From contig JAGWWF010000018.1 of the NCBI GenBank assembly GCA_018970445.1, positions 5,001-69,000 on the forward strand: a stretch of DNA of 64,000 nucleotides, given 5' to 3'. The notes beneath the pieces are model-generated. The model saw nothing but the letters and a program-made list of their open reading frames with translations. It was not told the origin of the DNA and ran no database searches. The first letter of the stretch is position 1. Every line of letters starts with the position of its first letter. This DNA is from Alphaproteobacteria bacterium (GTDB lineage: Bacteria; Pseudomonadota; Alphaproteobacteria; Sphingomonadales; Sphingomonadaceae). The position numbers and the translations under genes are program-made. Below, one piece after another: positions 1 through 64,000 of this stretch.

Positions 1-371
1 CGCGCCGCAAAGGCGTTGGCCAGCGCGGCCAGCACGCTCGCCGGCCCTTCGAAATTGCTGCGCAGCACCAGCGTTGCGGCCGCGATATCGCGCTCATTTT
101 CAATCTGATCGCCCAGCAGGCCGACACAGCACACGGCAATCCCCGGCAGTTCGGGCAGGCTGGCGACAAAGGCCGCATGGCCGCCGCAGGCCAGAGCATC
201 GAATTCGTGCAGGGTCACCGCAACGCCATGCCGCAGCGCCATATCGGCCGCGTCATCCGCCAGACCGATGGCATTGCGCGCCGCCAATTGCAGCGGGTGG
301 CCATCGCGCGCAAAGCGCCGCGCCACCGCCAGCCCGATATCGGAGCGTGCCCCCAGGATCAGCACCGGCAT
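1..371 (-). CDS. SDR-family reductase, DprE2-like (3' end cut by window edge)
   Basis: Only the first 123 codons are in the window; the gene runs off the left edge. The N-terminus reads MPVLILGARSDIG, a Rossmann dinucleotide-binding start of short-chain dehydrogenases. Its start overlaps the stop of the FAD oxidase upstream (TGATG), so translation is probably coupled. In mycobacteria the equivalent neighbour of the DprE1 oxidase is the NADH-dependent reductase DprE2, which completes epimerisation of polyprenyl-phosphoribose to polyprenyl-phosphoarabinose. The neighbours (oxidase, GtrA, HAD-UbiA) support that role here, but the catalytic Tyr-Lys region lies outside the window, so the identity is inferred from context. 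Confidence 0.75.
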   Translation of the reverse strand, partial: MPVLILGARSDIGLAVARRFARDGHPLQLAARNAIGLADDAADMALRHGVAVTLHEFDALACGGHAAFVASLPELPGIAVCCVGLLGDQIENERDIAAATLVLRSNFEGPASVLAALANAFAA

Positions 372-1696
372 CACAGCGCCAGCCGTTCGGATTGGGCCGA
401 CCGGAACCGCCCGTTGCTGCCGTTCGCGGCGCGAAACGCCTGGAAGCCCGCCACCCGCGCATCCGATGCGCGCAAGGTGTCCGCCCGCATCCGGCCATCC
501 TTGGCCAGATAGAAGCGACCGCCATGCGCCAGCGTGATCGCGTCCAGCCGATCCAGCAGCGCCAGCGTGCGCGGCGTCACCGGAAAGTCCAGCGCCAGCG
601 TGTATCCGGGCATCGGAAACGCAAACGCCCCGTCCTGCGGCCCAAAGCGTTTCAGCACCGCCAGGAACGACCCCGCCCCCGCGGCCGACGTCTCCGCCAG
701 CAGCGCCGCCAGGCCCGCCGCAGACTGTTCAAGCGGCAGCACGCACTGGAACTGCACCAGGCCCCTGCGGCCATAGATCCGGTTCCAGCTGGCAATGGCA
801 TCCAGCGGATAGAAATAGCGTTCCCAGTCCACCAGCCGCGCCCCCGCCCGCGCCGCGCCCAGCCGGTAATACAGGCTGTTGAACAATCGCATGGCCCAGC
901 GGTTGAGAACCACGCCCGGCAGATCGAACGGCACCGCCAGCGCGCGGCGCGGCGGCGGGCCAAAGCGCTGCGCCGCCAGCCCGGCCGGCAGTTCGTGCAT
1001 GCCGGCATGTTCGCCCAGCATCACCAGCGACCGGCCCAGCGCCGCCCCCCGCCCCAGGCAATCGATCCACGCCACCGAATAGGTCGCCTCCGGTGCCGCC
1101 TCGAACGCGGCCATGGCGGCGGCCAGATTGGGAGCGGCGATGCTGGTCTGGCGGATCCAGCCGCTGTCCACCGGCCGCAGCCGGATCGCGGCCCGCACGA
1201 TCACGCCCGTCAGCCCCATGCCGCCCAGCGTGTGATCGAACAGCGCCGGCTCCTCGCCACGTGAACAGCGGCGCACCGCGCCATCGGCGTCCATCACCTC
1301 GATCCAGTCGACACAGCTGCGGAAACTGCCCTGGCCATGGTGGTTCTTGCCATGCACATCGGCCGCGATGGCGCCGCCCAGCGTGACAAAGCGCGTGCCC
1401 GGCGTCACCAGCGGGAACCAGCCGCGCGGCAGGAACACCGATATGATGTCGCCCAGCAGCACTCCGGCCTGCGCCACCAGCGTGCCGCTGGCCGGATCAA
1501 AGGCCAGCATCCGGTTCATGCGCCGCATGTCGATGGTGGCGGCGGCGTTGACGGCGCTGTCGCCATAGGCCCGGCCATTGCCGCGCGCGATCAGGCTGGG
1601 CCGGGCCTGCACCAGGGCGGCCAGCGCGCCCGCGTCGCGCGGCTGTTCCACCTGCGCGTCCACCCGTGGAAACCGCCCCCAGCCCGACAGCATCAT
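371..1696 (-). CDS. FAD-binding oxidase, DprE1-like
   Basis: 441 residues. The N-terminal part has the PCMH/FAD-linked oxidase pattern: NGRAYGDSAVN near residue 40, and GTRFVTLGGAIAADVHGKNHH near 100, where the glycine/His segment contacts FAD. The C-terminal half resembles the DprE1 substrate domain. DprE1 oxidises the 2'-OH of decaprenylphosphoryl-ribose to a ketone, which DprE2 then reduces to give the arabinose epimer. The gene overlaps the GtrA gene upstream (ATGA) and the SDR downstream. ATG codons lie at 1696 and 1693; 1696 is used here. Another sugar or lactone oxidase is possible, but the four-gene context favours the DprE1-type function. Confidence 0.82.
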   Translation of the reverse strand: MMLSGWGRFPRVDAQVEQPRDAGALAALVQARPSLIARGNGRAYGDSAVNAAATIDMRRMNRMLAFDPASGTLVAQAGVLLGDIISVFLPRGWFPLVTPGTRFVTLGGAIAADVHGKNHHGQGSFRSCVDWIEVMDADGAVRRCSRGEEPALFDHTLGGMGLTGVIVRAAIRLRPVDSGWIRQTSIAAPNLAAAMAAFEAAPEATYSVAWIDCLGRGAALGRSLVMLGEHAGMHELPAGLAAQRFGPPPRRALAVPFDLPGVVLNRWAMRLFNSLYYRLGAARAGARLVDWERYFYPLDAIASWNRIYGRRGLVQFQCVLPLEQSAAGLAALLAETSAAGAGSFLAVLKRFGPQDGAFAFPMPGYTLALDFPVTPRTLALLDRLDAITLAHGGRFYLAKDGRMRADTLRASDARVAGFQAFRAANGSNGRFRSAQSERLAL

Positions 1697-2109
1697 GATG
1701 CCGCCCCCGCGCCGGCAAACACGAAGCGCCGGTCCAGCCGATATTTGACGACATAGCCGATGCCCAGCCCGATCAGCGCCCCGGCCTCGCGCATCGCCTC
1801 GCTCTGCCAGATCAGCCAGAAGGCGGTTTCGCTGCCCCAGAAGATCACCGTCGTCACCAGCCCCATCAGGCTGTAGGCGGTGAACTTGGCGCCATGGGCG
1901 GCGATTCCGCCTTCGCGGTCGCCAAAGATCCAGCGCTTGTCGAGGACATATTTGATCACCAGCCCGGCCAGCGTTCCCGCCGCCACGGCCGCTGCAAAAT
2001 GCACGCCATCATCGCCCAACCCCAGCACCGCGCGCTGCACCGCCAGATTGGCCGCCGTCGCCACCAGCGCAAAGGCCGCATAACGCGCCACCAGCATGGC
2101 CCGCGTCAT
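1693..2109 (-). CDS. GtrA-family membrane protein
   Basis: 138 residues with four predicted membrane helices and the GtrA pattern (MLVARYAAFALVATAANLAVQ at the N-terminus, GLGIGYVVKYRLDRRFVF near the C-terminus). GtrA proteins act in lipid-linked sugar transfer or flipping at the cytoplasmic membrane. Mycobacterial Rv3789, next to DprE1/DprE2, belongs to this family and was proposed to handle decaprenylphosphoryl-arabinose. The start chosen (ATG at 2109) overlaps the stop of the HAD-UbiA gene as ATGA; a longer reading frame upstream would run into that gene. The gene also overlaps the downstream oxidase by four bases. Confidence 0.85.
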   Translation of the reverse strand: MTRAMLVARYAAFALVATAANLAVQRAVLGLGDDGVHFAAAVAAGTLAGLVIKYVLDKRWIFGDREGGIAAHGAKFTAYSLMGLVTTVIFWGSETAFWLIWQSEAMREAGALIGLGIGYVVKYRLDRRFVFAGAGAAS

Positions 2110-3569
2110 GCCAGCGCCCCCACCAGCAACAGCGCCAGGATGATCAGCAGGCACAGCCGGCTGGTGCCATCGCGCGCGGCAAACACCACCGGATCATCGT
2201 GCATCTGGCCGCGATGCGTCACCAGCACGGTGCGCGTCACCCAGAACAGCAGCACCACGCACACGCCCCACAGGGCTTCGGGCGTGCGATACCGCTCCAC
2301 CACCGCCGGCGAATTGACATAGAGCGCCGCCACCAGCACCGAAACATAGCCCGCGCCCAGCCCGATCATCGAAATGATCGGCAGATCCTCCACATGATAG
2401 CCACGGCCGCTTGCCGTCAGCTTGCCGCGCGCCGCGCTGTCGATCAGTTCGGCCTGCCGCTTCACCGCCGCCAGCGCCAGGAAGAAGAACAGCGAAAAGG
2501 CCAGCAGCCACACCGAAAGCGGGATGCCGGTCGCCACTCCGCCGGCAATGATGCGCAGCGTGTACAGCCCGGCCAGCACGCAGATATCGATGACGATGCG
2601 GCGTTTCAGCACCAGCGAATAGGCGCTGGTGAGCAGGAAATAGCCCAGCATCACCGCCAGAAAGGCCGTGCCCAGGATGGCCGCACCGCCAAGGCCGGCC
2701 AGCAGCAGCGCCGCCGCCAGCGGCCCGCCATGGGCGATCGGCACGCTGCCGGCCGCAAACGGGCGCGCGGATTTGCGCGGATGCGTGCGATCGGCCGCCA
2801 GATCGAGCAGATCATTGAGCACATAGACGCTCGACGCGATGAAGCTGAAGCTGAAGAAGGCCAGCAGCGCGCGCAGCAGCGTTGGCAGATCCAGCTGGTG
2901 GGCGGCCAGCATCGGCAACAGCACCAGCAGATTCTTCAGCCACTGGTGCGGCCGCAGCACGCGGGCCCAGGGCTCCAGCCCGGCGGCGCGCCCGCCCAGA
3001 TGGCGCGTGTCGGCGCAGGCGGCTTCGGCCGCACGCCGCACGCGGGCGGCAGCATTCACCGTGATCGCCTGGCCCGCCCGCCGCCACACCGCCACATCGG
3101 CCGCGGCATCGCCCATATAGGCAAAGCCGCCGGCCCCGAACCGCTCCTCCAGATAACGGCCCTTGTGTTCCCCCTTCAGGTTGCGGCCGTCGTCCGATCC
3201 CTGCACGTCGTCGAACAGGCCCAGATGCGCGGCAATGGCCATGGCCAGGCGATGATCGCTGGCCGTCACCAGCGCGGTGCGGCCACCGCCGTCGCGCCAG
3301 CGCTGCACCTCGGTCAGCACCAGCGGTTCATAGGGCAGGGTGGCCACATCCACCCGCGCCGCCGCAGCCAGATGCTGCTTCAACGCGGCGCGGCCCCGGC
3401 CCAGTGCCGCCAGCGCCGCGAACGGTGCCCGCCAATCGCGGCCACAGGCCGACCAGAAGCATTCGAACAGCATGTCGCTGCGCAGCAGGGTGCCATCCAG
3501 ATCAACCACCAGCACCGGCGGTTGCCGCGCGCTGTCGTGCCGTTGCGCTGTCGTGCGCTGATCCGCCAT
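2106..3569 (-). CDS. HAD phosphatase-UbiA prenyltransferase fusion (DPPR synthase-like)
   Basis: About 487 residues. The N-terminal third is a HAD hydrolase with VVDLDGTLLRSD (nucleophile Asp motif) and GDAAADVAVW (motif IV). The C-terminal part is a multi-helix UbiA prenyltransferase with NDLLDLAADRTHPRKSARP, the NDxxDxxxD metal-diphosphate motif. UbiA enzymes of the Rv3806c type transfer 5-phosphoribose from PRPP to polyprenyl phosphate, and a phosphatase must then remove the 5-phosphate. Here both activities are on one chain. ATG at 3569 follows a GGAACC stretch; ATG at 3590 is the alternative, and the frame stays open to 3710. First gene of the four-gene minus-strand operon. Confidence 0.85.
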   Translation of the reverse strand: MADQRTTAQRHDSARQPPVLVVDLDGTLLRSDMLFECFWSACGRDWRAPFAALAALGRGRAALKQHLAAAARVDVATLPYEPLVLTEVQRWRDGGGRTALVTASDHRLAMAIAAHLGLFDDVQGSDDGRNLKGEHKGRYLEERFGAGGFAYMGDAAADVAVWRRAGQAITVNAAARVRRAAEAACADTRHLGGRAAGLEPWARVLRPHQWLKNLLVLLPMLAAHQLDLPTLLRALLAFFSFSFIASSVYVLNDLLDLAADRTHPRKSARPFAAGSVPIAHGGPLAAALLLAGLGGAAILGTAFLAVMLGYFLLTSAYSLVLKRRIVIDICVLAGLYTLRIIAGGVATGIPLSVWLLAFSLFFFLALAAVKRQAELIDSAARGKLTASGRGYHVEDLPIISMIGLGAGYVSVLVAALYVNSPAVVERYRTPEALWGVCVVLLFWVTRTVLVTHRGQMHDDPVVFAARDGTSRLCLLIILALLLVGALA

Positions 3570-3854
3570 GCCCGGTTCCGTCTGCCCCATCGCGTGTGCC
3601 GCTGCACTGGGCAGCCGGATCGCCCCTGCCACAGCCACCCGGCCGCCACAATGGCCGCGCCGCCGGCCCGGTCGGCGGGAGTGTTGCATTTTGGCGACAC
3701 GCCTGCACAAGCGATACCACGCGCTGCCATTTCACCTTGTAGCGGGGCTGACCATGAGGCAACACCCAAGGCAAGCCGGGGGGTGGACTGTGCCTGCCTC
3801 ATGCACATGTGTCTTGCCGGCGACCGATCTGGAACCTTTCCTGAGGGGGAAATT

Positions 3855-6800
3855 GTGATCAAGAAGACTCTGCTCGAACAGGCCGGCCTCGCCAGCCTCG
3901 TCGTCGGCATGGCCCTGGCGTCCGCGCCGGCCTTTGCCCAGCAAGCCACCGCTGCCGCTGCCGATGCCGCCGCGGCCGAAGAAACCATCGTCGTCACCGG
4001 CTCGCGCATCGCGCGGCGTGACCTCGACACTGCGGCGCCGCTGGCCGTCGTGTCGGGCCAGGAATTCAAGAATTTCGGCGCCGTGAACGTTGAAAACATC
4101 GTCAACGCGCTGCCGCAGGTCGTGCCGGGCACCACTGCCTTCTCGAACAATCCGGGCGGCGGCGTCGCCACCCTCAACCTGCGCGGCCTTGGCGCCACCC
4201 GCACCTCGGTGCTGGTCAACGGCCGTCGCTGGATGTTCTACAACACCGCCCAGATCGTCGACCTGAACACGATTCCGCAGTTCCTGATCGAAGGCGTGGA
4301 AACCATCACCGGTGGTGCCTCCGCCGTGTACGGTTCTGATGCCATCGCCGGCGTCGTCAACTTCAAGCTGAAGAATCTCGAAGGCTTCCAGGCCAACGTC
4401 ACCCAGTCGCTGACCGAGCGCGGTGACGGCAACCGCCTCGACATGAACATTGCCTTTGGCGGCAGCTTCGCCGATGGCCGTGGCCATGCCACCGTCTACG
4501 GCAGCTACTACAACCGCAAGCCGATCTTCGCCGGCCAGCGTCCCTTCTCGCAGTCCACCTTCGCCGACCGTGCGGCCGGTGGCTTCCAGAACGGCGGCTC
4601 GGGCACCATCCCGCAGGGCCGTATCGTCGTTCCGCAGAACGCGATCTTCCGCAATCCGGCCGTGGCCCTGCCGCCGGCCGGCACCACCTGCGCCAATGAT
4701 CCGGGCTGCTTCACGCTGGCGCGTGGCGGCACCACCGTGTTCGGCACTGCCGGCGGCGGCATGTGGGATTCGGGCACCGGTTCGGCCCGCCCCTATGATT
4801 TCGTCAACGATCCCTACAACTACGCCCCGGTCAACTATCTGATGGTGCCGCAAGAGCGCTATCTGCTGGGCGGCTATGCCGATTATGAAATCAGCAAGGG
4901 CGTCACCGCCTATATGGAAGTGGCCTATGTGCAGAACGATGTGCGCGCCCAGCTGGCGCCCACCCCGGTCTCCGGCACCTTCAACGTCCGTCTCGCCACC
5001 GTCCAGCCGTTCCTGAGCGCGACCGATTTTGCCGCGCTGCAGGCGATCGACGCCAACGAAACCGCCATCAACGCCCAGCGCGCGGCGATCGACGTGGCCA
5101 ACGGTTGCGGTCCGAATGCGGCGGGCACCGTCGTCTGCACCGCGCTCAACCCCGCCACCGGCCAGCCGGTCAGCCCGCTGGGCGGTCTGTTCGGCGGCAC
5201 CGGCGCCATCGCCAACGGCGCCGGCGTGATCTCGGCCGACGTGTTCCGTCGCGTGTCCGACATCAACCCGCGCATCAACAACGACGAACGCAACGCCTTC
5301 CGCCTGCTGGTCGGTTTCCGCGGCGATCTGGGCAGCGGCTGGCGCTACGACGCCTATTACTCCTATGCCCGCACCCGCAACTCCAACGTGCAGGAAGGCA
5401 ATGTTTCGCGCGCTGCGTTCCAGCGCGGCCTTGATGGTTCGGGCACGGCGCTCGACATCTTCGGCCCCGGCACGCTCAGCACGGCGATGGGTCAGGCGAT
5501 CTCGATCATCGCCCAGAACCAGACCACCTCCTCGGTGGAAGTGGCGCAGGCCAACGTCGGCGGCCCGCTGTTCAACCTGGGCTGGGGCGCCGATGATGTC
5601 GCCATCAACACCGGTGTGGAGTATCGCCGGATGACCTCGCAGTTCATCCCGGATACCGCGCTCTCCTCCGGTGACGTGATCGGCTTCAACGCCGCCAACG
5701 CCACCAGCGGCGGCTACCATGCCAAGGAAGTGTTCGGCGAAATCGTCATCCCGGTCGCGTCGGGCCAGTCCTTCTTCGAGAAGCTGGAATTCACCGGTGC
5801 CGCCCGCTACTCGGATTACAGCCTGCCCACCGTTGGCGGCGTGTGGACCTATGCCATCGGTGGCCAGTGGTCGCCGATCAAGGACATCACCTTCCGTGGC
5901 CAGTACAGCCACGCGGTGCGCGCCCCCAACGTCGGCGAACTCTTTGCCGGCGGCGGTGTGAACTTCCCGCAGGCGACCGACCCCTGCACCCGTCCGGCCG
6001 CGGCCGCCACGGGTGCCCTGCGCAACACCTGCATCGCCACCGGCGTGCCGGCGTTCAACCTGGGCGGCGGCGTGCCGTCGGCCCTGCAGACCAACACCCA
6101 GCTGCAGGCCCGCACCGGCGGCAACCCCAACCTGAACGCGGAAGAAGCCGATACCTGGACCCTGGGTGTCGTGCTGCGGCCGTCGTTCATCCCGCGCCTG
6201 TCGATCACCGTTGACTATTTCAACATCGAAATCGGCAACGCGATCGCCACCGCCGGTGGTGGTGCCGCCAACATCCTGACCCTGTGCTACGACACGTTCC
6301 AGAACGCCAGCAATGGCTTCTGCCAGCTGATCACCCGCAACGCCGCCACCGGTGCCATCGATGGCTCCACCAACCCGGATGGCAGCGTCGCGTCGATCTT
6401 CACCGGCGTGGCCAACCTGTCGTCGCTGAAGACCCGCGGTTTCGATATCGGCGTGGATTACACCATTCCGATGAACTTCGGCATCTTCAGCAGCGAATCG
6501 CGTATCAACCTGAACTTCCTGGGTTCGATCTATCAGCGCAACACCTTCACCCCGGTGCGGGGCCAGGCCAACGTGATCGAATGCGCCGGCTTCTTCGGTT
6601 CGAACTGCGGCACGCCGCAGGGCAAGTTCCAGAGCCAGTCGCGCCTGACCTGGATGGATGGTCCGCTGACCACCAACCTGCGCTGGCGCTACCTGAGCGC
6701 GGTGACGGATGACGCCCCGCTGCTGAACCGCACCGTGGAACGCATCCCGTCGTACAGCCTGTTCGACCTGTCGTTCGCCTATGATCTGACCGACAATGTC

Positions 6801-6941
6801 TCGATCACGGCCGGCGTCAACAACCTGTTCGACAAGAAGCCGCCGATCCTGGGCACCAACCAGGAACAGGGCAACACCTTCCCCAGCAGCTATGACGTGC
6901 TGGGCCGGGATTATTTCATCTCGGTGGGCTTCCGCTTCTAA
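3855..6941 (+). CDS. TonB-dependent receptor
   Basis: 1028 residues from GTG at 3855, preceded by a strong GAGGGGGAA ribosome site; the frame is open much further upstream, but that part has no coding character. A signal peptide ends at ALASAPAFAQQ, followed by an Ala-rich stretch and EETIVVTGSRIARR, the N-terminal signature seen in sphingomonad receptors. The plug domain includes LNLRGLGATRTSVLVNGRR and GGASAVYGSDAIAGVVNFKLK. The barrel ends in YFISVGFRF with a terminal aromatic, as needed for outer-membrane insertion. Codon use is strongly biased, suggesting high expression. The ligand cannot be told from the sequence. A bidirectional terminator follows. Confidence 0.95.
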   Translation: MIKKTLLEQAGLASLVVGMALASAPAFAQQATAAAADAAAAEETIVVTGSRIARRDLDTAAPLAVVSGQEFKNFGAVNVENIVNALPQVVPGTTAFSNNPGGGVATLNLRGLGATRTSVLVNGRRWMFYNTAQIVDLNTIPQFLIEGVETITGGASAVYGSDAIAGVVNFKLKNLEGFQANVTQSLTERGDGNRLDMNIAFGGSFADGRGHATVYGSYYNRKPIFAGQRPFSQSTFADRAAGGFQNGGSGTIPQGRIVVPQNAIFRNPAVALPPAGTTCANDPGCFTLARGGTTVFGTAGGGMWDSGTGSARPYDFVNDPYNYAPVNYLMVPQERYLLGGYADYEISKGVTAYMEVAYVQNDVRAQLAPTPVSGTFNVRLATVQPFLSATDFAALQAIDANETAINAQRAAIDVANGCGPNAAGTVVCTALNPATGQPVSPLGGLFGGTGAIANGAGVISADVFRRVSDINPRINNDERNAFRLLVGFRGDLGSGWRYDAYYSYARTRNSNVQEGNVSRAAFQRGLDGSGTALDIFGPGTLSTAMGQAISIIAQNQTTSSVEVAQANVGGPLFNLGWGADDVAINTGVEYRRMTSQFIPDTALSSGDVIGFNAANATSGGYHAKEVFGEIVIPVASGQSFFEKLEFTGAARYSDYSLPTVGGVWTYAIGGQWSPIKDITFRGQYSHAVRAPNVGELFAGGGVNFPQATDPCTRPAAAATGALRNTCIATGVPAFNLGGGVPSALQTNTQLQARTGGNPNLNAEEADTWTLGVVLRPSFIPRLSITVDYFNIEIGNAIATAGGGAANILTLCYDTFQNASNGFCQLITRNAATGAIDGSTNPDGSVASIFTGVANLSSLKTRGFDIGVDYTIPMNFGIFSSESRINLNFLGSIYQRNTFTPVRGQANVIECAGFFGSNCGTPQGKFQSQSRLTWMDGPLTTNLRWRYLSAVTDDAPLLNRTVERIPSYSLFDLSFAYDLTDNVSITAGVNNLFDKKPPILGTNQEQGNTFPSSYDVLGRDYFISVGFRF

Positions 6942-6966
6942 TCGAACCGGTCTCAACCCGAACATC

Positions 6967-6997
6967 GGGGCGGCGAAGCCATTCGCCGCCCCTTTTT
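6967..6997. terminator. Rho-independent terminator after the TonB receptor
   Basis: A perfect 11-bp inverted repeat (GGGGCGGCGAA / TTCGCCGCCCC) with a 4-base loop (GCCA) is followed by five T residues on the plus strand. It sits between the convergent receptor and methyltransferase genes. Confidence 0.9.
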
Positions 6998-7014
6998 CGT
7001 TTGATCCGCCAGCC

Positions 7015-7836
7015 TCAGATCCGCAGCACCCAGCAGATCGGTGTGCCGTCGGCCTCGGTCAGGCACTCAACGCGGCTGGCGCGGCCGCGCAGCCAGTCTT
7101 GCCGCTCGCCAATGCCATCGGCATCCAGGGCCGCGCCCTGCATCGCCGCCAGCCGCGTCATCTCCGCCTCGGCTTCGGCACGAATGGCGGCCACCGCATC
7201 GGGCCGGCCGGCCCGCGCCCACTGGCCCAGCGCCTGCGGCAGCTCCGCCACCACCGAATGGCCGGGATGGGCGGCGCGGGCCGCCATCACCTGCCGCACC
7301 AGGCCGGCATCCTCGCCCCGCCCGGCCGCCAGCCCTTCGGCCAGGGCAAACAGCCCGGCCGCGACCAGCGCCCGCATCGCCGCCAGCCGGGCACGATTGT
7401 GCGCCACCGCCCGGCTGGCGGCGTGATGGCAGACCAGCAGCAGCGCGCCGCCGGGGGCCAGCACCCGCGCCGCCTCGGCCCAGGCCGCTTGCGGGCAATA
7501 TTCCAGCCCGAACTGGCTGCTGACCACGGCAAAGCTGGCGTCGCCAAATGGCAGTCCCGCCGCATCAATGCCACCGCGCACCCCCAGGGCCGCCGCCGCC
7601 GGCGAAACCTGCGCGGCGTCGATGCCGGTGACGGCCACATCGTTGCGCACGCCGCGCACCACTTTTGCCACCGCGCCGCCGCCGGCTGCCACGTCCAGCC
7701 ACGCTGCCGCCACCGGTGCCGCCTGCGCCGCCACCGTCCACAGCTGTTCGAGCGCCAACTGCACCGCTGGCGGCGCACCGGGCAGGCAGGCGCCGCTGGC
7801 TTCCCGCGCCCAGTATCGGCTCCAGGCGTCGCTCAC
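7015..7836 (-). CDS. Class I SAM-dependent methyltransferase
   Basis: 273 residues. WLDVAAGGGAVAKVV near residue 45 is SAM motif I (E/DxGxGxG-like), with VAVTGIDAA as the acidic end of strand 2 and FAVVSSQFGLEYCP as motif IV. LAPGGALLLVCHH is the typical post-motif. It overlaps the TPR-oxygenase gene upstream by four bases (ATGA), so the two are translationally coupled and may act on the same substrate. The acceptor (protein, lipid or small molecule) is not evident; the Ala-rich C-terminal half has no substrate signature that I recognise. Confidence 0.8.
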   Translation of the reverse strand: MSDAWSRYWAREASGACLPGAPPAVQLALEQLWTVAAQAAPVAAAWLDVAAGGGAVAKVVRGVRNDVAVTGIDAAQVSPAAAALGVRGGIDAAGLPFGDASFAVVSSQFGLEYCPQAAWAEAARVLAPGGALLLVCHHAASRAVAHNRARLAAMRALVAAGLFALAEGLAAGRGEDAGLVRQVMAARAAHPGHSVVAELPQALGQWARAGRPDAVAAIRAEAEAEMTRLAAMQGAALDADGIGERQDWLRGRASRVECLTEADGTPICWVLRI

Positions 7837-9605
7837 CCCAGCACCACGTCAACCGCCACCGTCATGCGTTCGCCGGCCGGGAACGGCCGGGTGCCGTGGA
7901 ACAGGGTGGACGGAAACAGCGCCAGTCGCCCCGGCTGCGGCCGGATCAGGTGCAAGGGCTTGAGATCAAGGCACAATTCCACCGGCGGACCGCCCACTTC
8001 CAGCCAGCCGGGCTGATCGGGCGCATCCAGCCCGTCCGGCAGCGCGATATAGCAGGCCGACGACAGGTGCCCGGCGGGATGGACATGGGCGACATGGAAA
8101 CCGCCGCCCACCAAGCGCACCGACCAACTGCCGGAAAAGCGTGGGATTTCAGTGCGATGGCGCAACAGCGGATGGCGCGGGTCAAACGCCGGCAACCCGG
8201 CCACGTGGCGCTGCACGGCGGCCTTGATCGCGGTTGCCAGCGCCGCCACCTCCGGTTCCGGCCGCCCGAACAGCCGCCCGCGTGTCTGCGTGCCGCCGCG
8301 CAGGGACTGGCCGATCGGATGCGACCGGGCGTGATGCAACGCGCGCAATACCGCCGCCAAACCCTGCCAATCGCCATCATAATCAATATCTTGCGTCGAA
8401 ACCAAGCCCGGTTGCCCCGACAGCCAGTGATGGCGATCATCGCCCAGCAGCCGCCAGGCCAGATCAAGATTGGCCCACAACACGATGTCATCCGTCTGGG
8501 TCGTCACCAGCCTCTCCAACCGGGCCGCCGCAGCCTGCGCGTCCCCCATCCGCAGCGCCAGCCGGGCTCTGGGCAGTTCGGCCGCCGCAACCGGCCCCAC
8601 CCGCGCCAGCGCCGCACGGGCCCGTTCCGTGTCGCCGGTCTCGATCGCCGCGGTGGCTTCATACAGGTTACTGATTTCATTGCGGCCATGCCGGGCCACC
8701 AGCGCATCCACGGCCGCCAGTGCCGCCTGCGGCCGTGACGCGGTGATCAGGCAGCCAACATGGCCCAGCGCCAGATCGCGATTGCCCGGCCGTGCGGCCA
8801 CGGCGGTCCGCCAGGCCAGATCAAATTCGTCCCCGGCCCCGGCTTCGGCCTGCATGCGCGCCAGGGCGGCCTGGCCGTCGATCCAGTCCGGCCGCGCTGC
8901 CACGGCGGTGGCCAGGATGGTGGTCGCGTCCGGCTCGCCTGCCGCTTCCTGCGCTTCGGCCAGGCCGATCAGCAGTTCGGGATCATGGGGGGCCAGGGCC
9001 AGCGCATCGCGATAGAGACGGATAGCCAGCGCATCCTCACCGGCGATGCTGGCAGCCCGCGCCCGGCCATGCAGCGCCTTGAGATCCTTGGGATTGCTGG
9101 CCAGGATCCAGTCGAAGTCGGCGGCCGCCGCCTCCAGCCGGCCCAGCGCCAGATGGATGGCGCCGCTGGTCTGGCGCAGCGCCGGATCAGCGGCCATCAC
9201 CGGCAACAGGGCATCGGCATCGGTGCGCGCTTCGGCGTGGCGGCCCAGACGGTGCAGCAGGATGGCGCGATTGAGCCGGGCCTGATGAAAGCCGGGCGCC
9301 GCCGCCAGCGCCCGGCCATAAAGCGCCAGGGCCTCGGCAGCTTCACCCAGGCGATTGAGAAAATTGCCATAATTGTTCAGCAATTGCGGATCGCGGGGCG
9401 CAGCTGCCACCGCGCGGGCAAAGGCGGTGCGGGCCGCCGCCGCATCGCCCGCCCGCGCTTCGTTCAAGGCCGCCAGGTGCAGCACCGGCGGCTGCGGCCC
9501 CGCCAGCTTCAGCACCTGGGCCAGATCGGCGCGGGCCGCGGCATGGTTGCCGGCCGCAAAGGCCCGTTCGGCACGGGCAAACAGGGCATTCACATCCATG
9601 GCCAC
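7833..9605 (-). CDS. TPR protein with C-terminal 2OG-Fe(II) oxygenase domain
   Basis: 590 residues. Residues 1-400 are tetratricopeptide repeats (for example ALALYGRALAAAPGFHQARLNRA and ALAIRLYRDALALAPHDPELL). From about 400 on there is a putative 2OG-Fe(II) oxygenase of the TPR-associated type: GSWSVRLVGGGFHVAHVHP, then LALFPSTLFHGTRPF, giving the His-rich metal segment and the distal His. Such fusions are thought to hydroxylate protein side chains; the target is unknown. ATG at 9605 lies 45 bases downstream of clpB, so it may be read through from clpB. The overlapping downstream methyltransferase suggests a two-step modification. Confidence 0.8.
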   Translation of the reverse strand: MAMDVNALFARAERAFAAGNHAAARADLAQVLKLAGPQPPVLHLAALNEARAGDAAAARTAFARAVAAAPRDPQLLNNYGNFLNRLGEAAEALALYGRALAAAPGFHQARLNRAILLHRLGRHAEARTDADALLPVMAADPALRQTSGAIHLALGRLEAAAADFDWILASNPKDLKALHGRARAASIAGEDALAIRLYRDALALAPHDPELLIGLAEAQEAAGEPDATTILATAVAARPDWIDGQAALARMQAEAGAGDEFDLAWRTAVAARPGNRDLALGHVGCLITASRPQAALAAVDALVARHGRNEISNLYEATAAIETGDTERARAALARVGPVAAAELPRARLALRMGDAQAAAARLERLVTTQTDDIVLWANLDLAWRLLGDDRHHWLSGQPGLVSTQDIDYDGDWQGLAAVLRALHHARSHPIGQSLRGGTQTRGRLFGRPEPEVAALATAIKAAVQRHVAGLPAFDPRHPLLRHRTEIPRFSGSWSVRLVGGGFHVAHVHPAGHLSSACYIALPDGLDAPDQPGWLEVGGPPVELCLDLKPLHLIRPQPGRLALFPSTLFHGTRPFPAGERMTVAVDVVLG

Positions 9606-9649
9606 CGTTCTGGCGAGGCGGGCGGTGCCTGTCCAGCCGGCAGCGCCGG

Positions 9650-12226
<2,577 letters not shown>

Positions 12227-12237
12227 GGGGCCACGTC

Positions 12238-12253
12238 TCCTGTCTGCACAGGA
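12238..12253 (-). promoter_or_regulatory. Leader hairpin covering the clpB ribosome site
   Basis: In the mRNA sense the leader reads TCCTGT-GCAG-ACAGGA, a perfect 6-bp stem with a 4-base loop. The right arm contains most of the AGGAG Shine-Dalgarno sequence, which lies 10 bases before the clpB ATG. A short SD-masking stem in front of a heat-shock gene is the arrangement of simple RNA thermometers. The structure is seen directly; the thermosensing role is inference. Confidence 0.4.
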
Positions 12254-12280
12254 TATGGTGTGGCATTATCGCAACACAAG
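12253..12280 (-). promoter_or_regulatory. Possible RpoH-like promoter of clpB
   Basis: Reading toward clpB there is CTTG, an 18-base spacer, then CCATAT. This is a partial match to the alphaproteobacterial heat-shock consensus CTTG-N17/18-CYTATNT. The -35 element is good and the -10 is imperfect, so this is a weak call. Confidence 0.3.
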
Positions 12281-12299
12281 TGTGTGCGACACGAAAAGT

Positions 12300-12740
12300 T
12301 CAGCGCGGGCGCAGCCAGTCAAAGATCAGCCCGCCCAACGCGCCGGCGCCGCAGAACAGCAGGAAGCCATCGGTGCCGCGCGCGCCGGCCAGGGGAGTCA
12401 TCTGATATTGCAGATGCATGAGGCCAAGCGCGGCGGCGATGGCAGTGGCCCCGGCCAGTGGCCAGGCGATGGGGGCGAGCAGCGGCAGGCGCGGCTTGAG
12501 CCAGCCAGCCGCCATGAATCCCAGCGCCATGGCGATGCCGAACACCATCAGCACCGGCAACGCCATACCAAGCAGATCGGCGATGGCGGTCTGGGCGGCC
12601 AGGCCGGGCGGAATGTCGACGCCCAGATCGGCCAGGCCAGACTGGACCTGCCAGCTCTGGATCAGGCACGCCATCACCGTGGTCGCCAGCACGGCGGCGG
12701 CCCATGCCGGCCCGATCTTGACCATGTCCCTGCCCGACAT
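12300..12740 (-). CDS. Small four-helix membrane protein, unknown function
   Basis: 146 residues with four hydrophobic helices (about 12-30, 52-75, 85-107, 122-142) and short loops; it ends GLIFDWLRPR. No family motif is recognised. ATG at 12740 has AAGG eight bases upstream; ATG at 12725 is an alternative. It lies upstream of clpB on the same strand with a 73-base gap that holds clpB's own regulatory signals, so the two need not be one operon. Confidence 0.7.
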   Translation of the reverse strand: MSGRDMVKIGPAWAAAVLATTVMACLIQSWQVQSGLADLGVDIPPGLAAQTAIADLLGMALPVLMVFGIAMALGFMAAGWLKPRLPLLAPIAWPLAGATAIAAALGLMHLQYQMTPLAGARGTDGFLLFCGAGALGGLIFDWLRPR

Positions 12741-12806
12741 TCATGATACCTTGTGTCTGTGGCTGAATATTACGCCATCATGTCCGCCTGCAATAGGGAA
12801 TAGGTC

Positions 12807-13913
12807 GTGAATTTGTCAATCATTTTTCAATGTTCATTAATTTGCACGATACTGGCTGGCGTGACCCGGGCCGAGCATGTCACGCAAATTGCAGGCAATC
12901 TTGATCATCCCTGGAGCATCGCCTTCCTGCCCGGCGGGACGGAGCAGCTGGTCGCGCTGCGCAAGGGGCAGTTGCTGCGGCTGGCGCCGGGGCGGCCACC
13001 ACAGACGATCGCCGGGGTGCCGGCGGTGTTTCATGCCGGCCAGGGTGGCCTGTTCGACGTGGTGCTGCATCCAAAGTTCGCGGAAAATCGCCTACTTTAT
13101 CTGTCCTATGCCGGCGGCACCAGGGCCGCCAATCAAACGCGCATCGCCCGCGCCCGGCTGGACGGCGATCGGCTGGTGGATGTGCAGACGATCTTTCGGG
13201 TGATGCCGGCCAAGGACACGCCGGTGCATTTCGGCGGGCGCATGGCCTTTCTGCCCGACGGCAGCCTGGTGATGACCACGGGCGACGGCTTTGATTACCG
13301 CGAGCAGGCGCAGCGGCTGCAATCGGGGCTGGGCAAGATCGTGCGGCTGAACGATGCCGGCCGGCCGCTGGCGGGCAACCCCTTTGTTGGCCGCCCTGGC
13401 GCCCAGGCGGCGACGTGGAGCTATGGCCACCGCAATCCGCAGGGGCTGGCCGTCGATCCGCTGACGGGCCGGTTGTGGGAACATGAACATGGGCCGCAAG
13501 GCGGGGACGAAATCAATCTGATCGTCAGGGGTGGCAATTATGGCTGGCCGGTCGCCACCTTCGGCAAGGATTACAGCGGCGCGACGATCAGTCCGTTCAA
13601 GCGTTACCAGGGCATGATCGATGGCCGGGTGGTGTGGGTGCCATCGATCGCGCCATCGGGCCTGGCGGTGTATCGCGGGCGGCTGTGGCCGGCGTGGAGC
13701 GGCGATCTGATCGTGGGCGCGCTGGCCGCCCGGCAGGTGCGCCGCATTGATCTGGATGCGGCCGGCCGGGTGGTGGGGCAGAGCCGCATTTTCCCTTCGA
13801 TCACGGCGCGCATCCGCGATGTGCGGGTGGCACCCGATGGTGCGATCTGGCTGACCACGGATGAGGACGCTGACAAGGGATCAGGGGGCCGGGTGCTTCG
13901 GGTGACGCCCTGA
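12807..13913 (+). CDS. PQQ-dependent sugar dehydrogenase (GSDH/Asd family)
   Basis: 368 residues from GTG at 12807. A signal peptide ends around ILAGVTRA, so the mature protein is periplasmic. The soluble aldose-sugar-dehydrogenase hallmarks are in order: HPWSIAFLPGG, FHAGQGGLFDVVLHP, YGHRNPQGLAVDP, and WEHEHGPQGGDEINLI followed by GGNYGWP. These form the PQQ and calcium site of a six-bladed beta-propeller. The family oxidises aldoses to lactones and passes electrons to the respiratory chain. No PQQ biosynthesis genes are in the window. It is divergent from the small membrane-protein gene at 12740. Confidence 0.88.
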   Translation: MNLSIIFQCSLICTILAGVTRAEHVTQIAGNLDHPWSIAFLPGGTEQLVALRKGQLLRLAPGRPPQTIAGVPAVFHAGQGGLFDVVLHPKFAENRLLYLSYAGGTRAANQTRIARARLDGDRLVDVQTIFRVMPAKDTPVHFGGRMAFLPDGSLVMTTGDGFDYREQAQRLQSGLGKIVRLNDAGRPLAGNPFVGRPGAQAATWSYGHRNPQGLAVDPLTGRLWEHEHGPQGGDEINLIVRGGNYGWPVATFGKDYSGATISPFKRYQGMIDGRVVWVPSIAPSGLAVYRGRLWPAWSGDLIVGALAARQVRRIDLDAAGRVVGQSRIFPSITARIRDVRVAPDGAIWLTTDEDADKGSGGRVLRVTP

Positions 13914-13951
13914 TTTTCTGTTGTGGTCGGGCGGCCCGCACCCTCTTGCGC

Positions 13952-14773
13952 TCAGTGCGCCGTCCAGCCGCCGTCGATCACCAGTTCGGCCCCGGTCATG
14001 TAACGGCTGGCATCGCTGGCCAGAAACACCACGCCGGCCGCGATATCCTGCGGCTGGCCGGGATAGCCCATCGGCGCCCCAGCCCCGATCAGATTGACAT
14101 CCAGCGCATTGGCACCGGGCGGAACCGCATCGGGCACGGATGATGCCAGCGCGCCCGATGTGTCGAGCTTCTGCCAGATCGGCGTGTCGATGATGCCGGG
14201 GTGCACGCTGTTGCAGCGGATGCCATCCTTCATCGCGGCGCATTCCATCGCCACCGCCTTGGTCATCAGCCGCACCGCGCCCTTGCTGGCGCAATAGGCC
14301 GCCATGCCGGCCGATCCGCCCAGGCCGGCCACCGACGAGATGTTGATGATCGAACCACCCACATGCCCATCGGCGCGCGGGCGGCGCATGGCGGGCAGGG
14401 CGTGCTTGATGCCCAGGAAGCAGCTGGTGACATTCACCGCCATCTGCCGGTTCCACGTCTCCAGGCTCACATCGGTGATCAGGCCCGATGTGCCGATGCC
14501 GGCATTGTTCACCAGAATGTCGAGCCGGCCATAAAGCTCCATCACGCGTTGAACCAGTTCGGCCCAGCGGTCTTCCTCCACCACATCCTGGCCGCGGAAG
14601 GTCGCCTGGCCGCCGGCGGCTTCGATCAGGGCCACGGTGTGCCGCCCGCCCGGCGCGTCGATGTCGGTGGCAAGGACGATGGCGCCTTCGGCGGCCAGGG
14701 CCATCGCCGATGCGCGGCCAATGCCGCTGCCCGCCCCGGTCACGAATGCCACCCGGCCGGTCAAGCCGCCCAT
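13952..14773 (-). CDS. SDR-family oxidoreductase
   Basis: 273 residues. Classical short-chain dehydrogenase: TGAGSGIG cofactor motif near residue 11, NNAGIG near 95, catalytic Ser in INISSVAG, YCASKGA (Tyr-x-x-x-Lys), and PGIIDT. ATG at 14773 is preceded by GGGGAG at good spacing; the frame is open another 56 codons, but that region is the leader shared with ompW. The C-terminus (YMTGAELVIDGGWTAH) matches NAD(P)-dependent cyclohexanol/hydroxysteroid-type enzymes. The substrate cannot be deduced. Confidence 0.9.
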   Translation of the reverse strand: MGGLTGRVAFVTGAGSGIGRASAMALAAEGAIVLATDIDAPGGRHTVALIEAAGGQATFRGQDVVEEDRWAELVQRVMELYGRLDILVNNAGIGTSGLITDVSLETWNRQMAVNVTSCFLGIKHALPAMRRPRADGHVGGSIINISSVAGLGGSAGMAAYCASKGAVRLMTKAVAMECAAMKDGIRCNSVHPGIIDTPIWQKLDTSGALASSVPDAVPPGANALDVNLIGAGAPMGYPGQPQDIAAGVVFLASDASRYMTGAELVIDGGWTAH

Positions 14774-14961
14774 GCGATTCTCCCCTTGTTGTCTGGTGGC
14801 AGCATGGCGGCTGCCGGCGGCTTCGCCATGCTGCCCAAACAGGCAGTTAAGCAATCGCCCTGATCCGCAATCACACGGAGGAAAAAATTGAGCCAGATCA
14901 AAGTGAAAGCCGGCGTGATCGGGAAAAACACCGCCCAGCAAGACCTGGAAGGACGAATGAG

Positions 14962-15615
14962 ATGAAGATGCTGAATGCCACGCTGGCCGCTGTCGCCCTC
15001 ACCATGGCCGCGACACCTGCGCTGGCCGAAAAGGGCGACATTCTGGTGCGCCTGCGGGCCATCACGGTGCAGCCGCAGGAAAAGGTCGGGCCGGTGCTGC
15101 CGACCTTCCCGACCAGCAGCGGCAGCATCACCGATGCCTATGCCCCTGAAGTCGATTTCACCTACATGATCACCAACAACATCGGCGTCGAGCTGATCGC
15201 GGCCACCACCAAGCATTGCGTGCAGGGCGGCGCGACGCTGGCGGCTGTCGGCCGGCTGGCCTGCACCTGGGTGCTGCCGCCCACGCTGACGCTGCAATAT
15301 CATTTCGTGCCCACCGGCAAGATTCACCCCTATGTCGGCGCGGGGGTGAACTGGACGATGTTCTACAACGAAAAGGCCTCGGCCCAGCTCAACAGCGCCA
15401 TCGGTGCGACCCGCGTGAACCTGTCGAACAGCTGGGGTTTTGCCCTGCAGGGCGGCGTGGATTTCGATCTGAACGAGAAGATGTTCGTGAACATCGATGT
15501 CAAATATGTCGACATGGACACCAATGCGCGGCTCACCACCGGGGTCGCGGTCAACAACCTGCTTGCCGATATCAACCCGCTGATCGTCGGCGTGGGTGTC
15601 GGCTGGCGCTTCTGA
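14962..15615 (+). CDS. ompW: OmpW-family outer membrane protein
   Basis: 217 residues. The signal peptide is cleaved after TPALA, and the mature start EKGDILVRLRAITVQP is typical of OmpW. Alternating beta strands follow, with HPYVGAGVNWTMFYN and a terminal VGVGVGWRF ending in Phe. OmpW is an eight-stranded barrel with a hydrophobic channel, linked to transport of small hydrophobic molecules and to stress responses. A GGAAGG site lies 13 bases before the ATG. The gene is divergent from the SDR, with a 188-base shared upstream region, and is followed by a strong hairpin. Confidence 0.93.
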   Translation: MKMLNATLAAVALTMAATPALAEKGDILVRLRAITVQPQEKVGPVLPTFPTSSGSITDAYAPEVDFTYMITNNIGVELIAATTKHCVQGGATLAAVGRLACTWVLPPTLTLQYHFVPTGKIHPYVGAGVNWTMFYNEKASAQLNSAIGATRVNLSNSWGFALQGGVDFDLNEKMFVNIDVKYVDMDTNARLTTGVAVNNLLADINPLIVGVGVGWRF

Positions 15616-15675
15616 ACCGCGCGCCCTTGCTCTCCCCGATGCCGGTGCTCTCCCGACTGGCCGGCATCACTCCCA

Positions 15676-15710
15676 CCGGCCCGGTCCTGCGCGATGCAGG
15701 GCCGGGCCGG
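15676..15710. terminator. Strong GC hairpin between ompW and the MAPEG gene
   Basis: A 15-bp near-perfect inverted repeat (CCGGCCCGGTCCTGC / GCAGGGCCGGGCCGG, one G-T pair) with a 5-base loop lies between convergent genes. There is no T-run on either side, so it may stop transcription weakly or protect 3' ends. Confidence 0.5.
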
Positions 15711-15717
15711 CAGGCGT

Positions 15718-16110
15718 TCACAGGCTGGTGATGCCGCCCCAGGCCCCGGCCAGCAGCAGGATGGCAGTTGGCAGCAGCGTGAGGACAAAGCCCAGGCTGC
15801 GCTTGGCCGGATCGCGATAATAGGCCAGCGCAAACAGGATGCGGCCCAAACTCCACACCGCGGCCAGCGAACCGGCCACCAGGTCGCCCAGAACCGGCAC
15901 CGCGATGATCAGCGCGGGCACGAACCACACCAGCTGTTCCACCGTGTTCATCTGCACGCGGTAACGCTTGTCGAATTCGGGATGCCCGCCCGACAGCGGC
16001 GCGGGCACGCCATAGGCGGCGCGGGCCTGGCCGACATTCACCGTGATCCAGAAATAGACGATCAGCGCGGCGGCCAGCGCCAGCGTGGTGATCGGATAAT
16101 CAGCAAGCAT
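15718..16110 (-). CDS. MAPEG-family membrane protein
   Basis: 130 residues, four membrane helices. The MAPEG pattern is clear: an N-terminal helix, then ARAAYGVPAPLSGGHPEFDKRYRVQMNTVEQLV, where the E-x-x-R-x-x-x-N-x-x-E arrangement binds glutathione in eukaryotic members, followed by LGRILFALAYYRDPAKR. Eukaryotic relatives are microsomal glutathione transferases and eicosanoid synthases; bacterial ones are mostly uncharacterised. ATG at 16110 follows GGGGAG; a longer frame to 16212 would overlap the hydrolase gene. It lies 14 bases downstream of that gene, so the two are probably co-transcribed. Confidence 0.9.
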   Translation of the reverse strand: MLADYPITTLALAAALIVYFWITVNVGQARAAYGVPAPLSGGHPEFDKRYRVQMNTVEQLVWFVPALIIAVPVLGDLVAGSLAAVWSLGRILFALAYYRDPAKRSLGFVLTLLPTAILLLAGAWGGITSL

Positions 16111-16124
16111 GAAATTCTCCCCTG

Positions 16125-18059
16125 TCATTTGGTGCCAAGAGCGGCGCGGGCGGCGGCCGCCCCGCCCACCACCGGAATGGCGATGTGGCTGGGCCGCAGC
16201 GCATCGCGCCACACCGCTTGCGTCGCCTTCTGGTAGTCCGCCGGCAACGCATTGAAAATATTGGGCACAAACGTCTGCGGGTTGCGATCATAGAGCGGGA
16301 ACCAGCTGGATTGCACCTGCACCATCAGCCGGTGCCCGGCCGGGATGACATGGTTCACCCCCGGCAGCAGGAAGCGGTAATGTTCGGCCTTGCCCGGTGT
16401 CAGCGGCCCCGGCGTGTCGAACCCCTTCACGTAACGGCCGCGGAAAATCTCCATGCCGATGCCCAGTTGCAGGCCGGCCAGGTCCGGCTGGGCGCTGTTT
16501 TCCTCGGGGAACACATCGATCAGCTTCACCACCCAGTCGCTGTCTGTCCCACTGGTCGAGGCAAACAGATTGGCCTGCGGCTGGCCATGGATCTGCAGCG
16601 GTGACTGCAGCGGGGCCGAAACATAGGTGACGACATCGGGCCGGGTGCTGGCGTGGCGCTGGTCGCTGACCAGCCAGGCGCCCCACATCGGCCGGTCGCG
16701 CATGTTCACCGGCACGGGCACGAACGGTACCGGGTGGGCCGGATCGGCCACATAATCGTCATGGGCGGCCCTGGCGGCGGGCCGGGTGAGCGACAGGCTG
16801 AAGCGGTCATCCAGATACAGGTTCACCGTTTCGCCGGCCGGGAAGCGGTCATGCCGTTCCCAGCGGTCGGCCCCCACGGCATAGGTCAGCACCGGGGGCG
16901 TGTCGAACGGCTTGGCATTGGCACGCAAGTGGCTGTCAAGAAACGGTTTCATCACGTCGCGGCGGAATTGCAGGCCGGTGTCGCCGGCAAATTTCAACAC
17001 GCCCAGCGCCGACCCGTCATAGTTGACGCCCGAATGCCGCCACGGCCCGATGACGAGGGACAGCAGCTTGTTGTCCTTGTCCTTGGGTTCCAGCGCGCGA
17101 TAGACGGCGGGCGCGCCATAGCTGTCTTCCTGGTCCCATTGTCCCACCACCAGCATGGTTGGCACGGTCAGGGGGCGGGCACCCAGAATCCGGTCAAGCG
17201 CCTGGCCCTGCCACCAGCTGTCATAGGCCGGGTGTTCCATCAGCTTGTTCACGCCAGGCAATTGATTCAGGCCATATTTCTTCACATAGCCGCCGGCCGA
17301 GACGGCCCCCAGATATTCGGCATAATAGTCGCGCCGGCCCATGGCGACCGGGTCGCCGTCGCCCTTGCTGGCGGTCTGGCCGGTGAAATAATCCAGCATG
17401 GTCTGGCGGAAGGCGCCGTTGTGGAACCAGTCATCCCCCATCCAGCCATCGACCATGGGCGACATCGGCACGGCGGCCTTCAGCGCCGGGTGGGGATCAA
17501 CCAGCGCCATCAGGCTGGTGAAGCCGGGGTAGGATGATCCGGTGATGGCGACGTTCCCATTGGATTCGCTCACGTTTTTCACCAGCCAGTCGATCGTGTC
17601 ATACGCATCGGTGCTGTGATCGACGGGCGTGGGGTTGAGCGGACCGCGCAAGGGGCGCGTCATCACATAATCGCCTTCGGATTTGTTGCGGCCGCGCACG
17701 TCCTGATAGACGCGGATATAGCCGTCCAACACGAATTCCCGATCGGAAATGGGAAGGATTTCCGTGATTTGCTGGCTGGGATTGCGCGCCGTGTTGCGCG
17801 CCGCATTATAGACGGTGCGGGTGAGCAGGATCGGCCCGGCCACCGTTCCCTTCTTCATCACGATCACGGTATAGAGCTTCACCCCGTCGCGCATCGGGAT
17901 CATCACTTCGCGGCGGACATAATCGGCATCGGGCGTCACCGCGGTGAAATTCGTGGCGATATCCGGGGCCATGGTGGCCGTCTGTGCGGCGGCGGTGGCC
18001 GCACACAGTGCGCTGGTGGCCGCCAGCAGGCCAATGGTGGCCGTTCGTGCAAACATCAT
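16125..18059 (-). CDS. CocE/NonD-family (S15) alpha/beta hydrolase
   Basis: 644 residues with a signal peptide (LLAATSALCAATAAAQ). The catalytic core has RREVMIPMRDGVKLYT, then YDTIDWLVKNVSESNGNVAITGSSYPGF, with the nucleophile Ser in GSSYPG, and a C-terminal jelly-roll beginning around PFVPVPVNMRD. This is the layout of glutaryl-7-ACA acylases and cocaine esterase. Members cleave amides or esters of small acyl compounds or X-Pro peptides; export suggests a periplasmic substrate. ATG at 18059 or 18056 starts the gene. Confidence 0.9.
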   Translation of the reverse strand: MMFARTATIGLLAATSALCAATAAAQTATMAPDIATNFTAVTPDADYVRREVMIPMRDGVKLYTVIVMKKGTVAGPILLTRTVYNAARNTARNPSQQITEILPISDREFVLDGYIRVYQDVRGRNKSEGDYVMTRPLRGPLNPTPVDHSTDAYDTIDWLVKNVSESNGNVAITGSSYPGFTSLMALVDPHPALKAAVPMSPMVDGWMGDDWFHNGAFRQTMLDYFTGQTASKGDGDPVAMGRRDYYAEYLGAVSAGGYVKKYGLNQLPGVNKLMEHPAYDSWWQGQALDRILGARPLTVPTMLVVGQWDQEDSYGAPAVYRALEPKDKDNKLLSLVIGPWRHSGVNYDGSALGVLKFAGDTGLQFRRDVMKPFLDSHLRANAKPFDTPPVLTYAVGADRWERHDRFPAGETVNLYLDDRFSLSLTRPAARAAHDDYVADPAHPVPFVPVPVNMRDRPMWGAWLVSDQRHASTRPDVVTYVSAPLQSPLQIHGQPQANLFASTSGTDSDWVVKLIDVFPEENSAQPDLAGLQLGIGMEIFRGRYVKGFDTPGPLTPGKAEHYRFLLPGVNHVIPAGHRLMVQVQSSWFPLYDRNPQTFVPNIFNALPADYQKATQAVWRDALRPSHIAIPVVGGAAAARAALGTK

Positions 18060-18164
18060 GTCGTGCCTCTCCTTTCGGCCTGTTCATGGCCTGTTGTCAC
18101 CACGCTTGGCAATGGCGGATGCGGGGGGCATGATCGCCAGACAGCATGGGCAAGGGGCAGGACG

Positions 18165-18722
18165 ATGCGGGCAGCAGTGGCAATATTGGGGGTGTTGACA
18201 GCCAGCACGGCCATGGCCGCCGATCCGCCCAAGGCGCCGCCAGCGCTGGTGCAGTCGCTGCTGGATTGCCGCGGCATCGCCGATGCCGGCCAGCGGCTGG
18301 CCTGTTTCGATGCCGGGGTGGCGGCCCTGGCCAGCGGCGTGGAAAAGCGCGAGGTGCTGGTGGCCGACAAGGAGGATGTGAAAAAGGCCAGGCGCAGCCT
18401 GTTCGGCCTGGCGCTGCCCAGCTTCACCCTGTTCGGCAAGGGCGACGACGACAAGGACCGCAAGGACGGGGGCGACCGTGCCGATGAACGCGGTGTCGTC
18501 ACCGAGATCGAGGCCGTGCTCACCGCCGCGCGCCAGACCCGCCCGGGTTTCTGGAGCTTTGTGCTGGATGATGGCAGCCGCTGGGTGATGACCGAGGGCA
18601 AGATCATCGCCCGCGATCCGCGCGCCGGCATGAAGATCCGCATCCGCAGAGCCGCGGTGGGCAGTTTCCTGGCCAATGTCGATGGCCAGATCGCGGTGCG
18701 GGTGCGCCGCGTTATTGATTAG
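18165..18722 (+). CDS. Small exported protein of unknown function
   Basis: 185 residues. ATG at 18165 follows AGGGGCAGG; the frame is open upstream, but that part overlaps the hydrolase gene. A signal peptide (AILGVLTASTAMAA) is followed by a Cys pair in LLDCRGIADAGQRLACFDAG, a motif found in several short periplasmic proteins including some type VI-associated ones. A charged, Lys/Asp-rich linker (GKGDDDKDRKDGG) precedes a compact C-terminal domain (WSFVLDDGSRWVM). No secretion genes are nearby. The last 11 bases overlap the convergent oxygenase gene. Confidence 0.75.
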   Translation: MRAAVAILGVLTASTAMAADPPKAPPALVQSLLDCRGIADAGQRLACFDAGVAALASGVEKREVLVADKEDVKKARRSLFGLALPSFTLFGKGDDDKDRKDGGDRADERGVVTEIEAVLTAARQTRPGFWSFVLDDGSRWVMTEGKIIARDPRAGMKIRIRRAAVGSFLANVDGQIAVRVRRVID

Positions 18723-19425
18723 CCCGCAGCCAGCCGGTGATGGCATAGCGCCGGTTGGGCACCGATCCCGTCACCATCGACACGCTGTGCATCTGCGGCA
18801 CGGCAAACACATCCAGGCTGTTGAAGGCCGGCATCACGCCGCGCACCCGATCCGGCCCGTCGTGGAACAGCAGCAGCCCGCCCCATTCCACCCGCCACAG
18901 CGGGTTGAGGCTGAAGACATAGGCGGCGCGGCGCTGCTTGCCGGGCACATCATCATCATGGCCGGTGAGGAAATCGCCGGGGGCATAGGCGGTGGCCTGG
19001 CCATCGGCAAATTCGATATCGGCCCTGCCCGTCACACGGCGCAGCAGATCGCGCACCGGCCCGGCCGACAGGAACGCCGGCCAGCGCGCCACCAGCGCAT
19101 CGCCCGCCGGCACCGGCGCGTTGCCATCGGGCAGACGCAGCGCCTCATAGCGGTGCTGGAAGCCGCTCTGCGCCCCGGCCAGCACTGCTTGGTCCAGCGC
19201 CTCGCGCTGCTGGGCCGTCATCGCGGCGCGGGCGGCGCGCGACAGGTCGAACACCTTGTCGCCGCTGTTCACCACCTGCACCCAATCATCCCGGCCCTTC
19301 AGTTCGGCCAGGCAGGCGATGGCGGCATCCTGGGCCAGAAACGGCTGCAGGCGCACATGGCCGGTGCGGGCAAATTCGGCCGCCGCTGCCGCCACGTCGA
19401 TCCTGCCGGCCAGCGCCAGGGTCAT
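18712..19425 (-). CDS. 2OG-Fe(II) oxygenase, second of a tandem pair
   Basis: 237 residues. The C-terminal double-stranded beta-helix carries FLTGHDDDVPGKQRRAAYV (His-x-Asp metal ligands), WGGLLLFHD, FNSLDVFAVPQMHSV (distal His) and NRRYAITGW (the Arg that binds 2-oxoglutarate). It is prolyl-4-hydroxylase-like. ATG at 19425 overlaps the stop of its upstream paralogue (ATGA). The N-terminal half differs more from the paralogue than the core does. Likely a protein or small-molecule hydroxylase; the substrate is unknown. Confidence 0.85.
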   Translation of the reverse strand: MTLALAGRIDVAAAAAEFARTGHVRLQPFLAQDAAIACLAELKGRDDWVQVVNSGDKVFDLSRAARAAMTAQQREALDQAVLAGAQSGFQHRYEALRLPDGNAPVPAGDALVARWPAFLSAGPVRDLLRRVTGRADIEFADGQATAYAPGDFLTGHDDDVPGKQRRAAYVFSLNPLWRVEWGGLLLFHDGPDRVRGVMPAFNSLDVFAVPQMHSVSMVTGSVPNRRYAITGWLRANQ

Positions 19426-20165
19426 TTGTTGCGATACCAGCCGGTGATGGCATAGCGGCCCAGCGGCGCGAACGGCGGCACATGGCCGACATTGTGGCGC
19501 ATCGGCACCAGGAACAGGTTCAGCGTGTTGAAGCGCGGCATGAAGCCGGCCACGACATTGCCCTTGATGTCCATGAAGTTGAGATAGCCGCCCCAATCCG
19601 GTTTCCAGTCTTTCGCCAGATTGAGCACATAGGCCAGCCGCCGGCCCTCCACCTCCACCAGATCGTCATGATCGGTGAGGAAATGCCCGCCGGCATAGAG
19701 TGTCGCCTGCGCATCGGCCTTGATGATGTCGGCATGGCCCGAAACGGCGCGGGCGAACTCCAGGCTGGGCGGCGCGTTGATCTCCTCCAGCAGCTGATAC
19801 AGCGGGTGGCCGGGGTGCCATTGCTGCACATAGGCTTCGACCAGCGGATATTGGCCATAAAGAAACGCAAAGCGCCCGCCGGCCGCCGCGCTGGCCGCGG
19901 CATTGCCAAACGCCGCCTTTTGTTCGGGCGAAAGGCGGCGCAGCTGTTCGGGGCGCAGATGCTGGCCGCCCGGTTGGCCATCGCCGGCCCAGGCCAGCCC
20001 GAACGGCGTGTGCCGGGCCAATATCTCCCACAGCGCCTCGGCACAGCCGGCGTCCAGAAAATCCTCCACCTGCACCAGCAGGTTTTCCTGCAGGGCCGCG
20101 GCAATGGCGGCGCGATCCAGCGCGGGGTTCAGCGCAAACAGCGCAGGCGTTGCAGCGTCAGTCAT
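19422..20165 (-). CDS. 2OG-Fe(II) oxygenase, first of a tandem pair
   Basis: 247 residues, same fold as the next gene. AGGHFLTDHDDLVEVEGRRLAYV gives the His-x-Asp pair, WGGYLNFMD and FNTLNLFLVPMRHNVGHV give the core strands and distal His, and RYAITGWYRNK closes the domain with the 2-oxoglutarate-binding Arg. The shared WGG, FN(S/T)L and RYAITGW blocks show that the two arose by duplication. The start overlaps the M23 peptidase stop by eight bases, so the peptidase and both oxygenases are probably one transcript. Confidence 0.87.
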   Translation of the reverse strand: MTDAATPALFALNPALDRAAIAAALQENLLVQVEDFLDAGCAEALWEILARHTPFGLAWAGDGQPGGQHLRPEQLRRLSPEQKAAFGNAAASAAAGGRFAFLYGQYPLVEAYVQQWHPGHPLYQLLEEINAPPSLEFARAVSGHADIIKADAQATLYAGGHFLTDHDDLVEVEGRRLAYVLNLAKDWKPDWGGYLNFMDIKGNVVAGFMPRFNTLNLFLVPMRHNVGHVPPFAPLGRYAITGWYRNK

Positions 20166-21024
20166 AGGCGGTCTGGCCTTCGGCAGTGGGCATGGCGGGC
20201 AGCAGCGGCAGCGGATCCACCTTCACGCCGCGCCAGGTCAAGCCCCAGTGCAGATGCGGCCCGGTGGAACGGCCGGTGGTGCCGATGCGGCCGATGTCCT
20301 GCCCCTGGGCCACGATGTCACCGGGTTTCACCAGAATGCGCGACAGGTGCAGAAAGGCCGAATGCAGGCCCTGGCCATGATCAAGGATGATGATATTGCC
20401 TTCCAGGCTGAACGGCCCGTCGCTGGCCAGCCGCACGATGCCGGGGATGGGGGCCTTCACGATGGTGCCGTGCGGCGCGGCGATATCCAGCCCGGCGTGA
20501 TAGGCCGCCGGCCGATCACCATAGATGCGCTGCGATCCGAACACGCCCGATATGCGCCCGGTTGCCGGCCAGACCAGCGCCGCCTGCCAGAAGGGCCAGG
20601 GCGTGGTTTCGGCGCGCGCCGCCTTGATCGCGGTGGTTTCGGCGGTGCGCAGCGCCTCCCACGCCGGGTTGGGCGCGGCATTCGGGTTCTGGTTGACCAG
20701 CCGGGCCGGCAGGTGATCAATCTCCCAGGTGCCGGGGGTGATCGTCAGGCGGCGGCGGGCGCTGCGGCCATCTTGCGTCACCCAGGCCAGCTGATGGTCG
20801 CCGGTCGCATCGCGATCGATGCCCAGCATGTAACGGCCATCGGCGGTGAGGGTGACGGGCGCATCATCCAGGGTGAGCGCCCGGCTGCCGGCCGGCACCA
20901 GCCCGCGCAGCAATTCGCCCTGCCGCGCCACCAGCGGATCGGCCACCACCAGCGGCAGCGGGCTGGCGGCGGCAACGATGCCGGCACCCGCCACCAGCAA
21001 CGGGATGGCCAGCCCCCGGCTCAG
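20158..21024 (-). CDS. M23-family metallopeptidase, probably CTG start
   Basis: 288 residues if it starts at CTG 21024. The C-terminal LytM domain has AAYHAGLDIAAPHGT (His and Asp zinc ligands), an LHSAFLHLS segment and GPHLHWGLTWRG (His-x-His). Such enzymes cut peptidoglycan cross-bridges, or serve as activators when degenerate; here the ligands are intact. A signal-anchor helix (GLAIPLLVAGAGIVAAASP) precedes it. No ATG or GTG fits near the upstream stop: the CTG forms a CTGA overlap with the DUF2093 stop and has AAGGAAGG nine bases upstream. TTG at 21000 or GTG at 20994 would shorten the anchor; an in-frame ATG at 21156 would overlap DUF2093 fully. Confidence 0.88.
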   Translation of the reverse strand: MSRGLAIPLLVAGAGIVAAASPLPLVVADPLVARQGELLRGLVPAGSRALTLDDAPVTLTADGRYMLGIDRDATGDHQLAWVTQDGRSARRRLTITPGTWEIDHLPARLVNQNPNAAPNPAWEALRTAETTAIKAARAETTPWPFWQAALVWPATGRISGVFGSQRIYGDRPAAYHAGLDIAAPHGTIVKAPIPGIVRLASDGPFSLEGNIIILDHGQGLHSAFLHLSRILVKPGDIVAQGQDIGRIGTTGRSTGPHLHWGLTWRGVKVDPLPLLPAMPTAEGQTAYD

Positions 21025-21239
21025 GGGAACACGCCTTCCTTGCGCTTTTCGGCATAACGGGCGCTGGCGATGTCGGCGTTGAAATAGGCTTCCTGCAATT
21101 CGTGGCTCCAGTATCGCAGGGCGGCCAGCGGGATGCGCTGCTGGGTGACGGCGCACAGCACATGATCGCCCGATTGCAGCACGCGATAGCTGCCGCTGTC
21201 ATAATGGAGTTTGGCGGCACGGCCGAAACGATCGAGCAT
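21021..21239 (-). CDS. DUF2093-family protein
   Basis: 72 residues. The sequence FGRAAKLHYDSGSYRVLQSGDHVLCAVTQQRIPL followed by LRYWSHELQEAYF is the complete DUF2093 domain, a small family largely limited to alphaproteobacteria. The function is unknown. Its start overlaps the xseA stop (TGATG), and it is commonly placed directly after xseA, which suggests coupling to exonuclease VII expression rather than a proven joint function. Confidence 0.88.
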   Translation of the reverse strand: MLDRFGRAAKLHYDSGSYRVLQSGDHVLCAVTQQRIPLAALRYWSHELQEAYFNADIASARYAEKRKEGVFP

Positions 21240-22702
21240 CAGAACAGGCTCCCCTGCAAATCCCCGGGTTTGGCCGGCGCGGGGAACGGCTTGGTATAGA
21301 CCGGCGTTTCGCCATCGCCAAAGCGGATCGTCAAGCGGGCAAACGACGCCGCCGCCCCGGCCGAGGCGACCACATGGCCAGAATCGTCCGACACGATGGC
21401 ATAGCCGCGGGCCAGCACCTGTTCCGGCCCCAGGCTGGCCAGCATGCGCCCGGCCTGATCCAGCCGCGCCGTGGCCGTGGCCAGCCGCTGTTCGATCAGG
21501 AATGGGCGCAGCGCCGCCCCGGTGCGCGCCAGTTTCTGGGCATCTTCGGCCAGCGGCCGTGCCAGCGCCGGGGCCAGCCGCGCGGCGCTGCCGGCCAGCC
21601 GTTCCACACTGCGATCCAGCCGCGCCTGCAACAGGGCCGGGCGCAGGCGGCCGGCGGCGCTGGTGACACGCAGTTCAACCCCGCCCAGCCGGGCGGTGAG
21701 CGCGGTGGGCAGCCGCCCGGCCAGATCATCGACGCGCTGGGTGGCCAGGCCGATCAGATTGGCCGGGCGCGGCAGCCGGCGGGCCAGCGCCACACTGCGT
21801 TCGCGCTGCAATTTCCAGCCGCGCACGATGGCGGCATCCAGCCGGCCGTGCAGCATGGCCAGCGTGGCGGCCAGTTCGGCGCGCACCGGCACGGCGCGTT
21901 CGGCCGCTGCCGACGGCGTGGGGGCGCGCCAGTCCGACGCGAAATCGATCAGCGTCGTGTCCGTCTCGTGCCCCACCGCGCTGATCAGCGGGATGGCGCT
22001 GGCGGCAGCGGCGCGCACCACGATTTCCTCGTTGAAGGCGGCCAGATCCTCGATGCTGCCGCCGCCGCGCGCCACGATGATCAGATCGGGGCGCGGGGTG
22101 GGGCCGCCGGCCGGCAGCGCGTTGAAGCCGGCGATGGCCGCTGCCACCTGGCTGGCCGCGGCCTCGCCCTGCACCGCCACCGGCCACACCAGCACATGGC
22201 GCGGGAAGCGATCGCCCAGCCGGTGCAGAATGTCACGGATCACGGCGCCGGTGGGGCTGGTGACGACGCCGATGACATCGGGCAACCAGGGCAGCGGCTT
22301 TTTCCTGGCCGGATCGAACAGGCCTTCGGCCTGCAATTTCAGCCGCCGCGCCTCGATCTGCGCCAGCAGCGCGCCCACCCCGGCCGGTTCCAGCCGATCG
22401 ATGATCAGCTGGTAACGCGAACCGCCGGGATAGGTGGTCAGCCGGCCGGTGGCGATCACCTCCATCCCGTCTTCGGGGCGGAAATTCAGCCCGGCGGCCA
22501 CGCCCTTCCACATCGCCAGTTCCAGCACGGCGCGTTCATCCTTCAGCCGGCCATACCAGTGGCCGCTGGTCTGGCGGCGGAATTGCGACAGCTCACCGCG
22601 CACGCGCACCTGGCCAAAGGCGGCCTCCACCGTGCGTTTCACCGCGCCGGCGATTTCCGACACGCTGTATTCGGGGGTGTTCTCGCTCACGCCATGGGTC
22701 AT
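21239..22702 (-). CDS. xseA: Exodeoxyribonuclease VII large subunit
   Basis: 487 residues. The N-terminal OB domain is seen in YSVSEIAGAVKRTVEAAFGQVRVRGELSQ; the catalytic domain has GVVTSPTGAVIRDILHRLGDRFP, DLIIVARGGGSIEDLAAFNEE and PLISAVGHETDTTLIDFASD. A long alpha-helical region follows. With the XseB small subunit, which is not in the window, it degrades single-stranded DNA in both directions. ATG at 22702 begins MTHGVSENTPEYSV; the longer open frame upstream runs into the divergent purD region. It heads a four- or five-gene minus-strand group. Confidence 0.96.
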   Translation of the reverse strand: MTHGVSENTPEYSVSEIAGAVKRTVEAAFGQVRVRGELSQFRRQTSGHWYGRLKDERAVLELAMWKGVAAGLNFRPEDGMEVIATGRLTTYPGGSRYQLIIDRLEPAGVGALLAQIEARRLKLQAEGLFDPARKKPLPWLPDVIGVVTSPTGAVIRDILHRLGDRFPRHVLVWPVAVQGEAAASQVAAAIAGFNALPAGGPTPRPDLIIVARGGGSIEDLAAFNEEIVVRAAAASAIPLISAVGHETDTTLIDFASDWRAPTPSAAAERAVPVRAELAATLAMLHGRLDAAIVRGWKLQRERSVALARRLPRPANLIGLATQRVDDLAGRLPTALTARLGGVELRVTSAAGRLRPALLQARLDRSVERLAGSAARLAPALARPLAEDAQKLARTGAALRPFLIEQRLATATARLDQAGRMLASLGPEQVLARGYAIVSDDSGHVVASAGAAASFARLTIRFGDGETPVYTKPFPAPAKPGDLQGSLF

Positions 22703-22766
22703 AAACCCATGGCGCGCTGCGGCAAAGCCGCTTGCCGCGACTTTTTGGCATGGGTATGCGAAGGGG

Positions 22767-24023
22767 ATGAGCACACGCCCCGATTCCCTGAACATATTGG
22801 TGCTGGGTGGCGGGGGGCGCGAACATGCGATCTGCTGGCGGCTGCGCCAGTCGCCGCGCTGTGCCACGCTGCTGTGCGCGCCGGGCAATGCCGGCATCGC
22901 CGCGGTGGCCGATTGCATCGCCATCAGCATCACCGATGGCGCCGCCGTGCTGGCGCTGGTGCGCGACCATGGCATCGGCCTGGTGGTGGTGGGCCCCGAA
23001 GCGCCGCTGGTGGCCGGCGTGGCCGATGCGCTGCGCGCCGCCGGGGTGCCGGTGCTGGGGCCATCGGCGGCCGCGGCCCAACTGGAAGCATCGAAGGGCT
23101 TCACCAAGGATCTGTGCGCGGCCAACGCCATCCCCACCGCGCGTTATCGCCGCTTTGCCGATGCGGCGCAGGCGCATCATTATGTGGCGGTGCACCCGCT
23201 GCCGGTGGTGGTGAAGGCCGATGGCCTGGCCGGCGGCAAGGGCGTGACCGTGGCCGAATCGAACGAGGAAGGGCTGGCGGCGCTGGCCGAGATTCATGGC
23301 CCGGTGGTGGTGGAACAATGCCTGGAAGGGCCGGAAGCCAGCCTGTTCATCCTGACCGATGGCGAAACCGTGCGGCTGCTGCCCACCGCGCAGGATTACA
23401 AGCGGCTGCGCGATGGTGATGCCGGCCCGAACACCGGCGGCATGGGCGCGATTTCGCCCAGCCCGCGGCTGACGCCGGCGCTGATCGAACAGGCGCTGGC
23501 CGAAATCGTGCACCCCACGCTGGCGGCGATGCGGGCGCGCGGCACGCCGTTCCAGGGCTTTCTCTATGCCGGGCTGATGCTGACGGCCGATGGCCCCAAG
23601 CTGATCGAGTATAATGTGCGGCTGGGCGATCCCGAAGCGCAGGTGCTGATGCTGCGCCTGCAATCGGATGCGGTGGAATTGCTGTGGGCGGCCGCCACCG
23701 GCCATCTGGCCGCCGTGGAACCGCTGTTCAGCGCCGATGCCGCCGTGACGGTGGTGATGGCGGCCAATGGCTATCCGTGGCGGCCGGTGGCGGGCACCGC
23801 GATCGAAGGCGTGGCGGCAGCCGAAGCGCTGGGCGTGACGGTGTTTCATGCCGGCACGCGCGCCAGCGAGGATGGCCGGCTGGTGGCGGCGGGCGGGCGC
23901 GTGCTGAACATATCGGCGCTGGGCCATGATATTTCCGAGGCGCGCGCGCTGGCCTATGCCGCTATTCGCAAGATCAGGTGGCACGGCGGCCATTTCCGGC
24001 GGGATATCGGCAAGACCGTCTGA
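22767..24023 (+). CDS. purD: Phosphoribosylamine-glycine ligase (GARS)
   Basis: 418 residues, close to the usual 425-430. The ATP-grasp enzyme joins phosphoribosylamine and glycine in step two of purine synthesis. Visible motifs are NILVLGGGGREHA at the N-terminus, VVVGPEAPLVAG, LPVVVKADGLAGGKGV in the ATP-grasp, GGMGAISP and LIEYNVRLGDPEAQV. ATG at 22767 starts MSTRPDSLN; an upstream in-frame extension is antisense to xseA and is not coding. It is divergent from xseA with only 64 bases between the starts, a common arrangement in alphaproteobacteria. Confidence 0.97.
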   Translation: MSTRPDSLNILVLGGGGREHAICWRLRQSPRCATLLCAPGNAGIAAVADCIAISITDGAAVLALVRDHGIGLVVVGPEAPLVAGVADALRAAGVPVLGPSAAAAQLEASKGFTKDLCAANAIPTARYRRFADAAQAHHYVAVHPLPVVVKADGLAGGKGVTVAESNEEGLAALAEIHGPVVVEQCLEGPEASLFILTDGETVRLLPTAQDYKRLRDGDAGPNTGGMGAISPSPRLTPALIEQALAEIVHPTLAAMRARGTPFQGFLYAGLMLTADGPKLIEYNVRLGDPEAQVLMLRLQSDAVELLWAAATGHLAAVEPLFSADAAVTVVMAANGYPWRPVAGTAIEGVAAAEALGVTVFHAGTRASEDGRLVAAGGRVLNISALGHDISEARALAYAAIRKIRWHGGHFRRDIGKTV

Positions 24024-24052
24024 GCCGCACGGAGCGCGTTGGGGAGACGGGC

Positions 24053-25120
24053 ATGAGCGAGCGGCAGGAACAGTTTTCGGGCACCAGCGCGGTGCGGCCG
24101 GGGCAGGAGATCGACGCCGGCCGGCTGCATGCCTGGATGGTGGCCAATGTGGACGGCTATGCCGGGCCGCTGACCATCGAACAGTTCAAGGGCGGCCAGT
24201 CCAACCCCACCTACAAATTGCTCACGCCGGGGCAGAATTATGTGCTGCGCCGCAAGCCGCCGGGGGTGCTGCTGCCCTCGGCCCATGCGGTGGACCGCGA
24301 ATACAGGGTGATCACCGCGCTGCACGCCCAGGGCTTTCCCGTCGCCCGCACCTTTGGCCTGTGCCAGGACAATGACGTGATCGGCACCTGGTTCTATATC
24401 ATGGACTGTGTGGACGGCCGGGTGATCTGGGACACGACCTTTCCCTCGGTGCCGAAAGACGAGCGCCGCGCCTATTTCGATGCGATGAACGCCACGATGG
24501 CGCAGCTGCACATGATCGATCCGGCGGCGGCGGGCCTTGGCGATTTCGGCAAGCCGGGCAATTATTTCGCCCGCCAGATCGGGCGGTGGAGCAAGCAGTA
24601 TCTGGAGGATGTCGACGCCGGCCGTTACGACGCGATGGACCGGCTGGTGGAATGGCTGCCGGCCAACATCCCGGCCGGCGATGAAGTGGCGGTGGTGCAC
24701 GGCGATTATCGCTGTGACAACATGATCTTCCATGCCACCGAACCGAAGGTGCTGGCGGTGCTGGACTGGGAACTTTCCACCCTGGGCCACCCGCTGGCGG
24801 ATTTTTCCTATCATCTGATGATGTATCGCATGCCGCCCAGCACCACGACCGGGCTGGTGGGCAATGATCTGGCCGCGCTGGGCCTGCCGACGGAAGGCGA
24901 GTATATCGATGCCTATTGCCGGCGCACCGGCCGCGACGGCATTGCCGACATTGATTTCTATGTCGCCTACAACATGTTCCGGCTGGCCGGGATCATCCAC
25001 GGCATCAAGGGCCGGGTGATCCGCGGCACCGCCACATCCGCCCATGCAAAGAAATCGGCCGAAGGTTTCGAGACGCTGGCCGATCTGGCCCTTGCCCAGG
25101 CGCGGAAGCTGGGGGCGTGA
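24053..25120 (+). CDS. APH-family phosphotransferase, ACAD10/11-kinase-like
   Basis: 355 residues. It has the kinase-like fold of choline/aminoglycoside phosphotransferases: IEQFKGGQSNPTYKLL, YVLRRKPPGVLL, then VVHGDYRCDNMIF (Brenner motif HGDxxxxN) and VLAVLDWELSTLGHPLADFSY (DxD-like metal site). This subgroup is closest to the kinase half of human ACAD10/ACAD11, whose other half is an acyl-CoA dehydrogenase; in bacteria the two halves are separate genes. It may phosphorylate a hydroxyacyl-CoA. A separate ACAD lies at 61250-62485. GGGGAG precedes the ATG. The stop overlaps the next gene (GTGA). Confidence 0.85.
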   Translation: MSERQEQFSGTSAVRPGQEIDAGRLHAWMVANVDGYAGPLTIEQFKGGQSNPTYKLLTPGQNYVLRRKPPGVLLPSAHAVDREYRVITALHAQGFPVARTFGLCQDNDVIGTWFYIMDCVDGRVIWDTTFPSVPKDERRAYFDAMNATMAQLHMIDPAAAGLGDFGKPGNYFARQIGRWSKQYLEDVDAGRYDAMDRLVEWLPANIPAGDEVAVVHGDYRCDNMIFHATEPKVLAVLDWELSTLGHPLADFSYHLMMYRMPPSTTTGLVGNDLAALGLPTEGEYIDAYCRRTGRDGIADIDFYVAYNMFRLAGIIHGIKGRVIRGTATSAHAKKSAEGFETLADLALAQARKLGA

Positions 25121-26841
25121 ACCGCTGGCCGCTGTTCGCGCTCACCCTGGCGGCCGCAATCCTGTGGGCGGCCCTGCGTATCCAGGTGCCGACGCCGCTG
25201 CCCCATGATGCCCCGGCCGATCAGTTCAGCGCCGGCCGTGCCATGGCCGATGTGCGCAGTCTTGCGGCCGAACCCCACCCCACCGGATCGCCCGCCGCCG
25301 CCCGCGTGGTGGCGCGGCTGGAACAACGGCTGGCCGGCCTGGGCTTTGTGGTGCGGCGGGTGGAAACCGTTCTGCCGGCCAGGGCGGCGGAGCGGCTGGC
25401 CAAGCGCGGCGGCGATGCGACGAAGCCGGCGATCAGCCTGGTGGCGGTGCGCGCCGGGGCCGATCCCGCCCTGCCGGCCGTGGCCCTGATGGCACATCAT
25501 GATTCGGTGATCGGATCGCCCGGCGCGGCCGACGATATTGCCGGGGTGGCCGCCGCGCTGGAAATCGCCCGCGCCATCCCGCGCGTCGCGCAGCGGCGCG
25601 ATCTGGTGCTGATCTTCACCGATGCCGAAGAACAGGGGCTGGTGGGTGCGCGCGCGCTCTACGCCCCCGGCGCTGCCGCCGATGCAATCGCGGCGCACAC
25701 CGGCGTGCTGATCAATCTGGAAGCGCGCGGCGGCGGCGGCCGGGCGATGATGTTCCAGACCGGGCCAGACAACGCCAATCTGGTGCGGCTGCTGGCGGCC
25801 ACCACGCCCGCTGCCGCCGCCAGCAGCATCGCGGTGACGATTTACGAAAGCCTGCCCAACAACACCGATTTCACCCCCGTGCTGGAACGCGGCATCGCCG
25901 GGCTGAACTTTGCCTTCATCGGGGAGGCCCACGCCTATCACAGCCCATTGTCCACGCCCGACACGCTTGAACAGGGCGCGGTGCAGCATCTGGGCGATTC
26001 GGTGCTGGGCATCACGCGGGCGCTGCTGGCGGCCGATGCGCTGCCGGCGCCGGCCCCCAATGCGGTGTTTGCCACCGCGCCGCTGCTGGGCCTGATCGTC
26101 TATCCGCCCGAATCGGGCTGGGCGCTGGTGGGGGCCAGCCTGCTGCTGCTCGGCCTTGCCGCCTGGTGGCGCCGCCGGGACTGGAGCCTATCCGGCACGT
26201 TCATGGCCTTTGGTCAGGCGCTGCTCACACTCATCATCGCGGCGGTGCTGATGTGGGGGCTGAACCTGCTGTCGGGCAGCGTGGGCGCCGAATATTATGA
26301 TCGGCTGGCGGCCTTGCCGCGGCTGGAGCTGGTGGCCGGCCTTGCAGCGCTGGCCGCGTTGCTGTTCATGGCCAGCGCGCCGGCCGGCACCGCTTGGGAT
26401 CGCTGGATCGTGCTGGCCAAGCTGCCCTTCGTGGCGGCGCTGGCGGTGCAGATCTGGCTGCCGGCGGCTGGGCCGATCTTTGCCTGGCCGGCGCTGCTGG
26501 CCGCGATCGGGCTGGCCTGGGGCGCCCGGCCCGGGGCCAGCGGCGTGGCGGCCATGGCCCCGGCGCTGCTGCTGGCCATCCCTGGCCTCACGCTGACGGC
26601 GGAACTGGCGCATTTCGCCTTTCTGGGCGTGGGCGCGCCGCTGCCGTTCGTCACGGTGCCGCTGCTGATCCCGGCGCTGGCGCTGCTGGCCCCCGCCATC
26701 CCCGCCGGCCCGCGCGTGCCGGCCCTGATCGGCGCAGCGGTGGCGGTGGCCCTGGCCGCCGGCGTGGCGCTGTGGGTCAATCTTGATCCACCCGCCCCAT
26801 CAATCCCGCCCTATGCCGGAGATGAAAAAAGCCAGGGCTGA
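25117..26841 (+). CDS. M28-family metallopeptidase with membrane C-terminus
   Basis: 574 residues from GTG 25117, which overlaps the previous stop. An N-terminal signal-anchor is followed by an M28 domain (about 35-310): LMAHHDSVIGSPGAADDIAG (zinc His and bridging Asp), LIFTDAEEQGLVGAR (Glu-Glu), NLEARGGGG and HAYHSPLSTPDT (zinc His). The C-terminal 240 residues hold about seven membrane helices. The layout is that of Fxna/ERMP1-like aminopeptidases, with the catalytic domain outside the cytoplasmic membrane. Substrates are probably peptide N-termini. Confidence 0.88.
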   Translation: MNRWPLFALTLAAAILWAALRIQVPTPLPHDAPADQFSAGRAMADVRSLAAEPHPTGSPAAARVVARLEQRLAGLGFVVRRVETVLPARAAERLAKRGGDATKPAISLVAVRAGADPALPAVALMAHHDSVIGSPGAADDIAGVAAALEIARAIPRVAQRRDLVLIFTDAEEQGLVGARALYAPGAAADAIAAHTGVLINLEARGGGGRAMMFQTGPDNANLVRLLAATTPAAAASSIAVTIYESLPNNTDFTPVLERGIAGLNFAFIGEAHAYHSPLSTPDTLEQGAVQHLGDSVLGITRALLAADALPAPAPNAVFATAPLLGLIVYPPESGWALVGASLLLLGLAAWWRRRDWSLSGTFMAFGQALLTLIIAAVLMWGLNLLSGSVGAEYYDRLAALPRLELVAGLAALAALLFMASAPAGTAWDRWIVLAKLPFVAALAVQIWLPAAGPIFAWPALLAAIGLAWGARPGASGVAAMAPALLLAIPGLTLTAELAHFAFLGVGAPLPFVTVPLLIPALALLAPAIPAGPRVPALIGAAVAVALAAGVALWVNLDPPAPSIPPYAGDEKSQG

Positions 26842-26892
26842 CAGGATCTGTCCAGGCGGGCGGCCCGGCCGCACGCGGCCAGGGATGGCCGG

Positions 26893-27747
26893 TCAATGCT
26901 GGCCGGTGCGTTCCGCCACGATATGCTGCACCGTGGGCTGCATGCGCGCGTTGTAGCGGGCGAGCACGGGGTGATCGCCGCCGCTGCCATAATGGGTGAT
27001 CAGATCCTGCCCGGTCCACCAGTGCACGGCAAAGCCTGGCGTTTCGGCCACGATCATGTCGCGCCCGTCCGGGTCTTCGGGATCGATGCTGCGAAAATCG
27101 ATCGCCACCTGCGGAGCCGATGATGGGCACACCGCCAGCGTGGTGCCGTGCCAGCCGGTGACGATGGCGCGGTGCAGATGGCCGGTGATCATGCGGATCA
27201 CCTGGGGGTGGCGGCGCACCACGGCGGCCAGCCGCTGCGCCCAGGGCGCGTCCACATCCTCGGTCATCCAGCCGTTGCCGGTTTCGATCGGCGGGTGGTG
27301 CAGCACCAACACGGTGGGGCGATCATCCTGCGCCAGGGTCGTATCAAGCCAGGCGGCCTGTTCCACCGTCAACGCGCCGCCGTGCTGGCCTTCCAGCAGC
27401 GTGTCGAGCACGACAAAGCGCAAGGGGCCCTGCACGAAATCATATTGGACATGGCCGCTGGCCGAGACCGGCACATCGGGAAACACGGCGCGGAAATTGG
27501 CGCGGACATCGTGATTGCCCAGCGCGAAATGCACCGGAAAGGGCAGCCGGTCGGTGATGGATTTCAGCGTCTGATATGATGCGATGGCGCCATGTTCGGT
27601 GAGATCGCCGGTGGCGAGCAGCAGATCGGGCCGCGGGTTCATCGCCAGCAGCGTTTCGATCACCTCGTCGAATCGCTTGCGGTTCATTTCGGCCGGGTCG
27701 TCCGGCTGAAAGCCAAGATGAATATCGGTCACCTGGGCAACCAGCAT
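26893..27747 (-). CDS. CpdA-like class III cyclic-nucleotide phosphodiesterase
   Basis: 284 residues. Calcineurin-type metallophosphoesterase with all five blocks: VTDIHLG (D-x-H), LLATGDLTEHG (GD), FALGNHD (GNHD), VLVLHHPPI, and MITGHLHRAIV (GHxH). The DxH...GDLTEHG...GNHDVR spacing is that of CpdA, which hydrolyses 3',5'-cAMP; other substrates such as glycerophosphodiesters are possible. ATG at 27747 follows GAGGGCGG. It lies 111 bases downstream of the decaheme cytochrome gene on the same strand, so it may belong to the module whose flavoprotein carries two cyclic-nucleotide-binding domains. Confidence 0.85.
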   Translation of the reverse strand: MLVAQVTDIHLGFQPDDPAEMNRKRFDEVIETLLAMNPRPDLLLATGDLTEHGAIASYQTLKSITDRLPFPVHFALGNHDVRANFRAVFPDVPVSASGHVQYDFVQGPLRFVVLDTLLEGQHGGALTVEQAAWLDTTLAQDDRPTVLVLHHPPIETGNGWMTEDVDAPWAQRLAAVVRRHPQVIRMITGHLHRAIVTGWHGTTLAVCPSSAPQVAIDFRSIDPEDPDGRDMIVAETPGFAVHWWTGQDLITHYGSGGDHPVLARYNARMQPTVQHIVAERTGQH

Positions 27748-27858
27748 GTTACCGCCCTCGCCTGCCGCGCCGTGATGGCGCCAGCCCATCCCCGCCCAGA
27801 TACGCAACGACCATTGACCCTGACGCAAGCGCGGCGGGCGCGCAAGGCGGTGATGCGA

Positions 27859-29835
27859 TCAGGAACCGAACCCTGCGCTGCGCGGCCGGGCCGGGGCGGC
27901 GGCCAGCCGCGCGGCGGTGCGCTGGCCGCCGCCATGGCCAGCCGGCACCGCGCCAGCCGGGGCCACACCATCGTGATAGCCATGGCAGGTATCGCAGCTG
28001 TCGCCGGCCTTGGCGGTGCGGGCCAGCAGCGCCTTGGCCGGGGCGCCATGGCATTGGCGGCAATTGGCCACGCCGGGGATGTTCACATCGGTGGCGGCCT
28101 TTGATCGGGTGATGCCGGTGTGGCAGGCCAGGCAGGCGGCGTCGCCGGTCTTGCCGTCATGGCTCTTGTGCTTGCCGTGCGGGAAGCGGCCCTGCGGCAG
28201 ATAATGATCGTTGAGGCTGACCGGCGCGATGGCAAAGCGGCGGGTGATGTCTGCGCTGCCGGTATCGGTGACGACATGGCAATCTGTGCACAGGCCCCTT
28301 CCGGTGAAGATGCCGGCCACCGCGGCGCGGGCGCGGCCCTGGGCATCGCCGATGGAGGCCAGGCGCAATTGCTGGGCTTCCACTTCGGCCAGGCGGCCGG
28401 GCGGGCGGCGATCAAAGGCGATGCGCTGCACGCCGGCGCGGGGTGCCAGCGCCTGCGACAGGTAGAAATCGCGGATGATGCCGGCCACCTGCGCCGGCTT
28501 GCCGTGCGGCAGCGTGCGCAGCGTGCCGCCCCCCGGTCCAGCTTCTCGGGCAAAGGCCAGATCATGGCAGTCGCCGCAATTGGCTTCCATGTCGATGGGC
28601 TTGAACCGCTGCTGATCGGCATCGGGCACATGGCAGGCGGCGCAGGGCAGGCTGCCATCGCTGGCCAGCGTCATGCCCTGCTTGCGCGCCATGTTGGCCA
28701 CCGCATTGGTGGCCGATTGGTGGATGTCGTGCGGATAGATCAGGCCGGATCGTTCGCGCGCGCCGGCCAGCGCGGTGCGGGCAAGGACCGGCCGGGTGAG
28801 CGACGGTGTGGCCACCAGCGTGGCGCGGAAATCCGGGTGCCTGGCCCAGCCCGGCACATCGGCCACCGCCGTATCGGGCAGTCGGCCCTTCAGCCCGGCG
28901 TGGCAATCGGTGCAGAATTGCTGGGCCACCGTCATCACCGTGGCTTCGCCCTCATGCTCCTTGTGGCAGCTGGTGCAGCGGCCCTGCGGCAGGTTGAAGG
29001 CCCCGTGCGCCGCCGCCATCACCCCGGTTTCCGGCTGGCGGCCGCTGGCCAGCCGCGCCGGGGCGGCGTGATCGGGCAGGGCCGATTTGGTGTGGCAGGC
29101 CTGGCAGGCGCTGTCGGTCACGCTGACGAACGCCTGGGTGTGGCAGGCGCCGCAATTGTTGGACAGGCTGGCATGGGCGTTGGACAAGGGGCCCGATGAC
29201 CAGACTTCGTCGGGCGCAAAGCCGCCGGCCACCGCCGGCCGCGCCGCGGGCACGCCCAGCCGGCCATCGCCAAAGGCCTGGCCGGGGGTGGTGGGGCGGG
29301 CGGCCTCTGCCACCATGCTCTGGGGCAGGGCGGCGCGGCCTTCGCCGATGAAATGGGCCAGCGGCAGCAGCAGCAGGCCGATCAGCACGACCAGCGCGCC
29401 CGCCCAGGCCAGCCGCCGCCGGGTGGGCATGGCGCCGGCCAGCGAGAAGATGGAGACTTCCTGGGTGGCATCGGCCGTGTCGATGGGCGGGATCACCCGT
29501 TCGGCGGTGATGGCCACCGCGCCATCCTCGCCGGCGGACAGCGACAGGCGGAACGGCCCGATGTCCACCGCTGGCGCATCGGCCACATCCAGATCGGCGC
29601 GGGTGACGAACTTGCCGGCCACTTCCACCGGCACGCCGCCGGTGGTTTCGATGCTGACGCGGGTGGCGGCGATGCGCACCAGCCGGGCGTGGCGCAGCAT
29701 GACGGCCAGATCGGGCAGCTGGACATCGCAATCGGTGCCGCGCCCGATGCTGATTTCGGCCTGCACCAGGGTGCGCGTGCGGATGATGTCGCCGCCGTCG
29801 GCCCGTTTGGTCAATTGGCGAATGATGAAGCTCAT
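27859..29835 (-). CDS. FHA-domain decaheme cytochrome c, membrane-anchored
   Basis: 658 residues from ATG 29835 (GGTGAGG upstream). Residues 1-110 resemble a forkhead-associated domain (ISIGRGTDCDVQLPD near 28-42, RHARLV near 48-53), but the usual phosphothreonine-binding Ser three residues before the conserved His is Met. One membrane helix (about 142-162) follows. The rest is presumably periplasmic and carries ten CxxCH heme sites, at about residues 228, 244, 287, 308, 398, 420, 516, 568, 592 and 614. Many extra His residues can serve as distal ligands. It is the likely electron acceptor or outlet of the redox module; it resembles cytochrome c3/c7-type multiheme proteins rather than any named reductase. 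Confidence 0.88.
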   Translation of the reverse strand: MSFIIRQLTKRADGGDIIRTRTLVQAEISIGRGTDCDVQLPDLAVMLRHARLVRIAATRVSIETTGGVPVEVAGKFVTRADLDVADAPAVDIGPFRLSLSAGEDGAVAITAERVIPPIDTADATQEVSIFSLAGAMPTRRRLAWAGALVVLIGLLLLPLAHFIGEGRAALPQSMVAEAARPTTPGQAFGDGRLGVPAARPAVAGGFAPDEVWSSGPLSNAHASLSNNCGACHTQAFVSVTDSACQACHTKSALPDHAAPARLASGRQPETGVMAAAHGAFNLPQGRCTSCHKEHEGEATVMTVAQQFCTDCHAGLKGRLPDTAVADVPGWARHPDFRATLVATPSLTRPVLARTALAGARERSGLIYPHDIHQSATNAVANMARKQGMTLASDGSLPCAACHVPDADQQRFKPIDMEANCGDCHDLAFAREAGPGGGTLRTLPHGKPAQVAGIIRDFYLSQALAPRAGVQRIAFDRRPPGRLAEVEAQQLRLASIGDAQGRARAAVAGIFTGRGLCTDCHVVTDTGSADITRRFAIAPVSLNDHYLPQGRFPHGKHKSHDGKTGDAACLACHTGITRSKAATDVNIPGVANCRQCHGAPAKALLARTAKAGDSCDTCHGYHDGVAPAGAVPAGHGGGQRTAARLAAAPARPRSAGFGS

Positions 29836-29842
29836 GGCCGCC

Positions 29843-30748
29843 TCACCAATAGAGGAACACGGAAAGGACATGGGCGAACAGCGCCGCCAGCAGCGCGATC
29901 GTCACCGGCACATGGACATAGAGCCACAGCTCCAGCCGCGCCTTCATGGCGATGTGGCGGCGGGCCTGGGCCAGGGCCGCTTCCTTGCGTTCCAGCAGGA
30001 ACTGGATCTGCTGCAACCGTTCATCGGCGCGGCCGCTGCGCATGGCGGCCATCACCTTGTCGCCGATGGCGGCCAGGGCGCGGGCGTTGCCATCGCGGTG
30101 ATAATTGCCCGACAGGCGCTGGCCCAGCGATCCGGCGATGCGGCATTCCTCCAGGCTCATCCGCACCAGCGCGGCATCATCGGCGCCCAGCGGCTGCGCG
30201 GCCAGATCCAGCTGGCGATCGAGCGTGCGCACCGCCTCCAGCATCTGCTGCTGCGTCACCTCCCCGCGATTGGCCGACAGTTTTTCGGGCAGGGTGGCAT
30301 AAAGGCTGATGCCCCACAGCCCCGACAGGATGACGATCATCATCAGCGCCCAGGCCAGGGTGTGGACATTCCAGCCCAGCTGGAAGCCGGTGTGCAGTGT
30401 GCCGATGACGATCAGCGACAGGCCCAGATAGACATGGGCGCTGGTCCAGCCCTTCAGGCTGAACGGCTTTGATCCGATCACCCGCTTGCGCACGCCCAAC
30501 AGCGAAAGCCAGACGATCATGCCGGCGCCGATGCTGCCCAGCGTATAGCCCAGCCAGGTGCCGCCGTTGGGGCGCGGCGTTGCATCGGTGAGCAGATAGG
30601 CCAGCAGGGCAACGATGCTGATGGTGCCCGCCACCTTGGCCCAGCGGCCGCGCCGATGGCCCAGAAAGCCTTCGTGTGCCGTGTCGCGCGGGGCGCGGGT
30701 GACGGCCTTGCCGGTCATCGCTTTTCGGGTGGGCGCGGTGCTGGCCAT
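29843..30748 (-). CDS. Membrane cytochrome b-like protein of the redox module
   Basis: 301 residues with about five membrane helices (37-54, 66-85, 103-121, 127-150, 274-299). Histidines at about 105, 119, 129, 279 and 293 fall in or at the ends of the helices and could bind two b-type hemes. A 120-residue charged, helical stretch (about 155-270) lies between helices four and five. ATG at 30748 overlaps the stop of the flavoprotein (TGATG), and the gene ends eight bases before the cytochrome c. It probably links cytoplasmic electron donation to the periplasmic hemes. No closely named family is recognised. Confidence 0.75.
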   Translation of the reverse strand: MASTAPTRKAMTGKAVTRAPRDTAHEGFLGHRRGRWAKVAGTISIVALLAYLLTDATPRPNGGTWLGYTLGSIGAGMIVWLSLLGVRKRVIGSKPFSLKGWTSAHVYLGLSLIVIGTLHTGFQLGWNVHTLAWALMMIVILSGLWGISLYATLPEKLSANRGEVTQQQMLEAVRTLDRQLDLAAQPLGADDAALVRMSLEECRIAGSLGQRLSGNYHRDGNARALAAIGDKVMAAMRSGRADERLQQIQFLLERKEAALAQARRHIAMKARLELWLYVHVPVTIALLAALFAHVLSVFLYW

Positions 30749-33279
30749 CACTGGCCCTCCCGGCCCATCAGGGCGACCGACAGGAATTGTTCGGGCGAGA
30801 CGCGGATGGCAGCGCCGGTGGGGCAGGCACGCACGCAGGCCGGGCCGCCGTCCTGGCCCGAACACATGTCGCACTTGATCGCCTTCTTGGCCTTTTCGGC
30901 ATAGGCGGGATCGGCCTTCTTGGCCCATTTGTGGCTGGGCTCACCGGGGCCGGGGCCATTGCCGAACAGGAACCAGCTCAAGAGCCACGGCTTTTTCGGC
31001 GGCACCTTGTCCATGCGGATCACGCCATAGGGGCAGTTGCGCTGGCAATTGCCGCAGCCGATGCAGGTGTCGTCGATATAGACCTCGCCGGTGGGGCCAC
31101 GATGGATGGCATTGGGCGGGCAATCGGCCATGCAGTGCGGATGCTCGCAGTGGCGGCAGCTGGTGGGCACGTGCAGATGGGCATAGGTGCGCCCGGCTTC
31201 GCGATCCAGCCGCGACAGGCCATCGTGGGTGTCGGCGCAGGCCTTCTCGCAATTGTCGCAGCCCACGCAGAGCTTTTCGTCGATCAGCAGCACATCGGTG
31301 GCTTCGCCGACGCCCTGATCCACCAGGAAATTGGCCACCCCGGTGTACATGTCGACCACGCCGGAAAAACTGTCCTTCTTGGATTCGATGTAATTGTTCA
31401 GCCGTGTGCGGTTGGCCATTTCGCCGCGCAACTTGTCGAGCAGTTGCGGCTTGGCGGCCAGCAGCGCCCGGAAGGATTCGCCGGCCAGCCGGATCACGTC
31501 GCTTTTCACCGCGGCGCGCACGGTGGCACTGCGCAGCGACCCGTCGATCACCGCCATTTCGCCGACGAAGCTGCCGGCCGGCACATAGGACAGGAACACC
31601 GGCTTGCCGCCGATGCTCTTCTCCACCACCATCGAGCCGGAGCGGATGATGAAGATGTCGTCGCCCGCTTCGCCTTCCTTGATGATGGCCTGGCCGGCGC
31701 GGATGCTCTCCACCTTGGCCTGGGCAATCACGTCCACCAGATCGGCCGGGGCGAGGCCGGACTTGAAGATCTGCAGCAGGCTGCGCTCGGTGGTGATGCG
31801 GGTGATTTCGCGCGCGGCCGATGGCACCTGGCTCATCAGCTTGAGCGCGGCGTTGCGGCTGATCTCCACCAGGATGCAATCGCTGCCGGCGCGGATGGTG
31901 GCACCGCGCCGCCGCCCGGAAATCAGGCCGACCTCGCCAAAGATGGTGCCGGCGTTGATCGGCACGGTGATGCCGGGGTCGGTGGGGTTCACCTCCACCA
32001 GCACCTGGCCATCGGCGATGCCGAACAGCGAGGAACCGGGCGCGTTGCGTTCGAACACCACGTCGCCGGCGGCATAGCGCTTCACGCTCGAATCAAGCAT
32101 GAATTCGCGCATCTGCAGGGCCGACATGCCCTGCAGGATGGAGACATTGCTGCGCAGATATTCCAGCCAGTCCGCCACGCTGCGGCCGCCCGGCAGGCCG
32201 GCAAACTTGGCCTCCAATATGGGCTCGTCTGCCGGTTTCAGGTCCAGATTGCCGTTGATGAACTCCACCACATCGTGGCCCTGGTTCATGCAATGCTTGA
32301 TCAGCGGATAGCCGGCGAGCGCGCCCACCACATAGATGCCGGGCGCCGTCGATTCGAAGGTGGCCGACAATTTGGGGAAGGCCAGCCGGTCGCTGGAGGC
32401 AAATTCGATGCCGCAGCCCTCGACAAAGCCACGCGGCGGCGCCGAACCCATGCGGGCGATGATGCGGTCGCAGCGGGCGCGCACCTCGCCATCGCGGGTG
32501 TCGAGCGTGATGAAGCCCGGCTCGATCGCCTTGGTGGTGGTCTCGGTCATGATGCTGATGCGGCCCGCATCGCGGGCGGCGAGCAGCGCCTTGACATTGG
32601 CATCCTTGGCAGTGGCGAAATCGGCCGATCGGTTGACCAGCGTGACACTGTTGTTCTGGGCCGGATCGGCGCACAGGCCCAGGGCGTTTTCGATGCCGGC
32701 ATCGCCGCCGCCGATCACGAAGATATGTTCATCGGTATATTCGGTGGGATCATCCAGCTGATACTGCACATGGGGCAGGTTGCCGCCGGGGCAGGTCATC
32801 AGATTGGGGTTGCCCTGGGTGCCGATGGCCAGGATCACCGTGTCGGCGATGATCTCCTCGCCATTGGTCAGGGTCAGCCGATAGGGCGGGGCGTGGCGCT
32901 GCAGCTCGCGCGTCTCGCTGCTGCCGTCGCGCTTGCGGGTGACGATCTTCATCACCGATCCGTCGATGGCCGGCCCGGTGCCAACGATGGATTTCACTTC
33001 GGCATGATGCTTCACGTTCACGCCGGCCGCCGCGGTCTGGTCATTCCAGGTGCCCAGCACCACCTCGCGCTTGCCGGCTTCGAAATCCAGTGGCGAGCGC
33101 AGCACCAGCTGTGACGGCGTTGCCATCACATGCTTGCCCTTCTGATATTTGTAGATCGTGTCCGACAGATGGTCGGTCTTTTCGATCAGCACGTGGGACA
33201 GGCCCAGCCGCGCCGCATGCGCCGCCGCCGACAGGCCGGCCGGGCCCGATCCCACGATGGCGATGCGATAGGCGGTCAC
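30748..33279 (-). CDS. Flavoprotein with two cNMP-binding domains and a four-cluster Fe-S domain
   Basis: 843 residues. Residues 1-345 are a pyridine-nucleotide-type oxidoreductase with FAD motif VGSGPAG (9-15) and NAD(P) motif IGGGDAG (189-195); there is no CxxC redox pair, so it is not a thioredoxin reductase. Two cyclic-nucleotide-binding domains follow (about 385-480 and 510-610), with phosphate-cassette sequences FGEVGLISGRRRGAT and VGEMAVIDGSLRSAT, both keeping Glu and Arg. Residues 664-825 have four Cys-rich clusters (CVGCDNC, CRHC..HC, CIGCGNC, CDMC..C) like HybA/NrfC ferredoxins. No signal peptide, so cytoplasmic. It probably moves electrons from NAD(P)H to the membrane partner under cNMP control. 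Confidence 0.85.
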   Translation of the reverse strand: MTAYRIAIVGSGPAGLSAAAHAARLGLSHVLIEKTDHLSDTIYKYQKGKHVMATPSQLVLRSPLDFEAGKREVVLGTWNDQTAAAGVNVKHHAEVKSIVGTGPAIDGSVMKIVTRKRDGSSETRELQRHAPPYRLTLTNGEEIIADTVILAIGTQGNPNLMTCPGGNLPHVQYQLDDPTEYTDEHIFVIGGGDAGIENALGLCADPAQNNSVTLVNRSADFATAKDANVKALLAARDAGRISIMTETTTKAIEPGFITLDTRDGEVRARCDRIIARMGSAPPRGFVEGCGIEFASSDRLAFPKLSATFESTAPGIYVVGALAGYPLIKHCMNQGHDVVEFINGNLDLKPADEPILEAKFAGLPGGRSVADWLEYLRSNVSILQGMSALQMREFMLDSSVKRYAAGDVVFERNAPGSSLFGIADGQVLVEVNPTDPGITVPINAGTIFGEVGLISGRRRGATIRAGSDCILVEISRNAALKLMSQVPSAAREITRITTERSLLQIFKSGLAPADLVDVIAQAKVESIRAGQAIIKEGEAGDDIFIIRSGSMVVEKSIGGKPVFLSYVPAGSFVGEMAVIDGSLRSATVRAAVKSDVIRLAGESFRALLAAKPQLLDKLRGEMANRTRLNNYIESKKDSFSGVVDMYTGVANFLVDQGVGEATDVLLIDEKLCVGCDNCEKACADTHDGLSRLDREAGRTYAHLHVPTSCRHCEHPHCMADCPPNAIHRGPTGEVYIDDTCIGCGNCQRNCPYGVIRMDKVPPKKPWLLSWFLFGNGPGPGEPSHKWAKKADPAYAEKAKKAIKCDMCSGQDGGPACVRACPTGAAIRVSPEQFLSVALMGREGQ

Positions 33280-33375
33280 GCTGGCTGTACCCCCCCGGTT
33301 CTAGCCCCGATCCATGTCCACGCCGTCGCACTCCCCACCAACGGCGATGAACCTGTTGCGATAAATCCTAGCATC

Positions 33376-33389
33376 TTGATACGCATCGG
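33376..33389. promoter_or_regulatory. FNR/FixK-like box between the redox module and ccmF
   Basis: TTGAT-ACGC-ATCGG matches eight of ten positions of the FNR/FixK consensus TTGAT-N4-ATCAA. It lies in the 172-base divergent region, about 97 bases from the flavoprotein start and 63 from ccmF. Oxygen control would fit both sides, but I cannot see a clear -10 at the standard spacing. Confidence 0.35.
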
Positions 33390-33451
33390 CTAGACCTAGA
33401 ATGACGGCCGCGCGCTTTTTTTGTGATCGGCCTGCCGGAGCCCCGCCTGCC

Positions 33452-35437
33452 ATGCTTGCCGAAATCGGCCATTTCGCCCTGATCCTTGCCCTGCTGGTCG
33501 CTGCTGCCCAGGCGGTGCTGCCGATGCTGGGGGCGGTGCGCGGCGATGCGGCGCTGATGGCGTTCGGGCGCAGTGCGGCGGCATGTCAGGCCGTGCTGAT
33601 CGCGCTGGCCTTTGGCTGCCTGATGATCCTGTTCGGCCGGGCTGATTTTTCGGTTGCGCTGGTTGCCAATCACAGCGCGCTGTCGCAGCCCTTGCCCTAT
33701 CGTCTGGCCGCCACCTGGGGCAATCACGAAGGATCGATGCTGCTGTGGGTGCTGGTGCTGGCGCTCTATGGTGCCGGCATTGCCCGCTTTGGCGACAATC
33801 TGCGCACCACGCTGCAGGCGCGCGTGCTCAGCGTGCAGGCGATGATCTCGGTCGCCTTCCTGGCCTTTGCGCTGTTCACCTCCAACCCGTTCGCGCGGCT
33901 GTCGCCGGCGCCGCTCGACGGGGCGGAACTCAACCCGCTGCTGCAGGATCCCGGCCTCGTCTTCCACCCGCCGCTGCTGTATCTGGGCTATGTCGGTTTT
34001 TCGGTCACCTTCAGCTTTGCCGTGGCCGCCCTGCTGGAAGGCCGCGCCGATCCGGCCTGGGCGCGCTGGATGCGGCCCTGGGTGCTGGCGGCGTGGGTGC
34101 CGCTCACCATCGGCATCACGCTGGGCAGTTTCTGGGCCTATTACGAACTGGGCTGGGGCGGCTGGTGGTTCTGGGATCCGGTGGAAAATGCCAGCTTCAT
34201 GCCCTGGCTGCTGGGCACCGCGCTGCTGCATTCGGCCATCGTCACCGAAAAGCGCGGCAGTCTGGCCGGCTGGACGATATTGCTTGCCATCCTCGCCTTC
34301 TCGCTGTCGCTGATCGGCACCTTCCTTGTCCGCTCCGGCATCCTCACCTCGGTGCATGCCTTTGCGGTCGATCCCGAACGCGGTGTGTTCATCCTGGCCA
34401 TGATCATCGGCGCCACCGGCACGGCGCTGGCGCTGTTCGGCGTGCGCGCGCCGCAGATGAAATCGGGCGCGCTGTTCGGCAGCATCAGCCGCGAAGCCGG
34501 GCTCACGCTCAACAATCTGCTGCTGATGGCGCTCACTGCCGTGGTGTTCCTGGGCACCTTCTATCCGGTGATCATGGAAGCGGTGGCGCCGGCCAACAAG
34601 ATTTCGGTGGGCCCGCCCTATTACAATCTGGTGTTCGTGCCGCTGTCGGTGCCGTTGCTGCTGCTGGTCACCGCCGGGCCGATGCTGGCGTGGAAGCGCG
34701 ATGATCTGGCAACGCTGGGCCGCAAACTGCTGGTGCCCGCCGTGCTCACGGGCGCACTGCTCGCCGGCCTGTCGCTGTGGACCGGGCTGGCCAAGGCAAC
34801 GGCCGCCCTGGGGCTGGCGCTGGGCGGCTGGCTGGTGCTGGGCGCAGCTCTGGTGCTGGTGCGGCGCTGGTGGGGGGCGGGCGGCTTTTCCTGGCGGCTG
34901 GTGCGCACCACGCCGGCGGCCAGCATCGGCCTGGCACTCGCCCATGCCGGGCTGGGCTTCACCACCGCGGGCATCGCGGCGATGACCAGCTTTGCCGCCG
35001 AACATATATTGGTGATGCGCCCCGGCGAGACCACCAGCGCCGGGCCATTGCGCCTGACCATGCTGGGCGCGCAAGAGGTGGACGGGGCCAATTATCGCGC
35101 CATGCGCGCGCGGTTCCTGGTGCGCCAGAACGGCGGCGAACGCATCCTGGTTTCGGAACGCCGCTTTTACGACAACAGCCGCAACCAGACGACCGAGGCC
35201 GGCATTGGCGTGTCGGTGCTGGGCAACCAATATGTCGCCATCGGCGATGTCCAGTCCGATGCGCGCGGCCAGGGGCTGGTGGTGCGGCTGTACTGGCATC
35301 CGCTGGTGGGCTGGATCTGGTTTGGCGGCCTGCTGATGGCGCTGGGCGGCGCGGCCAGCCTGTCGGATCGCCGTTTCCGCATCGGCGCCCCGCAACGCCG
35401 CGCACCCCTTGCGCCCAATCTGGTTCCGGCCGAATAA
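33452..35437 (+). CDS. ccmF: Cytochrome c maturation heme lyase CcmF
   Basis: 661 residues, the normal CcmF size, with many membrane helices. The tryptophan-rich heme-handling motif WGGWWFWDPVENASFMPWL is complete, and TWGNHEGSMLLW and FHPPLLYLGYVGF are the conserved periplasmic loops with His ligands. CcmF, with CcmH, attaches heme to CxxCH apocytochromes in the periplasm. ATG at 33452 begins MLAEIGHFAL; an earlier ATG at 33401 would add 17 unusual residues. First of four ccm genes and divergent from the multiheme module that would need it. ccmABCDE are not in the window. Confidence 0.97.
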   Translation: MLAEIGHFALILALLVAAAQAVLPMLGAVRGDAALMAFGRSAAACQAVLIALAFGCLMILFGRADFSVALVANHSALSQPLPYRLAATWGNHEGSMLLWVLVLALYGAGIARFGDNLRTTLQARVLSVQAMISVAFLAFALFTSNPFARLSPAPLDGAELNPLLQDPGLVFHPPLLYLGYVGFSVTFSFAVAALLEGRADPAWARWMRPWVLAAWVPLTIGITLGSFWAYYELGWGGWWFWDPVENASFMPWLLGTALLHSAIVTEKRGSLAGWTILLAILAFSLSLIGTFLVRSGILTSVHAFAVDPERGVFILAMIIGATGTALALFGVRAPQMKSGALFGSISREAGLTLNNLLLMALTAVVFLGTFYPVIMEAVAPANKISVGPPYYNLVFVPLSVPLLLLVTAGPMLAWKRDDLATLGRKLLVPAVLTGALLAGLSLWTGLAKATAALGLALGGWLVLGAALVLVRRWWGAGGFSWRLVRTTPAASIGLALAHAGLGFTTAGIAAMTSFAAEHILVMRPGETTSAGPLRLTMLGAQEVDGANYRAMRARFLVRQNGGERILVSERRFYDNSRNQTTEAGIGVSVLGNQYVAIGDVQSDARGQGLVVRLYWHPLVGWIWFGGLLMALGGAASLSDRRFRIGAPQRRAPLAPNLVPAE

Positions 35438-35443
35438 GCCGCC

Positions 35444-35971
35444 ATGCAGCGCCTGCTCTTCATTGCGCCGATCATCGCCTTTGTCGGCCTCGCCGGATTC
35501 CTCGGCTATGGCCTGACGCAGGATCCCAAGCAGCTGCCCAGCCAGCTGATCGACCGGCCGCTGCCCGAATTCGCCCTGCCCGGCATCGATGGCCCCGTGC
35601 TGGCCAGCGCCAGCTTCAGGGGCGAACCGCGCCTGCTCAACGTGTGGGCGAGCTGGTGTGCGGCCTGCCCGCAGGAGCATCCGGTGCTGGAACGCATCGC
35701 CGCCGAAGGCTTCCCGGTCTATGGCATCGCCTGGAAGGACAAGCCGGACGACAGCCGTGCCTTCCTGGCCCGCTTCGGCAATCCCTATGCCGGGCTGGGC
35801 ATGGATCAGGCCGGGCGCACCGCCATCGATCTGGGCGTCACTGGCGCGCCGGAAAGCTTTGTGGTGGATAAACGGGGCCGGGTGCGCTTCAAGATCGTCG
35901 GCCCGATCAGCCCGGAACAATGGGAAGGCGAGATCAAGCCCCTGATGCAGAAGCTGAGGGCCGAGGCATGA
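35444..35971 (+). CDS. ccmG: Thiol:disulfide interchange protein CcmG/DsbE
   Basis: 175 residues. An N-terminal membrane anchor (LLFIAPIIAFVGLAGFLGYGL) precedes a thioredoxin fold with the active-site WASWCAACPQE and cis-Pro segment VTGAPESFVVD. It keeps apocytochrome cysteines reduced for heme ligation. It starts six bases after ccmF and overlaps ccmH by four bases (ATGA). Confidence 0.95.
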   Translation: MQRLLFIAPIIAFVGLAGFLGYGLTQDPKQLPSQLIDRPLPEFALPGIDGPVLASASFRGEPRLLNVWASWCAACPQEHPVLERIAAEGFPVYGIAWKDKPDDSRAFLARFGNPYAGLGMDQAGRTAIDLGVTGAPESFVVDKRGRVRFKIVGPISPEQWEGEIKPLMQKLRAEA

Positions 35972-36417
35972 GGCGTCTGCTGCTTGCCCTCGCTCTGGCC
36001 CTGGCCCTTGCCGCCCCAGCCACTGCCGTCATGCCCGATGAAATGCTGGCCGATCCCGCCCAGGAACAACGCGCGCGCAGCATTTCCAAGGATTTGCGCT
36101 GCGTCGTCTGCCAGAATCAGAGCATCGACGACAGTGACGCGCCGCTGGCCCGCGACCTGCGCCTGCTGGTGCGCGAACAGATCACCCTGGGCAAGACGGA
36201 TGCCGAGGTGCGCGATTATGTGGTCGCCCGCTATGGCAATTTCGTGCTGCTGAAACCGCCGGTGGAAGGCGACACGCTGCTGCTGTGGGCCGGGCCGTTT
36301 GCCGTGCTGATCCTGGGCGGGATTGGTGTCGCGGTCTGGCAACGCCGCAAACCCGTCACCGCCGCCGATGCCCCCCTTTCCGATGCCGAACGCGCCGAAC
36401 TGGATCGGCTGAGCTGA
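35968..36417 (+). CDS. ccmH: Cytochrome c maturation protein CcmH (CycL)
   Basis: 149 residues. After a signal peptide (LALALALAAPATAV) comes the CcmH domain with LRCVVCQNQSIDDSDAPLARDLR, in which the RCxxC pair handles apocytochrome thiols, and VRDYVVARYGNFVLLKPP. A C-terminal helix (LLWAGPFAVLILGGIGVAVW) anchors it. The start overlaps the ccmG stop; a frame extension upstream is inside ccmG. Confidence 0.95.
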   Translation: MRRLLLALALALALAAPATAVMPDEMLADPAQEQRARSISKDLRCVVCQNQSIDDSDAPLARDLRLLVREQITLGKTDAEVRDYVVARYGNFVLLKPPVEGDTLLLWAGPFAVLILGGIGVAVWQRRKPVTAADAPLSDAERAELDRLS

Positions 36418-36430
36418 AACCGGACCTGTC

Positions 36431-37684
36431 ATGACCCTGTGGATCATCCTTACCGCCATGGCGGCCCTGGCCGCCGCCTGGCTCACCATCCCGCTGGTGC
36501 GCCGCCACGATGCCCGCGTGGATGCCCGCGCCGCCACCATCGCGGTGCTGAAGGACCAGCTGGCCGATGTCGATGTGCAGCTGGCCGCCGGCAGCATCCA
36601 GCCCGGTGAAGCCGAAGGGCTGCGCAACGAGATCCGCCGCCGCCTGCTCGCCGCCGGCCATATCCCGGCCGAGCTTGATCGCACCATGGGCCAGAAATCC
36701 CTGTCGGGCCTGGCGCTGGGCATGGCGGCGATGGTCGCGGTGGCCGCCGCCGCGCTCTACACCAACATGGGCCAGCCCGAACTGGCCGGCACCGCCGCTG
36801 CACCTGGGGCCGCGCCGCCCGCCGCCGCTGCCGCCGCGCCGCCGGCCCAGGCCCAGGCCGAAGTGGCGCAGCTGATCACCGGCCTGGAACAGAAGATGCA
36901 GGCCAACCCGCAGGATCCCGAAGGCTGGCGCATGCTGGGCTGGAGCTATTTCCAGACCGGGCGTTATGGCGATGCCGCCAGGGCCTATGCCCGCGCCATC
37001 GCGCTGAAACCCGATGGTGTCGGGTACCAGTCCGCCTATGGCGAGGCGTTGGTGCAGGAAGCCGGCGGGCAGGTGACGCCAGCCGCGGCGGCGGCCTTTG
37101 AACGGGCGGCGAAACAGGATGGCGCCGATGCCCGTGCCCGTTATTTCCTGGGCGTGCGCAAGGCCGAAACTGGCGACCGCAAGGGCGCGATCGACGATTG
37201 GCTGCGCCTGCTGGCCGATTCGCCGGCCGATGCGCCGTGGCTGCCGCAGCTGCGCGGCGTGATCGAACAGACGGCCGCGCAGGCGAAGATCGACATCGCC
37301 GCCCGGCTGGCCGCCACCCGCCCGGTGGGCAATGCCAGCGTGCCCGGCCAGCCCGACCCGGCCGCTGCTGCTGCCGCCACCGCGGCATCGGCGGCCCCGG
37401 CCGGCGTGATGCCCAGCCCCAGCCGCGAACAGGTGCAGGCTGCCAGCGCGATGACCCCGGCCGACCGGCAGGCGATGATCCGCGGCATGGTGGATGGGCT
37501 GGCCGAAAAGCTGAAGGCCAATCCGAAGGACGAAGCCGGCTGGCTGCGCCTGATCCGCGCCCGCCAGGTGCTGGGTGACACGGCGGCGGCGCGCACCGCG
37601 CGGGATCAGGCGCTGGCGGCCTTTGCCGGCGATGCGGCCGCGCAAGGCCGGATCAGGGCAGCGGCGGCGGAGATGGGGCTTTAA
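36431..37684 (+). CDS. ccmI: Cytochrome c maturation TPR protein CcmI
   Basis: 417 residues. Two N-terminal membrane helices (about 1-20 and 95-115) flank a short helical loop (VDVQLAAGSIQPGEAEGLRNEIRRRLL), and a periplasmic TPR region (WRMLGWSYFQTGRYGDAARAYARAIAL) follows. CcmI chaperones apocytochromes, binding their C-terminal helix, and delivers them to CcmF/CcmH. An Ala-Pro-rich linker (about 120-145) separates the parts. It follows ccmH by 13 bases; its TAA shares the palindrome TTAA with the stop of the convergent phosphatase gene. Confidence 0.92.
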   Translation: MTLWIILTAMAALAAAWLTIPLVRRHDARVDARAATIAVLKDQLADVDVQLAAGSIQPGEAEGLRNEIRRRLLAAGHIPAELDRTMGQKSLSGLALGMAAMVAVAAAALYTNMGQPELAGTAAAPGAAPPAAAAAAPPAQAQAEVAQLITGLEQKMQANPQDPEGWRMLGWSYFQTGRYGDAARAYARAIALKPDGVGYQSAYGEALVQEAGGQVTPAAAAAFERAAKQDGADARARYFLGVRKAETGDRKGAIDDWLRLLADSPADAPWLPQLRGVIEQTAAQAKIDIAARLAATRPVGNASVPGQPDPAAAAAATAASAAPAGVMPSPSREQVQAASAMTPADRQAMIRGMVDGLAEKLKANPKDEAGWLRLIRARQVLGDTAAARTARDQALAAFAGDAAAQGRIRAAAAEMGL

Positions 37685-38229
37685 TCATCCGGCCCCAAAC
37701 TTGGATCCAGATCACGCGGGCGGATGAATTTCACCAATTCGGCGCGGCCGCCGTCGATCTGGGCCCAGCGGTCGATCGCGATGTCCAGCCGGGCCAGGGT
37801 GGCGGTGGGGTATTTCAGCTCGGCCTCGGCCCGCAAGGCGCCGCCCGGCGGCACCAGTTCCAGCAGCAGATCCTCCAGCCCCGGATTGTGGCCCACCAGC
37901 ATGGCATGGGCATGATCGTCGGAGAAACCCGCGCACAATTCCACCAGCGTGGCCGATGAACTGAGATAGATGCGCTGTTCATAGACCGGGGCGAGCGGCC
38001 GGTTCATGCCGGCTTCCAGCCCCTCGATCGTCTGGCGCACGCGCACCGCCGGCGAGGCGAACACATGGCCCGGATCGGGCATGTCGCCGCGCCGGATCGC
38101 CGCGCCCAGCCATTGCCCCACCTTCATCGCCGCGCGCCGACCGCGATCATTCAGCGGCCGATCGAAATCGCGCAGGATCGGATCGTCATAGCCCGATTTG
38201 GCATGCCGCAAGAGGATGAGCGTCTTCAT
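37681..38229 (-). CDS. SixA-type histidine phosphatase
   Basis: 182 residues. The family starts with LILLRHAKSGYDDP, in which RHA is the catalytic RHG-like motif; the second His is in MLVGHNPGLEDL. E. coli SixA removes phosphate from phosphohistidine on ArcB or PTS proteins, but most members lack a known target. It overlaps the helicase gene upstream by four bases (ATGA), so the pair is one transcript. Confidence 0.88.
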   Translation of the reverse strand: MKTLILLRHAKSGYDDPILRDFDRPLNDRGRRAAMKVGQWLGAAIRRGDMPDPGHVFASPAVRVRQTIEGLEAGMNRPLAPVYEQRIYLSSSATLVELCAGFSDDHAHAMLVGHNPGLEDLLLELVPPGGALRAEAELKYPTATLARLDIAIDRWAQIDGGRAELVKFIRPRDLDPSLGPDD

Positions 38230-40979
38230 GGCGGCCCAAGGCTTCGCACATCGGCCGGGCGTTTGCCAGAGGGGGCACCAGCCTGCACCAGCGCCACCGC
38301 CTGTTCCAGCGTGACCCGTTCGATGCCCACCCCGGCCGGAAAGGCCGCCAGCAGCCGGCTGGGCACGGCCGCGCCCAGCAGCACGAAATGGCCGCGATCG
38401 TCGGCCCGGCGGATCAGCCGGCCGAACGCCTGCGCCAGCCGCCCCATCACCACCCGATCATCAAAGCTGTTGCCGCCGCCGGCCAGCCGCCGGGCGGCGT
38501 GCAGCACGGTGCGGCGCGGCCAGGGCACGCCTTCCATCACCACCAGGCGCAAACTGTCGCCCGGCACATCCACCCCATCGCGCAGGGCATCGGTGCCCAA
38601 AAGGCTGGCCCCCGGTTCGGCGCGGAACATGTCCACCAGCGTGCCGGTGTCGATCGGATCGACATGCTGGGCATAGAGCGGCAGCCCGGCGCGGGCCAGC
38701 GGATCGGCCAGGCGGGCGTGCACGGCGCGCAGCCGGGCAATGGCGGTGAACAGGCCCAGCGTGCCGCCGCCGGCCGCCACGATCAGCGCGCGATAGGCGT
38801 GGGCCAGCGCCGCCACATCGCGCGGGCGCACATCCGTCACGATCAGCACGCGGGCCTGGGCGCCATAATCGAACGGGCTGGCGGCGGCGAAATGCAGCGC
38901 CGGCCCCGGCAATTGCGCCGCCCCGGTGCGGGCATCGGCATCGCGCCAATCATCGGCCGCGGCATCCGGGCGGGATCGCAGCGTGGCCGAGGTGACGAGC
39001 ACGCCATGGGCGGTTTCCAGCACCGCACCGGCAAAGGGTCGCATCGGATCGAGCCAGCGCCGCTGGATGCCCACATCCAGCAAGCGGCCATCGGCGCGCA
39101 GGATTTCCAGCCAGTCGATGAAATCCGGATCGGCCGGGCCGCCCAGCCGGGCCAGCAGTGCCGTCCAGGCGGTAATCAGCGCGCCGCGCAGTTGCAGGCC
39201 GGCGCGCGCACCCTCCACCCGCGCCCGCGCCCCGCCATCCAGCCAGTCGGGCGGATCATCCAGCAGATCGGCCAGCCGCCCATCCAGCTGCGCCAGCGGC
39301 CGCGCCAGCAGCTGCAGCGCCGTCGCCGCGGCGGCCGCCGCCTCCACCAGCCGGGGGGACACCTCGGCCACCTCGGTTTCCAGGCCATAAAGGCTGTCCG
39401 CTTCGTCGGCCGGGGCGCGGGCCAGCACCTGGGCGCGCACGGCGGCCAGCAGCCGCTCCACCGCCGTGTCGCCGCCATCGGCCGCGATGCGCGCCGCCCA
39501 GGCCTCGTTCGGCAGGGCGCGGGCCGCTTCGGCCACCGCCTCCACGGCGCGGGCGGCGGCGTCGTCATAGCTGATGCAATCGGCCAGCCGCGCCGACAGG
39601 CCGCGCCGGCGGCCCCGGCCGGCCGCCCGTTCCGGCCCCAGCAGCCAGTTCTTCAGTTCCACCGCCTCGCGCCCCGTCAGCGCCACGGCAAAGGTGGCAT
39701 CGGCGGCGTCGAACAGATGATGGCCTTCATCGAAGACGATGCGGTTGAGGCCGGCGCCCTCGGCCCGGCCGCGCGCGGCGTTGATCATCACCAGCGCGTG
39801 ATTGGCGATCACCAGATCGGCGCCGGCGCTGGCCCGCGTGGCGCGCTCGATGAAGCAGCTGCGATAATGCGGGCAGGCGGCATAGATGCATTCGCCGCGC
39901 CGATCGGTCAGCCCGGCAAAGCTGGTGCGGCCAAACAGCGGCGGCAGCCAGCCGGGCAGATCGCCGCCCACCATGTCACCATCGCGGGTATAGGCCGCCC
40001 AGCGCTCCGCCAGCCGGGCAAACACCGCCGCGCGCCCGCCAAAGCCGCCCTGCACCGCATCTTCCAGATTGAGCAGGCACAGATAATTTTCGCGGCCCTT
40101 GCGCACCACCACCCTGGCGCGGCGTTCCGCCGGATCGGGCCAGATGCGCTGCGTTTCGGCATCCAGCTGGCGTTGCAGCGCCTTGGTATAGGTGGCCACC
40201 CACACCGCGCCATCGGCATCGGCCGCCCAGCGCGCGGCCGGCGCCAGATAACCCAGCGTCTTGCCGATGCCGGTGCCGGCTTCGGCCAGCACCATGTGCG
40301 GCCGGCCCGCCTGCTGCCGGGGCGCAAAGGCCTGGGCGGCAGCGCGGGCATAGGCGCGCTGGCCCTCGCGCTGTTCGGCGTCTGGCCCCACCAGCCGGGC
40401 CAGTTCGGCGTCCACCGCACGCTCATCCAGCCGCACGGCGCGCGGGGCCGGGCGGGCCGCGGCCTCCTCCCAGCGCGGCAGGGTCTGGAAGACATGGCGT
40501 TCGGGGGCCTTGGGCTTGTCGATCAGCCGGGCCAGATGCGGTGCCCAGCCCCAGCGTTGGCGGACCAGGCCTTGCAGGCTGGTCCAGGCACCATGGCGCT
40601 GTTGCCAATCATCGCGCCCCGGCACCGCCAGCAGCGCGGCGGCGGCGCGTTGCAGGAAGGCGGCATCGCCCTCATGAACCGGCGGGGCGATGCCCAGCGC
40701 GCCGGCCAGCCCGCGCGCGGTGGGCACCACAAAGCGCGCCGGAAACAGAAAGGCGAACAATTCCAGCAGATCCAGCCCCGCCAGCTCGCCCAGCCCCAGC
40801 CGGCTGGCGGTGACGGGCGCATTGAGCAGCAGGTGCGGGCTGTCGCCGGCGCGGGCCATCGCCTCGCCCCGTCCCAAGGCGCGCACCACCCCGTGCGCAT
40901 CGGCAATCCACACGCCGGCATGGCTGGCCACCAGCGCCGGCAGCGCCAGGCTGGCTTCGCCGGATTCAGTTGCGCTCAT
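38226..40979 (-). CDS. DinG/Rad3-type ATP-dependent DNA helicase
   Basis: 917 residues. Walker A is EAGTGIGKTLGYLAP, and the DEAH-like Walker B is VFDEGHHLF. Between them is a Cys cluster (GECIYAACPHYRSCF, plus the Cys of YLCLLN), which fits the [4Fe-4S] cluster of XPD/DinG helicases. The C-terminal helicase motifs include LGTDALRDGVDVPGDSL and GRLIRRADDRG. The N-terminal 180 residues are a poorly conserved extension. Family members unwind DNA and R-loops in a 5'-3' direction. The start is 49 bases from the divergent lysS. Confidence 0.9.
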   Translation of the reverse strand: MSATESGEASLALPALVASHAGVWIADAHGVVRALGRGEAMARAGDSPHLLLNAPVTASRLGLGELAGLDLLELFAFLFPARFVVPTARGLAGALGIAPPVHEGDAAFLQRAAAALLAVPGRDDWQQRHGAWTSLQGLVRQRWGWAPHLARLIDKPKAPERHVFQTLPRWEEAAARPAPRAVRLDERAVDAELARLVGPDAEQREGQRAYARAAAQAFAPRQQAGRPHMVLAEAGTGIGKTLGYLAPAARWAADADGAVWVATYTKALQRQLDAETQRIWPDPAERRARVVVRKGRENYLCLLNLEDAVQGGFGGRAAVFARLAERWAAYTRDGDMVGGDLPGWLPPLFGRTSFAGLTDRRGECIYAACPHYRSCFIERATRASAGADLVIANHALVMINAARGRAEGAGLNRIVFDEGHHLFDAADATFAVALTGREAVELKNWLLGPERAAGRGRRRGLSARLADCISYDDAAARAVEAVAEAARALPNEAWAARIAADGGDTAVERLLAAVRAQVLARAPADEADSLYGLETEVAEVSPRLVEAAAAAATALQLLARPLAQLDGRLADLLDDPPDWLDGGARARVEGARAGLQLRGALITAWTALLARLGGPADPDFIDWLEILRADGRLLDVGIQRRWLDPMRPFAGAVLETAHGVLVTSATLRSRPDAAADDWRDADARTGAAQLPGPALHFAAASPFDYGAQARVLIVTDVRPRDVAALAHAYRALIVAAGGGTLGLFTAIARLRAVHARLADPLARAGLPLYAQHVDPIDTGTLVDMFRAEPGASLLGTDALRDGVDVPGDSLRLVVMEGVPWPRRTVLHAARRLAGGGNSFDDRVVMGRLAQAFGRLIRRADDRGHFVLLGAAVPSRLLAAFPAGVGIERVTLEQAVALVQAGAPSGKRPADVRSLGPP

Positions 40980-41028
40980 GCCGCCGGGTTGCCAAAGGGG
41001 GCCATCGATTCAACGATAGCCGCAAGCC

Positions 41029-42609
41029 ATGACCACGCAAATCCTGCAAGCCGCCGCGCTCGACAACAAGGCCTGGCCCTTTGAAGAAGCCCGCAAGGTG
41101 CTGGCCCGCTATCCGGGCGGCGTGCCCGCCGGCCAGGCGGTGATCTTCGAGACCGGCTATGGCCCGTCGGGCCTGCCGCACATCGGCACCTTTGGCGAAG
41201 TGGTGCGCACCACCATGGTGCGCCGCGCGTTCGAGGCGATGGCGCCGGGCGTGAAGACGCGGCTGGTGGCGTTTTCGGATGACATGGACGGGCTGCGCAA
41301 GGTGCCCGACGGCATTCCCAACCCCGACATGCTGCGCGAAGACCTGGGCAAGCCGCTGACAAAGGTGCGCGATCCGTTCGGCACCCACCCCAGCTTCGGC
41401 CAGCACAACAATGCAAGGCTGCGCGCGTTTCTGGATTCGTTCGGCTTTGATTATGAATTTCTCAGCTCGACCGAATGCTACGCCAGCGGCATGTTCGATG
41501 CGACGCTGCTGAAGATACTGGCGCATTATGATGATGTGATGGGCATCATCCTGCCCACGCTCGGCCCCGAACGCCGCGCCACCTATTCGCCGTTCCTGCC
41601 GGTTGATCCGCTGCTGGGCACGGTGCTGCAGGTGCCGATCGTGGCGCGTGACGTGGCGGCCGGCACGGTGTCCTATGTGCGCCCCGGCACCAACGACATG
41701 GTCACGGTTCCGGTCACCGGCGGAAATTGCAAACTGCAATGGAAGGTCGACTGGGCGATGCGCTGGCTGGCGCTGGGCGTCGATTATGAAATGGCCGGCA
41801 AGGATCTGATCGACAGCGTGATCCTGTCGGGCAAGATCGTGCGGGCGCTGGGCGGCAACCCGCCCGCCGGTTTCAATTACGAGCTGTTCCTGGATGGCGA
41901 AGGCGCCAAGATTTCCAAGTCCAAGGGCAATGGCCTGACCATCGAACAATGGCTGGACTATGGCCCGCCGGAATCCCTGGCGCTCTACATGTTCCAGAGC
42001 CCGCGCAAGGCCAAGCGCCTGCATTATGACGTGATCCCGCGCGCCATCGAGGATTATGCCGATTTCCTCGGCCGCTATCCCGAACAGCCGCTGGAACAGC
42101 AGCTGGGCAACCCGGTGCACCATATCCACGAAGGCGCCCCGCCCGCGCCCGCCCTGCCGGTCAGCTTCTCGCTGCTGCTGAACCTGGCTTCAGTGGCCGC
42201 CACCGACGATCCGGCGCGGCTGTGGGGCTTTGTGAAGAAATATGCGCCGGGTTCATCGCCGGAAACCCACCCCCTGCTCGACCGGCTGGTCCACCACGCC
42301 GCCGCCTATGCGCGCGATTTCGTTGTCCCCGGCCTCAACCGCCGCGCGCCGACGCCGGAAGAAGCCACCGCCCTGCGCGATCTGGATGCGCGCCTCGCCG
42401 CCGTAGGCGAAGGGGCCGACGCGGAAAGCTATCAGTTCGAAGTCTACGAAGCCGGCAAGGCCGCTGCTTATGAAAACCTGCGCGACTGGTTCAAGGCGCT
42501 CTATGAAATCCTGATCGGCTCCCAGAACGGCCCGCGCATGGGTGGCTTCATTGCGCTTTACGGTCTGGCGCAGAGCCGGGCGCTGATTGCGGATGCGCTG
42601 AAGGGCTAA
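41029..42609 (+). CDS. lysS: Class I lysyl-tRNA synthetase
   Basis: 526 residues. The Rossmann-type class I signature motifs are present: GPSGLPHIGTFGEV (HIGH) and AKISKSKGNG (KMSKS). LysRS is the one synthetase found in both classes, and class I LysRS is typical of archaea and alphaproteobacteria. It charges tRNA-Lys in the cytosol. The C-terminal helical domain ends at LKG. No class II lysS is in the window. It is followed by one copy of the 40-bp repeat with a GC hairpin, which may act as its terminator. Confidence 0.97.
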   Translation: MTTQILQAAALDNKAWPFEEARKVLARYPGGVPAGQAVIFETGYGPSGLPHIGTFGEVVRTTMVRRAFEAMAPGVKTRLVAFSDDMDGLRKVPDGIPNPDMLREDLGKPLTKVRDPFGTHPSFGQHNNARLRAFLDSFGFDYEFLSSTECYASGMFDATLLKILAHYDDVMGIILPTLGPERRATYSPFLPVDPLLGTVLQVPIVARDVAAGTVSYVRPGTNDMVTVPVTGGNCKLQWKVDWAMRWLALGVDYEMAGKDLIDSVILSGKIVRALGGNPPAGFNYELFLDGEGAKISKSKGNGLTIEQWLDYGPPESLALYMFQSPRKAKRLHYDVIPRAIEDYADFLGRYPEQPLEQQLGNPVHHIHEGAPPAPALPVSFSLLLNLASVAATDDPARLWGFVKKYAPGSSPETHPLLDRLVHHAAAYARDFVVPGLNRRAPTPEEATALRDLDARLAAVGEGADAESYQFEVYEAGKAAAYENLRDWFKALYEILIGSQNGPRMGGFIALYGLAQSRALIADALKG

Positions 42610-42617
42610 AGGAAGAA

Positions 42618-42657
42618 GGCCTCCGGCGGGCAGGGGCGAGGCCCCTGCACCCGTTCG
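42618..42657 (+). repeat. 40-bp repeat, left copy, with internal hairpin
   Basis: It matches 43633-43672 exactly in inverted orientation over 40 bases. Inside it, GCAGGGGC-GAG-GCCCCTGC forms an 8-bp stem. The copy begins nine bases after lysS. Confidence 0.9.
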
Positions 42658-42700
42658 TTTTCGAGCATTCAGGTGGGGCGACTATTCGCTCGCGCCCACT

Positions 42701-42728
42701 TTTGGATGTTCGGCAGCAGTCGTATAAT
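42701..42728 (+). promoter_or_regulatory. Sigma-70-like promoter of the small membrane protein
   Basis: TTTGGA, a 16-base spacer, then a perfect TATAAT at 42723-42728. The downstream ATG at 42735 is only six bases after the -10, so the message would be nearly leaderless. Confidence 0.45.
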
Positions 42729-42734
42729 GCTGCC

Positions 42735-43043
42735 ATGTTCATGTTCTTTCTCGTCTTTGTCGGGATCGGTGCCTTCCTGACTGCAGGCGCAACAGCCGCC
42801 CTTGCCCGACACCTGACCGGAAAAGACGCTTTGGCCTTGGCGTTCGGCACTCTGACCATGCCAGCCATTATATTGGCGTTGCTGGCTTACTGGCTGGCAA
42901 CATTGGAGGTGGACGACGCACCTCCCGGAATGGTGATCCTGGGCAACCTTGCCGTGATTGGAGTGATTACGCCTGTTGCGCTGCTGGCCAGCCATCTGAC
43001 GATCAAGTTTCTAGGCCGTCGCACTTTGCGGAACAGCGGCTAA
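42735..43043 (+). CDS. Small membrane protein of unknown function
   Basis: 102 residues from ATG 42735. Three hydrophobic helices are visible (about 1-23, 36-56, 70-92), ending with a basic tail (KFLGRRTLRNSG). No family is recognised. ATG at 42702 overlaps the promoter-like sequence, and ATG at 42741 is also possible. Local GC is lower than in flanking genes and codon use is less biased (ttt, ttg, gtc), a hint that the gene came from elsewhere. It sits inside the block bounded by the inverted 40-bp repeats. Confidence 0.55.
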   Translation: MFMFFLVFVGIGAFLTAGATAALARHLTGKDALALAFGTLTMPAIILALLAYWLATLEVDDAPPGMVILGNLAVIGVITPVALLASHLTIKFLGRRTLRNSG

Positions 43044-43179
43044 CCACCCCAGTTCTGCCATAGATGAGCAGGCTACCGGATCAGCGCCAGGCAGAAGCGA
43101 TCACCCAATGACAGGCCGGCGCATTTTGAATGGTACAGATCGGCTTCAGCCGTTCAGACACCAGCCACTGCATCACCCC

Positions 43180-43278
43180 GTCATGCTGAACTTGTTTCAG
43201 CATCCACGGGAGTTTGCCTCGACATGCGATCAGGTGGTGGCACTTGGGCCATGGATGCTGAAACAAGTTCAGCATGAC
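43180..43278. repeat. Palindromic REP-like element
   Basis: Two 27-bp arms (43180-43206 and 43252-43278) are perfect inverted copies separated by 45 bases. The core GCTGAACTTGTTTCAGC is the kind of dispersed repeat that gives spurious MLNLFQHP/MLKQVQHD peptides in sphingomonad annotations. Together with its flanks it accounts for most of the gene-free stretch 43044-43341. Confidence 0.85.
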
Positions 43279-43341
43279 GAGGTTCTCTTTGGGAGGCGCG
43301 GGTAAGCGGTAAAGCATGCCCGACGATCCGGCTGTTCAACG

Positions 43342-43593
43342 TCAGCAGCCGCTGTCGCGCGCCCGCTCGGCCAGAAACGCCGTGACGCCGCCGCGATCCC
43401 CGGTGTGCCTTTTGGCCAGCGCCTGCGCTCCCGCCACGACTTGCGCGGCCGCGCGCAGCACGACCCCGTGTTCGGTTTCTTCCAGAACCAAAGTCCCGCC
43501 GCCGCTCAACCCAAGCCGCTTGAGCACAGACGGGGGCAGGGTGATATACCCATCTTCACTGACTGGAACCGCCATGGCCATAACCATGCTCAT
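43342..43593 (-). CDS. AbrB/MazE-type (SpoVT-AbrB) DNA-binding protein
   Basis: 83 residues. The swapped-hairpin AbrB domain reads AVPVSEDGYITLPPSVLKRLGLSGGGTLVLEETEHGVVLR. Most such short proteins are antitoxins that repress their own operon. No toxin ORF (PIN or MazF) follows: the downstream 300 bases hold only the palindromic repeat. The start is uncertain, since ATGs occur at 43593, 43587, 43581 and 43575; 43587 has the best-spaced AGG. It may be an orphan antitoxin left after toxin loss. Confidence 0.72.
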   Translation of the reverse strand: MSMVMAMAVPVSEDGYITLPPSVLKRLGLSGGGTLVLEETEHGVVLRAAAQVVAGAQALAKRHTGDRGGVTAFLAERARDSGC

Positions 43594-43632
43594 CGCCTGA
43601 AATTGCGGTGAACATCAAGCACCGCCCAAAAT

Positions 43633-43672
43633 CGAACGGGTGCAGGGGCCTCGCCCCTGCCCGCCGGAGGCC
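43633..43672 (-). repeat. 40-bp repeat, right (inverted) copy
   Basis: Exact inverted copy of 42618-42657. It ends 20 bases from the stop of the SDR gene and may terminate the convergent or adjacent transcript through its 8-bp GC stem. Confidence 0.9.
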
Positions 43673-43692
43673 CCCTTTCCTTCAAACCTCCC

Positions 43693-44406
43693 TCAAATCC
43701 CCAAGCCGCCGTCAAGCGTCTGCGTTGTCCCCGTGATCATCGCGGCGGCCGGGCTGGCGAGGAAGAGCACCAGGGCGGCGACTTCGTCGGCGTGGGCGTG
43801 GCGGGGGATGGCCATCATTCCGTGCATCATCTTGGCCATCGGGCCGTTGGCGGGGTTCATGTCGGTATCGACCGGGCCGGGCTGCACCACGTTCACGGTG
43901 ATGCCGCGCGGCCCGAAATCGCGGGCCAGGCCGCGGCCGATGCCCTGGACGGCGGATTTCGACAGGGCATAGGCGGTGAAGCCGGCCGAGGGCACGCGAT
44001 CACCGTTCACCGAACCGATGATGATGATGCGGCCATTGTCGTTCATCTGCCGCCCGGCTTCGACCCCGGCGAAATAGACGGCGCGCACGTTGATATCGAT
44101 CAGCCGGTCCACCGCATCGGCATCAAGGGCCAGCGGATCGCCCATGATGGCGATGCCGGCGTTGATCACCATGATGTCCAGCGCGCCGGCCGCCGCCACG
44201 GCCGCGATCAGTTCGTCGCGGTTGGCGCTGTTGGCTTGCACCATGCTGGCCCCGGTTTGGGCGGCCACGGCGGCGGCGGCATCGGGCGAGCCCGAATAGG
44301 TGAACACCACCTTGGCCCCGGCGGCGGAAAAATGCGCCACCAGCGCCGCGCCAATCCCCCGGCTGCCGCCAAGGACCATGACCGATTTTCCGGCAAATAT
44401 GCTCAT
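43693..44406 (-). CDS. SDR-family oxidoreductase
   Basis: 237 residues. Classical SDR: VLGGSRGIGAAL cofactor loop (glycine motif), INAGIAIMG in place of NNAG, IIIIGSVNGD with the catalytic Ser, and YALSKSA (Tyr-x-x-x-Lys). PGPVDTDMNP and ITGTTQTLDGGLGI complete it. FabG/BdcA-like in appearance; BdcA-type proteins affect biofilm dispersal, but the substrate here is unknown. ATG at 44406 is chosen because the domain begins directly; the open frame extends 86 codons upstream across the divergent gene's leader. Confidence 0.88.
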   Translation of the reverse strand: MSIFAGKSVMVLGGSRGIGAALVAHFSAAGAKVVFTYSGSPDAAAAVAAQTGASMVQANSANRDELIAAVAAAGALDIMVINAGIAIMGDPLALDADAVDRLIDINVRAVYFAGVEAGRQMNDNGRIIIIGSVNGDRVPSAGFTAYALSKSAVQGIGRGLARDFGPRGITVNVVQPGPVDTDMNPANGPMAKMMHGMMAIPRHAHADEVAALVLFLASPAAAMITGTTQTLDGGLGI

Positions 44407-44500
44407 CTGCGTCAACTCCACGGGCTGGGATTCATCTGCCGTTCTGGCATGAAGGCGTGAGTATTGCCGACAAGCGCAGCCTCTCCAAGCGGGAAACAGC

Positions 44501-45256
44501 ATGACCAAGATTCTCACTGCCCTGATGCTGCTGCTCGCCATTCCGGCCAACGCCGCCGCCGTGGACGAATTCCGTGCCGGCAACTGGGCCGCCGTGGTGC
44601 GCGATGGCCGGGCCGAAAACACGGTGGACAGCCTGATCCTGGCCGGCCGCGCCAACCTGTCCATCGCCGGTTATCAGACCAGCGACAAGGCCCGCGCCAT
44701 GGCGATCATCGCGAGCGCGGAGGCCGATTTCGACAAGGCGCTGGCCCGCGCGCCCGGCAATGTGGAGGCGCAGCTGCAAAAGGCCGTGGCCATCGCCTAT
44801 CGCGCGCAGCTGACGCGCGGCATCGGCCTGGCCAAGGATGTGCGGCGCCGGTTCGAGGCCATTCGGGCCGCCCATCCCGACAACAGCCTGGTGTGGGGGG
44901 CGCTGGGCGGCTGGCATGGCGGCGCGGTGGCAACGGTGGGCAGTTTCCTGGCCGGTTCGGTGCTGGGCGCGAAACGGTCCGAGATGGAGCGCTGCTATGC
45001 CCAGGCCCTGCGTCTGGCGCCGGGCCTGCCCTCCACCCGCACCTTCTTCGCCATCACGCTGCTTGATCTGGATCCCGCCAATGCGGCCCGCGCCGCCGGC
45101 GTGTTGCGCGGCATCGAGGGGCTGCCGGCCGAGGACGGGTTTGAAGCGATGATGAAGCAGCAGGGCATCGAACTGGCCGCCGCCATCGCGCGCGGCAATC
45201 CGGCGGCGGCGCAAGGCGCGGCGCGGCGGCTGAAGGCGTTCAGCCGGCTGGGATAG
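44501..45256 (+). CDS. Exported TPR-like protein, unknown function
   Basis: 251 residues with a signal peptide (LTALMLLLAIPANAAA). The body is helical with repeat-like segments (SAEADFDKALARAPGNVEAQLQKAVAIAYR and RCYAQALRLAPGLPSTRTFFAIT), so it is probably a periplasmic TPR adaptor. The central GGWHGGAVATVGSFLAGSVLG looks amphipathic rather than membrane-spanning. The last 17 bases overlap the convergent L,D-transpeptidase gene. Confidence 0.72.
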   Translation: MTKILTALMLLLAIPANAAAVDEFRAGNWAAVVRDGRAENTVDSLILAGRANLSIAGYQTSDKARAMAIIASAEADFDKALARAPGNVEAQLQKAVAIAYRAQLTRGIGLAKDVRRRFEAIRAAHPDNSLVWGALGGWHGGAVATVGSFLAGSVLGAKRSEMERCYAQALRLAPGLPSTRTFFAITLLDLDPANAARAAGVLRGIEGLPAEDGFEAMMKQQGIELAAAIARGNPAAAQGAARRLKAFSRLG

Positions 45257-45770
45257 CGGCGCTGGCCGTGATTGCCAGGCTGTCACCGGGCTGCAGCGCC
45301 GTCAGCCAGCGGGCCAGCACATCGGCCGCGCAGGCCACACAGCCTTCGGTGGGCCGGCGATCGGGCTGGCGCACATGCCAGAAGATGGCGCTGCCCAGGC
45401 CGGGAACGGGCGGGCTGTCGTTGTGGCCCAGCACCAGGATGATGTCATAGGCATGATCGTCGCGCCACAGCGCCTCGTGGCTGAACCGGTGCGGGCGCAA
45501 CACCGGCCGGTTGTAGGCCGGATCGTCGGCGCCGTCGCTCCAGCCATCCCACGGCCGCAGGCCGCGCCAGGGCAGCGCGGTGTGCAGGCGCCCCAGCCGA
45601 TCGCTGCGGATCAGCGCGGCGCGGATCGGCCACAGGCCCAGCGGGGTCTTGCCGTCGCCTTCCCGCTTGTCGGCGGCCGCACACCAGCCGCCCTTGCCGA
45701 AACTGGCGGCGTGGGTTTCGCCAAACGCCGTCACCGTGCCGGCGGCAGGGTTGGCGTGGACGATCGTCAC
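45240..45770 (-). CDS. L,D-transpeptidase (YkuD) family protein
   Basis: 176 residues. The YkuD domain has an early GKTPLGLWPIR segment, LVLGHNDSPP, and FWHVRQPDRRPTEGCVAC, in which the His and Cys form the catalytic pair. The family makes 3-3 peptidoglycan cross-links or attaches proteins to the wall. No signal peptide is visible, which is unusual; other small members share this, so the true location is unclear. The start overlaps the ribA stop (ATGA). Confidence 0.85.
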   Translation of the reverse strand: MTIVHANPAAGTVTAFGETHAASFGKGGWCAAADKREGDGKTPLGLWPIRAALIRSDRLGRLHTALPWRGLRPWDGWSDGADDPAYNRPVLRPHRFSHEALWRDDHAYDIILVLGHNDSPPVPGLGSAIFWHVRQPDRRPTEGCVACAADVLARWLTALQPGDSLAITASAAIPAG

Positions 45771-46840
45771 AACAAATGCCCCTGCCGGTCGCGCTTGGTG
45801 GCCAGATAGGCGGCGTTGTGGGGATTGGCCGGCATGTCGTGCGCCACGCGGCTGACGGCAAGGCCATGGGCGGCCAGGCCCGCCACCTTCAGCGGGTTGT
45901 TGGTCATCAACGCCACGCTGGCCACCCCCAGCGCCTGCAGCATGGCAGCGGCCAGGCCGAAATCCCGCTCCTCTGGCTCAAAGCCCAGCCGGGTGTTGGC
46001 GTCCACCGTGTCCCACCCCTGATCCTGCAGGGCATAGGCGCGCAGCTTGTTGAGCAGGCCGATGCCGCGGCCTTCCTGTTGCAGATAGAGCAGGATGCCG
46101 CCGCCGGCATGGGCCGCGATGGCAGCGATGGCGGCGTGCAGTTGCGGGCCGCAATCGCATTTCAGGCTGCCCAGCACATCGCCGGTGAGGCAGGAGGAAT
46201 GGATGCGGGCCAGCACCGGGCGGCCGGGATCGGGATCACCGATCAGCAGGGCCAGATGTTCGGGCCCGCCATCGGCCGGGCGGAAGGCGACAACCTGGCA
46301 ATGTTCGGCATGGGCCAGTGGCAGCCGGGCGCGGGCCGAAACCTGCACGCGCGCCTGTGCCGGCGGCAGGGCAAGCGCGGCATCGGCCGGGCAGGCGACA
46401 GCGGCCGCCGCGCCGGCCAGCGGCACGGCATAGACGGCCGGGATCAGCCCGGCATGCTTGGCCAGCACAATGGCGGCGCGGGCCGATGCGGCATCGCCGG
46501 CCAGCACGCGGGTGCGGAACGGGCCCTTGAACGGGGTGGCCAGATCGAGCACCGGATCGGCCACCGCGCGGCTGCCGGGCAGATCAAGCCAATCGGGCCG
46601 GTCCACCCACACCGGTTCGGGATCGGGCGCGGCCGCGGCGATCTGGTTGGCCAGGTTGAGCACGGCGGCCCGGCGGGCGGTGATGATCAGGCCGGCGCGG
46701 CTGGTGGCCTCCAGCGCGGCCAGGGCATCGGCATCGGCCAGTTCGGCCGACAGCACGGCCAGTTGGCCGACGCCGACGATGCGGCCGCGGCGCAGCGCAT
46801 CGCTGGCCGCTTCGGCCAGGAAATCGGCGGCGATGCTCAC
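45767..46840 (-). CDS. ribA: GTP cyclohydrolase II
   Basis: 357 residues. The C-terminal GCH II domain has SSCLTGDVLGSLKCDCG with the three zinc Cys, LLYLQQEGRGIGLLNKL, and LMTNNPLKVAGL. It opens the GTP ring to start riboflavin synthesis. The N-terminal 150 residues look like a degenerate RibB (DHBP synthase)-type domain without clear catalytic residues; alphaproteobacterial RibA proteins commonly have it. It overlaps xthA upstream and the L,D-transpeptidase downstream, four bases each. Confidence 0.93.
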   Translation of the reverse strand: MSIAADFLAEAASDALRRGRIVGVGQLAVLSAELADADALAALEATSRAGLIITARRAAVLNLANQIAAAAPDPEPVWVDRPDWLDLPGSRAVADPVLDLATPFKGPFRTRVLAGDAASARAAIVLAKHAGLIPAVYAVPLAGAAAAVACPADAALALPPAQARVQVSARARLPLAHAEHCQVVAFRPADGGPEHLALLIGDPDPGRPVLARIHSSCLTGDVLGSLKCDCGPQLHAAIAAIAAHAGGGILLYLQQEGRGIGLLNKLRAYALQDQGWDTVDANTRLGFEPEERDFGLAAAMLQALGVASVALMTNNPLKVAGLAAHGLAVSRVAHDMPANPHNAAYLATKRDRQGHLL

Positions 46841-47625
46841 AGCTCCAGCGTCACGATCTGGGGGATGTGATCCGATGGCTTGCCCCAGTCGCGCGCGTCC
46901 TTGATGGCTTCAAAGGCGGTGGCGCGGCCGGACAGCTGCGGCGACGACCAGATGTGATCCAGCCGCCGGCCGCGATCGGAGGAGCGCCAGTCGTTGTTGC
47001 GATAGCTCCACCAGGTGAAGAATTTCTCTGGCGCCGGGTTGAAGCGGCGACCAAGATCGACCCAGTCATGGCTGGCCTGCAGGCGGTTCAGCAGATCGAC
47101 CTCCACCGGCGTGTGGGACACGACATCAAGCAGCGCCTTGTGGTTCCACACATCGCATTCCAGCGGCGCGATGTTGAAATCGCCAACGATCACCGCCGGT
47201 TCGGTGAGCGCTTCCGACCAGCGGGTCATGCGTTCGACGAAATCCAGCTTCTGGCCGAATTTCGGGTTCACCGCACGGTCGGCCACGTCGCCGCCGGCCG
47301 GCACATAGACATTCTCCAACAGCACGCCGCCCGGCAGGCGCACGCCGATGTGGCGGGCCTCGCCATTGTCCTGCCAGTCATAGCGCCAGGCGCCTTCGAT
47401 CGGAATGCGGGCGATGGTGGCCACGCCATGGTGCATGCGCTGGCCATTGAGCACGCGGTGGGCATAGCCAAGCTGTTCGAACAGGGCGTGCGGGAAGATG
47501 TCGTTGGCGACCTTGGTTTCCTGCAGGCACAGCACATCGGGTTGATGCCGTTGCAGGAACTGCGCCACGATATCGGCGCGGGCGCGGACGCTGTTGATGT
47601 TCCAGGTGGCGATGCGAATGGCCAT
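46837..47625 (-). CDS. xthA: Exodeoxyribonuclease III
   Basis: 262 residues. Exonuclease-endonuclease-phosphatase fold with IATWNINSVRAR, VLCLQETKV (metal Glu), VPAGGDVADRAV, VGDFNIAPLE and a final KPSDHIPQIV (catalytic Asp-His). It is the AP endonuclease and 3'-phosphodiesterase of base-excision repair. 39 bases separate it from xerD; its stop overlaps ribA. Confidence 0.95.
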   Translation of the reverse strand: MAIRIATWNINSVRARADIVAQFLQRHQPDVLCLQETKVANDIFPHALFEQLGYAHRVLNGQRMHHGVATIARIPIEGAWRYDWQDNGEARHIGVRLPGGVLLENVYVPAGGDVADRAVNPKFGQKLDFVERMTRWSEALTEPAVIVGDFNIAPLECDVWNHKALLDVVSHTPVEVDLLNRLQASHDWVDLGRRFNPAPEKFFTWWSYRNNDWRSSDRGRRLDHIWSSPQLSGRATAFEAIKDARDWGKPSDHIPQIVTLEL

Positions 47626-47664
47626 GGGCTTGGCTTTTGGGCGGATTCGCCGCGCATTGCAACG

Positions 47665-48597
47665 CTACTTGCTGTCGGCCAGCGGGTGCCGTGTGTTGAC
47701 CAGTTCCACCAGCGCGGCGGCAGCAACATGGGTGTAGATCTGGGTGGTGGCGATATCGGCATGGCCCAGCAGCATCTGCACGGCGCGCAGATTGGCCCCG
47801 CCTTCCAGCAGATGGGTGGCAAAGGCGTGGCGCAGCACATGCGGTGAAATGCGCGCCGGCGGGATGCCGGCCTCGGCCGCCAGCGCCTTGACCAGCTGCC
47901 ACAGCCGCAGGCGGGACAGATGACCCGCCCTGGCCGTTCCCGCGCCGGGCGTGCGCCCCCGGCTGTCGGCCGGAAACAGAAAGCGGCTGCCGTCTGGCAG
48001 ATGCGCGGCCCAGGCCAGCACCGCGGCCTCTGCCCGGCGGCTCACCGGCACCAGCCGTTCCTTGTTGCCCTTGCCCAGGATGACCATGTGGCCGCGCCCC
48101 GGCCGCACGCTGGCGCGCGGCAGGCTGACCAGCTCGCTGGCGCGCAGGCCAGAGCCATAGAGCAGCTCGATCAGGGCGGCGAGGCGCAGCACCGCCGGAT
48201 CATCCGGCCGCGCCGCCTGGCGTTCGGCCAGCGCCGCGAACAGCCGTTCCACATCGCCGGCCCCCAGCGATCTGGGCAGCGGCCGGGCGGCGCGTGGCAG
48301 TTGCAGATCGGCGGCGCCATTGTCGGGCCTGATGCCATCGGCCATCAGGAACAGCAGGAACTGCCGCACCGCCGACGCCTTGCGCGCCGCGCTGGCCCGC
48401 GCCAGCGGGGCCCAGTGCCCGGCCAGCCGGGCCAGTGCGGCGGCATCGGCCTGCGCCAGCCGGCCCCCCAGCCAGTCGCTGGCCTGCGCCAGGTCGCGGC
48501 GATAGGCGATGATGGTGTTTGCTGCCGCGCCGCGTTCGGCGGCCAGATGATCGAGGAACAGCGCGATGGCGCGCGCATCGGCAATGGCCGTGGTCAC
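47665..48597 (-). CDS. xerD: Tyrosine recombinase XerD
   Basis: 310 residues from GTG 48597, which overlaps the stop of the upstream gene (GTGA). An N-terminal SAM-like core-binding domain (IALFLDHLAAERGAAANTIIAYRRDL) precedes the catalytic domain with Arg in GSGLRASELVSL, Lys in GKGNKERLVP, HVLRHAFATHLL, LLGHADIATTQIYTH (His and the nucleophile Tyr). With XerC it resolves chromosome dimers at dif through FtsK. Full length and next to housekeeping genes, so it is the cellular recombinase and not a mobile-element integrase. Confidence 0.92.
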   Translation of the reverse strand: MTTAIADARAIALFLDHLAAERGAAANTIIAYRRDLAQASDWLGGRLAQADAAALARLAGHWAPLARASAARKASAVRQFLLFLMADGIRPDNGAADLQLPRAARPLPRSLGAGDVERLFAALAERQAARPDDPAVLRLAALIELLYGSGLRASELVSLPRASVRPGRGHMVILGKGNKERLVPVSRRAEAAVLAWAAHLPDGSRFLFPADSRGRTPGAGTARAGHLSRLRLWQLVKALAAEAGIPPARISPHVLRHAFATHLLEGGANLRAVQMLLGHADIATTQIYTHVAAAALVELVNTRHPLADSK

Positions 48598-50399
48598 GGC
48601 AGCATCGTCCGCATCACCGCTTCGGCGGCCAGCCGCCGCGCCTCCTGGGGCCGGTTGCAGGCGATCAGCGCGGCCAGGATCGCCTGCACATGGGCGGGCG
48701 GCACATCGGCCCAGCCGCCGGTGCCGGCGGCCTGCAGGCCGGTCGCGGCCAGCAGCATCACCTCGCCGGCCGCGCCGCGCCGGGCGGCGGCGGCCAGCGC
48801 CACCGTCCAGCGATTGGCCAGCGGCTGCACGCGATCCGCCGTGGCACGGCGCCAGTCTGCCGTTGGGTTCAGCCCGGCCAGCGCCGCGGCCAGCATGGCC
48901 TGCCCGTGCGCCGGCGCATCCGATTGCTGCACGAAATCGCGAAAGCCCGCCGCGCTGGCCGGCTGCGCGCCGGCCACGGCCAGCAGCGCCCAGGCGCGGG
49001 CCTTGATGGCGGCATCCGCCGTGGCCGCCACCGGCCACCAGGCCGCTGCCCGCCGGGCATCGCCGGCCGCCAGCAGCGCGGCGATGATCCAGTCTGCCTG
49101 ATCGGCCAGCGCCGCATCCGGTTGCAGCGCGGCGGCCGGGCCGGCGGTTTCCAGCAGGGCGCCATGATCACGGCCGTCGCCGCGCAGGCGGGCCAGCGCG
49201 GCACCGCGCGCCGCCAGGCTGCCGGCGGTGAAGGCATCGCGCAGATTGGCGGCACGGCTGCCGGCCGGAAAGCCGCCGCTGGCATCGGCCGGAGACAGGG
49301 CGGCGATGCCGCTGGCCAGTTCCGCCGTCGAAAGCGCGCCCATCGCGGCGGCCGGGCGCAGCAGCGCCAGCCGCGTCGCTTCCGGCAGGCCGGCATTGCG
49401 CACCGCCCAGCCGGCATGGGCCGGGCCCAGGGCGGCCAGCCGATCGGCCGGCACCGGCACGCCGGCCGCCGTGGCCACGCCATAGCGATACAGCGTCAGC
49501 CCCGGCACCTCTTCCCAGTTGATGCCATCGGCGCGACCGGCGCCACCGGCCAGCACCACCACGCGCTGCGCCAGCCGCACATCAAAGCTGGCCACACGGC
49601 TGCGCTGGCTGCGCAGGGCATCGATCAGATTGGCAGCCGTGATGTCGTCCCCATCCATCGCCGCGCACATGCCCCAGGCCAGATCCCACAGCGGCGATGG
49701 CGACAGCGCCCGCCCGGTCGCCGCGATCGGGCACAGGCCGGCGATGTCGCCGGCGGCCAGGCTGATCTGCGCTGCGGCCTGGTAGGTGGCGGGGGTGAAG
49801 CGATCCACCGGCAGCGCATCGATCAGCCGGCGCGCACCATCCACGATGCCCAGCCGCAGCAACAGGCCGGCGCGCGCCGCCACCCAATCACCATCGTTCA
49901 CGCCGGCCGGGGTTGGCGCGCGGCTGAGCAGGGCGCGCGCGACCATGATGCTGGCCCAGCGCGACACCAGCGGCCGGCCGATGCGCCCGGCCAACGCCGC
50001 CACGAAGCGGCCATTGCTGCCGGCAAAGGCGGTGATCGCCAGCCCGCCGCTGGCCGGCCCCAGCGTGCCGATCGGCGCGCCCGGCGGCAGCACAACACGC
50101 ACCGCAAAGGGATCGGCCACGGCGGCGGCCGGCGGCGGGGCTTCGGCAGGCAGCAGGGGCGGTTCCCCGGCTGCGGCCTCGGCCGGCGGCGGGGCAAGAC
50201 CGGGCAAGGGGGCGGGCGCGGCCGCCGGGGGCGGCGGCGGCGTCTCGAAGCCGGGCGGCAGCAGCGATTTGGGCGCATCGGGCCGCTGGCCCGCCACCGG
50301 CGCGGCCAGCAGAATGGCGCTGGCCAGCAGGGTGGTGGCCTGCCGGGCGGTGAGGCGGCGAACCCGCTGTGGGCGCTGGCGCTTGCTTGCAGGGACCAT
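48594..50399 (-). CDS. Large hypothetical protein upstream of xerD
   Basis: 601 residues. It starts with a basic segment and one hydrophobic helix (ARQATTLLASAILLAAPVAG), a signal peptide or anchor. A Pro/Ala-rich linker (ETPPPPPAAAPAPLPG, about 50-95) follows, then about 480 residues of Ala-rich helices that may be degenerate TPR-like repeats. No enzyme motif is seen. Position between xerD and divergent aroK is what I would expect in sphingomonads. The ATG at 50399 is only 22 bases from the aroK start, so promoters must lie inside one or both coding regions. Confidence 0.75.
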   Translation of the reverse strand: MVPASKRQRPQRVRRLTARQATTLLASAILLAAPVAGQRPDAPKSLLPPGFETPPPPPAAAPAPLPGLAPPPAEAAAGEPPLLPAEAPPPAAAVADPFAVRVVLPPGAPIGTLGPASGGLAITAFAGSNGRFVAALAGRIGRPLVSRWASIMVARALLSRAPTPAGVNDGDWVAARAGLLLRLGIVDGARRLIDALPVDRFTPATYQAAAQISLAAGDIAGLCPIAATGRALSPSPLWDLAWGMCAAMDGDDITAANLIDALRSQRSRVASFDVRLAQRVVVLAGGAGRADGINWEEVPGLTLYRYGVATAAGVPVPADRLAALGPAHAGWAVRNAGLPEATRLALLRPAAAMGALSTAELASGIAALSPADASGGFPAGSRAANLRDAFTAGSLAARGAALARLRGDGRDHGALLETAGPAAALQPDAALADQADWIIAALLAAGDARRAAAWWPVAATADAAIKARAWALLAVAGAQPASAAGFRDFVQQSDAPAHGQAMLAAALAGLNPTADWRRATADRVQPLANRWTVALAAAARRGAAGEVMLLAATGLQAAGTGGWADVPPAHVQAILAALIACNRPQEARRLAAEAVMRTMLP

Positions 50400-50421
50400 A
50401 CCCCGGTGTATAGCGGTGAGC

Positions 50422-51024
50422 GTGAACAACGGCGACCCGAAAATCCCGCCGGCCGCTGATCCCGGCCAGGCCGAACGGCTGGTGCTGGCGGCGCGCCGGC
50501 CGGTGACGCTGATCGGCCTGATGGGGGCGGGCAAATCCAGCATCGGCAAGCGGCTGGCCGATCGGCTGGGCCTGCCATTCGTGGATGCGGATGACGAGAT
50601 CGTGCTGGCCGCCGGCCTGTCCATCCCCGAGATTTTCGAACGCTTTGGCGAAGCGCATTTCCGCGATGGCGAACGCCGGGTGATCGCGCGGCTGATCGAT
50701 GGCAGCCCCAAGGTGATCGCCACCGGTGGCGGCGCGTTCATGAACGACGAGACGCGGGCGCTGATCCTGGCCCGCACGCTTGGCGTGTGGCTGGATGCCG
50801 ATATCGCCACGCTGGTGGAACGGGTGCGGCGGCGCGGTGGCCGGCCGCTGCTGGCCGGGCGCGATCCCGGCCAGGTGCTGCGCGAACTGGCGGCGGTGCG
50901 CAGCCCCGTCTATGCGCTGGCCCCCATCCGCATTGCCAGCAAGGCCGGGCCGCATGGGGACACGGTGGAGGCCATCATCACCGCGCTGGCCGCCGCCAAC
51001 AGCAACAGTGGAGCGTTGCCATGA
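50422..51024 (+). CDS. aroK: Shikimate kinase
   Basis: 200 residues. The P-loop is LIGLMGAGKSSIGK, with DADDEI binding magnesium, FGEAHFRDGERRVI binding shikimate, ATGGGAF and the lid RPLLAG. It phosphorylates the 3-OH of shikimate. GTG at 50422 gives MNNGDPKIPP; GTG at 50416 is two codons longer, and neither has a clear Shine-Dalgarno sequence. It overlaps aroB by four bases (ATGA), so the two shikimate-pathway enzymes are coupled. Confidence 0.94.
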   Translation: MNNGDPKIPPAADPGQAERLVLAARRPVTLIGLMGAGKSSIGKRLADRLGLPFVDADDEIVLAAGLSIPEIFERFGEAHFRDGERRVIARLIDGSPKVIATGGGAFMNDETRALILARTLGVWLDADIATLVERVRRRGGRPLLAGRDPGQVLRELAAVRSPVYALAPIRIASKAGPHGDTVEAIITALAAANSNSGALP

Positions 51025-52115
51025 TCGTCGATGTCGCGCTGGGCGACCGTTCCTATCCCATCCACATCCGGCCCGGCCTGCTGGGCGATGCCGGGGCCGT
51101 GCTCGGCCCGTTTGCGCGCGGCGGCCGGCTGGTGGTGGTGAGCGACGCGACGGTGGCGGGCCATCATCTGGCCACCCTGGCCGCGGGCCTGCCCCAGATC
51201 AGGCTGGAGACCATCGTGCTGCCGCCGGGCGAGGCGACCAAGGATTGGACGCATCTCCAACTGGTGGTGGAACGGCTGCTGGCGCTGGGGGTGGAGCGCA
51301 GCGATGCCGTGGTGGCGCTGGGCGGCGGCGTGATCGGCGATCTGGTCGGCTTTGCCTGTTCGATGCTCAAGCGCGGTTGCCGCTTTGTGCAGGTGCCGAC
51401 CACGCTGCTGTCGCAGGTGGATTCCTCGGTGGGCGGCAAGACGGCGATCAACGCCGTGGCCGGCAAGAATCTGGTGGGGGCCTTTCATCAGCCGGTGGCC
51501 GTGCTGATCGATCCCGCCGTGCTGGCCACCCTGCCGCGCCGCGAACTGCTGGCCGGCTATGCCGAGGTGGTGAAATATGGCCTGATCAACGATGCCGGCT
51601 TCTTTGCCTGGTGCGAGGCCAACGCCGCCGCCGTGCTGGCCGGGGACAGCGCGGCGCAGATCCACGCCATCGCCCACAGTTGCCGCGCCAAGGCCGCCGT
51701 GGTTGCCGCCGACGAGCGCGAGACCGGTGATGTGCGCGCCCTGCTCAATCTGGGCCACACCTTTGGCCATGCCCTTGAAGCGGAAACCGGCTTTTCCAGC
51801 CGGCTGCTGCATGGCGAGGCGGTGGCGCTGGGCCTCGTGCTGGCGCACCGCCTGTCGGCCCGGCTGGGCCTGTGTGCGGCCCAGGATGCAGCGCGGGTGA
51901 CGGCACATCTGGCCGGGCTGGGCCTTGTGACCGAGGTGCGTGACCTGGGCCTGGCCTGCGACGCGGCCCGGCTGGTCGACCACATGACCCACGACAAGAA
52001 GATGAGCGGCGGCCGCCTCGCCTTCATCCTGACCCGCGGCATCGGGCGCAGTTTCGTCTCCCGCGAGGTCGATCTCGCCGCGGTGGCGGCGTTCCTGGCC
52101 GGCGAACTGGGTTAG
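51021..52115 (+). CDS. aroB: 3-dehydroquinate synthase
   Basis: 364 residues. NAD-binding sites include VVVSDATVAGH, LPPGEATKDW and ALGGGVIGDLVGF. The catalytic region has PTTLLSQVDSSVGGKTAIN, YAEVVKYGLI, LNLGHTFGHALE (zinc His) and HGEAVALGL (zinc His). It converts DAHP to 3-dehydroquinate. Its TAG overlaps the TAA of convergent putA by three bases (TTAG). Confidence 0.97.
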   Translation: MIVDVALGDRSYPIHIRPGLLGDAGAVLGPFARGGRLVVVSDATVAGHHLATLAAGLPQIRLETIVLPPGEATKDWTHLQLVVERLLALGVERSDAVVALGGGVIGDLVGFACSMLKRGCRFVQVPTTLLSQVDSSVGGKTAINAVAGKNLVGAFHQPVAVLIDPAVLATLPRRELLAGYAEVVKYGLINDAGFFAWCEANAAAVLAGDSAAQIHAIAHSCRAKAAVVAADERETGDVRALLNLGHTFGHALEAETGFSSRLLHGEAVALGLVLAHRLSARLGLCAAQDAARVTAHLAGLGLVTEVRDLGLACDAARLVDHMTHDKKMSGGRLAFILTRGIGRSFVSREVDLAAVAAFLAGELG

Positions 52116-55100
52116 ACCATCGCCATCAGCGTGGCATTGCCGCCGGCCGCGGTGAGGTTGGTGGCGATGGTCACTTCGTCCACCAACCAGTCGGGGCGGT
52201 AATCGCCGCTGGCATCGGCGCGCTGCACGATCGGGATCGGCCCGGCCATGGCGGCGATGGCGGCGCGGGTGGCGGCGTCATCGGCCTCCAGCAGCACGGC
52301 GGCATGATCCCCGGCGGCGGGCAGCGCCGCCAGCCAGCTTGTGCGCGCGGCCACGGTGGCGGGCAGGCCGGCCGGTGCGCCCAGCGGCCAGACAATGTGG
52401 GCGTGATTGCCCTGCGCCAGCGCGTGGCCCAGGCCCAGGATCAGGCCATCGGCGCTGGCCGGCAGCAGCAGCACGGCCCCGCGCGGGTGCAGGCTGTAAT
52501 GGTTGCGTTCGCCCACCGGTCCGGGCAGATCATGCCTCGCGCCGGCCAGCCGGGGCAGGGCGGCCAGCCGCGCCGCCAGCGCCGGCTGGCCCGCCGCCGC
52601 CAGCCAATCGATCAACGCCGCCAGCGCCGGATCGGCCGGGCCATCGGCGGCAATGCCATCGGCCGGCCGCGCCCGCACCAGCCGGCCCAGATAGAGCGGC
52701 CCGCCGGCCTTTGGCCCGGTGCCAGACAGGCCGCGCCCGCCAAAGGGCTGCACCCCCACCACCGCGCCGATGATGTTGCGGTTGACATACAGGTTGCCGG
52801 CCGCGACCTGCGCCGTCACCTGCGCGATCGTCTCGTCCAGCCGTGTGTGCAGGCCGAAGGTGAGGCCATAGCCGGTGGCATTGATCGCGGCGATCACGCC
52901 GGCCACTGCCTCGCGCTGGAACCGCAGCACGTGCAGCACCGGGCCGAACACCTCGCCGCCGATCTGGGCGATATCGTCAATCTCGATGATGGTGGGGGCA
53001 ACGAAATGGCCATGGGCGCAATCCGCCGGCAGCGCCAGCCGTTCCACCCGGCAGCCCAGCGCTGCCATGCGCGCCACATGCGCTTCGATGCGTGCCTGCG
53101 CTTCGGCGCTGATCACCGGGCCGATGTCGGTGGCCAGCCGGTCGGGATTGCCCAGCCGCACTTCGGCCAGCGCGCCCTTCAGCATCGCCAGCTGGCGATC
53201 GGCAATGTCGGTTTGCAGGCACAGGATGCGCAGGGCCGAACAGCGCTGGCCGGCGCTGTCGAACGCCGATGCGATCACATCGGCCGTCACCTGTTCGGCC
53301 AGCGCCGATGAATCGACGATCATGGCATTCTGCCCGCCGGTTTCGGCCAGCAGCGGGATCGGCGCGCCATCGAGCAGGGCGCGCGGCGCCAGTTGCTGCT
53401 GGATCAGCCGGGCAACCTCGGTCGATCCGGTGAACAGCACGCCGGCCACCTGCGGCTGCGCCACCAGGGCCGCGCCGATGGCACCATCGCCGGGCAGCAG
53501 CTGCAACACGCCGGCCGGCACCCCGGCGGCGTGCAGCAGGCGCACGGCGGCGGCGGCGATCAGCGGGGTTTCCTCCGCCGGCTTGGCCAGCACGGCATTG
53601 CCGGCCACCAGCGCGGCGGCGATCTGGCCGATGAAGATGGCCAGCGGGAAATTCCACGGGCTGATGCAGGCCACCACACCCAGCGGCGGCTGGCTGCCAT
53701 CCAGCGTGGCGCGGGCCTGGCCAGCGTAATAACGCAGGAAATCCACCGCCTCGCGCACTTCGCCCACCGCGTTGGCGGCGCTCTTGCCGGCTTCGCGGAT
53801 GATCAGGCCCAGCAGCGCCGCCATCTGCGCCTCCAACGCATCGGCGGCGGCCTCCAGCAGCGCGGCGCGCAGCGCCACCGGGGTGGCGGCCCAATCGGCG
53901 GCGGCGGCCTGGGCAGCGGCGGCGGCGCGGGCCACATCATCGGCGCTGGCCGGCGTTGCCATGCCCACCATATCGCGCGCATCAGCCGGGTTCAGCACCG
54001 GCAGCGCTGCGCCCCCGGCTGCCGGCACCGCCAGCAGCGGCGCGGCCGCCCACGTGGCGGCGGCACTGGCGGCAAGCTGGTTGGCCAGATCGGCCAGCAC
54101 CGCTTCACTGGCCAGATCGGCCCCGCGCGAATTGCGGCGCGGGGCCAGCAGCGCCGGCGGCAGCGCGATCAGCGGATGCGGCGCGCCGGGCTGCGGCCGG
54201 GCCGCCACCAGCGCCACCGGATCGGCGGCCAGATCGGCGGCCGGCACCGCTTCATCCCAGATGCGCTGCACGAAACTGCTGTTGGCACCATTTTCCAGCA
54301 GGCGGCGCACCAGATAGGCCAGCAGCGTTTCATGCCCGCCAACGGGCGCATAGATGCGGCAGGGGCGGTTCAGCCTGCCCGGCCCCACCACCTCTTCATA
54401 CAGCGCCTCGCCCATGCCATGCAGGCACTGAAATTCATAATCGCCGGGCCCGAAATCCGGCCCGGCCATGTGGAAGATGCTGGCCAGCGTATGGGCATTG
54501 TGGGTGGCAAATTGCGGGAACAGGCAATCGCGCGCCGCCAGCAATTTGGCCGCGCAGGCCAGATACGACACATCGGTGTGCAGTTTCTGGGTATAGACCG
54601 GGAAATCGGCCAGGCCATCCACCTGGGCGCGCTTGATCTCGCTGTCCCAATAGGCACCCTTCACCAGCCGCACCATCAGCCGCCGGCCGGACCGCCGGGC
54701 CAGATCGATCAGCCAGTCGATCACAGCGGGGCAGCGCTTGCCATAGGCCTGCACCACGAACCCCAGGCCGTTCCAGCCGGCCAGATCGGGATCGAAGGCC
54801 AGCGATTCCAGCAGATCAAGGCTCAGTTCCAGCCGGTCGGCCTCTTCGGCATCGATGTTGAAGCCAATGTCGTGCGCCTTTGCCAGCCGGGCCAGATGCG
54901 CCAGACGCGGCAGCAGTTCGGCCATCACGCGCTGGCCTTGCGCGCGGGCATAGCGGGGGTGAAGGGCCGACAATTTCACCGAAATGCCCGGGCCCTCCAC
55001 CGGCCCGCGTGCCGCCGCAGCGGCCCCGATGGCGGCGATGGCGGCTTCATAATCGGCGGCGTAACGATCGGCATCGGCCATGGTGGTGGCCGCCTCGCCC

Positions 55101-55732
55101 AGCATGTCGTAACTGTAGCTGAACCCCTGCGCTTCCAGCAGTTTCGCCCGCGCCAGCGCCTCTTCGATGGTTTCGCCGGTGACGAACTGTTCGCCCATCA
55201 TGCGCATCGCCATGTCGATGCCGCGGCGGATCACCGGTTCGCCGGCGCGCGCGATCAGCCGGGTGAGCGCCGCGCCCAGCCCATCCTCGGCAAAGCTGGC
55301 GGTCAACCGGCCGGTCACCATCAGGCCCCAGGTGGCGGCGTTGACAAACAGGCTCTTGCCGCCTTCCAGATGCGCCTGCCAGTTGCCGCCGGCGATCTTG
55401 TCGCGGATCAGCGCGTCGCGGGTTTCGGTATCGGGAATGCGCAGCAGCGCTTCGGCCAGGCACATCAGCGCCACGCCCTCCTGGCTGGACAGGGCATATT
55501 CCTGCACCAGCCCTTCAACGCCGCCACGCTGGCCCTTGGCGCGCAGGGCTGTCACCAGATCGATCGCGGTGGCGGTGATGCGCGCCTGCAGCGCCGGATC
55601 GGGCGGCAGCAGCGCCAGCAGGCCGGCCACGGCTTCGGGTTCGGGCCGCCGGGTGGCGGCGGTGATGGCGGCGCGCATCGGCGTGGGCGGCCGGATGGCA
55701 GGGGCGAAATCGGCAAAGGGGGCGGCGGGCAT
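52112..55732 (-). CDS. putA: Bifunctional proline dehydrogenase/P5C dehydrogenase PutA
   Basis: 1206 residues. The N-terminal half is the FAD-dependent PRODH barrel: FNIDAEEADRLELSLDLLE, YGKRCPAVIDWLIDLA, and VRLVKGAYWDSEIKRAQ. The C-terminal half is an aldehyde dehydrogenase: ACISPWNFPLAIF, LAETGGQNAMIVD (general-base Glu) and AGQRCSALRILCLQ (nucleophile Cys). Proline is oxidised to glutamate with channelling of the intermediate. There is no N-terminal ribbon-helix-helix DNA-binding domain, so this PutA does not repress itself. ATG at 55732 follows GGAG. The Lrp gene lies 83 bases upstream on the same strand. Confidence 0.96.
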   Translation of the reverse strand: MPAAPFADFAPAIRPPTPMRAAITAATRRPEPEAVAGLLALLPPDPALQARITATAIDLVTALRAKGQRGGVEGLVQEYALSSQEGVALMCLAEALLRIPDTETRDALIRDKIAGGNWQAHLEGGKSLFVNAATWGLMVTGRLTASFAEDGLGAALTRLIARAGEPVIRRGIDMAMRMMGEQFVTGETIEEALARAKLLEAQGFSYSYDMLGEAATTMADADRYAADYEAAIAAIGAAAAARGPVEGPGISVKLSALHPRYARAQGQRVMAELLPRLAHLARLAKAHDIGFNIDAEEADRLELSLDLLESLAFDPDLAGWNGLGFVVQAYGKRCPAVIDWLIDLARRSGRRLMVRLVKGAYWDSEIKRAQVDGLADFPVYTQKLHTDVSYLACAAKLLAARDCLFPQFATHNAHTLASIFHMAGPDFGPGDYEFQCLHGMGEALYEEVVGPGRLNRPCRIYAPVGGHETLLAYLVRRLLENGANSSFVQRIWDEAVPAADLAADPVALVAARPQPGAPHPLIALPPALLAPRRNSRGADLASEAVLADLANQLAASAAATWAAAPLLAVPAAGGAALPVLNPADARDMVGMATPASADDVARAAAAAQAAAADWAATPVALRAALLEAAADALEAQMAALLGLIIREAGKSAANAVGEVREAVDFLRYYAGQARATLDGSQPPLGVVACISPWNFPLAIFIGQIAAALVAGNAVLAKPAEETPLIAAAAVRLLHAAGVPAGVLQLLPGDGAIGAALVAQPQVAGVLFTGSTEVARLIQQQLAPRALLDGAPIPLLAETGGQNAMIVDSSALAEQVTADVIASAFDSAGQRCSALRILCLQTDIADRQLAMLKGALAEVRLGNPDRLATDIGPVISAEAQARIEAHVARMAALGCRVERLALPADCAHGHFVAPTIIEIDDIAQIGGEVFGPVLHVLRFQREAVAGVIAAINATGYGLTFGLHTRLDETIAQVTAQVAAGNLYVNRNIIGAVVGVQPFGGRGLSGTGPKAGGPLYLGRLVRARPADGIAADGPADPALAALIDWLAAAGQPALAARLAALPRLAGARHDLPGPVGERNHYSLHPRGAVLLLPASADGLILGLGHALAQGNHAHIVWPLGAPAGLPATVAARTSWLAALPAAGDHAAVLLEADDAATRAAIAAMAGPIPIVQRADASGDYRPDWLVDEVTIATNLTAAGGNATLMAMV

Positions 55733-55815
55733 GGAGGGCTCCGGCAGCAGGATTTTCTTGAAGATTCGGTGCCGGCCTCGTTGCACCGCCGCTGCCCCGC
55801 TGTCGAGGCTTGCGC

Positions 55816-56268
55816 CTATACCGGATAACCGGCCCAGGGCTTGATGGTGCGGATGGCAAAGCCCGACCGCATCGACGCGACGCCGGGCAGCCGGGCCAGG
55901 CAGTTGCGGTGGATGGCATCGAACTGCGCCAGATCGCGTGCGGCGATGCGCAGCAGATAATCGGCGCTGCCCGACATCAGATGGCATTCCAAGATGTCGT
56001 CAAAGCCGGCCACGGCCGCCTCGAACCGGTCCATCGCTTCGTGGCTCTGGCTGGTCAGGGTGATTTCGACAAACGCCTGCACCGACAGGCCCAGCGCCTG
56101 CGGATCAAGCCGGGCGCGATAGCCGCTGATCAGCCCGTCGGCCTCCAGCTGCTTCACCCGGCGGTGGCAGGCCGATGTGGACAGGCCGATGCGGGCCGCC
56201 AGATCGGCCAGACTGGTGGTCGAGTCGCGCTGGAGGGCGCGCAGCAGCAGCTGGTCGTGGCGATCCAT
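55816..56268 (-). CDS. Lrp/AsnC-family regulator
   Basis: 150 residues. An N-terminal winged helix (LLLRALQRDSTTSLADLAARIGLSTSACHRRVKQLEADGLI) is followed by a RAM/AsnC effector domain (FVEITLTSQSHEAMDRFEAAVAGFDDILECHLMSGSADYLLRI). It lies between putA and divergent ald, so proline or alanine is a plausible effector; PutR- and AldR-type regulators hold similar positions. ATG at 56268 has AGGA upstream at nine bases; ATG at 56292 would add eight residues. Confidence 0.92.
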   Translation of the reverse strand: MDRHDQLLLRALQRDSTTSLADLAARIGLSTSACHRRVKQLEADGLISGYRARLDPQALGLSVQAFVEITLTSQSHEAMDRFEAAVAGFDDILECHLMSGSADYLLRIAARDLAQFDAIHRNCLARLPGVASMRSGFAIRTIKPWAGYPV

Positions 56269-56400
56269 GGGAAAAAATCCTGCCGATGACAATCATTCCG
56301 GGATAGCAGTGCGCAAAATCACGCGAAAGCCTGAAACTCTGGCAGCATTTCCCGGTCGCACCGGCGCATAATCCGTCAATCCTGGGGAAGGAGATTGGCC
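56269..56400. promoter_or_regulatory. Divergent control region of the Lrp gene and ald
   Basis: The 132 bases are AT-richer than their surroundings. They contain several A/T-rich half-sites such as GCGCAAAATCACGCG and CATAAT near 56367, and the GGGGAAGGAG ribosome site of ald. Lrp autoregulation and ald activation from here are likely by analogy, but no clear operator can be defined by eye. Confidence 0.4.
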
Positions 56401-57516
56401 ATGCGTGTCGGCACGGTGCGGGAAATCAAGAACCATGAATATCGCGTGGGGTTGACGCCCGAAAGCGTCGCCGAACTGGCCGCCCATGGCCATGAGCTGT
56501 GGGTGGAGGCCGGGGCCGGCGCCGGGATCGGGGCGAGCGACGCCGATTATGCCGCCGCCGGTGCGGTGATCGTGCCCGATGCCGCCCGCATCTTCGCCGA
56601 ATGCGAGATGGTGGTGAAGGTGAAGGAGCCACAAGCGGCCGAACGCGCGCTGCTGCGCCGCGGGCAGATCCTGTATACCTATCTCCACCTCGCGCCCGAT
56701 CCCGAACAGACGGCCGATCTGATCCGGTCGGGCGTGACGGCGATTGCCTATGAAACCGTGACCGGCGCCGATGGCAGCCTGCCGCTGCTGAAACCGATGA
56801 GCCAGGTGGCCGGGCGCATGGCCATCCAGGCCGGGGCGACTGCGCTGGAAAAGGCCCATGGCGGGCGCGGCGTGCTGCTGGGCGGCGTGCCCGGCGTGCT
56901 GCCGGCCCGCGTGGTGGTGATCGGCGGCGGCGTGGTGGGGTTCAACGCGGCGCAGATGGCGGTGGGGCTGGGTGCCGATGTCACCATCCTCGATCGCGAT
57001 CCGGCCGTGCTGGAGAAGCTGGACAATCATTTCGAAGGCCGGGCGCGCACGCTCTATTCCGGCCGGGCCAGCCTGGCCGAACAGGTGGCGGCGGCCGATC
57101 TGGTGATCGGCGCGGTGCTGATCCCCGGTGCCGCCGCGCCCAAGCTGGTGACGCGCGCCATGCTGGCCCGCATGAAGCCCGGCGCCGTGCTGGTGGATGT
57201 GGCGATCGATCAGGGCGGCTGTTTTGAAACCAGCCGCTCCACCACCCATGCCGATCCCACCTATGTGGTGGATGGCATCGTGCATTATTGCGTGGCCAAC
57301 ATGCCGGGCGCGGTGGCACGCACCAGCACCTATGCGCTGAATAATGTGACGCTGCCGCACGCGCTGCGCATTGCCGATCTGGGCTGGCAGGCGGCGCTGC
57401 GCGCCAATCCGCACCTGGCCGCCGGCCTGAACGTGCATGATGGCCAGGTGACCCATGCGGCCGTGGCCCGCGATCTGGGCCATGCCCACGTGGCCGTGGA
57501 ACAGGTGCTGCGTTAA
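56401..57516 (+). CDS. ald: Alanine dehydrogenase
   Basis: 371 residues, the standard length. N-terminal [19 protein letters not shown], the substrate-site Lys in VVKVKEPQ, the catalytic His in YTYLHLAPD, Rossmann [13 protein letters not shown], and DVAIDQGG with the catalytic Asp. It interconverts L-alanine and pyruvate plus ammonia with NAD. The ATG at 56401 is spaced seven bases from GAAGGAG, better than the TTG at 56395. It is divergent from the Lrp gene, and its TAA shares TTAA with the stop of dapB. Confidence 0.97.
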
Positions 57517-58334
57517 AGCCCCAGCACGTCGCCCATGGCATAACGGCCGGGCGGCCTGCCGGCCAGCCAGGCGGCGGCCTTCAGCGCGCCGCGCGCAAAG
57601 ATGCTGCGGTTTTCGGCGCGGTGCCACAGCTCGATGCGCTCGCCTTCGCTGGCCAGCAGCACCATGTGATCGCCGGCGGCACTGCCCCCGCGCAGCGACG
57701 CAAAGCCGATCTCGCCCACGGGCCGCACGCCGGTGATGCCGTCACGCCCGCTGGCCATGTTGGCGGCCAGATCGATGCCGCGCCCGCGCGCCGCCGCCTG
57801 GCCCAGCGCCAGCGCCGTGCCCGATGGCGCGTCCACCTTCATGCGGTGGTGCAGTTCGGCGATTTCAATGTCCCACTCCGGCCCCAGCGCCTGCGCCGCC
57901 TGTTCCACCAGCCGGGCCAGCAGGGTGACGCCCAGGCTGGTGTTGGCGGCCTGCAGCACCGCGATGCGCCGCGCGGCGGCGTCGATCATCGCATGATGCG
58001 CCGGCTCCAGCCCGGTGGTGCCGATCAGCAGGGCACAGCGCGCCGCTTCGGCCGCCTCCAGGCTGGTGGCCAGCGCAGCCGGCACCGAAAAATCGATGAG
58101 GCAATCGCATTTGTGGGCAATCGCCCCGATGTTGGAACAGATGGTCAGGCTGTCGGGATGCCCAGGCCCGGCCGGGCGGCCACAACTGGCATGGCCGGCA
58201 CGCTCCACCGCCCCGGCCAGCACCAGCAACCTCTGCCCTGCGGGGGCGGGCCAATCGGCCAGCGCTGCGATGATGGCCTGGCCCATGCGCCCCCCGGCAC
58301 CCAGCACGCCAATGCGGATCGGCTTGTTCGTCAT
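57513..58334 (-). CDS. dapB: 4-hydroxy-tetrahydrodipicolinate reductase
   Basis: 273 residues. NAD(P)-binding GVLGAGGRMG, DFSVPAA, GTTG, and the catalytic block AELHHRMKVDAPSGTA (His-His...Lys). It reduces the dapA product in the diaminopimelate/lysine pathway, supplying lysine and peptidoglycan precursors. ATG at 58334 follows AAGGGCGGC; a nine-residue longer start at 58361 lacks a site. Stop shared with ald as TTAA. Confidence 0.96.
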   Translation of the reverse strand: MTNKPIRIGVLGAGGRMGQAIIAALADWPAPAGQRLLVLAGAVERAGHASCGRPAGPGHPDSLTICSNIGAIAHKCDCLIDFSVPAALATSLEAAEAARCALLIGTTGLEPAHHAMIDAAARRIAVLQAANTSLGVTLLARLVEQAAQALGPEWDIEIAELHHRMKVDAPSGTALALGQAAARGRGIDLAANMASGRDGITGVRPVGEIGFASLRGGSAAGDHMVLLASEGERIELWHRAENRSIFARGALKAAAWLAGRPPGRYAMGDVLGL

Positions 58335-58430
58335 GCCGCCCTTGTGGGGGATGCGGCGCACCCGTGCAATGGGGCGATCGCTGCGGCACCGCCCGGATCG
58401 GCGGCGATTGCGCTGCCTGTCATGCCCGCA

Positions 58431-58652
58431 TCACAGCACGCCGCCGCCCATGAACAGGCGGAAGGCGCCGATGGCGATCACCACCAGGTTCAGCATCACG
58501 CCGGATCGCTTGCCCGACAGGAAGCCAAGGCCGACGCCGACCATGGCGAACGGGATGATCGCCCAATTGGCCCAGCCGAGCAGCGGCAGGAAGGCAAAAA
58601 AGGCGAGGCCCAGCGCGACAAGGCCGATCAGCATGGCAAGGGCGTTCATCAT
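58431..58652 (-). CDS. Small hydrophobic membrane protein
   Basis: 73 residues with two or three hydrophobic helices: LAMLIGLVALGLAFFAFLPLLG, WAIIPFAMVGVGLGFLSG, and VMLNLVVIAIGAFRLFMGGGVL. It has the look of a small inner-membrane protein, with a KRSG turn before the last helix. No family is recognised. ATGs at 58652 and 58649 are adjacent. It lies 96 bases upstream of dapB on the same strand. Confidence 0.65.
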   Translation of the reverse strand: MMNALAMLIGLVALGLAFFAFLPLLGWANWAIIPFAMVGVGLGFLSGKRSGVMLNLVVIAIGAFRLFMGGGVL

Positions 58653-58734
58653 GGCCAGCAATGTGGGGCGTGCGGGCCGGCGTGCAAGACGTCACAGCGA
58701 CTAATTCACAGGGTTGCCGAGCCTTCGAATCGGG

Positions 58735-58750
58735 TTTACGTAAACGTCAA
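58735..58750. promoter_or_regulatory. Dyad operator upstream of the acyl-CoA dehydrogenases
   Basis: TTTACGT-AA-ACGTCAA is a near-perfect dyad (six of seven pairs) and holds a perfect 12-bp palindrome, GTTTACGTAAAC (58734-58745). It lies 24 bases before the first dehydrogenase start. From memory it resembles operators of LiuR (MerR-type) regulators of branched-chain and fatty-acid catabolism; TetR-type repressors are an alternative. Confidence 0.5.
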
Positions 58751-58773
58751 CCATTGTGCTGGGGAGTATAGCC

Positions 58774-59982
58774 ATGGATCTGAATTTCAGCGCTGCCGAT
58801 GTCGCCTTCCGGGAAGAGGTTCGCGCCTTCATCCGCGATTCCTACCCGCAATATCTGAACGACAAGATTGATGAGGGCGAGGAGATGGCCAAGGAGGATT
58901 TCCTGGCCTGGCACAAGGTGCTCGCCGCCAAGGGCTGGATCGCCCCGGCCTGGCCCACCGAATATGGCGGCACCGGCTGGACCGCGACGCAGCGTTACAT
59001 CTGGTCGGAAGAGACCGCCCGCGCCGATTGCGTGCGGCTGATGCCGTTCGGCCTGTCGATGGTTGGCCCCGTCATCTACACCTTCGGCACGCCCGAACAG
59101 AAGGCCAAGTATCTGCCGCGCATCCTGTCTGGTGAGGATTGGTGGTGCCAGGGCTATTCGGAGCCGGGTTCGGGTTCCGACCTTGCGTCCTTGCGCACCC
59201 GCGCCGAGCGTTTCACCGGCGAGGACGGCAAGGAATATTATCGCGTCAACGGCCAGAAGACCTGGACGACGATGGCGCAGCATGCCGATTGGGGCTTCTT
59301 CCTCGTCCGCACCGATCCCGCCGCCAAGATGCAGGAAGGCATCAGCTTCCTGTTGATCGACATGAAGACGCCCGGCATCACCGTGCGCCCGATCATCACC
59401 CTGGGCGGTGAGCACGAGGTCAACGAAGTCTGGCTGGAAGACGTGATCGTGCCGGTGGAAAACCGCGTGTTCCACGAAAACAAGGGCTGGACCTGCGCCA
59501 AGTTCCTGCTCGCCCACGAACGCACCGGCATCGCCGGCGTGGCGGCTTCCAAGCGCAGCGTGGAGCGCATCAAGCAGGTGGCCCGCAACACCGAGGATGG
59601 CGGCGACCCGCTGCTGGCCAACCCGTTCTTCAAGCGCAAGATCGCCGAACTGGAAGTCGATCTGGCCGCGCTGGAATATACCGAACTGCGCACCCTGGCC
59701 GGTGAGAGCAGCGGCAAGGGCCCCGGCCCGGAATCGTCCCTGCTCAAGATCAAGGGCACCGAAATCCAGCAGCGGCTGACCGAACTGGCGCTGGAAGCCG
59801 CCGGCACCTATGGCGCGCCCTATTTCCGCTCGATGGGCGAAGGTGACAACAGCTTCGCCGTCGGCCCGGACAGCGCCCGCCGCGCAGCGCCGGTCTATTT
59901 CAACATGCGCAAGACCAGCATCTATGGCGGGTCCAACGAGATCCAGCGCAACATCATCGCCAAGATGGTGCTGGGCCTTTGA
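58774..59982 (+). CDS. Acyl-CoA dehydrogenase
   Basis: 402 residues. Three-domain ACAD fold: an N-terminal helical domain (FREEVRAFIRDSYP), the central beta domain with WCQGYSEPGSGSDLASLRTRA (FAD-contacting) and WTTMAQHADWGFFLVRT, and a C-terminal domain with the KTSIYGGSNEIQRNIIAKMVLGL signature. It introduces a trans-2 double bond into an acyl-CoA. ATG at 58774 follows GGGGAG. Another ACAD follows 50 bases later; adjacent unequal ACADs can form heterotetramers, as in steroid catabolism. Chain specificity is unknown. Confidence 0.93.
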   Translation: MDLNFSAADVAFREEVRAFIRDSYPQYLNDKIDEGEEMAKEDFLAWHKVLAAKGWIAPAWPTEYGGTGWTATQRYIWSEETARADCVRLMPFGLSMVGPVIYTFGTPEQKAKYLPRILSGEDWWCQGYSEPGSGSDLASLRTRAERFTGEDGKEYYRVNGQKTWTTMAQHADWGFFLVRTDPAAKMQEGISFLLIDMKTPGITVRPIITLGGEHEVNEVWLEDVIVPVENRVFHENKGWTCAKFLLAHERTGIAGVAASKRSVERIKQVARNTEDGGDPLLANPFFKRKIAELEVDLAALEYTELRTLAGESSGKGPGPESSLLKIKGTEIQQRLTELALEAAGTYGAPYFRSMGEGDNSFAVGPDSARRAAPVYFNMRKTSIYGGSNEIQRNIIAKMVLGL

Positions 59983-59989
59983 TTTTCAC

Positions 59990-60013
59990 TCCCCGGCCCA
60001 GCGCGGCCGGGGA
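59990..60013 (+). other. Intergenic hairpin between two acyl-CoA dehydrogenase genes
   Basis: A 9-bp perfect stem (TCCCCGGCC / GGCCGGGGA) with a 6-base loop and no T-run. It could stabilise the upstream message or reduce read-through to the downstream gene. Confidence 0.5.
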
Positions 60014-60032
60014 ATGACCTTGGGGAACGACG

Positions 60033-61148
60033 ATGGATTTCAATTTCACCGAAGAGCAGACCATGCTGCGCGATTCGCTGTCGCGTTACCTGGCCAACAC
60101 CTATGATTTCGACACGCGCCAGAAGACGGTGCGCGACGGCAAGGGTTGGAACCCGGCGGTGTGGACCGCCTTTGCCGAAGAGCTCGGCATCCTGTGCGCG
60201 CCGTTCAGCGAAGCCCATGGTGGCCTGGGCGGCGGTGCCGTCGAGAATATGGTGGTGATGGAAGAACTGGGCCGCGCCATCGTGCTGGAACCCTATCTGA
60301 ATACCGTCGTCATCGGCGGCGGCGCGCTCAAGGCGGTAGGCGGTGCCATCGCCGATGAGCTGATCCCCGGCATCATCGCCGGCCAGGTGCGCATCGCCTT
60401 TGCCGCCTATGAACCGCAGGGCCGCTTCCACCTGAACGATGTCACCACCACGCTGAAGGGCGGCCAATTGAATGGCCACAAGGCGGTGGTGGAGGGCGCC
60501 GCCCATGCCACGCACCTGCTCGTCACCGCCCGCACCGGCGGCGGCCAGCGTGACACCGATGGCATCGCGCTGCTGCTGATCCCGGCCGACAGCGCCGGCA
60601 TCACCCGCCGCGATTATCTCACCGTGCATGGCACCTCGGCCTCGGAAGTCTATTTCGAGAATGTCGCCGTGGGTGACGCGCATGTGCTGGCCGCCGATGC
60701 TCTGCCGCTGGTGGAGCGCATCGTCGATGAAGCCACGGTTGCCCTGTGCGCCGAAGCCTGCGGCGTGCTGAAGGTGCTGCACGCGCAGACGCTGGATTAT
60801 GCCAAGCAGCGCAAGCAGTTCGGCAAGGCGATCGGCGATTTCCAGGTGATCCAGCACCGGCTGGTCGACATGTTCATGGAAGTGGAACAGGCCGTTTCGA
60901 TGACGATGATGGCCACGCTCAAGCTCGACACGCCGGAACGCGCCGCCGCGGTTTCGATGGCCAAGGCCAAGGTGGGCAAGGCCGCCAAGTTCGTCGGCCA
61001 GAACGCCGTGCAGATCCACGGCGGCATCGGCATCACCCAGGAACTGGCGGTGGGCCATTATTTCAAGCGCGCCACCCTGATCGAAAACCAGTTCGGCAGC
61101 GTGGATTTCCACCTGTCGCGCTACGAAAACCTCACGCTGGCCGCCTGA
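60033..61148 (+). CDS. Acyl-CoA dehydrogenase
   Basis: 371 residues, shorter than its neighbour. The N-terminal domain (FNFTEEQTMLRDSLSRYL) is followed by a weakly conserved central domain that lacks the usual YSEPGSGSD block; VRIAFAAYEPQGRF takes its place. The C-terminal domain has YAKQRKQFGKAIGDFQVIQHRLVDM and QIHGGIGITQELAVGHYFKRA. This is what a partner subunit in a heteromeric ACAD looks like, though independent activity is possible. GGGGAACGACG precedes the ATG. Confidence 0.9.
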   Translation: MDFNFTEEQTMLRDSLSRYLANTYDFDTRQKTVRDGKGWNPAVWTAFAEELGILCAPFSEAHGGLGGGAVENMVVMEELGRAIVLEPYLNTVVIGGGALKAVGGAIADELIPGIIAGQVRIAFAAYEPQGRFHLNDVTTTLKGGQLNGHKAVVEGAAHATHLLVTARTGGGQRDTDGIALLLIPADSAGITRRDYLTVHGTSASEVYFENVAVGDAHVLAADALPLVERIVDEATVALCAEACGVLKVLHAQTLDYAKQRKQFGKAIGDFQVIQHRLVDMFMEVEQAVSMTMMATLKLDTPERAAAVSMAKAKVGKAAKFVGQNAVQIHGGIGITQELAVGHYFKRATLIENQFGSVDFHLSRYENLTLAA

Positions 61149-61212
61149 AGATGCTCCCCCTTCGGGGGAGGTGGCGTGCAGCATAGCCTGCCCCGGCGAA
61201 GGCCGGGGGAGG

Positions 61213-61242
61213 GGGCCGGGCCATGGGCGCCCGGCCCTTTTC
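61213..61242 (+). terminator. Terminator after the acyl-CoA dehydrogenase pair
   Basis: GGGCCGGG / CCCGGCCC stem (8 bp) with a 9-base loop, followed by TTTTCTTT. A second hairpin, CTCCCCC-TTC-GGGGGAG at 61154-61170, lies just upstream. Both are between convergent genes. Confidence 0.75.
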
Positions 61243-61249
61243 TTTGGAA

Positions 61250-62485
61250 CTAAATCAAATCACCCCCCGCCGCCGAGGCCGTCGTCCCCGTTGCCTGGAA
61301 GGCCTTGATCACGTTGCGCCCCACCGTCCAGCGGTGCACCTCGTCCGGCCCATCGACCAGCCGCTGCGAGCGGATATGGGTGTACCAGCTGGCCAGCGGC
61401 GTATCCTGGCTATAGCCCAGCGCGCCGTGCAGCTGGATGGCGGTGTCCACCACCTTGTGCACCATATGGGCCAGGAACACCTTGGCGATGCTGTTTTCCT
61501 GCCGCAGGTCCAGGCCTTTTTCGGCCTTGTAGGCGATGTGCAGCAGCATCAGCCGCGCCATGTAAAGCTCGCTGGCGCATTCGGCGAGCATGAACTGCAC
61601 GCCCTGCCGGTCGCTCAGCCGCTTGCCGAACGTCTCGCGCTGCGTCACATGCGCGGTGGCCAGATCGAGCGCGCGCTGCGCCATCGCCACATTGTGCATG
61701 CCGTGCCGCAGCCGGCCATAGGCCAGCCGGTGCTGCCCCATGGCGAAGCCATTGCCTTCGCCGCCCAGCAGATTTTCGGCCGGCACCACCAGATCCCTGA
61801 TCTCGATCTCGCTGTGGCCGCCGCCCATCACCTGGGAGAGCGGCCCTTCGATCGCCATCGTCTTGATGTCGCGCTTGATGATGTAACCGGGGTTGGGCAG
61901 CTCCACGATGAAGGTGGAAAACTGGCGATGACGCGGCGCATCCGGATCGGTGCGCGCCATCACCACGGCCAGATCGGCGGCGCTGGCGGCCGACGAGAAC
62001 CATTTCTCGCCATTCAGCACATAATTCTCGTTGCCGTCCTTCACCGCCGTGGTGCGCATGCCCGTGGCGTCCGCCCCGGCCGCCTTCTCGGTCATCGAAT
62101 AGCACACGCGCTTTTCACCGTTCAGCAGCGGTTTCAGGAACTTCTCCTTCTGAAACGCCGTGCCGTGCGCCAGCAGGGTGAGCATGGTCGCATCATCCGG
62201 CCCCTGGCTGTTCATCGACAGCGCGCCCAGATGGCTCTGCCCCAATTCCATCTGCACCAGCGCATTGGCCAGCGGCCCCAGCCCCATGCCGCCATGTTCA
62301 ACCGGGATGAACGGCAGCCACAGGCCTTGCTCACGCGCCTTGGCCCGCAGTTCGCCCAGCACCGTCTTGTAATCGGCGCCATCCTTCAACGCCTGCTCCG
62401 CCGGCCGGCATTCATCGTTCACCCACTGCCGCACGCGTTCCCGCACCGCCCTGGCTTCGGCTGGAATCTCGAAATCGATCGACAT
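61250..62485 (-). CDS. Acyl-CoA dehydrogenase, ACAD10/11-type
   Basis: 411 residues. Helical N-terminus (IDFEIPAEARAVRERVRQWV), central CYSMTEKAAGADATGMRTTAV and YVLNGEKWFSS, and C-terminal QLHGALGYSQDTPLASWYTHIRSQRLVDGPDEVHRWTVGR. The DGPDEVHR ending is typical of the ACAD10/ACAD11 group. In animals that domain is fused to a kinase; here the kinase-like gene is separate at 24053. Probably acts on branched or hydroxylated acyl-CoAs, which is an inference. Confidence 0.9.
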   Translation of the reverse strand: MSIDFEIPAEARAVRERVRQWVNDECRPAEQALKDGADYKTVLGELRAKAREQGLWLPFIPVEHGGMGLGPLANALVQMELGQSHLGALSMNSQGPDDATMLTLLAHGTAFQKEKFLKPLLNGEKRVCYSMTEKAAGADATGMRTTAVKDGNENYVLNGEKWFSSAASAADLAVVMARTDPDAPRHRQFSTFIVELPNPGYIIKRDIKTMAIEGPLSQVMGGGHSEIEIRDLVVPAENLLGGEGNGFAMGQHRLAYGRLRHGMHNVAMAQRALDLATAHVTQRETFGKRLSDRQGVQFMLAECASELYMARLMLLHIAYKAEKGLDLRQENSIAKVFLAHMVHKVVDTAIQLHGALGYSQDTPLASWYTHIRSQRLVDGPDEVHRWTVGRNVIKAFQATGTTASAAGGDLI

Positions 62486-62574
62486 GACGTTCTCCCCAAT
62501 TTCGGGAGAGCATATCGCTCTGGCCGGGTGCCGGCGACTATCATGTTTCGGCCGAGCCGGTTCAGCCAGGCCCG

Positions 62575-64000
62575 TCAGGCGCGTTTCGGCGGCACGAACA
62601 GATCGGGCGGAATCACCGCATCGCGCACCGCCTTGAAGCGCGGTTCGCGGCGAATGGGATCGAACAGCCCGCTCACGGCAATCTGGTGGATCAGGGTTTC
62701 GCGTGATCGCAGGCTGGCTTCCAGGGCATCAAGCGCCAGCCCCGTCTCGCCGCGCTGGGCATGGATGATCGCCAGCCGCGAATGCATTGATCCATCATCG
62801 ATCCAGCGGGCTGCCGCCAGCGCCGCATCCGAAGCGGCCCGATTGCCGGCGCGCGCCTCGATGGCCGCTTCCAGCGTCAGCCTGACCGATTTCAGCCCGA
62901 CATGCCGCAAATTCGCCCGCGCCTGGGCATGATCCCCCATGATGAACAGCGCGGCGACCAGCGTGTTTCCCCCCTGTTGATTGTTGCTCAACGCCATGGC
63001 CTGCCGGGCGGCATCGGCGGCTTGCGCCAGGCGCTGCGCAGCCAGCAGGGCGGCGCCATAATTCTGCAGATAAAGCGGGTTGAGCGGATCGAGGCTCAGC
63101 GCCAGGCGGGTCAGGATCACCGCGCGGTCCGGATCGGCGTTGCGCACCACCAGGCCAACATCGCTGACAACGCGCGCATCGGCCGGCGACAGACGCAGCG
63201 CCTGCTCACTCTCGGCAAGGGCGCGCCGCATGTCGAGGGCGTTGCGATACCGGATGGCCAGCGACGCCCGCGCATAGCCGGAATTGGGTGCCAGCGCGAC
63301 GGCGCGCCGGCTTGCCGCCAACGCCGCCGCCAGCATGGCGGCAATCCTGGGCGGCGCGGTTTCGAAACCGCGCAGATTGCTGATCAGATTGCCCTTGCTT
63401 GCCCAGGCTTCGGCATAATCGGGGTCAAGGGCCAGGGCAGCGTCGATCAGGGCGCGCTGTTCGTTGAGGGCACTCGCGCTCAATGCCCGTTGGCCCAGGC
63501 TTTCCGCCTTCAGGAACAGCAACTGCGCTTGCGCATTGCTGGTGCCGCCCACTTCAATCGTGCCAGCGGCCCTGGCCAGCGTCGCGCTCAACGCCGCCAC
63601 CACGCTGGTGGCAATGCGGCTCTGCACCGCCAGCGCATCGCCCACCGGCTGGTCATAGCTTTGCGACCAGCGTTCCACCCCCGTCTTGCCCTCCACCAGT
63701 TGCGCCGCGATGCGGATGGTGGTGGCGGATCGGCGCACGCTGCCGGTGAGCACATGATCGACGCCCAGCCTTTCGGCCGCCGCCGTCACGTCCTGCGCAT
63801 CGCGGAACTGTTCGGAGCTCACCCGGCCGATCACCTTCAGGCCCCTGATCTGCGCCAACGCGCTGCGCAATTCTTCGGCAATGCCGTCCGAGAAAAACGC
63901 CTGCCCCGGATCACCCGACAGATTGGCAAATGGCAGCACCACCACGCTGGCGGTGCCGTCATCTTGCCTGCCGCCAAACGCCCGCCACGCCCCAAACCCG
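62575..64000 (-). CDS. TolB-like/TPR protein, C-terminal part (start beyond window)
   Basis: At least 474 residues; the frame stays open to the right edge, so the true start lies outside. The visible part begins with a linker, then a TolB N-terminal-like domain: VVVLPFANLSGDPGQAFFSDGIAEELRSAL, and VDHVLTGSVRRSATTIRIAAQLVEGKTG. About 300 residues of TPR-type helices follow (ALDPDYAEAWASKGNL, SLDPLNPLYLQNYGAALLAAQRLAQAADAARQAM). Proteins of this form usually have an N-terminal winged-helix DNA-binding or adenylate cyclase domain, which cannot be seen here. It is 89 bases upstream of the ACAD gene on the same strand. Confidence 0.85.
   Translation of the reverse strand, partial: GFGAWRAFGGRQDDGTASVVVLPFANLSGDPGQAFFSDGIAEELRSALAQIRGLKVIGRVSSEQFRDAQDVTAAAERLGVDHVLTGSVRRSATTIRIAAQLVEGKTGVERWSQSYDQPVGDALAVQSRIATSVVAALSATLARAAGTIEVGGTSNAQAQLLFLKAESLGQRALSASALNEQRALIDAALALDPDYAEAWASKGNLISNLRGFETAPPRIAAMLAAALAASRRAVALAPNSGYARASLAIRYRNALDMRRALAESEQALRLSPADARVVSDVGLVVRNADPDRAVILTRLALSLDPLNPLYLQNYGAALLAAQRLAQAADAARQAMALSNNQQGGNTLVAALFIMGDHAQARANLRHVGLKSVRLTLEAAIEARAGNRAASDAALAAARWIDDGSMHSRLAIIHAQRGETGLALDALEASLRSRETLIHQIAVSGLFDPIRREPRFKAVRDAVIPPDLFVPPKRA

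Follow-up and report, generated by a model that had tools for sequence, protein, structure and literature searches.

What do four genes on the minus strand at positions 26893-33279 of the window (the whole 64,000-nt stretch of DNA that was analysed) encode? We think it probable that the window holds the inner-membrane half of a cyclic nucleotide (cNMP)-gated, trans-envelope NAD(P)H electron conduit, the outer half of which lies elsewhere in the same genome. All four open reading frames that an earlier note had placed on one strand are present (Table 1).

Table 1. Coordinates of the four genes, their domains and the flanking genes in the window
Feature	Position	Strand	Description
P0004	30748..33279	-	843 aa, GTG start
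CNB1 of P0004	31789..32079	-	residues about 401-497, cassette FGEVGLISGRRRGAT, E449 and R458
CNB2 of P0004	31456..31710	-	residues 524-608, cassette GEMAVIDGSLRSAT, E574 and R583
Four-cluster ferredoxin domain of P0004	30802..31290	-	residues about 664-826, DmsB/HycB type
P0003	29843..30748	-	inner-membrane diheme cytochrome b candidate
P0002	27859..29835	-	FHA-like N-terminus, one TM helix, predicted periplasmic decaheme cytochrome c
P0002 TM helix	29356..29412	-	residues 154-172 counted from 29871, from hydropathy
P0001	26893..27747	-	class III metallophosphoesterase, cNMP phosphodiesterase candidate
Cytochrome c maturation genes, divergent	33401..37684	+	ccmF, redoxin (ccmG position), ccmH, ccmI-like TPR (Pfam)

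Gene order and context of the locus

The P0003 ATG overlaps the stop codon of P0004 as TGATG, and two relatives carry a natural P0004-P0003 fusion (loci L135 and L136). The order P0004-P0003-P0002 is maintained in 77 of 80 loci, these being the best of 567 confirmed ones and hence close relatives, and the three that break it lie at contig ends; this conserved order is more than chance. P0003 is 302 aa long if its numbering begins at GTG 30751. Orthologue starts favour ATG 29835 for P0002, whose reading frame itself opens at 29871, and ATG 27747 for P0001 matches the beginnings of its orthologues, the listed frame opening at TTG 27828.

The divergent cytochrome c maturation genes are context, outside the module. 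Of the 75 loci that span 12 kb or more (from the best 80 of 567), 65 have a ccmI-like cluster (TPR_CcmH_CycH type), and its members lie on the strand opposite to P0004 in 60/60 cases among the matches listed. A search for CRP-like boxes gave 6 in the window against 11.5 expected by chance.

The components of the proposed inner half

From its sequence, P0004 is proposed to be the soluble subunit that takes in electrons from NAD(P)H and senses cNMP. Pfam finds the architecture that had been claimed for it, namely an FAD/NAD(P) part (Pyr_redox_2/3), two cNMP_binding stretches, of which CNB2 is the best for PF00027, and 4Fe-4S domains for a predicted four [4Fe-4S] clusters, while matches to the YpdA (E 1.6e-34) and CRP (E 8e-22) models both fall under the curated cut-offs. 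Matches to PKA RI-alpha span residues 401-608. The cassette Glu and Arg stand 9 apart in both CNB domains (E449-R458, E574-R583) and both pairs are invariant in 9/9 sequences across classes; the CNB1 pair is also invariant in an alignment of 34 rows (A1, chosen as a subset of the loci), and the CNB2 cassette motif is found in 34/34 of these rows. The Cys clusters are likewise invariant, both in the 34-row alignment and in the 9-row cross-class alignment, and the ferredoxin domain matches PF13247 (E 9e-12) and, among solved structures, 7z0s_B (E 1.9e-19). Our literature search found no published work on the module's domain combination, the single match being, by its listing, about the lipocone superfamily, and no paper on the CNB/flavoprotein/ferredoxin combination among the matches listed.

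P0003 had been described as a His-rich membrane protein, of which the membrane part stands, and in place of 'His-rich' the term candidate diheme cytochrome b suits it better. Its sequence holds two WX3HX13H motifs, W102-X3-H106-X13-H120 and W276-X3-H280-X13-H294 (numbered from GTG 30751), which recur in 28/28 aligned orthologues (A2, 28 chosen rows, a subset of the loci) with the pairs H106/H120 and H280/H294 invariant, and an SGXXG at position 143 that is kept in 27/28. The AlphaFold model (pLDDT 83) has five membrane-length helices. At E<=0.01, 18/28 members match PF01292 (cytochrome b561) and 3/28 match Ferric_reduct; Foldseek found no PDB fold match to the model at E<=0.001, and the best solved-structure match of the profile reached only E 0.71.

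Ten CxxCH motifs in P0002, and ten in each of 24/24 aligned orthologues (A3, 24 chosen rows, a subset of the loci), bear out the decaheme part of the claimed FHA-linked decaheme cytochrome, at about 66 residues per heme. Since TRRR precedes the TM helix, and the positive-inside rule orients membrane helices, the hemes are probably on the periplasmic side. The FHA assignment falls under the Pfam cut-off (18.6 bits against 20.7), although the 24-orthologue profile also matches solved FHA proteins (GarA, E 3.1e-05). The FHA GR and His are retained in 24/24 orthologues, and at what we take to be the Ser position of the phospho-binding loop there is Ser in 1/24 and Thr in 3/24.

P0001 matches Pfam Metallophos (E 1.1e-16), its metal motif D.H/GD/GNHD/H/GHxH is complete in 21/21 aligned orthologues (A4, 21 chosen rows, a subset of the loci), and the nearest solved chains are 'Phosphohydrolase' 2dxl and Rv0805. 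The term 'CpdA-like' applies as a family-level resemblance and not at equivalog score: the best NCBIfam model, SpdA, a 2',3'-cNMP enzyme, gives 122.9 bits against a cut-off of 400, and CpdA (PRK11148) gives 101.6 against 225. One PF00211 cyclase domain was found in this genome.

Distribution of the module

The P0004 and P0002 profiles match an identical set of 55/246 Sphingomonadales genomes, and in 55/55 the two matches lie on the same contig and strand, 859-970 bp apart; in this tally split matches (one for A3, several for A5) were merged per genome, and for G613 the module-side phosphoesterase copy was taken. Fisher's p for co-occurrence over the 246 genomes is 2.8e-56, a value that overstates the case because related genomes are not independent. 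P0004 occurs in 15 of 398 genomes of the phylum, and the whole-genome samples (246, 398 and 98) overlap one another. These Sphingomonadales genomes, the matches in relatives and those in other classes place the module well beyond this genome, and they rule out an orphan gene set peculiar to it.

The phosphoesterase adjoins the module in 52/55 module-bearing Sphingomonadales genomes and also occurs in 14/191 sampled genomes without it. Conservation of the phosphodiesterase with the module, as the earlier note had envisaged, therefore holds within Sphingomonadales and breaks down beside distant modules, since no A4 match was found in the fetched stretch of six other-class loci (L132-L137) or of L131; in L130 the gene is 4.7 kb from P0002. 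We accordingly rejected the phosphodiesterase as a core part of the module, given the lack of matches beside distant modules and its presence in the 14/191.

A probable outer half encoded in a second operon

A profile (A5) of an LVIVD-repeat decaheme cytochrome matches exactly the module's 55/246 Sphingomonadales genomes. In this genome the cytochrome (P0008) is encoded on a separate contig (G000:C22, about 70466-80013), in an operon shared with a pentaheme cytochrome (4 CxxCH and 1 CX4CH), an HbpS-like lipoprotein and an AlgE-like outer-membrane barrel. A5 is convergent to the phosphoesterase within 2.5 kb in 29/55 genomes, 5.5 kb away in one (G397), on the same contig at 28 kb to 2.2 Mb in 9/55, and on a different contig in 16/55, although in a draft 'other contig' need not mean distance. 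In loci L070, L076 (with the phosphoesterase inside), L131 and L132 the inner and outer genes are clustered on the same strand.

Other samples show the same pattern. Among 98 relatives, partly genomes of the other samples, A5 is found in 33 and full-length P0004 in 32, the sole mismatch being G044, which is 67% complete; at the genus level both match the same 20/24 genomes; and among the 398 genomes of the phylum A5 is in 11, all within the 15 that hold P0004. No barrel or A5 match was found in three other-class genomes with the inner module (G098, G131, G249), which means that an inner half need not be paired with this outer half, and in G250 the barrel is present and A5 absent at E<=1e-60. 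P0004 and A5 distances correlate weakly (r 0.26, 7 loci), which is uninformative.

The barrel model has 18 strands (mean pLDDT 58), and AlgE accounts for every one of its 17 best PDB matches (E from 1.7e-16). Against Pfam, 13 barrel rows yielded a weak Alginate_exp match (E 0.014) and an unrelated one. MtrB, which encloses a cytochrome, is a 26-strand barrel, and 18 strands may leave too little room for this. The LVIVD cytochrome carries 130-146 residues per heme (17 rows, 1297-1463 aa, 10 hemes), and the curated models nearest to P0008 are ExtM (E 4.2e-20, 71.6 bits against a cut-off of 800), ExtN (2.2e-08) and ExtO (2.3e-08), the latter two also far under their cut-offs. Solved-structure searches found no match for A5 at E<=0.001 and none for profile A6 at E<=1. 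A literature search on LVIVD gave nothing on this cytochrome among the matches listed, one on extracellular electron transfer in Sphingomonadales gave nothing beyond a hydrothermal enrichment study, and a term search of PMC11475568 found none of six sphingomonad-related words.

A proposed electron path and its alternatives

Judging by their sequences, the three tightly linked genes are most simply read as a path from NAD(P)H through FAD, Fe-S clusters and heme b to heme c. The natural fusion of the first two and the intact cNMP cassettes support it. As first proposed it ended in the periplasm; the co-occurrence and collinear operons extend it to the outer membrane. NAD(P)H would reduce the FAD of P0004, whose four [4Fe-4S] clusters would pass electrons to two b hemes of P0003; these would carry them over the inner membrane, where the ten c hemes of P0002 would take them up. 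Electrons would then go on to the proteins of the second operon and from these to an acceptor located either in the outer membrane or past it. Lying between flavin and clusters, the two CNB domains may gate this flow by cyclic nucleotide, and in Sphingomonadales the adjacent phosphoesterase would lower that signal.

Some of the evidence also bears on other readings. In one of them, which seems unlikely to us, the chain is an NAD(P)H-fed oxyanion reductase: a soluble acceptor such as tellurite or selenite enters through the barrel and receives electrons in the periplasm from the LVIVD decaheme cytochrome. The models nearest to P0008 belong to the Geobacter selenite/tellurite reduction operon, which, in the part of PMC5877670 available to us, likewise joins a porin, cytochromes, an Fe-S protein and a cytochrome b, and the predicted AlgE/OprD-like barrel is a substrate-pore fold. 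Furthermore, the record of Sphingomonas ursincola strain KR-99 (L026) has the module, and Erythromonas ursincola strain KR99, the same strain to judge from the names alone, has a constitutive membrane enzyme that reduces tellurite at the expense of NADH (PMC5488091). That enzyme, however, was purified as 62 and 55 kDa subunits, which fit neither P0004 (about 93 kDa) nor the LVIVD cytochrome, and its peptides best matched GroEL (PMC5488091). All three Ext matches of P0008 fall far under cut-off, and the outer operon was not found in the fetched KR-99 flank. Sphingobium and Novosphingobium, which we do not know as tellurite specialists, are also among the module holders. We considered the KR99 tellurite reductase as the module product and, as its subunit sizes do not fit, kept it as a lead only. 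An inward flow, in which extracellular donors such as Mn(II), Fe(II) or phenolics supply electrons that pass along the conduit to NAD(P)+ or the quinone pool, is very unlikely in our view, even though the available part of He et al. (PMC5566968) models such a flow for PCC3 and PCC4, with the same inner-membrane motifs, and lists an Erythrobacter Mn(II) oxidizer as a PCC3 holder. An NAD(P)H-type flavoprotein and four-cluster ferredoxin joined to a cytochrome b would instead favour NAD(P)H as the donor. Electrons from Fe(II) or Mn(II) would, moreover, have to go uphill to reach NAD(P)+.

The neighbouring ccm genes, with a ccmI-like gene at most of the longer loci, and the three genomes with the inner module and no outer-half match would suit a self-contained inner-membrane redox device (for thiol or heme supply to the periplasm, or for cytochrome c maturation), with the outer operon often present but no part of it. 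This is highly improbable, as A5 occurs in the same 55/246 genomes even though 25 of them have it at a distance or on a separate contig, and the need for cytochrome c maturation extends beyond the range of the module. Compatible with any of these readings, and somewhat unlikely, is that the CNB domains are structural relics, that the phosphoesterase acts on another phosphodiester and that there is no cNMP control. SpdA as the best model for P0001 and the missing phosphoesterase matches beside distant modules are consistent with this; the invariant Glu and Arg of both cassettes across classes and the adjacent phosphoesterase in nearly all module-bearing Sphingomonadales genomes argue against it.

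Returning to the trans-envelope conduit, we suggest tentatively, and with less confidence than even chances would imply, that a second messenger directly opens or closes NAD(P)H electron export across both membranes in sphingomonads and some other Pseudomonadota, and that the phosphodiesterase resets it in Sphingomonadales. If so, the second messenger would control electron transfer in the periplasm or outside the cell by allostery and not through transcription, and the 55/246 sampled Sphingomonadales genomes would carry a complete NAD(P)H-to-outer-membrane electron line, its halves often far apart and existing annotation labelling part of it 'hypothetical protein', in organisms mostly known as aerobes. 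The module would then also offer candidate genes for NADH-dependent membrane tellurite reduction in aerobic anoxygenic phototrophs, the gene for which was not identified in PMC5488091.

Comparison with known systems

The four-cluster ferredoxin domain of P0004 matches the AegA/YgfT models, and AegA joins a ferredoxin domain to a pyridine-nucleotide flavoprotein; the domain order differs (AegA model positions 5-149 correspond to P0004 664-831), and P0004 has the CNB domains inserted. A periplasmic multiheme cytochrome with an outer-membrane barrel recalls the plan of MtrCAB and OmbB-OmaB-OmcB, with a barrel here predicted at 18 strands. Geobacter ExtHIJKLMNOPQS, as described in the available part of PMC5877670, shares a porin, several multiheme cytochromes, a cytochrome b and an Fe-S protein, as well as the partial, under-cut-off match of the LVIVD cytochrome to ExtM; it differs in having a Rieske protein in place of the four-cluster domain and neither an NAD(P)H flavoprotein nor CNB domains.

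The module most closely recalls the putative PCC4 of He et al. 2017 (PMC5566968), on the part of that paper available to us, which it resembles in its inner-membrane motifs: a five-helix inner-membrane protein whose helix 4 carries SGXXG and whose helices 3 and 5 each carry WX3HX13H. In PCC4 subgroup II, a pfam13247 Fe-S gene also stands upstream of the one for the inner-membrane protein, as P0004 is upstream of P0003 in 78/80 loci (best 80 of 567), and in one case the two are annotated as one. A porin and several multiheme cytochromes are shared with PCC3 and PCC4, and the genes for the barrel and for the LVIVD and pentaheme cytochromes stand in one operon here (G000:C22), the general mark of a PCC, with the barrel at pLDDT 58. 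We nevertheless rejected strict PCC4 membership on heme counts (4, 5 and 10 there; 10 in P0002, 10 in the LVIVD cytochrome and 4 CxxCH + 1 CX4CH here), and PCC3 membership on heme density (22-39 residues per heme there, about 66 and 130-146 here). Unlike in PCC4, FAD/NAD(P) and two CNB domains form part of the Fe-S protein here, a long distance often separates the halves, and there is an HbpS-like lipoprotein; a term search of the main text of PMC5566968 found no 'FHA', 'cyclic nucleotide' or 'cAMP'. PCC4-like systems are there gene clusters only, with an assumed quinone link. If the proposed path is true, such systems would gain a concrete electron donor, and a second messenger would sit directly in the redox path.

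Gene layout and conservation of the three-gene unit

The system to which the window's genes belong is real and conserved, and it is bigger than the four genes with which the earlier note had described it. The tight spacing reported for the first three genes is borne out, as P0004 and P0003 overlap and P0003 and P0002 lie 7 bases apart, with P0001 starting 111 bases past P0002. The genome holds one full-length copy of P0004, plus two weak partial matches.

Coordinates of the inner module, its neighbours, the outer operon and the natural fusions
Feature	Location	Strand	Description
Four-gene set	26893-33279	minus	P0004, P0003, P0002, P0001
P0004	30748-33279	minus	FAD/NAD(P) domain (YpdA-like), two cNMP-binding domains, DmsB/HycB-type four-cluster ferredoxin domain
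P0003	ATG at 30748	minus	membrane protein; start overlaps P0004 stop
P0002	27859-29835	minus	FHA-like domain, one TM helix, ten CxxCH
P0001	26893-27747	minus	class III metallophosphoesterase
ccmF, redoxin, ccmH, ccmI-like gene	33401-37684	plus	divergent, upstream of module, 121 bp away (Pfam)
Outer operon, same genome (L148)	contig C22, about 70466-80013		P0005, P0006, P0007, P0008
P0005	L148		pentaheme cytochrome
P0006	L148:4032-5987		HbpS-like lipoprotein candidate; lipobox-like start, three HbpS-like stretches
P0007	L148		barrel
P0008	L148		LVIVD decaheme cytochrome
P0004-P0003 fusion ORFs	L135:3052-6423; L136:8850-12206		natural fusions

A genome_contigs scan for P0004 yielded at least 594 pattern matches, with at least 567 relatives confirmed. 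Among the best 80 of these 567, P0003 comes next in 78 and P0002 is present in 77, the absences falling at contig ends. Profiles of P0004 and P0002 match the same 55 of 246 sampled Sphingomonadales genomes, in every case on one contig and one strand with 859-970 bases between them, and at least six genera (g15, g63, g64, g66, g67 and g273) have members both with and without the unit. P0004 also matched 15 genomes in a sample of 398 from the phylum: eight belong to the same family (the window's own genome included), two to the same class but different orders, and five to other classes. From seven positive genomes outside Sphingomonadales we fetched eight loci (L130-L137), in seven of which a P0002 relative adjoins P0004 or a P0004-P0003 fusion; in the fetched stretch of L137, matches to P0003 and P0002 were not found. 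The three-gene unit is conserved beyond this genome.

Several side observations concern the distribution and surroundings of these genes. L137:8485-10962 (G098, contig 17) is a second P0004 relative in a genome that also holds L134, and PLSDB lists P0004 relatives on 12 Sphingobium replicons. Of the 75 related loci 12 kb or longer, 65 contain a TPR cluster of the ccmI-like type, and ccmF is present in 12 of 86 loci.

A second operon, probably for the outer membrane

ORF clustering of neighbours in 86 loci (85 of at least 12 kb and one Sphingobium plasmid locus) identified three further families: an LVIVD-repeat cytochrome of 1,297-1,463 aa (30 loci), with ten CxxCH motifs in 17 of 17 aligned rows; a protein that has no Pfam match and whose last residue is Tyr or Phe (26 loci); and an HbpS-like protein (8 loci). 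A Sphingobium herbicidovorans plasmid annotates these neighbours as 'multiheme c-type cytochrome', 'hypothetical protein' and 'heme-binding protein'; the 959 kb plasmid pMSHV of this species (L113) carries inner and outer genes together.

The LVIVD cytochrome profile matches 55 of the 246 Sphingomonadales genomes, exactly the set with P0004 and P0002. In 29 of these genomes it converges on the phosphoesterase at a distance of no more than 2.5 kb, and in G397 the distance is 5.5 kb. In the remaining 25 it is found either on the same contig but 28 kb-2.2 Mb off (9) or on a different contig (16), and the co-occurrence therefore goes beyond what linkage by itself would explain. Across 98 relatives, a set that partly overlaps the other sample, the cytochrome matches 33 and full-length P0004 32, the sole discordant genome (G044) being 67% complete. 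Within the genus, both are found in the same 20 of 24 genomes and both are missing from G019, G020 and G021 (97-100% complete) and from G016 (78%). All 11 matches of the cytochrome among the 398 phylum genomes are P0004-positive, and four P0004-positive genomes there (G250, G098, G131 and G249) gave no match to it. The barrel profile, searched in eight chosen genomes, matched five and gave no match in G098, G131 and G249. The inner module can therefore occur without this outer half, and these are real exceptions.

Some loci carry both halves on one strand. L132 has P0004, P0003, P0002, HbpS, the barrel and then the LVIVD cytochrome (by profile-match coordinates), and L131 has both halves plus a pentaheme gene, the barrel and LVIVD cytochrome again being placed by profile matches. 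In L070 and L076 the order is P0004, P0003, P0002, phosphoesterase, pentaheme, HbpS and barrel, where the locus ends.

The model of P0007, built from a 13-row alignment, shows a signal-type helix together with 18 strands, each 9-21 residues long. Its mean pLDDT is only 58, lowest in a long disordered N-terminus and mostly 64-84 in the strand-rich blocks. Foldseek ranks 1-17 are all AlgE chains (best E 1.7e-16), followed by MOMP and OprD-type porins, and a crude count of amphipathic strands against shuffles places P0007 above expectation (z 3.5), P0006 less so (1.3) and three other proteins not above it.

The phosphoesterase is a regional companion

The earlier note had assigned the module its own CpdA-like phosphodiesterase. 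CpdA is indeed among the nearest family models of P0001, together with SpdA, but each scores below its cut-off; among solved structures, a phosphohydrolase and Rv0805 come closest. Its conservation with the module likewise stands in part. The phosphoesterase profile matches 69 of the 246 Sphingomonadales genomes, which comprise every one of the 55 module carriers and 14 genomes that lack the module. In 52 of the carriers the gene shares the strand of P0002 and is no more than 500 bases from it (the exceptions being 15 kb away in G537, 12.6 kb away on the other strand in G052, and on another contig in G588, where P0002 is at a contig end). Outside the order, by contrast, it is 4.7 kb away in L130 and gave no match in the fetched stretches of L131-L137. 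Among the 74 loci with a near-complete P0002 (of the best 80 of 567), it is at most 500 bases downstream in 61, overlaps by 11 bases in 2, is 2.1-5.6 kb off in 5 and is absent from the fetched stretch in 6. The phosphoesterase is thus a regional companion of the module.

Putative cyclic-nucleotide sites and a proposed electron path

The two cyclic-nucleotide-binding domains of P0004 each have a cassette Glu/Arg pair nine residues apart (E449/R458 and E574/R583). Both pairs are invariant in nine proteins, six of them from other classes, and in a 34-row alignment. A regular expression for the cassette fits 31 of the 34 rows at the first site and all 34 at the second; the three misses reflect changes at neighbouring residues, with the aligned Glu and Arg intact. 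By sequence, both sites look functional. In domains of this kind, the residue after the cassette Arg bears on the choice between cGMP and cAMP. A search with PF00211 alone found one cyclase domain in the window's genome.

P0003 is a candidate diheme cytochrome b, judging from its motifs: both WX3HX13H motifs are kept in 28 of 28 aligned rows and SGXXG in 27. Scanned singly (E<=0.01), 18 of the 28 members match Pfam cytochrome b561 and 3 match Ferric_reduct. AlphaFold predicts five helices of membrane length and a helical insert (pLDDT 83), and Foldseek gave no match to this model at E<=0.001. In two genomes of one genus from another class (L135 and L136), P0004 and P0003 form a single ORF of 1123 and 1118 aa, which sets the Fe-S domain against the P0003 N-terminus and so fits a cytoplasmic N-terminus. 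The P0002 relatives beside these fusions have nine CxxCH and one CX3-4CH. The main text of He et al. (PMC5566968) notes a joined annotation in Oceanospirillum beijerinckii. In the N-terminal FHA-like domain of P0002 (window about 29480-29800), GR and His are kept and the phospho-binding Ser is not. The domain may therefore serve for docking rather than for reading phosphothreonine.

With gene content and ligand conservation directly observed, we infer the path of electrons, its direction and its gating. Most likely, NAD(P)H would reduce the FAD and then the four [4Fe-4S] clusters of P0004, from which electrons would pass to two b hemes in P0003, to the ten c hemes of P0002, and on, at the outer membrane, through the pentaheme cytochrome and the LVIVD cytochrome to an acceptor. 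A barrel of 18 strands would leave little room to enclose a cytochrome, which prompts a rival reading of the P0007 model in which the barrel might let in a soluble acceptor. In the path through the outer-membrane cytochromes, the electron rate would be set at the flavoprotein by cyclic nucleotide. Such gating is probable, and is the most interesting part of the system.

Comparison with known systems

Among the papers listed by our searches of the openly accessible literature, none described the sphingomonad system. The tellurite-reducing strain KR99 (identified by name) carries the module (L026); the subunits of its purified tellurite-reducing enzyme (PMC5488091) do not fit P0004 or the LVIVD cytochrome. 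He et al. 2017 (PMC5566968) proposed PCC3 and PCC4 and, going by their main text, the present system resembles PCC4 in that P0003 has the inner-membrane motifs and P0004 the pfam13247 Fe-S feature that they list. Unlike PCC4, it does not show the heme numbers 4, 5 and 10, in a comparison with the published description; the terms 'cAMP', 'cyclic nucleotide' and 'FHA' are absent from that main text. The Geobacter ext cluster, going by part of its published account (PMC5877670), is a second parallel, the top curated match of the LVIVD cytochrome being ExtM, far under the cut-off. The system falls among the porin-cytochrome systems and is unusual in its proposed entry point for NAD(P)H electrons.
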